A DNA stretch of 34,065 nucleotides from an uncultured Cytophagaceae bacterium. GTDB taxonomy: Bacteria > Bacteroidota > Bacteroidia > Cytophagales > Spirosomataceae. Shown here in pieces: positions 1-34,065 of this stretch. The notes below the pieces were generated by a model. That model saw only the letters and a list, made by a program, of their open reading frames with translations, had not been told where the DNA came from and ran no database searches. Numbering within the stretch: the stretch's first letter is position 1; each line of letters starts with the position of its first letter. The stretch lies in contig CALLKB010000227.1 of assembly GCA_938008575.1 (NCBI GenBank), positions 1 through 34,065 of the forward strand. Reading direction: 5' to 3'. Position numbers and translations under genes: made by a program.

Positions 1-19
1 TTCGGACTTAATTCCTCCG

Positions 20-54
20 GACTAGCGACTAGTGACTGACGACTAGCGACTAAT
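20..54. repeat. 7-base tandem repeat, five units (GACTAGC family)
   Basis: Five consecutive heptamers can be read without a slip: GACTAGC, GACTAGT, GACTGAC, GACTAGC, GACTAAT. The last unit contains the stop codon of the neighbouring Gfo/Idh gene (CTA at 50-52 on the plus strand). Exactly the same period, and the identical unit GACTAAT, recurs at 24661-24695. The remaining bases 1-19 hold a related fragment (CGGACTTA) and no gene. Confidence 0.85.
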
Positions 55-1375
55 ATTTAAACACCTTATCTCCCGCCATCACCTCTTGCGTCTTTTCATC
101 AAAAGTAACGCGTTGGCCTGTGCGATAAGCGGCATTCGACATAATCGTTGCGATCGAGTGTTGGTAACCTGCTTCAATCGGAGCATTAGGAGTTTTGCGA
201 GAACGAACACACTCCATCCAGTTTTTCACGTGGTTGAACGTTAAAACATCTCCTCCTGTATCTGCATCAGTCGCTACTTTTGCACCCTCAATTTTCATTG
301 TCGGTAATAAGTTCGCCTGCAAGCCCATCGCTTTCGCCTCACGCTCACGCAAACCTCCGTTTGGAGAAATGGTATTGGTATCCAAATTCAATTCACCCCC
401 ATTTGAGTAGTAAATCTCTTTCGTGCCACCTGCCGAATTCGAGAAACGAGAGGTAAACTGTACTTGGAATCCTTTGTTTCCTTGGCCATAATCGAATACC
501 ACAGTCATGGTATCGGCATTTTTCCGACCGTCATTCCATTGGTAAATTCCACCATTAGCAACCACTGAGTTTGGATGCTTTAAGCCTGTAAACCAGTGAA
601 CGGTATCAATTTGGTGTGACATCCATTGGCCCGGAATTCCTGATGAATATGGCCAGAATAAACGGTATTCTAAATATTTACGTGGATCAAACGTATCTGC
701 TGGACGGTTCATCAAGAAACGCTTCCAATCGATATCGGATTCCTTCAAGATGCTAGTCAATTCTGGGCGTCTCCAACGACCCGGTTGGTTCACGTTCCAC
801 ATCAATTCCACCATTTTGATATCACCGAATTTACCTGATTTGATAAATTCTTCCGCTGCCCAGTAATTTTCTCCTGAACGGCGTTGTGAACCAATTTGAA
901 CAATTTTTCCTGATTCTTTCACCGCTTTCAATACCGCACGGTTATCTTCCATCGTTTCTGCCAATGGCTTCTCCGTGTACGTATCACAACCTGCTTTTAC
1001 CGCTTCTATGGTATGCAAAGCATGTTGGAAATCCGCCGTGGAAATGAATACCGCATCAATGCCTTTGGCAGAATACAATTCCTCATTGTTACGATATGTC
1101 TGAATTGTTCCACCTAATTCTTTTTCTAAAAAGGCTTTCCCTTCATCACGTCTGCGGTTCCAAAGATCCGAAAGCGCAACCATTTCAAAGTTCATGCCTT
1201 TCGCCAAAGCTTTGAATGGTGGCACATGTGATGCACGGTGACGATCGGAGAAACCAACACATGCCACGCGAACACGGTCGTTTGCTCCAATAATCTTACT
1301 GTATGATTTTGCACTAAAAGCGAGTGTTCCCAGTGTCGCCAAAGCTCCTTTTTGAATAAATGATCTTCTTTCCAT
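50..1375 (-). CDS. Gfo/Idh/MocA family oxidoreductase, Tat-exported
   Basis: This is a 441-residue NAD(P)-dependent sugar oxidoreductase of the Gfo/Idh/MocA family. The N-terminus has a twin-arginine signal (ERRSFIQKG followed by a hydrophobic stretch to about residue 28), so it is probably exported folded, with cofactor, to the periplasm. A Rossmann fold follows from about residue 34; the dinucleotide loop is the variant VGFSDRHRA. The family hallmark EKP is at residues 135-137, with Lys136 the expected catalytic lysine. The gene starts 8 bases after the stop of the DUF1080 gene and is surely co-transcribed with it. Members of this family oxidise sugar hydroxyls, often at C3, to give 3-keto sugars; the link to the DUF1080 partner is inference. 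The exact substrate cannot be read from sequence. Confidence 0.93.
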   Translation of the reverse strand: MERRSFIQKGALATLGTLAFSAKSYSKIIGANDRVRVACVGFSDRHRASHVPPFKALAKGMNFEMVALSDLWNRRRDEGKAFLEKELGGTIQTYRNNEELYSAKGIDAVFISTADFQHALHTIEAVKAGCDTYTEKPLAETMEDNRAVLKAVKESGKIVQIGSQRRSGENYWAAEEFIKSGKFGDIKMVELMWNVNQPGRWRRPELTSILKESDIDWKRFLMNRPADTFDPRKYLEYRLFWPYSSGIPGQWMSHQIDTVHWFTGLKHPNSVVANGGIYQWNDGRKNADTMTVVFDYGQGNKGFQVQFTSRFSNSAGGTKEIYYSNGGELNLDTNTISPNGGLREREAKAMGLQANLLPTMKIEGAKVATDADTGGDVLTFNHVKNWMECVRSRKTPNAPIEAGYQHSIATIMSNAAYRTGQRVTFDEKTQEVMAGDKVFKY

Positions 1376-1383
1376 GGTAAGGT

Positions 1384-2751
1384 TTAGTTAATTTCTCTGA
1401 TTTTGATGTTTTTGTAAAACACGGAATCCCCGTGCTCTTGAAATAGGATTGGGCCTTTATCTTGCATACCAAATCCATTCCATTTTGCATGCTTGCTGTG
1501 TGCCACAAGTACTTTGAAAATATTGCTTTTGCGCTCGTATTCCAATACTTTAAAACCGTTCAACCAATGTTGGACGATGTTGTTTGGATACACAATGATA
1601 CGTCCTTGATTCCATTCGCCAATTTTCCGTTGGAAACGAGGGTCTAATTTGTTTGAAGGAATGATGTCATACAGACTCGCTAAGGTACGATTACCTACTG
1701 TTCCTAATTTAGCATCTGGGTGTTTGGCATCATCTAAAACTTGATATTCTAAGCCAACTGCCGACATCCCCGAATCATAGGTTTCATTGACAAAATATTT
1801 CACACCAGAATTAGCTCCTTCCGTTAATTTGAAATCAAATGTCAATTCAAATGCACCAAATTGTTCATTCGTTAAGATGTCTCCACCATTCACGGATTCT
1901 TTACCACCAGAAGAATTTACATGTAATGTCCCATCTTCAACCGTCCAAACAGATGGAGGTGCCGTAGTCTTGAATGCTGAACGGAAACCCGTTAAATCTT
2001 TTCCATTGAACAATAATTTGAAGCCTTCTAATTTTTCTTGCTCAGATAAATTATTCAACATGTAGTTATCTACCACCGTTTTTCCATCCAGTGGTCGTGG
2101 TTGCATATCTTTTCCTGTCTGAATGCGGATATTTTTCCACATCACTTGCATGCCCGGTTTCATGTCGGCATAAATCGCATGAACTTGGAATGCGATGAAA
2201 CCTTTGGCAGTCATATCGTCAACTAAATATGTAACAGGAACATCGTTGATCCATGTTCGAATTGTGGTTCCAATCGCCTCGATGCGATAATGATTCCAAA
2301 CATCGCCTAATTTAAATGCTTTTTTGGCTTCGGGTTTTAATTCATTTTGAGCTAACCAGCCCCGACGAGATTCATCGTAGATACCACCTGACCAACCACG
2401 TGGAGATGGGTCGATCTCTGCTTGGTAACCATGAACACGTCCATTTTGATATTCTGGGACCGAAAGACTACGGAATTGAATGCCTGAGTTCATTTTGTTG
2501 TCGACTTTTACATCTACTTCCAAAATAAAATCCCCGTATTCTTGTTCGGTGGCCATAAATGAGTTGCCGGTATTCGGAACGGTTGTTCCCACCATCACGC
2601 CATCTTTGACTTCATATTTCGCGGTTCCACCTAATTGTTTGAAACCTTTGAAGGTCTTTCCATCAAATAAATTCGTCCATTTTTGGGCATGGGAATCGAA
2701 TGAGAAGCACAAGAGCGCCGCGCTCAAGGCATAAAGTAATTGTTTTTTCAT
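1384..2751 (-). CDS. DUF1080 (3-keto-disaccharide hydrolase-like) protein, two domains
   Basis: This 455-residue secreted protein has a Sec signal peptide (MKKQLLYALSAALLCF, probable cleavage after HAQ near residue 23). It then has two copies of the DUF1080 jelly-roll domain, roughly residues 25-213 and 238-455. Each copy opens with the same motif: WTNLFDGKTFKGF in the first, FKLLFNGKDLTGF in the second. DUF1080 proteins are lectin/glucanase-like and include hydrolases of 3-keto glycosides. It is first gene of a two-gene operon with the Gfo/Idh oxidoreductase, fitting a scheme where one oxidises a glycoside and the other cleaves it. The two domains differ clearly, so this is an old duplication, and one copy may only bind sugar. 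Start chosen at the ATG giving an intact signal peptide. Confidence 0.92.
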   Translation of the reverse strand: MKKQLLYALSAALLCFSFDSHAQKWTNLFDGKTFKGFKQLGGTAKYEVKDGVMVGTTVPNTGNSFMATEQEYGDFILEVDVKVDNKMNSGIQFRSLSVPEYQNGRVHGYQAEIDPSPRGWSGGIYDESRRGWLAQNELKPEAKKAFKLGDVWNHYRIEAIGTTIRTWINDVPVTYLVDDMTAKGFIAFQVHAIYADMKPGMQVMWKNIRIQTGKDMQPRPLDGKTVVDNYMLNNLSEQEKLEGFKLLFNGKDLTGFRSAFKTTAPPSVWTVEDGTLHVNSSGGKESVNGGDILTNEQFGAFELTFDFKLTEGANSGVKYFVNETYDSGMSAVGLEYQVLDDAKHPDAKLGTVGNRTLASLYDIIPSNKLDPRFQRKIGEWNQGRIIVYPNNIVQHWLNGFKVLEYERKSNIFKVLVAHSKHAKWNGFGMQDKGPILFQEHGDSVFYKNIKIREIN

Positions 2752-2866
2752 AGTTCTTAATTATTGACCTTTAAAGGAAGCCCAACGCTGAAATTTACTC
2801 ATTTATCTTCAAATAATTCTGTTTGCCTGTGGGCTAGCATCAGGGCAAAAAATACTGAATGCGGAA

Positions 2867-2899
2867 TTGACGCGTTTTCCCACTATTCTATTACTTTTG
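2867..2899 (+). promoter_or_regulatory. Bacteroidota-type promoter for the sulfhydrylase gene
   Basis: A perfect -7 element TACTTTTG (consensus TAnnTTTG) lies at 2892-2899, with TTG at 2867-2869 about 22 bases upstream as a possible -33 element. Transcription would start near 2905, leaving a leader of about 15 bases. The intergenic stretch 2752-2919 separates divergent genes; I see no clear promoter for the minus-strand DUF1080 gene in it. Confidence 0.5.
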
Positions 2900-2919
2900 T
2901 AGATTAATTTTACAGCCTG

Positions 2920-4086
2920 ATGCAAAAACAAACAAAAGCTATCCGTATTCAAGCCGAACGTTCTCATAACCGTGAACATTCTGTCCCTCTTTATTTAACC
3001 TCGAGTTTCACATTCGAAGATGCTGAAGAAGGTCGCGCTATTTTCGCTGAAGAGAAGTCGGGAAATATCTATTCTCGCTACATGAATCCCAATGTGGATG
3101 AATTCGTAGAGAAAATGGTGATGTTGGAAAACGCGGAAGATGGCTTAGCCTTCTCTACCGGGATGGCTGCAATTTTTGCATCGATGGCCGGATTATTAAA
3201 AGCAGGTGATCACATCGTGGCTTCCAATGCATTGTTTGGGTCTTGTATCCAGATCTTAACAAAGATTACTGCCAAATGGGGAATCGAATGTACGTTTGTT
3301 CCTGGAGCTGATTTGAATGCTTGGGAAAAAGCCATCCAACCGAATACTAAATTTTTATTCTGCGAATCTCCGTCTAATCCAGGTTTAGAATTGATCGACT
3401 TGAAAGCTTTGGCAGATTTAAAGAAAGGTCGTGATATTGTGTTAGCGGTGGATAATTGCTTTGCAACACCCATTTTACAGACACCTTTGGATTTAGGAGC
3501 GGATTTAGTGATTCATTCAGCTACGAAATACATCGATGGTCAAGGCCGTGTATTAGGTGGAATCATTTGTGGTAAGAAAGTTTACATGGATGAAATTCGG
3601 TTCTTTGCGCGTCATACAGGACCTTCATTGTCTCCATTTAATGCTTGGGTGCTTTCTAAAAGTTTAGAATTATTAGACTTACGTATGCAGAAACATTCTG
3701 AAAATGCTTTGGCATTAGCAGAAGCTTTGGATGGTCATGCGGCTTTATTTCAGGTGAAATATCCCTATTTGAAATCTCATCCCCAATATGAATTAGCTAA
3801 ACGCCAAATGAAATATGGTGGCGGAATCTTAACCTTGGATATCAAAGGTGGATTTGAAAAAGTCGTTGCTTTCAGTAAGGCTCTGAAGATTGCTTCCATT
3901 TCACCGAATTTAGGGGATTCAAGAACGATCATTACGCATCCCGCTTCTACCACGCATGCGAAAATTGCCGCGGAGGAAAAAGTGGCATTAGGTATTACAG
4001 ATGGTTTGGTACGTGTGGCTGTGGGATTAGAATCGATTGAGGATTTGAAAGCCGATTTCTTACAAGCTTTAAACGCGATTCAATAA
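2920..4086 (+). CDS. PLP-dependent O-succinylhomoserine sulfhydrylase / cystathionine gamma-synthase family enzyme
   Basis: This 388-residue fold-type I PLP enzyme belongs to the Cys/Met metabolism family. Visible hallmarks are the phosphate-binding YSRYMNP (residues 51-57), the substrate-site SPSNPGLE near 150-157, the VDN aspartate (Asp178) that pairs with the pyridine nitrogen, and SATKYIDGQGR with Lys203 as the Schiff-base lysine. Length is normal for the family. The tract QGRVLGG after the lysine and the overall spacing favour a sulfhydrylase (MetZ/MetY-like, making homocysteine directly from sulfide), but cystathionine gamma-synthase or methionine gamma-lyase cannot be excluded by reading. 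The stop codon overlaps the nuoH start (TAATG), so the two are translationally coupled. Confidence 0.9.
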   Translation: MQKQTKAIRIQAERSHNREHSVPLYLTSSFTFEDAEEGRAIFAEEKSGNIYSRYMNPNVDEFVEKMVMLENAEDGLAFSTGMAAIFASMAGLLKAGDHIVASNALFGSCIQILTKITAKWGIECTFVPGADLNAWEKAIQPNTKFLFCESPSNPGLELIDLKALADLKKGRDIVLAVDNCFATPILQTPLDLGADLVIHSATKYIDGQGRVLGGIICGKKVYMDEIRFFARHTGPSLSPFNAWVLSKSLELLDLRMQKHSENALALAEALDGHAALFQVKYPYLKSHPQYELAKRQMKYGGGILTLDIKGGFEKVVAFSKALKIASISPNLGDSRTIITHPASTTHAKIAAEEKVALGITDGLVRVAVGLESIEDLKADFLQALNAIQ

Positions 4087-5174
4087 TGTTCATCGCGCTC
4101 CTGATATGCTTGGTTTTGTTGACAGTCAATGTCATCATAGGCGTATATGTCGAGCGCAAGCTATCTGCCTTCATGCAAGACCGTTTAGGTCCCATGGAAG
4201 TGGGTAAATGGGGTTTATTGCAGGTTTTTGCTGATTTATTGAAGTTGTTCCAAAAGGAGGACATTGTTCCTGCTTTGGCTCAAAAGCGCTTATTTTTATT
4301 TGCCCCTTGGATTATTTTCTTGTCGATTTTTGGTGCTTTTTCCGTGGTTCCTTTGAGTTCAGGTACCTGGTTACAAGGCTCGCAAACCGAGATGGGTATC
4401 ATGTTGTTGATGGGAATTGTTTCACTGGATACCCTGGGAATTTTGTTGGCCGGTTGGACTTCCAACAATAAATATTCCTTACTCGGTGCGATTCGTTCTG
4501 CCGCCCAACTCGTTTCATTTGAGATTCCTTTAGGTTTAACGATTCTCTGTGTGGTGATTATATCAGGGAGTTTGAATTTGCAGGATATTGCGGCCCAACA
4601 AGGCATTTTTTCTTCGGAAGTGCAGTATTTGTTTGGTTTAAAATCGCTTGGGATTGAAATTCAATCGATTGGTGGGGTTTTAGCCTGGAATGTGGTTCGA
4701 ATGCCACTGTTTTTTATCTTATTCATCTTGTATTTTATTGCTTCGCTAGCTGAGGCCAATCGGGCACCCTTTGATATTCCCGAAGCAGAATCAGAATTAG
4801 TGGGTGGGTTTCACACGGAATATGCCGGCATGCGCTGGGCGCTTTTGTTTTTGTCTGAATATGGCATGATGTTGCTCGTCAGTGTTGTCGGAGTTATCTT
4901 ATTTTGGGGTGCCTGGTATTCTCCTTTTCCAAATATCGGATCAGTCCGTTTGGCTGATTGGACGAATGGTACACCCGGCACAATCGCTGCAACTTTGTGG
5001 GGTTTTGGCTGGATCATGCTAAAAACATACGTTTTAATTGCAATCCAAATGTGGGTTAGGTGGACTTTGCCTCGCCTTCGTGTAGACCAATTCATGTACC
5101 TCTGCTGGAAAGTACTCATTCCATTTGCTCTCCTTTTCGTCGCAATATCAGCCCTTTGGTCGCTAATGGGGTAA
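4086..5174 (+). CDS. nuoH: NADH-quinone oxidoreductase subunit H
   Basis: This 362-residue membrane protein is subunit H of respiratory complex I, which links the quinone-binding arm to the proton-pumping arm. It has about eight hydrophobic helices. The two most conserved family blocks are present: QDRLGPMEVGKWGLLQ then DLLKLFQKED (residues about 31-59), and NRAPFDIPEAESELVGGF running on into HTEYAGM (225-249), the quinone-chamber loop rich in Glu. It starts inside the stop codon of the preceding PLP enzyme gene. No other nuo gene lies nearby, which is unusual because nuoH normally sits between nuoG and nuoI. The protein looks full length with no broken motif, so it is likely functional. Confidence 0.96.
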   Translation: MFIALLICLVLLTVNVIIGVYVERKLSAFMQDRLGPMEVGKWGLLQVFADLLKLFQKEDIVPALAQKRLFLFAPWIIFLSIFGAFSVVPLSSGTWLQGSQTEMGIMLLMGIVSLDTLGILLAGWTSNNKYSLLGAIRSAAQLVSFEIPLGLTILCVVIISGSLNLQDIAAQQGIFSSEVQYLFGLKSLGIEIQSIGGVLAWNVVRMPLFFILFILYFIASLAEANRAPFDIPEAESELVGGFHTEYAGMRWALLFLSEYGMMLLVSVVGVILFWGAWYSPFPNIGSVRLADWTNGTPGTIAATLWGFGWIMLKTYVLIAIQMWVRWTLPRLRVDQFMYLCWKVLIPFALLFVAISALWSLMG

Positions 5175-5188
5175 GAAAAGTCTGAGAA

Positions 5189-5218
5189 TTTGCGTAACAT
5201 TGGTGTTTGCAAAATTTG
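5189..5218 (+). promoter_or_regulatory. Possible promoter for the TonB receptor operon
   Basis: TTTG at 5189-5192 and AAAATTTG at 5211-5218 are separated by 18 bases, close to the Bacteroidota arrangement TTTG, about 19 bases, TAnnTTTG (one mismatch in the -7 box). The ATG chosen for the receptor follows only 11 bases later, implying a very short leader. Confidence 0.35.
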
Positions 5219-5229
5219 ACCAATCAACT

Positions 5230-7632
5230 ATGATCAAAAAAATTACCCTAATGTTGCTATTAGGTATCACGTGTGTGATGTTTGACCTAAAAGCACAATC
5301 CACTTCATTACCCTCCATTTCCGGAAAAGTAATCGATGCCCAAACAGGCGAACCACTTAGAAGTGCTGATATATCCGTTGATTTTAAGAAATCAGGGGTT
5401 CATACAGACAGTCTTGGTAATTACCGAATCTATTTACCTTATGGTGAAGTGGTCATTAAATACAGCCACGTGGGCTATAACCCTTATCGTACCAAAGTCT
5501 ATTTGAAGGGCGATGTGACCTTAGATGTGGAGCTAAATGACGTTACCAAACAATTAGAAGAGGTAATTGTATCTGCATCAACAAGCAAGCGCGATATTCA
5601 GACGCCATCTTTGGGTGTGACGGTATTGAGTTTAAAAGGAATCAAAAAACTTCCTACGATGATGGGAGAGGTTGATGTAATCCGTAGTTTACAATCCTTG
5701 CCGGGTGTTTCATCAGTTGGGGAAGGAGCGAATGGCTTAAACATTCGTGGTTCGAACGTGGATCAAAACTTAATTTTCATTGACGATACACCCATTTTCA
5801 ACCCGACACACATGTTTGGTTTGTTTTCGGTATTCGCATCCGATGCCATTCGGGATTTGGAATTGTATAAAGGAGGTATTCCTGCTCGTTTTGGAGGAAG
5901 AACCGCAGCGGTTTTGGATATTAAAATGACGGAACCTAATACGGAGAAGTTTAAGATGCAAGGGGGGATTGGTTTGGTTTCCAACCGCGTTATGGCTGAA
6001 ATTCCCGTGATTAAAGATAAATTATCCGTTTTAGTAGCTGGGCGTTTATCTGTCAATGACTTCATGTTCAAATGGTTTGCGCCAGATTACTTGAAAAATA
6101 TTCGTGCGAATTTCTCGGATGTAGCGACGAAGGTATTTTACCGACCGAATAACAAGAATACAATTTCACTTTCGACTTATTTAAGTCATGATTACTATCG
6201 CGTGGATTCCTTGTTCAGTATTGAAAATGTGATAGCGAAGCAAACATCCTTTGATTATGGCCATAAAAATGCCTCAATTCACTGGAATCATTATTTCTCC
6301 GATAAGTTAAATATGATGATCAGCGCCTCTTTGACGAATTATTCGACCAAAACATGGGCACCTGATACAGTGAACACGATTGATTTACAGAGCTCGATTC
6401 TGTATCGTAATATTGCGGCAAGTTTTGATTACCAACCGCGTGAAAATCACAAAATGAATTTTGGGGTAACCGCTACACGTTATGATATCAAGCCCGGATC
6501 TTTGAACGATGGCGTTGTTTCCCGTGTGGCACGTGTCATGTTACCGGATGAGCAATCGATCGAAGCAGGAATTTATGCTGATGATGAATGGAAAATCAAT
6601 GAAAAATTAACAGTTCAAGTGGGCTTACGTTATTCCCAATACTGGCGAATCGGAGCGGGAACGGTGAATCAATACCTGCCCGGTCAAATGCCTTCCTTGA
6701 ATTCAATTGTGAATAAGGTGAATTATGGCGATGGCGATGTGATGGCTTCTTATGGAGGCCTGGAGCCACGTTTGACCATGAAATATTCGTTGGCTGAAAA
6801 TATGACGATGAAGTTTGGATATAATCGCCAACAACAGTTTTTTCAATTGTTGTCGAATAATACGACTCCTTTGCCAACGTCCCGTTGGAAAACCGCCGAC
6901 TCCTTTATCAAACCCCAAGTCAGTGATTTCTTATCCTTGGGATTGTTTAAAACCTTTAATGATAACGTCTATGAGGCTTCGGTAGAATCGTATTACCGTG
7001 ATGTGCGTAATACATTGGATTTTGTGTCGGGAGCGAATTTGCAGTTGAATCCGAACATTGAGACCCAATTAATCACGGGTAAGAGCAAGGCTTATGGTAT
7101 GGAATTCATGGTTCAAAAGAAGAAAGGGGAGTATTCGGGTTGGATTTCCTATACTTATGCAAGAGCTTTCAATCAAATGGTGGGTGACTTTCCAGAAGTT
7201 CAAGCGATTAATGGTGGTGAGTGGTTTGCGACAAATTACGACAAGCCTCACTCGTTTAACATGATGTTAAACATTCAGCCAACGACGCACCATAGCTTCT
7301 CATTTACATTTGCTTACAATACGGGCCGTCCGTTCTCGTCGCCTTCTGGAAGTTATGAGATCGGTGGAAAGAAATTCCCGGTGTTTGCGGAACGTAATAA
7401 TGATCGCGTTCGGGATTATCACCGCTTAGATTTTTCTTGGACGATTAATAATCCATCGATGCGCAAGCAACGCTGGGAAGGAAGCTGGGTCTTTACTGTC
7501 TATAATTTATATGGACGTCAAAACCCGTATTCGGTCTTCTTTAAATCGACCAAAAATGGCTTGAAAGCCTATGAGTTGAGCGTTTTCGCTTCACCATTTA
7601 TTTCTCTTACCTATAATTTTAAATTCTTATAG
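5230..7632 (+). CDS. TonB-dependent outer-membrane receptor with carboxypeptidase-regulatory-like N-terminal domain
   Basis: I choose the ATG at 5230 because it opens a clean signal peptide (MIKKITLMLLLGITCVMFDL, cleaved after KAQ); an upstream TTG at 5200 only adds polar residues. The 800-residue protein has a CarboxypepD_reg-like domain at about 27-105, a TonB-box-like EEVIVSAST at 110-118, a plug domain at about 120-232 containing NIRGSNVDQN and LYKGGIPARFGGR, and a C-terminal 22-strand type barrel ending in aromatic LTYNFKFL. Such receptors import large nutrients across the outer membrane using TonB energy. The partner is the DUF4249 lipoprotein two bases downstream rather than a SusD protein, which argues against a classic starch-type polysaccharide locus. 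Substrate is unknown. Confidence 0.95.
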   Translation: MIKKITLMLLLGITCVMFDLKAQSTSLPSISGKVIDAQTGEPLRSADISVDFKKSGVHTDSLGNYRIYLPYGEVVIKYSHVGYNPYRTKVYLKGDVTLDVELNDVTKQLEEVIVSASTSKRDIQTPSLGVTVLSLKGIKKLPTMMGEVDVIRSLQSLPGVSSVGEGANGLNIRGSNVDQNLIFIDDTPIFNPTHMFGLFSVFASDAIRDLELYKGGIPARFGGRTAAVLDIKMTEPNTEKFKMQGGIGLVSNRVMAEIPVIKDKLSVLVAGRLSVNDFMFKWFAPDYLKNIRANFSDVATKVFYRPNNKNTISLSTYLSHDYYRVDSLFSIENVIAKQTSFDYGHKNASIHWNHYFSDKLNMMISASLTNYSTKTWAPDTVNTIDLQSSILYRNIAASFDYQPRENHKMNFGVTATRYDIKPGSLNDGVVSRVARVMLPDEQSIEAGIYADDEWKINEKLTVQVGLRYSQYWRIGAGTVNQYLPGQMPSLNSIVNKVNYGDGDVMASYGGLEPRLTMKYSLAENMTMKFGYNRQQQFFQLLSNNTTPLPTSRWKTADSFIKPQVSDFLSLGLFKTFNDNVYEASVESYYRDVRNTLDFVSGANLQLNPNIETQLITGKSKAYGMEFMVQKKKGEYSGWISYTYARAFNQMVGDFPEVQAINGGEWFATNYDKPHSFNMMLNIQPTTHHSFSFTFAYNTGRPFSSPSGSYEIGGKKFPVFAERNNDRVRDYHRLDFSWTINNPSMRKQRWEGSWVFTVYNLYGRQNPYSVFFKSTKNGLKAYELSVFASPFISLTYNFKFL

Positions 7633-7634
7633 AA

Positions 7635-8786
7635 ATGCGTTTGAATTTTCTACGATATATATTTTTCGCTTCCCTTGTCGCTTTAGGCACATGGGCCTGT
7701 GTTAACCCGATTAAAGATTTTGTGCAAGTGAACGCCACATCGTTTATGACGATTGAGGCTGACATTTCCGATGATCCCGAATTGTGTAAGATTCGTTTGA
7801 CGAATTCCGCGAACCGACTAACGTCCGTATTAGCGCAAGCTGTTGTCAAAGCGGAGGTTTATGTGACTGATCAAGATGGTATTAAAACCGTTTTTAAGGA
7901 AGGTATCCCGCTTGGGACCTATTTCCCCCCAGCAGGTTTCAAAGGTAGAGTGGGAGGCAGTTATAAGCTTTATGTCAAAACCTTGGTAGGAAAGCAGTAT
8001 GAAAGTACGGTAGAAACGATGCGTGGTGTTCCAGAGATTGAGAATGTCATCAATCGTTTTGAGACCTTTGATCAATATTCACGTGTCGATCCACGTCGTG
8101 CTGGATTTACGGTTTATTTGGACTTTAAGGATCTTCCATCCGAAGGCGATTATTACATGTGGAATTGGAAACATTTCGAGAAGTTGGATTTCTGTGCGAC
8201 ATGTTCAGATGGTGGCAAATTCGATTTTGTGAAAACCTTGGATTGCGTTCAACCTAAATTCCCGAATGATCAAATTTTGAATTATCGTTGCAATGGAAAT
8301 TGCTGGGATATATCGACCAACAACGACTTAAATGTGTTTTCGGATGTGTTGACAAATGGCCAACGCGTCGTAGGCCGACAAGTTGCGCGCATTCCGTTTG
8401 ATGGTTGGAAGTCTTATTATTTCCGTTTAGAGCAGCGTTCAATTACGAAAAATGCGTTTAATTTTTATCAATCCTTGATTTCACAAGTGCAATCGAGTGG
8501 TTCTTTGTTTGATGTTCCCGCTGAAACGCGTTTTAGTATGAACATTAAGTCATTGAGTGACCCGACGGAAAAAGTATTAGGAATATTCAATGTGTTCTCA
8601 GTTCGCAAGAAAATTTTCATTATTGATCGTAAAACAAATATACCTGCAGGTGAGTTTCCCATTGTATTTCCCGTACCGGGCGAGACCTATGCTTGTCCAC
8701 CAGGTTCTACAGGTTGCCAAGATTTAGCACCTTGTATCGAAGGACCTAGACGGACAAAAATAACGCCAGAAGGTTGGGTGTTCTGA
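7635..8786 (+). CDS. DUF4249 domain lipoprotein, partner of the TonB receptor
   Basis: This 383-residue lipoprotein has a short signal peptide ending in the lipobox LGTWAC, with Cys22 the lipidated residue. The body starts with beta-rich sequence typical of DUF4249 (FMTIEADISDDPELCKIRLT, and a segment GGSYKLYVKT). DUF4249 genes in Bacteroidota nearly always follow a TonB-dependent receptor, as here with a 2-base gap, and are thought to be surface lids or substrate-binding partners. The protein is rich in cysteines in three clusters (CATC; the pair in YRCNGNC; and the C-terminal CPPGSTGCQDLAPC), suggesting disulfides or metal binding. The specific ligand is unknown. Confidence 0.88.
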   Translation: MRLNFLRYIFFASLVALGTWACVNPIKDFVQVNATSFMTIEADISDDPELCKIRLTNSANRLTSVLAQAVVKAEVYVTDQDGIKTVFKEGIPLGTYFPPAGFKGRVGGSYKLYVKTLVGKQYESTVETMRGVPEIENVINRFETFDQYSRVDPRRAGFTVYLDFKDLPSEGDYYMWNWKHFEKLDFCATCSDGGKFDFVKTLDCVQPKFPNDQILNYRCNGNCWDISTNNDLNVFSDVLTNGQRVVGRQVARIPFDGWKSYYFRLEQRSITKNAFNFYQSLISQVQSSGSLFDVPAETRFSMNIKSLSDPTEKVLGIFNVFSVRKKIFIIDRKTNIPAGEFPIVFPVPGETYACPPGSTGCQDLAPCIEGPRRTKITPEGWVF

Positions 8787-8804
8787 TAAATTAGGCCAAA
8801 TTTG
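8774..8804 (+). promoter_or_regulatory. Possible promoter for hemH
   Basis: TTG at 8774-8776 and CAAATTTG at 8797-8804 (one mismatch to TAnnTTTG) are spaced by 20 bases. The -33 element lies inside the end of the DUF4249 gene and the ATG of hemH follows after four bases, so a transcript would be almost leaderless. Read-through from the receptor operon is the alternative. Confidence 0.28.
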
Positions 8805-8808
8805 TGCT

Positions 8809-9819
8809 ATGATTGGAGTTTTATTAGTGAATTTGGGTACGCCGGATAATCCGAAGACCCCTGCTGTTCGTAAGTATTTGCGTGAGTTTTTGATGGATGG
8901 CCGGGTGATTGATATCCCTTACATTTTTCGTTCGTTGCTCGTTAATGGGATTATTGCTCCATTCCGTGCACCTAAATCGGCCAAAATCTATCAAGAGCTT
9001 TGGGATGAGCGAGGTTCACCGCTCAAATACTATGGAGAGGATGTAGCACGTGATTTACAGGCTTCATTAGGAGACGGTTATTACGTTCGTTTAGCGATGC
9101 GCTATCAATCACCTGACATGAAATCTGCTTTGGCAGATATGCAATCGAAGGGCTTGAAGAAACTTATCATTATTCCATTCTTCCCGCAATACGCATCCGC
9201 TACGACGGGTTCTGTGTATGAGCGTGTGATGGAGTTGATGAAGGACTGGCAAGTGATGCCAGATTTATCTTTGGTTAGTTATTTTTATGATCATCCTGAT
9301 TTTGCCAAGTATTTTGCTGCCAAAGCTGCGAATTACCAAAAGGATGTTGATTTCGATTATTATTTGTTCTCTTACCACGGTGTTCCAGAACGCCATATCC
9401 GGAAGGGAGATTATTCTAAAAATACTTGTGTTTTCGGAACCTGTTGCGAAACCATTACAGAGAAAAACCATGGTTGTTATCGGGCGCAATGCCATGAAAC
9501 GACGCGTCGGATTGCGGCTGAAATGGGCTTAAAGCCTGGAACTTTTGGGACTGCTTTCCAAAGTCGCTTAGGTCGGGATCCTTGGTTGCAACCCTATACC
9601 GATGAAACCATCAAGAAATTAGTCGGAGAAGGCAAGAAGAAAATCTTAGCCTTTTCGCCTGCCTTTGTCGCGGATTGTTTGGAAACTACGATTGAAGTAG
9701 GAGAGGAGTACAAAGAATTATTTGAGGAAGCAGGCGGTGAGCATTGGCAGTTGGTTGAAAGCTTGAACAATTCGCCTGAATGGGTAGGTATTTTAGAAGA
9801 TCTCGTTAAAAAATCTTAG
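8809..9819 (+). CDS. hemH: Ferrochelatase
   Basis: This 336-residue enzyme inserts ferrous iron into protoporphyrin IX (or coproporphyrin) in heme synthesis. The family start MIGVLLVNLGTPDNP and the active-site signature FSYHGVPERHIRKGD are clear, with His190 the metal-delivering histidine; the second active-site residue Glu292 sits in DCLETTIEVGEEY. Length is normal. Between the two there is a cysteine-rich stretch (Cys207, 212, 213, 223, 228) in CVFGTCCE and GCYRAQC, discussed in the findings. It starts 22 bases after the DUF4249 gene and is followed after one base by the EamA-like gene. Heme demand fits the presence of respiratory complex I nearby, but no heme gene cluster surrounds it. 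Confidence 0.97.
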   Translation: MIGVLLVNLGTPDNPKTPAVRKYLREFLMDGRVIDIPYIFRSLLVNGIIAPFRAPKSAKIYQELWDERGSPLKYYGEDVARDLQASLGDGYYVRLAMRYQSPDMKSALADMQSKGLKKLIIIPFFPQYASATTGSVYERVMELMKDWQVMPDLSLVSYFYDHPDFAKYFAAKAANYQKDVDFDYYLFSYHGVPERHIRKGDYSKNTCVFGTCCETITEKNHGCYRAQCHETTRRIAAEMGLKPGTFGTAFQSRLGRDPWLQPYTDETIKKLVGEGKKKILAFSPAFVADCLETTIEVGEEYKELFEEAGGEHWQLVESLNNSPEWVGILEDLVKKS

Positions 9820-9820
9820 T

Positions 9821-10690
9821 ATGCTTTATTTACTTTTAAGCGTTGTATTCTCAGTATTATTGCTTGTGAATTTCAGAGCACATGCCCGCTTTCAGGTGGA
9901 TACACGCATTGCGATTTTGTTAAATTATCCTGTTTGTTTTTTAACAGCATTTTTGCACCAGCCTTCTGCGATTCCCTTTCATTGGCCTTCTGCTTCTGAT
10001 ACCGGATTATTGATGGCGATGGGAATCGGGTTCGTAATTACCTTTTTGCTTTCCGGATTTTCTACACAGCGGAATGGGATGGCGCCTACTTCCTTGGCGA
10101 ATAATATCTCGTTGGTGATTCCCGTGTTGATTAATTTGTTCATTCTGAAGACGGGAGGAGATATTTCGATTAGCATTTTAGCAGGATTGTTGTTCTCCTT
10201 TGCTGCAATCTATTTCTGCAGTCCGCAGGTAAGTTCGACAGCTGGCGTTAAACCCGTTGTTTCATTATTATTGGCCGTTTTTGTCGCTTACGGTCTTACG
10301 AATACGCTTTTCAGTTTTTTAAATAGTACGTTAACCGCTCAGGTAGGAGGTACTTTGCCGTTTATTATGATGTTGTTGATTGGTTCCATGGCGAGCTCTG
10401 CCATCGTGTTAATCTGGAAGTCGGTGAATGGTACATTAAACTGGAATACGAATTCTGTATTGGCCGCTATTCCCTTAGGTTTGCCTAATTTCTTTTCATT
10501 TTACTTCCTATTGAAGGCCTTAGATGCCTACCAAAACAACGTTGCCGTTGTCTTAACGACATACAATTTAAGTGTGATTTTGTTGAGCGCCTTGGCCGCT
10601 TATGCATTCTTTAAGGAAAAACTCTCAGGCCGACAATGGCTTGGTTTGGGATTGGGATGTGTGGGGATAGCGTTGCTCAATGGACTGTAG
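9821..10690 (+). CDS. EamA-like (DMT superfamily) membrane transporter
   Basis: This 289-residue protein is almost entirely hydrophobic, with about ten predicted transmembrane helices in two similar halves, the pattern of the drug/metabolite transporter (EamA) superfamily. Typical end-of-half motifs are seen: LANNISLVIPVLINLF in the first half and the C-terminal AYAFFKEKLSGRQWLGLGLG in the second (the E-x-L-x-x-x-Q-x-x-G motif of EamA domains). It starts one base after the hemH stop, so it is probably co-transcribed. Members export or exchange small metabolites; the substrate here is unknown and co-location with hemH does not prove a role in heme metabolism. Confidence 0.82.
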   Translation: MLYLLLSVVFSVLLLVNFRAHARFQVDTRIAILLNYPVCFLTAFLHQPSAIPFHWPSASDTGLLMAMGIGFVITFLLSGFSTQRNGMAPTSLANNISLVIPVLINLFILKTGGDISISILAGLLFSFAAIYFCSPQVSSTAGVKPVVSLLLAVFVAYGLTNTLFSFLNSTLTAQVGGTLPFIMMLLIGSMASSAIVLIWKSVNGTLNWNTNSVLAAIPLGLPNFFSFYFLLKALDAYQNNVAVVLTTYNLSVILLSALAAYAFFKEKLSGRQWLGLGLGCVGIALLNGL

Positions 10691-10744
10691 TGTCGCGATA
10701 CTTCGAGTCTGATCCTGTTTTGTAGAGACGCGATACTTCCTGTC
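10691..10744. repeat. Two degenerate copies of a GTAGAGACGCGATAC-type inverted repeat
   Basis: Two imperfect copies of a short hairpin-forming module stand in tandem: TGTCGCGATACTTCGAGTCT (10691-10710) and a copy starting TGTAGAGACGCGATAC (10721-10744). The 16 bases TGTAGAGACGCGATAC are repeated exactly at 24496-24511, where the full hairpin is intact. It lies between two convergent genes. Confidence 0.75.
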
Positions 10745-10748
10745 TAGT

Positions 10749-10768
10749 CCCCAGGTTAAAACCTGGGG
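10749..10768. repeat. Perfect inverted repeat CCCCAGGTT / AACCTGGGG
   Basis: Nine-base arms CCCCAGGTT (10749-10757) and AACCTGGGG (10760-10768) flank AA. Placed between convergent EamA-like and YicC genes, it could stop transcription from both sides, but there is no T run, so it may simply be a module of the intergenic repeat mosaic. Confidence 0.75.
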
Positions 10769-10778
10769 TTAATTTATA

Positions 10779-10800
10779 TCCCTAGGCTTCAGCCTAGGGA
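10779..10800. repeat. Perfect inverted repeat TCCCTAGGCT / AGCCTAGGGA
   Basis: Ten-base arms (10779-10788 and 10791-10800) surround TC. The right arm AGCCTAGGG recurs at 24562-24570 in the other repeat-rich gap, where the left arm is missing. It contains the CCTAGG palindrome on both sides. Confidence 0.75.
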
Positions 10801-10845
10801 TTAAAAAGTTTGATCGCATCACTATAAGTTATATTCTTCCTACTT

Positions 10846-10887
10846 CTTCACTCTTAGTTCTTCACTCTTAGTTCTTACCTCTTACCT
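10846..10887. repeat. 7-base tandem repeat, six units (CTTCACT/CTTAGTT/CTTACCT)
   Basis: Six heptamers run in perfect register: CTTCACT, CTTAGTT, CTTCACT, CTTAGTT, CTTACCT, CTTACCT. The array ends two bases before the stop codon of the minus-strand YicC gene. The unit CTTACCT is also the first unit of the array at 24694-24742. Confidence 0.88.
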
Positions 10888-10889
10888 CA

Positions 10890-11780
10890 TCAAAGCACAT
10901 TCGCCGTCTGCTCCTTGATCTTCTCTAACTCATCTTTCATATTCACCACCAATCGCTGTATCTGCGAGTCATTCGCTTTGGATCCAATCGTGTTAATTTC
11001 CCGACCAATCTCCTGCGCCATGAAGTTAAGTTTCTTGCCATTTCCTTCGGCAAGGATGTCAATAAAATAGCCCAAGTGGGTATTCAAACGAACCTTTTCT
11101 TCCGATATGTCGAATTTCTCGATGTAATATACGACCTCTTGCTCAAAGCGATTTTTGTCGAAATCTTCATTCAATCCTAATTCTAAAAGCGACTTTTTCA
11201 TCCGCTCACGGATGCCTGGCATACGCACTAAATCTTGTTCCAATACTTGCTGTAAACCCGTCGCAATGGATGCAATGTATTCTCTAAACTTGTCTTCGAC
11301 AATTTTGCCTTCACGGGCTCTAAACTCCTTACATTCCGCTACTGCCTCTTGAATCGCCTCATAAATCACTTGCCATAAAGCTTCAATTTCCTCTTCGTTC
11401 TCTTCTTTGGTCTCTTGTGAAATACTTGTGGGTACATTCAACGCCTGCAAATACAAGGCTCCTTCGTCTAAACTTGAAACGCCTAATTCCGATGCCACAC
11501 GTTTCAATTCTGCGTAATACAAAGCAATCTGTCCCTGTGGTAAGATGCTCGCCTCTGTTCCATCATGGTTCTTTTGAATTTGTACACTTAACTCAATCTT
11601 TCCACGTTCCAATTGCTGCGTCAAGAAATTACGAATTTCGATTTCGCGGGCAGAAATGGATTTGGGGAGCCGACAAAAAATATCAGTAAACTTTGAATTC
11701 AAGGTTTTTACCTCAACACGTATTTGTAAGTCTTGCGCCTCTTTTTGGGATTTCCCAAAACCGGTCATGGAATAAATCAT
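10890..11780 (-). CDS. YicC/YloC family endoribonuclease
   Basis: This 296-residue protein carries both ends of the YicC family: the N-terminal [12 protein letters not shown] and the C-terminal DUF1732 block [19 protein letters not shown] (about residues 257-275). YicC-type proteins are RNases that act on small RNAs and stress transcripts in other bacteria; transfer of that role here is by homology. Its ATG overlaps the YfhO stop by four bases (11777-11780), so it is the last gene of the FKBP-YfhO-YicC operon. The middle is rich in charged helices, consistent with the elongated family structure. There is nothing odd in length or start. Confidence 0.93.
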
Positions 11781-14224
11781 GCGTCTGTTTTTGTTTGTTG
11801 TTTAATCGTTAGCCCGATGGCCAATGCGATAAATATAAGTAAGCCGATGGACGCTATGCCGTCAACTTTTTGGCCCATTTCAACTGAATATGGCTCAAAT
11901 TTGAATTCGATGGTATGTTTTCCTGACGGTACCACTAAGCTGCGTAAAACATAGTTTGCACGTGCATGCTGAACTTCCTTGCCATCGATGTAAGCCTTCC
12001 AGTCTTTATTGCCACGGTAATAGATTTCGGAAAATACAGCTAAGCCTGTTTTTGTCGAATTTGACGAATAAGTCAAATGATTCGGCTTATATTCTTGCAA
12101 TTGAATCGATGAAACGGCTGAAGAATCCAATGCCACAGCACCAATAATCGCACGATCCTGTTCTTCTAAAATTACCTGCGAAGCCGGATTGATTTTCTCG
12201 ATTCCATTCAATGCCTCGTCCGCATTCTTCGCCCACTGAATCGATTGCACAAACCAAGCATTTCCTAATGCAGTAGGATTGGTTTGAACAGCCGGCTGAC
12301 CCGCTGAATCCGCCACAATGATGTATTTCGTATTCAACATATTCAATACGTTCATTTGGCCAGGATTACCTGCAAAATACTTTTCGATTAGTTCCTGGTA
12401 ACGACGCAATTTAGCCGCATGGTAACCACCCAATGATTGGTGATAATAACTTGTCGTCGCATCATTCATGAAAGAAACCGTCGAGTTTAATACGCGGAAT
12501 GTCCCATGATCGGCTAAGATTTGTTGGTCTACCGCCGTCGGCTGAATTTGTTCCTCCAAAGTGCTCTTGGATACAAAAGCCTCCTTGCCAAAATAGCGTT
12601 TGGCAACGGGAGTCAAGTCAAATATTCCCAACAAGACAATACCAATCACCCAAATGGATTTCTTTACTTTCGCAAGACTCGCAACATAAATCAAAGCTGC
12701 CCCCAAGAGAATAATAACCAAGCTTCTAAACGCATCTGCTTGGAACAAATCAATCCGATCCAATCGGATGCTATTCCAAATCGCTGTATTCAAGGCTTGA
12801 TCTTGTATAATGGCTGCCCCATCTTGAGCTCCTTTGAAATCGAAGAATAGGTCCGGTAAAATTCCGAATAGTATACATAAGCCGCCACTAAGGCCTACAG
12901 CATAAAGTAGCGGTTTTTTGATTTCAGCCAAGCTGGGTTTGTTTTTGGCCAACTGGATTAATCCCATCAGACCTAAACTCACCATTCCAAACTGCACAAA
13001 CGATAAAACCATCGTAATCGCACGGAACTTGTTGAACATCGGAATGTAATCAAACCAAACATAATTCAATGGGAAATTCTTTCCCCAAGCCATCGTTAAA
13101 AACAAAGTTGTGATGCCAAGAATCCACCATTTTTCGGCTGATTTGACAAAAAATGCCCCGAATAAAAACAAGAAGATCACCAAAGCTCCTGCATACGCTG
13201 GACCAGCTGTATAGGACTGCTCTCCCCAATAGGTCGGTGCCTTTTCTACAAATCCCAATACCTGATCTTCCGGAAATCCTGCATCAACCATCGTTTTGTA
13301 GGTCGCAGATTTTGTTCCGCCCAAGTCCCCTTGTGAGGCTCCACCTTTGAAATTGGGAATCAATAAGGTTCCCGTTTCTGATAATCCATAAGACCAATCA
13401 AAGGCATAACCACTGTCTAAACCGTCTCCACGTTTGGCATTAGCCGCTAATTCAGACTTTCCACGGGTTGTCTCTTTGGCATAATCATAGTTATTCCAAA
13501 GACGCATGCCGTGGGTTCCGATGGCTAAGACCAAACCGAGGCCCAACAATAATCCACGGCTATACCAGTCGATTAAGGTTTTGTTTCGGTAGGAGTGCAC
13601 CAACATATATAATTTGTAAGCCCCAATAATGAAGAATAAATAATAGGTAATCTGCACGTGATTGGCATATAATTCCAAGGCCATTGCGAGCGCAAATACC
13701 GCCGCACCTAACCATTTACGCGTTCCCCAACACATCCGAATTCCCGCTAGGACCATCGGTGCATAGGCAAGCGCTAACACTTTGGACGTATGTCCTGCTG
13801 GAATAATGACTAAATTATAGGTCGCGAAGGCATAAAATACGGCTCCCGCAAAGCCTAATAGGGGCGAAGCGCCCATCGCCCACAAGAATAAATACATGCC
13901 TAGTAATTGAAGCATGATTAAATTCACGGGTGTTGGGAATAAATTGGTAATAAAACTCCCCAAATAACTGGAAACGCTGTAAGGATATGATCCCGAAATC
14001 TGATACGTTGGCATTCCCCCAAACATCGAGTTGGTCCACCACGCATCCGTTCCCGTCGACTTTTTAAATTGAATGCTCTCCTGTGCCGCCGCTTGGGCTT
14101 GCATAATATCATGTTGAATCAAAACCTTTCCTTGCAACACGGGGCCACAATACAGAAAGGAAATGATGATAAATCCAATAATTACGAGTCCATGAGGGAC
14201 AAAGGAGCGCAAATCAATTTTCAT
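11777..14224 (-). CDS. YfhO family polytopic membrane protein
   Basis: This 815-residue protein has many hydrophobic helices and a soluble C-terminal part before a last helix (near residues 785-805). It matches the YfhO family: a short N-terminal helix, then [17 protein letters not shown] and the loop [16 protein letters not shown], which is the conserved GGMPT-type periplasmic loop. YfhO proteins are GT-C-fold relatives linked to glycosylation of teichoic or lipoteichoic acids in Firmicutes; in Bacteroidota the acceptor is unknown. The soluble section includes a segment [17 protein letters not shown] that is characteristic of the family end. It starts 5 bases after the FKBP stop and overlaps YicC, so it is co-transcribed with both. 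Confidence 0.92.
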
Positions 14225-14229
14225 AAAAG

Positions 14230-14658
14230 CTATTGAATACTTACTAATTCCAATTCAAATGTTAAATCACGACCAGCCAATGGATGGTTTGCGTCCAATG
14301 TTACATGTGTTTCTGTCAAATCTGTGATGACAACTTCCACAACATGACCACCATCTTGGTGCATGCTTAGTGAAGAACCTAATTCCAATTCAATGTGTGG
14401 TGGAATTTGAGCACGTTCAATCGTAACCGTATTTTCTGGAGAATGCTCCCCATAAGCCTCAGCCGCAGGAATTACAACGGTTTTTTTCTCACCAATTGTC
14501 ATACCCGTAACGCCATCATCGAAACCTTTGATCACCATTCCTGAACCTAATTGAAATTCTAATGGAGTACGTCCAACTGATGAGTCAAAAATTGCTCCAT
14601 CATCGTGTTTTCCAGTGTAATGTACGGCTACTTTATCGCCTGTTTTTGCAATAGACAT
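14230..14658 (-). CDS. FKBP-type peptidyl-prolyl cis-trans isomerase, SlyD-like
   Basis: The protein of 142 residues starts at the ATG at 14658 ([16 protein letters not shown]); an upstream ATG at 14682 adds only eight residues not seen in the family. The FKBP core ([24 protein letters not shown]) is interrupted by an inserted flap at about residues 66-120, as in SlyD, and ends with the SlyD signature [18 protein letters not shown]. These enzymes speed proline isomerisation and act as chaperones. The His-rich metal-binding tail of E. coli SlyD is absent. It is first in the operon with YfhO and YicC. The 118-base stretch upstream (14659-14776) holds no gene that I can see. Confidence 0.94.
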
Positions 14659-14776
14659 GTTGTTAAAATTAATCCTGCTCACACAATTGCGCCCAGGCAG
14701 TAAATAAATTGATTTCTTTTTTTAAGCTCTAAAGCCTATCCTTCAAAGTTCGGGATTTTTTTTGCTTTTTCATACC

Positions 14777-15277
14777 CTATTCAGGCCGCTTTAAGCTCCT
14801 ACAATAAATATTTAAATAGCCCAAGGATAAGGTATCTCCCAAATCAGCCGCATACTGAAAATCATAGCAGGCATCGGTTACATTCCCAATGCTCATTAAT
14901 TTGATTCCGCGATTAAAATAAGCCTCAGAGTAGTAAGGGTAGATGGAAATCGTTTTGGAATAATCCGAAATCGCACCTTTTTCATTTCCCATTTTCGATT
15001 TGAAATAAGCACGGTAAAAATAGTAGTCGGCATGATCATCTTCCAAACGAATCGCCCGGGTGATATCAGCCACGGCTCCCGAGTAGTTTTCTTGAAATCC
15101 CCGACTAATTCCGCGTGTAAACAGAATTTGAGGATGTTTCGGGTATTTGGCATGTGCGAGTGTCAACAGTTCAGTTGCCTCTTGAAATTTTCCTTCTTGA
15201 ATTTTTGTCAAGCCCAAATTGTAATCGATCATACAACCGCTCAACAAGAAACAAGATAAAATAATCAGATATTTCAT
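14777..15277 (-). CDS. TPR-repeat lipoprotein
   Basis: This 166-residue protein begins with a lipoprotein signal (MKYLIILSCFLLSGC), making Cys15 the likely lipid anchor. The rest is four tetratricopeptide-like helix pairs, with typical positions in LGLTKIQEGKFQEATELL, ILFTRGISRGFQENYSGA and AYFNRGIKLMSIGNVTDA. TPR domains bind proteins; no partner can be named. It is the last gene of the pdxA-dehydrogenase-mutS2 operon. Its ATG overlaps the mutS2 stop by one base (TAATG), so it is translationally coupled, although a functional link to DNA repair is not obvious. Confidence 0.85.
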   Translation of the reverse strand: MKYLIILSCFLLSGCMIDYNLGLTKIQEGKFQEATELLTLAHAKYPKHPQILFTRGISRGFQENYSGAVADITRAIRLEDDHADYYFYRAYFKSKMGNEKGAISDYSKTISIYPYYSEAYFNRGIKLMSIGNVTDACYDFQYAADLGDTLSLGYLNIYCRSLKRPE

Positions 15278-17709
15278 TACTTAAACGTTACAATGGATAT
15301 TCCGGCACCTCCGCGGTCGGCATGTTCATCTTGCACTAATTTGATTTCGCGGTAACGTTTCAACTGCTCTTTGACCAAATTGCGCAAAATACCATCGCCT
15401 TTGCCATGTAAAATACGAACTTCGGGTACGCCGAGTAAAAGTGCATCATTCATGTATTGATCCAAAATCACATAAACTTCCTCGCCGCGTTTACCACGCA
15501 CATCGAGCGTCAAACCAAAATGGGCCATGCGATCATTCATATCGATACCACGCATGGCTGAGCGAGCCGACTTTTCCGCTTTAGGCGCCTTAACTTGTTC
15601 TAAGCGGTTTAATTTAATCGTGGTGCGGATTCCACCTAAGGCGACAACAGCGTCTTTGCCTTTCATTTCCATCACTTCACCTATCGCACCTTCACCATCC
15701 GCTTGTTTAATCGCTACCCAAGAGCCTACCGCAATTGGTCCGTTGATTGTAGCTTTTTGTGGTGTAGAAGGAGTTACGGGGGCCTGCACCTTTAATTTTT
15801 TCTCTGAAAATTCATTAAGGCCTTTTCGGATTTCCTTGGTTACCTCTTTTTCAGCGGATTTCTCCTTGATTTCTCGAATGGTTTGTTCGATTTTCTGATT
15901 GGCATCTTTGACCAATTGCTTCGCTTCTGCCTTGGCTTGATTGAGCAAACGTTTCTGCTCTTCTTCCAAATGACTCTTCAGGCTTGCATATTGCTCTTTG
16001 ATACTTTCTGCCTGTGCTAATTGAACAGCTAAACTCGTATTTTTTGCCTCCCAAATCTGCTTCTCCGTCTCCGTTTCCATTAATAACTTATCGAAATCCA
16101 CTTGGTTTTTACCCAGTTTTTTTCGGGCATTTTCAATGATTTGATTCGGTAAGCCTATTTTTTGCGCAATCTCAAAAGCAAAAGAACTACCCGGTTTCCC
16201 CATGTCCAAAATGAACTGCGGTTCTAAATGGGTCGTATCGTAACGCATCGCCGCATTGAATAAACCTTGCTTGCGATCTGCTAAACTTTTCAGATTGCCA
16301 AAGTGCGTATTGATAGCACCATATGCGCCTTTATCGGCTAATTTCTCTAAGATCGATTCCGCGATGGCTCCTCCCAAAGAGGGCTCTGTTCCCGTTCCAA
16401 ATTCGTCAACCAATAAAAGCGTTTTCTCCTGCGCATGCGCTAGAAAATATCGCATATTGCTCAAGTGAGAGGAATAGGTACTTAATTCATTTTCCAGATT
16501 TTGCTCATCGCCCATGTCCAAAAAGATTTGGTCGAAAAAGCCCATGGTTGATCCTTCCGTTAAAGGAACTAAGCAACCGGCTTGGAATAAATATTGCAAT
16601 AATCCGATGGTACTCAATGTCACCGATTTACCTCCGGCATTGGGCCCTGAGACGACCATGATGCGTTTTTGGTCATCCAGCGTGATGTCCAAAGCCTTAA
16701 TTTTCTTGCCAATTTTAGCAAGCGATTCTTCTAAGATGGGATGTCTTGCGCCTTTCCAGTCCACCCAAGGTATGGATTTTAAATGAGGTAAAATGGCATC
16801 GTGTTCGATGGCCCAAACGGCTTTGGCACGTACAAAATCGATGATTCCGAGCCATTGATACCAGGCTGTCAACATGGGAACCATCGGACGAACACGATCA
16901 GATAAGCGTGAGAGAATTTGAATAATTTCCCGTCGTTCCGCGGATTCCAATGACTTTATCTCATTGTTCAAAACCAAGGCATCTGCCGGTTCCAAATAAA
17001 CGGTCTTCCCGGTGTCCGACTCATCCTGCACAAAACCTTTGATTTTGCGCTTATGTTCTGCAGCTAATGGAATCACCATCCGACCATTCCGTAGCGTCAA
17101 CGAAAAATCCTTGCTGACCCAGCCTTCCTTGTAAGCCTGCTGAATATAGGAGTCTAATTTTTTACGTAGGTTTTGTTCTTCCGCAAAACGTTTTCTTCGC
17201 AAATCACCTAGCGCAGCCGAAGCTGTTTCCTTGATTTGACCATTGATGTCAAATACGCGGTCCAACTCTTGTACGATGGGAATGATTTGTCGGAAATTGG
17301 ATCCCTGTTCTTCCTCTTTGTTGAGGTAATTCTGCGTGATCTTCGCTATTTCGGGGTATTTTACCGAATCAATGTTCGCGAAAAAGCGAATGACTTGATA
17401 GAGGATATCTAATCCACGATGCCAATCACGCCATTCTTCAGGTGCTAAATAATGACCTTCTAGTGTCAAAGGTGCGAACCATGGGCGTAGGTCAAAATAA
17501 TCTTGTTGGGGCCATTCACCCCCATGCTCCGCCATGATTTGTTTCATCTCATGCACTTGTTCTACCCATTGTTTGACAACGGGGAAACGCGTGGAGAATT
17601 TCATTTTGGCGGCATATTCCGCACCCATCGGGCTTAAACAAGCCGCTTGGATGTGTTCCTTGATCTGGTGGAACCCTAGTTTTTCAGCAATGTTTTCTGG
17701 ATAATTCAT
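15277..17709 (-). CDS. mutS2: Endonuclease MutS2
   Basis: This 810-residue protein has the MutS2 plan: an N-terminal clamp/lever region, a MutS-type ATPase with Walker A SGPNAGGKS (residues 354-362) and Walker B LLLVDEFGTGTEP (431-443), a coiled-coil rich in Glu/Lys/Gln (about 530-660), and a C-terminal Smr nuclease domain with LDVRGKR and HGKGDGILR (from about 735). MutS2 lacks the mismatch-recognition domain of MutS; it suppresses homologous recombination and, in Bacillus, rescues collided ribosomes. The Smr motif is intact (LDxRG then HGxG). The start overlaps the upstream dehydrogenase stop by four bases and the stop overlaps the downstream TPR gene. Confidence 0.96.
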   Translation of the reverse strand: MNYPENIAEKLGFHQIKEHIQAACLSPMGAEYAAKMKFSTRFPVVKQWVEQVHEMKQIMAEHGGEWPQQDYFDLRPWFAPLTLEGHYLAPEEWRDWHRGLDILYQVIRFFANIDSVKYPEIAKITQNYLNKEEEQGSNFRQIIPIVQELDRVFDINGQIKETASAALGDLRRKRFAEEQNLRKKLDSYIQQAYKEGWVSKDFSLTLRNGRMVIPLAAEHKRKIKGFVQDESDTGKTVYLEPADALVLNNEIKSLESAERREIIQILSRLSDRVRPMVPMLTAWYQWLGIIDFVRAKAVWAIEHDAILPHLKSIPWVDWKGARHPILEESLAKIGKKIKALDITLDDQKRIMVVSGPNAGGKSVTLSTIGLLQYLFQAGCLVPLTEGSTMGFFDQIFLDMGDEQNLENELSTYSSHLSNMRYFLAHAQEKTLLLVDEFGTGTEPSLGGAIAESILEKLADKGAYGAINTHFGNLKSLADRKQGLFNAAMRYDTTHLEPQFILDMGKPGSSFAFEIAQKIGLPNQIIENARKKLGKNQVDFDKLLMETETEKQIWEAKNTSLAVQLAQAESIKEQYASLKSHLEEEQKRLLNQAKAEAKQLVKDANQKIEQTIREIKEKSAEKEVTKEIRKGLNEFSEKKLKVQAPVTPSTPQKATINGPIAVGSWVAIKQADGEGAIGEVMEMKGKDAVVALGGIRTTIKLNRLEQVKAPKAEKSARSAMRGIDMNDRMAHFGLTLDVRGKRGEEVYVILDQYMNDALLLGVPEVRILHGKGDGILRNLVKEQLKRYREIKLVQDEHADRGGAGISIVTFK

Positions 17710-18614
17710 AGCTGATAATGGGTTTTAATTTTGTCGATGAGCGCATCGTTGATTTTCCAATAACTTTCTGTGGTCCAACCTGCTACATGCGGGCTGAATA
17801 GGGTCATGGGATGTGAGGCAATTTGATCAAATTGTGTTTTTTCTACAGCTGTCCATGTGGCCAATTTTTCATTGGGCAAGACATCTAAAGCTAAACCGCG
17901 CAATTGGCCACTCGATAATCCTGCAGCTAATGCTTCCAATGAGCAAATGGACCCACGTGAGCTATTGATCAACACGATGGGTTTCTTAAATTGTTCAATA
18001 AAAGCTGAATTAACCATCTCCTTCGTTTCGTCCGTTAAGGGAACGTGTAAACTTAGGATGTCGGCTTGCTCGAAAATATCCTTTAATGCATGAGTCGCTG
18101 GCGCATATTTGTCATAGGCCAAAATATTCATGTCGAAACCTTGCAGTTTCTTGGCAAGACTTTGACCCATATTCCCATAGCCAATGATGCCCAATGTTTT
18201 GCCTTGTAATTCCCAGCCCCGATTTCCTTCACGGTCCCAGATTCCATTGCGAACTTGTGTATCTGCTGTATTGATTTTCCTAGCTAGCGTAATTAATTGG
18301 CCGATTACATGTTCCGCCACCGCATCGCGATTGCCTTCGTTGGCACTAAAAACAGCGATTTGATTCGCTGAACAATAAGCCTCATCGATCAAATCCAATC
18401 CGGCTCCCGCACGGGCAATGAATTCTAATGTAGATCCTTCCAGTTCTTTGGCCCCGAGCGACATTTTTGAACGAAGTACTAAGCCTTGATAGCCTGCTAA
18501 TTGCACCTCTTTCGGGTGAATTTGTGGCTGTTCGTCTACCTCAAAGCCCAAGGAACGTAAATCCGCAGCGAGGGATGGGTGAACTTCATCAATGATCAAG
18601 ACCTTTTTTGCCAT
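17706..18614 (-). CDS. D-2-hydroxyacid dehydrogenase (3-phosphoglycerate or 4-phosphoerythronate dehydrogenase-like)
   Basis: This 302-residue NAD-dependent enzyme has the two-domain D-2-hydroxyacid dehydrogenase fold. The nucleotide site is GIIGYGNMGQ (Gly145, Gly147, Gly150), and the catalytic triad is Arg220 in NSSRGS, Glu249 in DVLPNEK and His276 in FSPHVAG. It resembles the core of SerA but lacks any C-terminal ACT domain, and it lacks the dimerisation tail of PdxB. Its position three bases after pdxA makes a role in pyridoxal-phosphate synthesis (4-phosphoerythronate oxidation, the PdxB step) a reasonable guess; serine synthesis is the other. The substrate is not decidable by sequence reading. 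It overlaps mutS2 by four bases. Confidence 0.88.
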   Translation of the reverse strand: MAKKVLIIDEVHPSLAADLRSLGFEVDEQPQIHPKEVQLAGYQGLVLRSKMSLGAKELEGSTLEFIARAGAGLDLIDEAYCSANQIAVFSANEGNRDAVAEHVIGQLITLARKINTADTQVRNGIWDREGNRGWELQGKTLGIIGYGNMGQSLAKKLQGFDMNILAYDKYAPATHALKDIFEQADILSLHVPLTDETKEMVNSAFIEQFKKPIVLINSSRGSICSLEALAAGLSSGQLRGLALDVLPNEKLATWTAVEKTQFDQIASHPMTLFSPHVAGWTTESYWKINDALIDKIKTHYQL

Positions 18615-18617
18615 AGA

Positions 18618-19625
18618 CTAAACGTGCATGCGGTTTTTGACCAAATCGATTGCTAGAAAAAATGCATGTAAAAACGAGCTTGGGTCAGCTTCATTTTTAC
18701 CCGCGATGTCATAAGCCGTTCCATGATCAGGTGATGTACGGATGATCGGTAAACCCGCCGTGAAATTCACACCCGTCTCAAAAGCAATGTATTTAAACGG
18801 AATCAATCCTTGGTCATGGTACATGCCCAAAACCCCATCAAATTCCTTGAATTGTGCTTTTCCGAAGAAGCCATCTGCCGGGTAAGGACCGAAAACCAAA
18901 ACACCTTTCTTGCGGTATTCTTCTATCACCGGTTGGATGATTTCCAGTTCTTCTTGACCTAATAAGCCCGACTCGCCTGCATGTGGATTCAATCCCAATA
19001 CGGCTAATTTGGGTTTCTCGATGGCAAAATCTTCTTGTAAACTCTGCAAGAAAACATCGATCTTATTTTTGATTAATTCCTTCGTCAAGGCTTTGCTGAC
19101 ATCTTGCAAGGGTAGGTGTCCCGTCGCAACGCCCATGCGGAAGCCTTCGCTCACCATCATCATCAAGGAGTTTTTCGCCTCGAAACGTTCGGTTAAGTAT
19201 TCGGTGTGGCCAGGGAATTTGAAGTCCTCCGACTGGATATTATGCTTATTGATAGGTGCAGTAACTAAGGCTGCCAATAATCCCTTGTCTAAATCTTGTG
19301 CGGCACGGTCTAAGCATGCAAATGCAGCTTTACCGGCTTCAGGGGTTACTTTTCCAGGTTCTACAACAGTGTTGGAATCGTCCCAACAAGTAATCAACGA
19401 AGTATGTCCTTCTGTTGCTTCTTCCATGGAAGCAATGCTTTTGATTGACCAATCTTGTAGATCTAATTGCTTTCGGTAGAATTTAATGACTTGTTGGGAG
19501 CCATAAATCACCGGTGTACACCATTTTAAGATACGCTGACTGCCTAAGGCTTTTAAAATGACTTCGGGACCGATACCGTTGTAGTCTCCTAAGGTTATGC
19601 CAATAAAAGGTTTCGTTGCGCTCAT
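18618..19625 (-). CDS. pdxA: 4-hydroxythreonine-4-phosphate dehydrogenase
   Basis: This 335-residue enzyme catalyses an oxidation and decarboxylation in the DXP-dependent route to pyridoxal phosphate. The N-terminus IGITLGDYNGIGPEV is the family's GD-x-x-GIGPE motif. The three metal ligands are present: His140 in FPGHTEYL, His215 in GLNPHAGESG, and His270 in MYHDQGLIPFK. The substrate/NAD region RTSPDHGTAYDIAG is also intact. It heads a minus-strand operon running pdxA, hydroxyacid dehydrogenase, mutS2 and TPR lipoprotein. The 198 bases upstream (19626-19823) are shared with the divergent pyruvate carboxylase gene; I see no sure promoter for pdxA there. Confidence 0.96.
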   Translation of the reverse strand: MSATKPFIGITLGDYNGIGPEVILKALGSQRILKWCTPVIYGSQQVIKFYRKQLDLQDWSIKSIASMEEATEGHTSLITCWDDSNTVVEPGKVTPEAGKAAFACLDRAAQDLDKGLLAALVTAPINKHNIQSEDFKFPGHTEYLTERFEAKNSLMMMVSEGFRMGVATGHLPLQDVSKALTKELIKNKIDVFLQSLQEDFAIEKPKLAVLGLNPHAGESGLLGQEELEIIQPVIEEYRKKGVLVFGPYPADGFFGKAQFKEFDGVLGMYHDQGLIPFKYIAFETGVNFTAGLPIIRTSPDHGTAYDIAGKNEADPSSFLHAFFLAIDLVKNRMHV

Positions 19626-19765
19626 ATAAAATGGGTGAATTTTGGGCTTGCAAGTTAAGAAATTTCACAGGAAGGATGTAGATATTTTTTTCGCCTTGAA
19701 TATTTTGGTAACGAAGCCTATAAAAATTGTAAATTTTCAAGTTTTGCCAAATAAAATAGCGGTCA

Positions 19766-19799
19766 TTGTACTTAAATCCCAATTAATTTATCATTTTTG
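19766..19799 (+). promoter_or_regulatory. Possible promoter for pyruvate carboxylase
   Basis: A -7-like box CATTTTTG (19792-19799, one mismatch to TAnnTTTG) has a TTG at 19766-19768, spaced 23 bases, a little long. The chosen ATG lies 24 bases beyond the box. Confidence 0.35.
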
Positions 19800-19823
19800 T
19801 TACAATGCACTAAAAATATTAGC

Positions 19824-22800
19824 ATGCCAAAATCATACGTTAAGAAAATCTCGAGTCTTCTCATCGCGAACCGCGGTGAAATTGCCATCCGTATCATGCG
19901 TGCCGCTTCTGAACTGGGAATCAGAACTGTTGCGGTTTACACCTTTGAGGATCGCTATTCTTTACACCGTTATAAAGCGGATGAGGCTTACCAAATCGGT
20001 AAGGACAATGAGCCATTAAAACCTTATTTGGATATCGAAGGACTGATTGCTTTGTGTAAGTCCAAAAAGATCGATGCCATTCATCCAGGTTATGGATTCT
20101 TATCAGAAAATGTTGGTTTAGCGCGTCGCTGCCGTGAAGAAGGCATCGTTTTCGTAGGTCCGTCTCCTGAAGCCATGAATGCATTAGGGGATAAAGTAGC
20201 TGCCAAAGTTGCTGCCTTGAAAGCCAATGTACCGATGATCCAAGATTCAAAAGGAGATATGTCGGTGTACGAAAATGCCTTATCCGAAGCCCGCCGTATC
20301 ACATTCCCAGTGATGGTGAAAGCCGCAGCTGGTGGAGGTGGTCGTGGAATGCGTGTTGTTCGTACGGAAGAGGAATTAGAAAAAGCACATTCAGAAGCGA
20401 AAAATGAGGCAAAAAACGCCTTTGGTGATGATACATTGTTCATCGAGAAATTCATCGATGATCCCAAGCATATTGAGGTTCAATTACTCGGTGACCAACA
20501 TGGTAATTTGGTTCACCTTTACGAACGTGATTGTTCCGTACAGCGCCGTTTTCAAAAGGTTGTTGAGGTTGCCCCTTCGTTTGGTTTAAAAGAAGAAACG
20601 AAGCAAAAATTGTACGCTTACGCTTTGTCAATCGGTAAGGCGGTTAATTATTACAATGCGGGAACGGTTGAGTTCTTGGTAGATAAAGATGAAAATATCT
20701 ATTTCATCGAAGTGAATCCGCGTATTCAAGTGGAACACACGATTACCGAAGAGGTAACTGGAATTGATATCGTGCGTACCCAAATCTTGGTTGCGCAAAA
20801 TTATAAATTATCCGATCCGGGTATTTTCATTCAAAACCAGGAAGATATTCCATTGAAGGGTTTTGCGATTCAGTGTCGGATTACCACAGAAGATCCATCG
20901 AATGGCTTTAAGCCCGATTTTGGTACAATCATTGCTTACCGTAATGCTGCCGGTTTTGGTATTCGTTTGGATGAAGGATCATCGTATCCAGGGGTTAAGA
21001 TTTCGCCCTATTTCGATTCAATGTTGGTAAAAGTTTCTGCCAAAGGCCGTACGCTACGTGGGGCCTCTGAGCGTTTGAACCGCGCATTGTCGGAGTTCCG
21101 TATTCGTGGAGTGAAAACCAATATTCCATTCTTGCGTAATGTGATCACGCATCCCGTGTTCCAAGAAGGAAATTGTACGGTTCCGTTTATCGCGAATCAT
21201 CCAGAATTATTTAACATTAAGCCTACACGTGACCGTTCAACAAAAGCTTTACGCTATTTGGGAGAGGTAATCGTGAATGGGAATCCGGACGTGAAAGTGA
21301 AGCCTACTGCTCCTTTCCGTACGCCAATTATCCCTTCAGTGGATGAGTTTGCGGAATTCCCTCGTGGACACAAACAATTATTGACAGAATTAGGACCTGA
21401 GCGTTTCGCGAAACACATTCGCGATTCGAAACAAGTTTTATTTACGGATACAACTTTCCGCGATGGACACCAATCGCTTTTGGCGACACGTGTTCGTACG
21501 CAAGATATGTTGGCAGTAGCATCAGGTTTCGCTAAAACCTTCCCGAATTTATTCTCGATGGAGGTATGGGGTGGTGCAACTTTTGATGTGGCGATGCGAT
21601 TCTTGCATGAATCTCCTTGGAAGCGTTTGGAAGAGTTCAGAGAGGCGATGCCAAACATGCTTTTACAGATGTTATTCCGTGGTTCCAATGCCGTGGGTTA
21701 TTCGGCTTATCCGGATAATTTAATCGAGAAGTTCGTAGAGAAATCATCCGAATCCGGGATCGATGTCTTCCGTATTTTCGATTCCTTGAACTGGATCGAT
21801 GCGATGAAGGTGTCCATCAAAGCGGTTCGTGAGCGCACGCCAGGTATTGCTGAGGCTGCGATTTGTTACACTGGTGATGTGTTTACGAATGAAAAGTACA
21901 ACATGCAGTATTATTTGGATTTAGCTCGCCAACTAGAAGATGCGGGAGCGCACATGCTTGCCATTAAAGATATGGCTGGTTTGTTACGTCCATTCCAGGC
22001 AGAGAAATTGGTTACTGAATTAAAGAAAGCGGTTGCTATACCGATTCACTTACATACGCATGATACAGCTTCGGTTCAATCGGCTACGTATTTGAAGGCG
22101 ATTGAGGCGGGTGTTGATGTGGTTGATGGGGCTTTGGCAGCGATGTCTGGCTTAACTTCCCAACCGAATTTAAACTCTTTGGTAGCGATGATGCAAGGTC
22201 ATCCTTACGATAGTGGTTTGGATTTGGATGCCATGAATGATTATTCCAATTATTGGGAAGCGGTTCGTACGATGTACTTTCCATTTGAGTCGGAATTAAA
22301 AGCAGGAACAGCAGAGGTTTATAATAATGAGATTCCGGGTGGGCAATACACCAACTTACGTGGTCAGGCGATTGCCTTGGGCGTAGGGGATAAGTTTGAA
22401 TTATTGAAGGATAATTATTCGGAAGCGAATAAGTTATTTGGTGATATTGTTAAGGTAACTCCATCTTCGAAAGTAGTAGGCGATATGGCCATTTTCATGA
22501 CGGCAAATAGCTTGTCGGCAGAAGATGTTTATGCCAAAGGTTCTACTTTATCTTTCCCAGAATCTGTGAAGGATTTCTTCAAAGGGGGATTGGGTCAACC
22601 TTATCAAGGTTTTCCAAAGCAATTGCAGGAAATCATCTTGAAAGGAGAAACGGCTTACGAAGGACGTCCGAACGATAACTTAGCGCCGATTGATTTTGAT
22701 AAGGATTATGCGGCATTTGTTGCGAAATTCCCTGACAATGAAGGAGGCTTCTTGGATTACTTGTCATACAAAATGTATCCAAAGGTTTACGAGGATTATT

Positions 22801-23684
22801 ATAAGAATCAAGCTTTGTATGGTGATTTGTCTGCGATGCCTACGCCAGCCTTTTTCTATGGCTTAAAGCAGGATGAGGAAATCATGATCACGATTGAGCC
22901 AGGTAAGACGATCATCGTGAAGTATTTATATATGTCAGACCCTGATGAATCCGGCTTACGAAACATTACGTTTGAATTGAATGGTCAAGCTCGCCGATTG
23001 AAAATCTTGGATAAGAACATCAAGGTTGAGCGTGCCCAACATGCCAAAGCGAAGGCCAAAGGAGATATTGGAGCACCTTTGCAAGGACGTTTGAGTCGTA
23101 TATTGGTGAAACCGGGTGAGGAAGTGAAGAAAAACGCTCCATTGTATGTGATTGAGGCGATGAAGATGGAGTCGATTGTTTCGGCGCCGTTTGAAGGGAT
23201 TATTGGAAACGTAGTCTTGAATGAAGGTACGGTCGTGGAGCAAGAGGATTTGGTATTGACTTTGGAAGAAGCCAAATTGCCAGAACCTGATGTAGAGGAA
23301 TACTTATTCGTATATGGAACTTTGCGTCGTGATTGTGGAAATGACTTACATCGCTTGATCGCTCGCAACTCGGATTATGTGGGCATGGCGACTTATCAAG
23401 GCCAAATGTATCAAGTGGCAGATTATCCGGGAATTATTCCTTCGGATGATGCCAAAGATCAGGTGGTTGGGGAGTTGTACTTGCTTTCAAACACGATCAA
23501 GTTGTTGAATGTCTTGGATGAATACGAGGAATTTGATCCAGAAAGCTCTGAGAAATCCTTATTTATACGTGAGCATGTGACGGTTAAATTAAAGGACAAG
23601 GAAATTACTTCATATGCATATCTTTACAATAAACCCGTTGATTCGAAGAAACGAATTGCTTCTGGGGATTATTTAAAAGGATAA
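19824..23684 (+). CDS. pyc: Pyruvate carboxylase with C-terminal gamma-glutamylcyclotransferase-like domain
   Basis: This 1286-residue protein converts pyruvate, bicarbonate and ATP to oxaloacetate. I start it at the ATG at 19824 (MPKSYVKKISSLLIANRGEI), not the TTG at 19797. In order: biotin carboxylase with the ATP-grasp loop AAAGGGGRGMRVV, a carboxyltransferase barrel starting at TTFRDGHQS (543-551) with the carboxylated lysine Lys715 in AIKDMAGLL, the PC tetramerisation region, and a biotinyl domain with Lys1114 in EAMKMES. Family proteins normally end soon after this, near 1145-1150. Here about 127 more residues follow in the same frame from 1159: YLFVYGTLRRD at the start and SGDYLKG at the end, the pattern of YtfP/GGCT-fold proteins. 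No stop or frameshift interrupts the join. The GDPD-like gene follows after four bases. Confidence 0.96.
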   Translation: MPKSYVKKISSLLIANRGEIAIRIMRAASELGIRTVAVYTFEDRYSLHRYKADEAYQIGKDNEPLKPYLDIEGLIALCKSKKIDAIHPGYGFLSENVGLARRCREEGIVFVGPSPEAMNALGDKVAAKVAALKANVPMIQDSKGDMSVYENALSEARRITFPVMVKAAAGGGGRGMRVVRTEEELEKAHSEAKNEAKNAFGDDTLFIEKFIDDPKHIEVQLLGDQHGNLVHLYERDCSVQRRFQKVVEVAPSFGLKEETKQKLYAYALSIGKAVNYYNAGTVEFLVDKDENIYFIEVNPRIQVEHTITEEVTGIDIVRTQILVAQNYKLSDPGIFIQNQEDIPLKGFAIQCRITTEDPSNGFKPDFGTIIAYRNAAGFGIRLDEGSSYPGVKISPYFDSMLVKVSAKGRTLRGASERLNRALSEFRIRGVKTNIPFLRNVITHPVFQEGNCTVPFIANHPELFNIKPTRDRSTKALRYLGEVIVNGNPDVKVKPTAPFRTPIIPSVDEFAEFPRGHKQLLTELGPERFAKHIRDSKQVLFTDTTFRDGHQSLLATRVRTQDMLAVASGFAKTFPNLFSMEVWGGATFDVAMRFLHESPWKRLEEFREAMPNMLLQMLFRGSNAVGYSAYPDNLIEKFVEKSSESGIDVFRIFDSLNWIDAMKVSIKAVRERTPGIAEAAICYTGDVFTNEKYNMQYYLDLARQLEDAGAHMLAIKDMAGLLRPFQAEKLVTELKKAVAIPIHLHTHDTASVQSATYLKAIEAGVDVVDGALAAMSGLTSQPNLNSLVAMMQGHPYDSGLDLDAMNDYSNYWEAVRTMYFPFESELKAGTAEVYNNEIPGGQYTNLRGQAIALGVGDKFELLKDNYSEANKLFGDIVKVTPSSKVVGDMAIFMTANSLSAEDVYAKGSTLSFPESVKDFFKGGLGQPYQGFPKQLQEIILKGETAYEGRPNDNLAPIDFDKDYAAFVAKFPDNEGGFLDYLSYKMYPKVYEDYYKNQALYGDLSAMPTPAFFYGLKQDEEIMITIEPGKTIIVKYLYMSDPDESGLRNITFELNGQARRLKILDKNIKVERAQHAKAKAKGDIGAPLQGRLSRILVKPGEEVKKNAPLYVIEAMKMESIVSAPFEGIIGNVVLNEGTVVEQEDLVLTLEEAKLPEPDVEEYLFVYGTLRRDCGNDLHRLIARNSDYVGMATYQGQMYQVADYPGIIPSDDAKDQVVGELYLLSNTIKLLNVLDEYEEFDPESSEKSLFIREHVTVKLKDKEITSYAYLYNKPVDSKKRIASGDYLKG

Positions 23685-23688
23685 TTTT

Positions 23689-24426
23689 ATGAAAAAGCTG
23701 CTTTTGTTGTTGATGATTTCCAGTACTGTTTGGGGTCAAAATTTGTTGACAAAAGCACATGCGCACAATGATTATGAACACGAGAGGCCTTTTTACGAGG
23801 CCTTTTCGTTGGGCTTTGGTTCCATTGAAGTGGATGTTTATGCGGTCAATGGCCAATTGTTGGTAGCCCATGATGTGAAGGATTTGAAAGCTTCAAGGAC
23901 CTTTCAGAATTTGTATTTAGATCCTTTAGTTCAAGTTTTAACTTCTGGAAAAGCGGGGAACTATCATCAATTATTGATTGATTCGAAAACCTCTGCGGAT
24001 TCAACTATGCCGTTATTATTGAAGGCTATTGAGCCATATAAAGATTTATTGCTCAAAAATAATTTCCGAATTGTCATTTCGGGTAATCGGCCTGCCGTTT
24101 CGGATTATGTCAAATTCCCGAATTGGATTACGTTTGACGGTCGGTCGAACGAGGAAGTACCTTCCTTTTTAGCATCCCATGTGGTTTTAGAAAGCGAGGC
24201 TTTTTATAAATTCGGCATTTGGAATGGGGCATCACCCATGTCACCTACATTGCGGACTAAATTGAAGAGCTATATCGATAAGGTACATGCTTCAGGCCGC
24301 AAAGTTCGTTTGTGGGCAACGCCGGAGGAATTGATGGCTTATCAGACTTTCTTGGATTTAGGCGTGGATTATATCGGGACTGATCAGTTGGTGGCTTTGG
24401 CGGAGTATTTGAAGGCAGCGCGTTAG
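23689..24426 (+). CDS. PLC-like / glycerophosphodiester phosphodiesterase-like secreted protein
   Basis: This 245-residue protein has a Sec signal peptide (MKKLLLLLMISSTVWG, cleavage near residue 17). It then has the start of the PLC-like TIM barrel: KAHAHNDYEHERPFYEA, with GFGSIEVDVYAVNGQLLVAH holding the metal/acid residues, and HDVKDL. A C-terminal segment, KVRLWATPE with LDLGVDYIGTDQL, matches the last strands of GDPD-type barrels. It resembles the subgroup of phosphatidylinositol-PLC/GDPD relatives found in Bacteroidota (AIM6-like), so a periplasmic or surface phosphodiester hydrolase is likely. Whether it is in the same transcript as pyruvate carboxylase (gap of four bases) by function or convenience is unclear. 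Confidence 0.82.
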   Translation: MKKLLLLLMISSTVWGQNLLTKAHAHNDYEHERPFYEAFSLGFGSIEVDVYAVNGQLLVAHDVKDLKASRTFQNLYLDPLVQVLTSGKAGNYHQLLIDSKTSADSTMPLLLKAIEPYKDLLLKNNFRIVISGNRPAVSDYVKFPNWITFDGRSNEEVPSFLASHVVLESEAFYKFGIWNGASPMSPTLRTKLKSYIDKVHASGRKVRLWATPEELMAYQTFLDLGVDYIGTDQLVALAEYLKAAR

Positions 24427-24430
24427 TGGG

Positions 24431-24458
24431 CAGTAATCAGTTGTCAGTGGTCAGTTTC
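24431..24458. repeat. 7-base tandem repeat, four units (CAGTnnn)
   Basis: Four heptamers in register: CAGTAAT, CAGTTGT, CAGTGGT, CAGTTTC. It begins four bases after the GDPD-like stop codon. The 320-base gap 24427-24746 carries three repeat types in total: this array, the hairpin module near 24500, and the arrays at 24661-24742. I see no gene in it. Confidence 0.82.
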
Positions 24459-24495
24459 CTGTTTTCATGTGATTGGCCGAAGTTATCATCGTTTA

Positions 24496-24520
24496 TGTAG
24501 AGACGCGATACCTCGCGTCT
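24496..24520. repeat. Hairpin module TGTAGAGACGCGATAC...CGCGTCT
   Basis: Arms AGACGCGA (24501-24508) and TCGCGTCT (24513-24520) form a perfect 8-base stem with loop TACC, preceded by TGTAG. The first 16 bases are identical to 10721-10736. A run of five T follows at 24522-24526, so it could act as a weak terminator of the pyruvate carboxylase transcript on the plus strand. Confidence 0.75.
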
Positions 24521-24660
24521 ATTTTTGGTAGATTTTCATGATATTTCTTTCCATTGACTTTAGCCTAGGGGAATAAAAGTATTTAGGTTATTCGCCATAG
24601 TTCTCTTTTTTATCTCTGATTTTTTTTGTTGTTTTAGAGGTAAAACCTATTTAAACATCT

Positions 24661-24695
24661 AACGTCCAACGACTAATGTCTAACGTCCAATCTCT
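24661..24695. repeat. 7-base tandem repeat, five units (AACGTCC family)
   Basis: Five heptamers: AACGTCC, AACGACT, AATGTCT, AACGTCC, AATCTCT. Shifted in phase they read GTCCAAC, GACTAAT, GTCTAAC, GTCCAAT, which makes them the same family as the array at 20-54. It continues directly into the next array. Confidence 0.82.
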
Positions 24696-24742
24696 TACCT
24701 CTTAACTCTTAACTCTTAACTCTTAACTCTTAACTCTCACCT
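24694..24742. repeat. 7-base tandem repeat, seven units (CTTAACT)
   Basis: The array reads CTTACCT, five identical copies of CTTAACT, then CTCACCT. It ends four bases before the ATG of the Tat-exported isomerase, exactly where a ribosome-binding site would be, so changes in copy number could alter translation of that gene. Confidence 0.93.
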
Positions 24743-24746
24743 CCCT

Positions 24747-25640
24747 ATGTTATCTCGTCGTCGCTTTCTTGCACAAAATTCATTATTAGCCCTCGCGGCA
24801 TTTTTACCTTCAGCAAAATCCAAGACCTATCGCTTGGGTTATTCGGCCATCACATGGGGTGGAAAGGATGAATTAGCTATTGAGGAATTGTCGGTATTAG
24901 GTTACAAAGGCATACAATTGCGTGCGAATACCTATGCGAAGTATAAAGATAATCCAAGCGATTTGAAGCAATTATTGGATGCCAAAGGTTTGTCTTTGGT
25001 TATGTTCTCGAGTGGAAATGTCGAAATTGATCCTGCGAAAATGGAAGCAAATGTGGCGATGCATGTAAATCATGCTCGATTTGTGAAAGCTTTGGGTGGT
25101 AGTTCGATTCAGTTAACGAATAGTTTACGAAAAAATAATGTGGCACCTACGGCAGATGAATTAGCCCGTTTGGCAGCAGCCATGAATGAAATAGGTGCTT
25201 TAACGAAAGAAATAGGTATTCAGGCAACTTATCACAATCACATGAATCAATATGGTGAGACACCTGAGGAGGTAGATGCTTTGGTTAAATCCATGGATCC
25301 CCAATATGTTCGTTTGTTATTAGACGTAGCACATTATCACCAAGGGGGAGGGAAACCTGCGGAGGCGGTGATAAAATACCAAAAGGTATTGCACAGTATG
25401 CACATCAAGGATGTAGAATGCCCAATCAAGGGAGATTCGAACCCTAAATCTTATAAATTCGTTGAATTAGGGCAAGGCAATGTTGACTTGGTTGGCGTTT
25501 TTGCTGCCATGGATAAAATAAAATTTGGTGGCTGGGCTATTGTTGAGTTGGATGCTGTTCCTGATAAAGCAAAATTACCTGTGCAATGCGCCCAGATTAG
25601 TAAAGATTTTTTACAAGGTAAAATTGCGTATCAATTTTAG
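24747..25640 (+). CDS. Sugar phosphate isomerase/epimerase family protein, Tat-exported
   Basis: This 297-residue TIM-barrel protein of the xylose-isomerase-like family has a twin-arginine signal at the start (SRRRFLAQN, then hydrophobic residues 12-20). It is therefore likely periplasmic, unlike cytoplasmic isomerases. Metal-site residues are recognisable: YHNHMN (His163, His165), LLDVAHYHQGGG (Asp193, His196), HSMHIKD (His219) and VELDA (Glu268). Sugar epimerases of this family also act on 3-keto sugars, which would fit with the Tat-exported Gfo/Idh enzyme and the DUF1080 protein elsewhere in the window; that link is inference. A 7-base tandem array ends four bases upstream of the ATG. A 24-base gap separates it from the MFS gene. 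Confidence 0.88.
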   Translation: MLSRRRFLAQNSLLALAAFLPSAKSKTYRLGYSAITWGGKDELAIEELSVLGYKGIQLRANTYAKYKDNPSDLKQLLDAKGLSLVMFSSGNVEIDPAKMEANVAMHVNHARFVKALGGSSIQLTNSLRKNNVAPTADELARLAAAMNEIGALTKEIGIQATYHNHMNQYGETPEEVDALVKSMDPQYVRLLLDVAHYHQGGGKPAEAVIKYQKVLHSMHIKDVECPIKGDSNPKSYKFVELGQGNVDLVGVFAAMDKIKFGGWAIVELDAVPDKAKLPVQCAQISKDFLQGKIAYQF

Positions 25641-25664
25641 TAAATTGCCGAATAAATTAATGAT

Positions 25665-26876
25665 ATGCTAAAAAAGCGCGACGCGGCTATAGGTTTTATA
25701 TTTGTTACCTTATTGATTGATGTGATGGGAATTGGAATCATTGTTCCGATGATGCCCACATTAATTCGGGGATTTACGGGAGGTGATTTAAGTGTTGCCT
25801 CGCAATATTCTGGTTGGTTGATGGCCTCTTATGCTATCATGCAATTTGTTTTTTCGCCCATTTTAGGGGGATTATCGGATCAATTCGGTCGGAGACCCGT
25901 TATTTTGGCATCCCTTTTTGGATTCTCATTGGATTATTTATTACTAGCAAACGCACCCAACATTACTTGGCTGTTCGTAGGTAGGATTCTTGCTGGGATT
26001 ACTGGGGCAAGTTTTACCACGGCTCAAGCCTATATCGCCGATGTATCAACGGCTGAAAATCGTGCCAAGAATTTTGGTATGGTTGGTGCTGCCTTTGGTT
26101 TAGGATTTATTGTGGGACCCGCCATTGGCGGTGCTTTGGGTAATATTGATGTGCATTTGCCATTTTATGCCTCAGCGGGTTTGACCATGCTGAATGCGCT
26201 TTATGGGTATTTTGTATTGCCGGAGTCCTTGAGTTTAGCGAATCGTCGACCGTTTAATTGGAAGCGCGCGAATCCGTTTGGGTCGCTAAAACACATGTCG
26301 CGTTATCATCCGCTCGTTTTAGGATTAATCGCTGGATATTTCTGTATTCAATTAGCGAGTCAGGCACATCCGAGTACTTGGTCCTATTTTACGATGAAAG
26401 TATTTAATTGGTCCCCAGATGAAGTCGGCTATTCCTTAGCTTTTGTAGGTTTAATCGTGGCCATTGTTCAAGGTGGATTGACTCGCGTGATTACCCCCAA
26501 AATAGGGGAGCGGAAAGCTATTTCATTTGGTTTGCTTTTGTGGGCTTCGGGTTTTTTACTTTTTGCCTTTGCCTCTAAATCTTGGATGATGTACGCATTT
26601 ATGGTTCCTTTCGGATTGGGAGGATTGGCGGGTCCGGCTTTGCAGAGCTTAATAACCCAACAAGTGGGGGCGAATGAGCAAGGCGAATTGCAGGGTGGCT
26701 TGACAAGTCTTCAATCCATTACCACGATTTTAGGTCCGCTTTTTGCATCGAACCTATTTGCTTATTTCACGACATCAGAGCATAATTTCCCTGGCGCCGC
26801 ATTCTTTGCAGCTGGGATTGTTGGGTTCCTTGCTTGGGGAATCATCATGCGTTCGATTCCGAAAAATAATCAGTAA
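25665..26876 (+). CDS. MFS transporter, TetA-like (TCR/Tet) family
   Basis: This 403-residue protein has about twelve transmembrane helices in two halves. The loop between helices 2 and 3 is the MFS motif A, GGLSDQFGRRPVIL, and helix 5 has the antiporter motif C-like GLGFIVGPAIGGALG. The order and the N-terminal DVMGIGIIVPMMPTLIR match the TetA branch of drug/proton antiporters. Substrate cannot be read; homologues in Bacteroidota are usually annotated as tetracycline-type efflux but often have other substrates, so resistance should not be assumed. It lies 24 bases after the isomerase gene and may be in the same transcript. Confidence 0.9.
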   Translation: MLKKRDAAIGFIFVTLLIDVMGIGIIVPMMPTLIRGFTGGDLSVASQYSGWLMASYAIMQFVFSPILGGLSDQFGRRPVILASLFGFSLDYLLLANAPNITWLFVGRILAGITGASFTTAQAYIADVSTAENRAKNFGMVGAAFGLGFIVGPAIGGALGNIDVHLPFYASAGLTMLNALYGYFVLPESLSLANRRPFNWKRANPFGSLKHMSRYHPLVLGLIAGYFCIQLASQAHPSTWSYFTMKVFNWSPDEVGYSLAFVGLIVAIVQGGLTRVITPKIGERKAISFGLLLWASGFLLFAFASKSWMMYAFMVPFGLGGLAGPALQSLITQQVGANEQGELQGGLTSLQSITTILGPLFASNLFAYFTTSEHNFPGAAFFAAGIVGFLAWGIIMRSIPKNNQ

Positions 26877-26958
26877 ACTGATAATTGGTTTGATTACATG
26901 TTTAGTGGAATGAAATATTGTTGTGAAATCAATACCTTTCGGAAAAAAATAAACCCTT

Positions 26959-27690
26959 ATGAAAAACATACGTAACGCATTCATGTTAGGCTTGCTTTTA
27001 TGCAGCACTATCATCTTAAAAGCACAATCCACAGAAGAAGTTTTGAGTAAGCATCAAGCTGCCATGGGAAGTCCTGAAAAATGGACTTCAGTTAAAAGTT
27101 TGGTGATGAAAAATAAATTCAGTGTTCAGGGGATGGATATTGAAAGTAAAACATCGATTCTGGTTGGTCAAGGCTTTCGTACGGAGGTAGAAGTAATGGG
27201 TAATAAGATTATCACAGCAATCAATGGTGAATCGGGTTGGATGATGCGACCTGCCATGATGGGCGGCACGGGTGAGCCTGAGCAAATGCCAGGGGATCAA
27301 GTGAAATTAGCTGCATCGCAGAAAAATATTGGATCAACGTTAATCAACGCGCTGAAAGATGGGGCAAAAATTGATTTAGTAAGCAAAGAAAAGTTAGATG
27401 GTGCTGATGTTTACTTGTTGAAGGTAAGCAAGGCAAGTGGTGATGAATCCCAAGTTTATGTGTCGGCTACAACGTATTTTATCGTAAAAGTGACAGGCAA
27501 ATTAAAAGCCAATGGACAAGAAGTTGACACGGAAGTTAACTTTTCAAATTACAAGGCTGTAGATGGATTGTATTTTCCATACACGATGGAAACAGCGAGT
27601 CCCATGGGTGGAATGATGACAGTAGATACTGTTTCCATTGAACTCAATCCGAATATTGATGTGAATATTTTCGCAAAGCCAACTAAATAA
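26959..27690 (+). CDS. Outer-membrane lipoprotein-sorting (LolA-like) protein
   Basis: This 243-residue exported protein has a Sec signal (KNIRNAFMLGLLLCSTIIL, cleaved after KAQ). A LolA/LolB-like beta sheet follows: KHQAAMGSPEKWTSVKSLVM, with repeated strands carrying ETKTSILVGQGFRTEVEV-like alternation, then LKVSKASGDESQVYVS and VNFSNYKAVDGLYFPYTM. The latter pattern, a model-substrate strand followed by DGLYFPYT, is common in the Bacteroidota COG2834 group. These proteins carry or bind hydrophobic molecules in the periplasm, though a strict lipoprotein-sorting role is unproven in this branch. It is a single-gene unit ended by a strong terminator. Confidence 0.82.
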   Translation: MKNIRNAFMLGLLLCSTIILKAQSTEEVLSKHQAAMGSPEKWTSVKSLVMKNKFSVQGMDIESKTSILVGQGFRTEVEVMGNKIITAINGESGWMMRPAMMGGTGEPEQMPGDQVKLAASQKNIGSTLINALKDGAKIDLVSKEKLDGADVYLLKVSKASGDESQVYVSATTYFIVKVTGKLKANGQEVDTEVNFSNYKAVDGLYFPYTMETASPMGGMMTVDTVSIELNPNIDVNIFAKPTK

Positions 27691-27700
27691 GTTTTTTGCG

Positions 27701-27749
27701 TTTTAACAATTTCGGGGGGCTAAAAAGTCCCCCTTTTTTATTGTTAAAA
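27701..27749 (+). terminator. Rho-independent terminator in a 49-base palindrome
   Basis: An outer pair TTTTAACAAT (27701-27710) and ATTGTTAAAA (27740-27749) is perfectly complementary, and an inner GGGGG (27715-27719) and CCCCC (27729-27733) stem is followed by six T (27734-27739). The tract starts 10 bases after the LolA-like stop codon. Confidence 0.88.
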
Positions 27750-27754
27750 ATTCG

Positions 27755-27762
27755 TAATTTTG
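27755..27762 (+). promoter_or_regulatory. Perfect -7 promoter box for the small lipoprotein gene
   Basis: TAATTTTG at 27755-27762 is a perfect match to TAnnTTTG. The expected -33 position falls in the terminator palindrome, where no TTTG is found at standard spacing, so the promoter may be atypical. The ATG of the lipoprotein is 18 bases after the box. Confidence 0.4.
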
Positions 27763-27780
27763 CCGTTTAATAAACCGCTT

Positions 27781-28230
27781 ATGAGATACCTGTATATCCT
27801 GTTTTGTTTGAGTTTTTTGTTTTCCTGTCAATCAGATACTAGTTTAAATCCCCAAACAAAAACAGAAATATTGTTGAGTACCACTTGGCAGATTCAAGAA
27901 GTAATAGCTAGTGGTTATTTAAATGGGACGGTTTACCAACGCGGTAGAACCGCAGAAGGATCGCAATATGATATGTCCAAAGTGCGTTTGACATTCAAGT
28001 CGGATGGTACGTGTATTGCAATTGATAATACCGGAAATAACTCCGCATCCGGTAAATGGAAGTTAATTAATAATGACACTCAATTGCAAATCTCGGATAC
28101 CAATTACTTTGTATTGGATGGAATAGGTAATATTGAAACCCTCATAAAATCTGAATTTACTTTTTCTGGAACGCGTACATACAAGTCGACGTATGTAGAT
28201 GCTTCTGTCAGAATGGTTCCAGTTCCTTAA
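27781..28230 (+). CDS. Lipocalin-like lipoprotein
   Basis: The 149-residue protein starts at the ATG at 27781 (MRYLYILFCLSFLFSC); an upstream TTG at 27760 overlaps the promoter box and is rejected. Cys16 closes a lipobox (LFSC) and is the probable lipid anchor. The rest is beta-rich in the pattern of Bacteroidota lipocalin-like proteins: LLSTTWQIQEV at the start, then VRLTFKSDGTCIAIDN, SASGKWKLINNDTQLQISD and FTFSGTRTYKSTYV. The ligand is unknown. Its stop codon overlaps the stop codon of the convergent isomerase gene by four bases, leaving no room for a separate terminator. Confidence 0.75.
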   Translation: MRYLYILFCLSFLFSCQSDTSLNPQTKTEILLSTTWQIQEVIASGYLNGTVYQRGRTAEGSQYDMSKVRLTFKSDGTCIAIDNTGNNSASGKWKLINNDTQLQISDTNYFVLDGIGNIETLIKSEFTFSGTRTYKSTYVDASVRMVPVP

Positions 28231-29147
28231 GGTAAAAATGTGTTGATGTGATTTCTTGCCATGTAGATGGCCTTTTGTACATCGTCATCTGAGCCTTCAA
28301 AGGCTTTATCTTCCACTTCAATCACGATAGGTCCACGGTATCTAATATCATGCAAGGCGCTGATGAATTTTCCCCAGTGAATATCGCCTAAACCCGGTAA
28401 TTTTGGGGAATGGTATTCCAATGGATTCGCCATGATTCCTACGCGGTCTAATTTCTCTGGATAGACCTTGACATCCTTTAAATGAATGTGATGTAACTTT
28501 TCCGCATAGTGATAGATGGGGTATAAATAATCCATCTGTTGCCAAACCATGTGTGAAGGATCATAGTTAAGTCCAAAATTCGTCGAAGGAATAATGCTAA
28601 AGAGTTGATCCCAAATTTTAGGCGTAGTTGCCAAGTTTTTGCCTCCTGGCCACTCATCATCTGTGAAAAACATGGGGCAGTTTTCAATGCCTATTTTGAT
28701 GTTTAATGTGTCTGCTAAGGCAATAATTTCTGGCCAAACTTCCTTGAATTTGTCCATGTTGTAGGCGACACTTTTGGTAAAATCTCTTCCAATAAACGTG
28801 TTAACCACAGGTATTTCGAGTACTGCAGCTGCGCGAATAATCTTTTTGATATGTTCGCGGTAAAACTGTGCCTGCTCCTCATTGGGGTCCATGGGATTCG
28901 GATAATAACCCAACGCAGATATCTTTACGGGGTGTTGCTTTAAATAGGTTTTTAAATTCAATAAGCCCAAGGAATCTAATTGGTCCACGGCAATGTGACT
29001 TACACCTGCATAGCGACGGGTATCGCTGTTTTGTGAAGGCCAGCACATCACTTCTACACACGAAAAGCGCGCGCGATGAGCAAAATCCAACACCTGTTCC
29101 AAAGACAAATTGGGTAAAATCGCTGAAGCAAAACCTAATTCAAGCAT
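28227..29147 (-). CDS. Sugar phosphate isomerase/epimerase family protein, cytoplasmic
   Basis: This 306-residue xylose-isomerase-like TIM barrel has no signal peptide (MLELGFASAILPNLSLEQVL). The expected metal ligands are Glu155 in KIGIENCP, Asp196 and His199 in NYDPSHMVW, His222 in HHIHLKDV, and Glu277 in IVIEVEDK. It is only distantly similar to the Tat-exported isomerase at 24747: it differs in all active-site surroundings, so this is not a recent duplication. It is the last gene of a three-gene minus operon with a TMEM220-like membrane protein (1-base gap) and a TPR lipoprotein. Probable role is epimerisation of a ketose or inosose; the substrate is unknown. Confidence 0.88.
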   Translation of the reverse strand: MLELGFASAILPNLSLEQVLDFAHRARFSCVEVMCWPSQNSDTRRYAGVSHIAVDQLDSLGLLNLKTYLKQHPVKISALGYYPNPMDPNEEQAQFYREHIKKIIRAAAVLEIPVVNTFIGRDFTKSVAYNMDKFKEVWPEIIALADTLNIKIGIENCPMFFTDDEWPGGKNLATTPKIWDQLFSIIPSTNFGLNYDPSHMVWQQMDYLYPIYHYAEKLHHIHLKDVKVYPEKLDRVGIMANPLEYHSPKLPGLGDIHWGKFISALHDIRYRGPIVIEVEDKAFEGSDDDVQKAIYMARNHINTFLP

Positions 29148-29148
29148 C

Positions 29149-29508
29149 TTATTTTTTTTCTAAAAGGTAATACAAGGCAAATGAAAATGAAGCAATCCAG
29201 AGGCCAACTGCCTCTCTAGCTAATTCTTGATTCATTGTTTTCATTGCCAAGCCATCTGTCATAAATCCTTCCCAAGCAGTCATTTCAACCCATAATTGGA
29301 TGCCTGCAAATGTACTTAGGACAAATAAAACTAGGGTTAATTCTTTATTGACCATTCCTCGGAATGCCTGGAATGATACATACGTGGCAACCCCATAAAT
29401 AGGAACCCATAAAATGGGGTCAGGGTCATTAAACTGCCAATACGTAAATAAAAGAAAAGTTATGGAAAAGAGGATTCCCAAAAATGAGATGGCTTTTTTC
29501 GTTTTCAT
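29149..29508 (-). CDS. TMEM220-like small membrane protein
   Basis: This 119-residue protein has four hydrophobic segments, roughly residues 6-24, 31-50, 57-73 and 98-115. The motif TYWQFNDPDPILWVPIYG matches the transmembrane-220 family, in which a conserved N-D-P-D-P lies just after the first helix. No biochemical role is known for the family. It starts four bases after the TPR lipoprotein stop and ends one base before the isomerase gene, so all three form one operon. Confidence 0.85.
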   Translation of the reverse strand: MKTKKAISFLGILFSITFLLFTYWQFNDPDPILWVPIYGVATYVSFQAFRGMVNKELTLVLFVLSTFAGIQLWVEMTAWEGFMTDGLAMKTMNQELAREAVGLWIASFSFALYYLLEKK

Positions 29509-29512
29509 AAGT

Positions 29513-30214
29513 TTAGTTACACAGGTTAGTTACGGCCTCCTTGGCTCCAGGATATTTTAATTTTTGTGCTTGTTGCAAAGCAAAACAAGCTTTTTCTTTC
29601 TCGTTAACTTTATAATAACTCAAGCCCATCGCATAAAACCCTTTTCCAAAATTGGGGTCAATTTGCACACTTGCTTCAAAATCTTGATTGGCCAATGCAT
29701 ATTTTTCTTGTTGGAAATAAATATTTCCTCGGTTGTACAAGGCATTGATCTCTTTAGCGTTTTTTGAGATACTCAAGGTGAAGTCGGCAATGGCGGCATC
29801 CGGTTTACCCAGGGCTGCTTGTACAATACCATGTTGTAAATAAGCTGCGCTTGAATCAGGTTGTAATTTGATAGCTGCTTCGGTAGGAGCTAATGCTTTA
29901 GCCCAAATACCTTGTTCCATTTCAAGTGCACCTAAGTTCATTTGCGCCGAGTATAGGGATGGTTTTAATTCAATGGCTTTCTGGTAGTTGGTTCTTGCTT
30001 CATCCCAACTTTTCTCTTGAAAAGCGATAACACCTTGCAAATTATAAGCTTCTGCTAATCCAGGATTTTTCTCCAATGCTTTCTTAATTGCTTCTTTGGC
30101 AGATACTGTCTCTCCTTTTTGTAAACGACTCTTCGCTTCTTGTAGCCAAGAATCAGCATCTGAAGAGCAAGCAAGTAGCAATAAGGAAAGGCAGAAAAAG
30201 GAAAGAATTCGCAT
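29513..30214 (-). CDS. TPR-repeat lipoprotein
   Basis: This 233-residue protein starts with a lipoprotein signal (MRILSFFCLSLLLLAC), with Cys16 the anchor. Six or so TPR units follow, with recognisable pairs such as AEAYNLQGVIAFQEKSWDEA, ALYNRGNIYFQQEKYALA and KGFYAMGLSYYKVNEKEKA. TPR lipoproteins act as scaffolds at the outer or inner membrane; no partner is visible. It heads the operon with the TMEM220-like and isomerase genes. It is divergent to the SRP RNA promoter that begins about 55 bases upstream. Confidence 0.87.
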   Translation of the reverse strand: MRILSFFCLSLLLLACSSDADSWLQEAKSRLQKGETVSAKEAIKKALEKNPGLAEAYNLQGVIAFQEKSWDEARTNYQKAIELKPSLYSAQMNLGALEMEQGIWAKALAPTEAAIKLQPDSSAAYLQHGIVQAALGKPDAAIADFTLSISKNAKEINALYNRGNIYFQQEKYALANQDFEASVQIDPNFGKGFYAMGLSYYKVNEKEKACFALQQAQKLKYPGAKEAVTNLCN

Positions 30215-30267
30215 ATTTTTAATTTGAAATTAAAGTTAAGGGGTATTCGGAAATTATTGGCATATAT

Positions 30268-30298
30268 TTTGAAAAAAGCGCAGATTTTGCCATATTTG
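30268..30298 (+). promoter_or_regulatory. Promoter of the SRP RNA gene
   Basis: TTTG at 30268-30271 and CATATTTG at 30291-30298 are separated by exactly 19 bases, matching the Bacteroidota consensus TTTG, 19 bases, TAnnTTTG with one mismatch. The predicted start about 4-7 bases after the box coincides with the 5' arm of the RNA's outer stem at 30303. Confidence 0.7.
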
Positions 30299-30301
30299 CA
30301 T

Positions 30302-30390
30302 CGGCAAATTACCAGCTCCCGCTGAATCCTCCAGGTCGTGAAAGAAGCAAAGGTAGGTTGGTTGTAGCGGTGAATTTGCCATTTTTTTTT
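30302..30390 (+). ncRNA. ffs: Signal recognition particle 4.5S RNA (bacterial small SRP RNA)
   Basis: The universally conserved SRP core is present as AGGTC at 30333-30337, six bases GTGAAA, then GAAGCA at 30344-30349. That is the loop and asymmetric internal loop that bind the Ffh M domain. It is closed by lower stems: CCGCT (30319-30323) with AGCGG (30366-30370), and an outer stem GGCAAATT (30303-30310) with AATTTGCC (30373-30380), both perfect. Nine T follow at 30382-30390, ending the RNA as an intrinsic terminator. Length of about 85-88 bases and a good promoter upstream fit a small SRP RNA. The RNA directs ribosomes making membrane proteins to the membrane. The transaldolase ATG lies 21 bases after the T run. 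Confidence 0.9.
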
Positions 30391-30411
30391 GCCTTTTATA
30401 AACCTCCCCAT

Positions 30412-31068
30412 ATGAAATTTTTTATCGACACGGCGAATTTAGCCCATATCAAAGAAGCACAAGATTTAGGCGTTTTGGATGGTGTAACAACCAATCCCTC
30501 TTTAATGGCCAAAGAAGGCATTAGTGGAAAAGATAATGTTTTACGTCATTATAAAGCTATTTGTGACTTAGTTGATGGGGATGTTTCTGCGGAAGTAATT
30601 GCCACAGATTACGAAGGCATGATCCGTGAAGGGGAGGAGTTAGCTGAATTGGACGACAAGATTGTTGTGAAGATACCAATGATTAAAGATGGTATCAAGG
30701 CATTGAAATATTTTTCAAATCGTGGGATTAAAACCAATTGTACGTTGGTTTTCTCAGCTGGGCAAGCGCTTTTAGCTGCTAAAGCGGGAGCAACTTATGT
30801 TTCTCCTTTCATTGGCCGTTTAGATGATATTTCATTTGATGGCATGGATTTGATCGATCAAATTCGTGTGATTTACGATAATTACGAGTTCGAAACTCAA
30901 ATTTTAGCTGCATCTGTTCGTCATCCAATTCACATTATCAAATGTGCTGAGATTGGCGCTGATGTAATGACAGGCCCATTGTCTGCGATGTTAGCCTTAT
31001 TAAAACACCCATTAACGGATAGTGGTTTAGCAACTTTCTTAGCTGATCACGCCAAGTCTAACCAATAA
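30412..31068 (+). CDS. Transaldolase / fructose-6-phosphate aldolase family protein (TalC type)
   Basis: I start this 218-residue protein at the ATG at 30412 ([16 protein letters not shown]); the upstream TTG frame runs through the SRP RNA. The short transaldolase class is recognised by [14 protein letters not shown] (23-36), the Schiff-base lysine Lys87 in [25 protein letters not shown] and [12 protein letters not shown]. The GRLDDI motif and the CTLVFS strand favour transaldolase activity (TalC, pentose phosphate pathway) over fructose-6-phosphate aldolase. No dedicated promoter is obvious, so it may rely on read-through from the SRP RNA terminator or an unseen start site. ftsE follows after ten bases. 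Confidence 0.92.
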
Positions 31069-31078
31069 TTTAATTTTT

Positions 31079-31663
31079 ATGTCTGTATTGACTTTTGAAA
31101 ATGTTCATATCTCGCAGGAAGGAGTTCCTACTTTAACAGATATATCGTTAACAGTTGAGGCAGGTGAATTTTATTATTTGATTGGTAAATCGGGGTCAGG
31201 AAAAAGTACCTTTTTCAAAGCTATTTTCGGTGAATTAGCCATTGATGCGGGCTCTGCTCAAGTTGCTGGCTATGATTTGGTGACGATTAAAAATCAAGAT
31301 ATTCCGTATCTACGTCGCAAATTAGGATTTGTATTCCAAGACTTTCAGTTGTTAACCGACCGCAATGTTGAGCGGAATTTGGCTTTTGTATTAGAAGCAA
31401 CAGGACATACAGATAAGGCTGAAATCAAAACTCGTATCGAAGCTGTTTTGGAGCAGGTAGGTATGTCCAATGCCATACACAAACGCGTACATAAATTGTC
31501 CGGCGGAGAGCAGCAACGCATCGCGATTGCTCGTGCTTTGTTGAATAATCCGTTGTTAATTCTTGCAGATGAGCCTACTGGGCATTTAGATCCGGAGGTT
31601 TCGATGGAAATCATGCAATTATTCAAACAATTGACTCAGCTAATTTTCAAAAATATGGAATAA
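31079..31663 (+). pseudogene. ftsE: FtsE-like cell-division ABC ATPase, cut short by the junction
   Basis: The reading frame is 194 residues, but only about the first 186 look like FtsE. Present are Walker A GKSGSGKST (36-44), Q-loop Gln87 in [12 protein letters not shown] signature [15 protein letters not shown] (140-154) and Walker [14 protein letters not shown] (159-171). The protein should continue about 35 residues, including the H-loop THD, but after FKQLTQ it runs into AT-rich sequence and stops. The missing part is not found in any other nearby frame. FtsE with FtsX controls peptidoglycan hydrolases at the septum, so a real chromosome should have an intact copy; this supports an artificial or recombinational join rather than gene decay. 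Confidence 0.85.
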
Positions 31664-33255
31664 CTCCAGATAATTTACACAAATCTGTATTTACTTTAGA
31701 TAAATCAGAACCGATTGAAGTAATTAAATTTAAAATGGGGTTTGTAGTTAATAGACTTCTTTTAGCTTACAAAAACAAAAGAATTACTTGTAAATCACTA
31801 GATGGTAAAAGAGACCACATCAGTAGAAATTTACTAGAATGTTTAGTTTTAGATTGCAGTCCTAATCTTTATTCAATGTATAACAATATAAAACATTATA
31901 TTGAAAATGCAATAACTAATGATAAATTAGGTAGATTAGCTACACAAGATGAATTAAGTTTGAATCTTAGTAACTACACACAAAGAATGAAAACTTACAA
32001 AGATAAATCTTATGATGAAGAATATAAGATTATTCAACAATATGGTGGTGGTGATATGATAAAACCAGGATCTTATGACAGATATGTTGTATTTAAAAAT
32101 ACACCAGAATCAGAATTTCTTTGTATAATTTGGCCAATGGGTCTTATTCAAGTTTCTTGTAATCCATTCAAAGAGAAAAAACTTAAAGATATCAACTTAG
32201 GTGAAATCGCTAAAGAAGTGTTAGGTAAGTATGAATCTGTATTTAAAAGATATTTTGTTTCACTTGAAGCTATCAAACAAGTTTATGAAACATCTCAAGA
32301 TTGGAAAAATATGCAAAAAGCAATTGGTGAAGAATATGAAGGAGTTGGTTTTAGATATTCTGACCTTGAAGCTTTTTATATGGATTGTATCTATAACAAA
32401 CAAGATAAAGTAGCTAATATATTGAACAAAATAGTTGAAATTGATTTTGTATCTGTTGATGAAGTTTATGAGAATATTAAAGTTGTAATAACTCATGATG
32501 ATACTAATTACATATTTGGAATTAAAGACACAGAATTAATGAAGAGTTTTATCAACGATGCTATTAATGGTGATGTTAGTAAATATTCTGATTTAATAGG
32601 TAATGTCGAAGGTATAAAAACTGAATTATCTGAAAAACAAGTAGGTGGTGCTAAAAATAATATAGCAAATTATCTTAAATCAATAGGTGACCTTATAGTA
32701 TCTAGAAGAGATAAAATAACTATATTTGAAGGTTTAAAAAATAGTAAACTTAAAGATTCAATGGATACTAATTATGATGATTTAACACAGGATCAAAAGA
32801 ACTATCTTAGTAGTTTAAAAATTCCAGTGTGGGAACTTATTATTAGAAATTCAGGTGGTCACCCATCAATTACGAATATATCAGGATTAAACTTCTTAGC
32901 TTATAATAAAAAAGTTATGAAAATAGTTTATAAAACTGAAAACTACACAGATTTATTAAAAATGATTGCAAATGATTTTGTAAATAATCTAAAATCAAAA
33001 ATTGATGTAGTTAATGCTGGTGACAAAGTAATTTATGATACTAAAGGAATTGAACTTTATGGACAAGACACTAATGAAAGCTTTGATTATCAAATCTTTG
33101 ATAAAGAGACTGGAAATACTAAATCAGTAACTAAAGAAGATTTTATTAAAGCCGGAGTTGAAAAAGCAATGAGACCTGAAAATCCAATTACTATTGATAC
33201 TGAGAATAAAAGAATTATTGCTAAGTTTGAATCATTTAATAATTCAAAATTGTAA
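31640..33255 (+). CDS. Phage-type protein, 5'-truncated, possible DHH/DHHA1-like phosphoesterase
   Basis: The frame is open from the junction to the stop at 33255. The first ATG is at 31735 (506 residues), but coding-like sequence is readable upstream (FQKYGITPDN then VFTLDKSEPIEVI), so the real start was probably lost at the join. I do not recognise the whole protein. The segment IRNSGGHPSITNISGLNF near the C-terminal third resembles the GGH-x-x-x-x-G signature of DHHA1 domains found in oligoribonuclease-like phosphoesterases; the expected N-terminal DHH motif is not seen, as it would be upstream of the cut. Arg codons are almost all AGA and the G+C content is far below the host's. Its end overlaps the next, opposite gene by 20 bases. 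Confidence 0.5.
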
Positions 33256-33622
33256 TTTCAATTTCTTCTTTTAACTTTTCATTATTTAGAATAGCATCTA
33301 TTTTGTTGTCTCTCATTATACTTTTATCATAAGATAGTGTAATTGTATCTGGTGGATGTATCATATCTAAATAACATTGAAATCCGTAGATAATACCTAC
33401 ATATGTAATACCATTTGATGATGGTTCAATATGAGCATGTGTGAAATTCGGATTACACTCTAATATGTTATAAATAGACATAGGTATAATCATAAAATTA
33501 TATCCTAATTTTTCAGAATCTCTATAAAATTGAACTTCTTTAATAAGTTTATTTGATTTCAACCTCATACTTTCGTAATTGGTCTCATCAATTTTTGTTT
33601 TATCATTTAAATCAATTTCCAT
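33236..33622 (-). CDS. Uncharacterised phage protein
   Basis: This 128-residue protein has no recognised motif beyond a weak pattern. The stretch LGYNFMIIPMSIYNIL, then THAHIEPSSNGITYVG and IYGFQCYLDMIHP, alternates like the central beta region of HK97-type capsid proteins (a strand NF-I, a short helix, then G-x-x-G-F-x-V-Y-x-D). I treat that as only a hint. It overlaps by 11 bases with the downstream end of the baseplate-like gene on the same strand (ATG at 33622; the neighbour ends at 33612), typical of packed phage operons. Its AT-rich composition agrees with the flanking genes. Confidence 0.5.
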   Translation of the reverse strand: MEIDLNDKTKIDETNYESMRLKSNKLIKEVQFYRDSEKLGYNFMIIPMSIYNILECNPNFTHAHIEPSSNGITYVGIIYGFQCYLDMIHPPDTITLSYDKSIMRDNKIDAILNNEKLKEEIEITILNY

Positions 33623-34065
33623 TTAACAAAATATTAATTTTATCTTCTCTTAATTTTTGAGTATCCATCACTCTAATTTTATAAACTTCATAATCACAAT
33701 TATAAATAGGAATCTTTATAACATGGTCATTTGATGAAAATCCTTTACTGACACTATAGTTCATATTTTGCAGTGTCCAAACCATACTTTGTATAGGTTT
33801 ATCAACCAAATAAAAACAACAATCATCTACATCATCTTCAATTTTAGATAACATCTGCAAAGTCTTTTGTACTTGAAATTGTGCTAGTGTAGCTTCATTC
33901 ATTTCACTAAACTTCAAGGGTTTGAACTTAAAGGTGATTTCACCAATCTTTAATGGCTCGTTATAATTACCTGGCTTAAATTCAGCCAAGACTCCGGATA
34001 GATTCAAATCGTATTTTCCAGTTTCTTTACACTCTGGACAGGCAGTTTCTATTTCCATATTACTA
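33612..34065 (-). CDS. T4-type baseplate hub (gp26-like) protein, partial
   Basis: The reading frame runs to the window edge without a stop, so the N-terminus lies outside; the first ATG seen is at 34058 (148 residues). The protein has a zinc-ribbon half-site CPEC (Cys7 and Cys10, counted from that ATG) followed by KYDLNLSGVLAEF, and later GEITFKFKPLKFSEMNEATL. This order, a C-P-x-C pair then a D-L-N-L strand and a phage-typical sheet, is that of the T4 gp26 baseplate hub family, in which CPHC sits before a similar stretch; the similarity is remembered, not computed. The gene lies upstream of, and overlaps, the small gene at 33236. I find no tail or head gene next to it in the window. Confidence 0.45.
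   Translation of the reverse strand, partial: SNMEIETACPECKETGKYDLNLSGVLAEFKPGNYNEPLKIGEITFKFKPLKFSEMNEATLAQFQVQKTLQMLSKIEDDVDDCCFYLVDKPIQSMVWTLQNMNYSVSKGFSSNDHVIKIPIYNCDYEVYKIRVMDTQKLREDKINILLNGN

Follow-up and report, generated by a model that had tools for sequence, protein, structure and literature searches.

Proteins of the GGACT/YtfP type are widespread in bacteria, and to our knowledge the natural substrates of the bacterial members are largely unsettled. In the GGACT family a glutamate acts as general base, a gamma-glutamyl amide is cyclised and 5-oxoproline is released, and the mammalian enzyme acts on gamma-glutamyl-lysine. Urea amidolyase carries a GGCT-fold domain at a different place in the chain and with a different substrate from the protein described here, and the C-domain of allophanate hydrolase works on carbamate/carboxy compounds. 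The catalytic-site residues named for A2LD1 include Tyr7, Gly8, Thr9, Leu10, Ile50, Glu82, Tyr88, Tyr115 and Tyr143 (PMC2954230).

The window (the whole stretch of DNA analysed, 34,065 nucleotides) contained a gene in which a single-chain pyruvate carboxylase (PC) runs on into a GGACT domain. The protein resembles single-chain PC (NF009554 / TIGR01235) in its biotin carboxylase, carboxyltransferase, PYC_OADA and biotinyl order and in its biotin lysine, and differs from it in having 127 more residues and a second domain. The original prediction held that the usual PC stops just past the biotinyl domain, and this was borne out by 24 of 25 unfused relatives, with PC frames ending at 1150-1192 aa. 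The tail showed 20-21% identity in structural alignment to the AIG2-like gamma-glutamylamine cyclotransferases (PF06094; mouse A2LD1 1vkb, human 3jub/3juc), from which it differs by a Phe at the Tyr88 position and by being joined to PC. The bacterial UPF0131 proteins YtfP (1xhs) and YkqA (2qik) are not joined to PC, and YtfP, unlike the tail, has no glutamate at the LDxxE position in the alignment. As in urea amidolyase / allophanate hydrolase (5i8i, 4iss), a GGCT-fold domain and a biotin-dependent carboxylase share one chain, but the identity was 13% and the carboxylase is a different one.

In the ORF reading, the frame was open from 19797 through a TAA at 23682-23684, so that the domain is appended to PC in one open frame, as had been predicted. 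The true start is likely the ATG at base 19824 (residue 10 of the TTG-start ORF), giving 1286 aa; the ten fused relatives compared were 1285-1301 aa long. The predicted biotin lysine at residue 1114 is correct when counted from the ATG and is K1123 from the TTG. The features of the gene are as follows (residues in TTG numbering unless stated):

19797..23684, forward strand: whole fused gene, a TTG-start ORF of 1295 aa
19824..23267, forward strand: PC core (biotin carboxylase, carboxyltransferase, PYC_OADA and biotinyl domain), to residue 1157, by Pfam, NF009554 and TIGR01235
23163..23165, forward strand: biotinyl lysine K1123 (1114 from the ATG), within AMKM
23268..23300, forward strand: short conserved linker, residues 1158-1168, EAKLPEPDVEE
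23301..23681, forward strand: GGACT (gamma-glutamyl cyclotransferase, AIG2-like) domain, residues 1169-1295, by PF06094, structure model and fold matches
23313..23324, forward strand: YGTL loop motif, residues 1173-1176, corresponding to Tyr7-Leu10 of A2LD1
23526..23528, forward strand: E1244, aligned to the catalytic-site Glu82 of A2LD1 by profile alignment
23562..23564, forward strand: F1256, at the position of Tyr88 of A2LD1, altered in the fused clade

All PC domains were present in order, with the biotin-accepting lysine in AMKM, and the match to NF009554 reached 1681 bits against a curated cut-off of 965; both this model and TIGR01235 end at residue 1157. The PC part is proposed, from its sequence, to carboxylate pyruvate in the ordinary way. 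Beyond the end of the PC models, PF06094 covered residues 1170-1293 (E = 2e-21, with 77.2 bits where the gathering score is 22.8), which is far beyond chance, and it was the only Pfam family to match the tail at E <= 0.001. The solved sequences matched by the tail were YtfP, YkqA, A2LD1/GGACT and two designed proteins, and allophanate hydrolase was not among them. According to the model, in which the domain had a pLDDT of 86-96 by block (69 for the last residue), the tail adopts the GGCT fold; profile search and model thus agree with the GGCT/YtfP-type fold of the original prediction. The biotinyl part of the model was mostly below pLDDT 50, so the placing of the biotinyl domain relative to the GGACT domain is not readable from it.

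The fusion is real and does not stem from an error. The tail, used as query in a database search, matched 38 proteins; of these, 37 had both PC domains and PF06094 (some being fragments) and were named Aquirufa, Sandaracinomonas, Arcicella or without a name; the remaining match was an unrelated nematode protein. A second search, with a tail from another genus as query, returned 26 proteins, with PF06094 in 25. The tail was also encoded at 34 loci of other assemblies, including isolates (Aquirufa, Sandaracinomonas), one locus (L031) being 99% identical to the window in the tail. In 80 distinct fused sequences, chosen by a pattern that already contained AMKM and YG[TS]L, the linker was 11 residues long in 79 and 10 residues long in the other. 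An assembly or sequencing artefact that deleted a stop between two genes has next to no probability, since the same junction recurs in these 80 sequences from many assemblies and isolates; this recurrence also speaks against the missed stop or frameshift near the junction that the original prediction had allowed for. Among 51 distinct tails, residues 1157-1176 contained no ATG, and start-like codons (TTG at L1161 in 20, GTG at V1166 in 22) were not conserved, so nothing suggests that the GGACT domain is also made separately. In one PC of 1220 aa (P0046), which lacks PF06094, the match was confined to 25% of the query tail (94% identity); this protein is perhaps a truncated or frameshifted fusion. 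Six loci recorded as "MAG: Spirosoma fluviale" (L043, L049, L050, L053, L055 and L056) had tails 78-81% identical to the window; they look like Aquirufa-type genomes, and the name is doubtful.

A GGACT match was found in 213 of the 222 genomes (36 genera) of the family, f1. Exact fused counts were taken from a subset of 61 genomes chosen to span all 36 genera, with PC in 41 and GGACT by profile in 58. The fusion was present in 16 of the 61 (frames of 1286-1310 aa; genera g1, g2, g11, g12, g14, g18, g24 and g31), and each of the 16 had one GGACT profile match, the fused copy. Unfused PC was found in 25 genomes, 23 of which had a free GGACT elsewhere; the other two, G129 (63% complete) and G221, had none by profile. 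The PC frame of G129 was the 25th unfused frame, a broken one of 1053 aa, and at its locus (L113) the frame was split into pieces of 988 and 215 aa. The remaining 20 genomes had no PYC_OADA match (genera g5-g8, g17, g22, g23, g25, g27, g29, g30 and g35), and a free GGACT was detected by profile in 19; the copy of the twentieth, G104, was found by protein search, so the profile can miss a GGACT copy. GGACT is retained across large sections of the family in which single-chain PC seems to be absent. In genus g10 (L134:4248-4850 in G115, and also in G116), an insert of about 30 residues in the middle of a free GGACT splits its profile match. No match spanning PC and GGACT outside the family was present among the matches listed from samples of the order (390 genomes) and of the phylum (395 genomes), searches in which a strongly dissimilar tail could have given a fusion a low score; in the order search the last fused match had an E-value of 4e-92 and the first unfused match an E-value of 8e-28.

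The fusion joins two known families clade-wide, and the combination is real; among the matches listed from open-licence literature, no title or abstract reported it. Judged from the sequence trees, it probably arose once, within one family, in the ancestor of the Aquirufa/Sandaracinomonas/Arcicella clade. In the PC tree (20 rows), the 11 fused sequences were separated from all others by a branch supported at 100/100, and the unfused PCs of g16 and g32 adjoined them (100/99). The fused tails formed one group in the GGACT tree (35 rows; 91/94), which joined the free copy of g8 (98/91) and then, weakly, g16 and g32 (81/75). Together with the sole-copy pattern and the free copies in relatives, the trees indicate that a native stand-alone GGACT gene was most likely captured by PC. 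Horizontal gain of the domain was rejected because both trees fit vertical descent. An operon origin was also rejected: in the 23 unfused-PC genomes with both genes, free GGACT was never seen beside PC: it was either on a different contig or 1.4 Mb or more away, with the reservation that draft contigs could still adjoin and hide some such pairs. The surroundings of free GGACT differed from genus to genus, and its neighbours at the loci examined (named by eye) were QueE-like, YjbR-like, two-component and pantothenate kinase-like genes. In the window, a gene with no Pfam match (23689-24426) begins 4 bases past the stop of the fused gene; it has the same place beside PC in G002 and G175 and not in the other fused loci with downstream DNA examined. 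It is perhaps cotranscribed with the fused gene in this subclade.

The conserved active-site glutamate of the GGCT fold, a feature raised in the original prediction, was present as E1244 in 80 of 80 fused sequences and in 17 of 17 free rows of the alignment. YGTL was found in 80 of 80 fused sequences, although YG[TS]L belonged to the pattern by which they were picked. In 79 of 80 fused sequences the Tyr88 of GGACT proper was replaced by Phe, while the free rows had Tyr in 15 of 17 and Phe in two, and activity or specificity may therefore have changed. The pairing of F1256 with Tyr88 is that of the profile alignment to A2LD1, in which Ile50 falls in an insert and which stops before Tyr115 and Tyr143. 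Overall, the tail has the appearance of a functional cyclotransferase in which one residue of the pocket is altered. Purifying selection acts on both the domain and the end of PC and is weaker on the domain (median dN/dS of 0.048 against 0.013 for the last ~335 PC residues; 103 usable of 990 pairs). At matched PC identity, fused pairs were slightly more alike in GGACT, and as these pairs are few and related, slower evolution after fusion is not claimed.

Pathway profiles were searched in 13 fused and 10 unfused genomes. Glutathione synthetase (GSH-S_ATP, PF02955) was found in 0 of 13 fused against 6 of 10 unfused genomes, GCS2 (PF04107) in 5 against 10, and the 5-oxoprolinase PxpA (LamB_YcsF) in 1 against 5. 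The domain was kept in the 8 of 13 fused genomes without a GCS2 match. Aig2-family genes beside GCS2-like ligases are among the firmicute arrangements described in PMC2588565. The link to glutathione in the original prediction is not supported by these ligase counts, and on the two ligase families searched (GSH-S_ATP and GCS2) glutathione is an unlikely substrate in the fused clade. Coupled salvage of 5-oxoproline by PxpA found no support in the counts. Both glutathione-type ligase families were rarer in the fused clade than in its relatives, and several fused genomes are small; this rarity may reflect genome reduction.

The account we favour, with somewhat better than even confidence, is that a free GGACT was captured once, its free copy was lost, a cyclotransferase-type job was retained and PC stayed ordinary. 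A free GGACT-family gene, near-universal in the family, would have been joined in the ancestor to the 3' end of the PC gene, with loss of the free copy thereafter, and the short fixed linker would tether the domain to the mobile biotin carrier domain. The domain would most likely keep its old job with its output tied to PC: the glutamate would act as general base, the alpha-amine of a gamma-glutamyl amide would attack the gamma-carbonyl, and 5-oxoproline would be released, from a substrate that is probably gamma-glutamylamine-like rather than glutathione. What the fusion brings would be production of the domain in fixed step with PC, and not channelling. Capture of a housekeeping gene, which is one sense of the "fused accessory protein" in the original prediction, accounts for the sole-copy pattern equally well. 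Two observations count against the favoured account: both the sequence and the length of the linker are conserved, beyond the needs of a simple tether, and the Phe at the Tyr88 position may signal a different activity or specificity.

That same Phe is what speaks for a domain whose chemistry was lost or changed, and which would now be structural (tetramer stability, carrier placement) or catalyse another reaction. We consider this unlikely in view of the invariant E1244, the kept YGTL loop (with its share in the picking pattern), the low dN/dS and the two free relatives that also have Phe; moreover, 213 of 222 genomes have a member of this domain family, and no copy besides the fused one was matched in the fused genomes, a pattern that argues for a continued need for the original job. 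About as unlikely is functional coupling, in which the domain would sense or act on a PC-controlling metabolite or repair the carrier arm by removing gamma-glutamyl adducts from biotinyl-domain lysines. The short linker of nearly uniform length and the lack of any extra free GGACT match in the 16 fused genomes fit it, but in the 23 relatives the free gene is distant from PC (subject to the reservation on draft contigs), and its neighbours at the loci examined are unrelated to PC or biotin. It is more doubtful still that the captured GGACT works on or in step with the carboxylase, clearing adducts from carrier lysines or coupling PC output to a gamma-glutamyl metabolite; a domain acting in this way would sit where the swinging biotin arm has its base, and its new role would be marked by the Tyr-to-Phe change and by the fixed linker. 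An action on carbamate/carboxy compounds, like that of the GGCT-fold C-domain of allophanate hydrolase in urea amidolyase, is very improbable: its fold match tied with that of GGACT, so that the reaction cannot be told from the fold alone, but the Pfam search and the solved sequences matched both pointed away from it.

The function of the domain is most likely the same as that of the free gene, and a role in PC control is possible. A clade whose sole matched GGACT is welded to PC offers a natural handle, as the time and place of the domain's production are set by the fused gene, which also permits a direct test of any relation between GGACT and oxaloacetate supply. Public records titled plainly "pyruvate carboxylase" can hide a genome's only GGACT.
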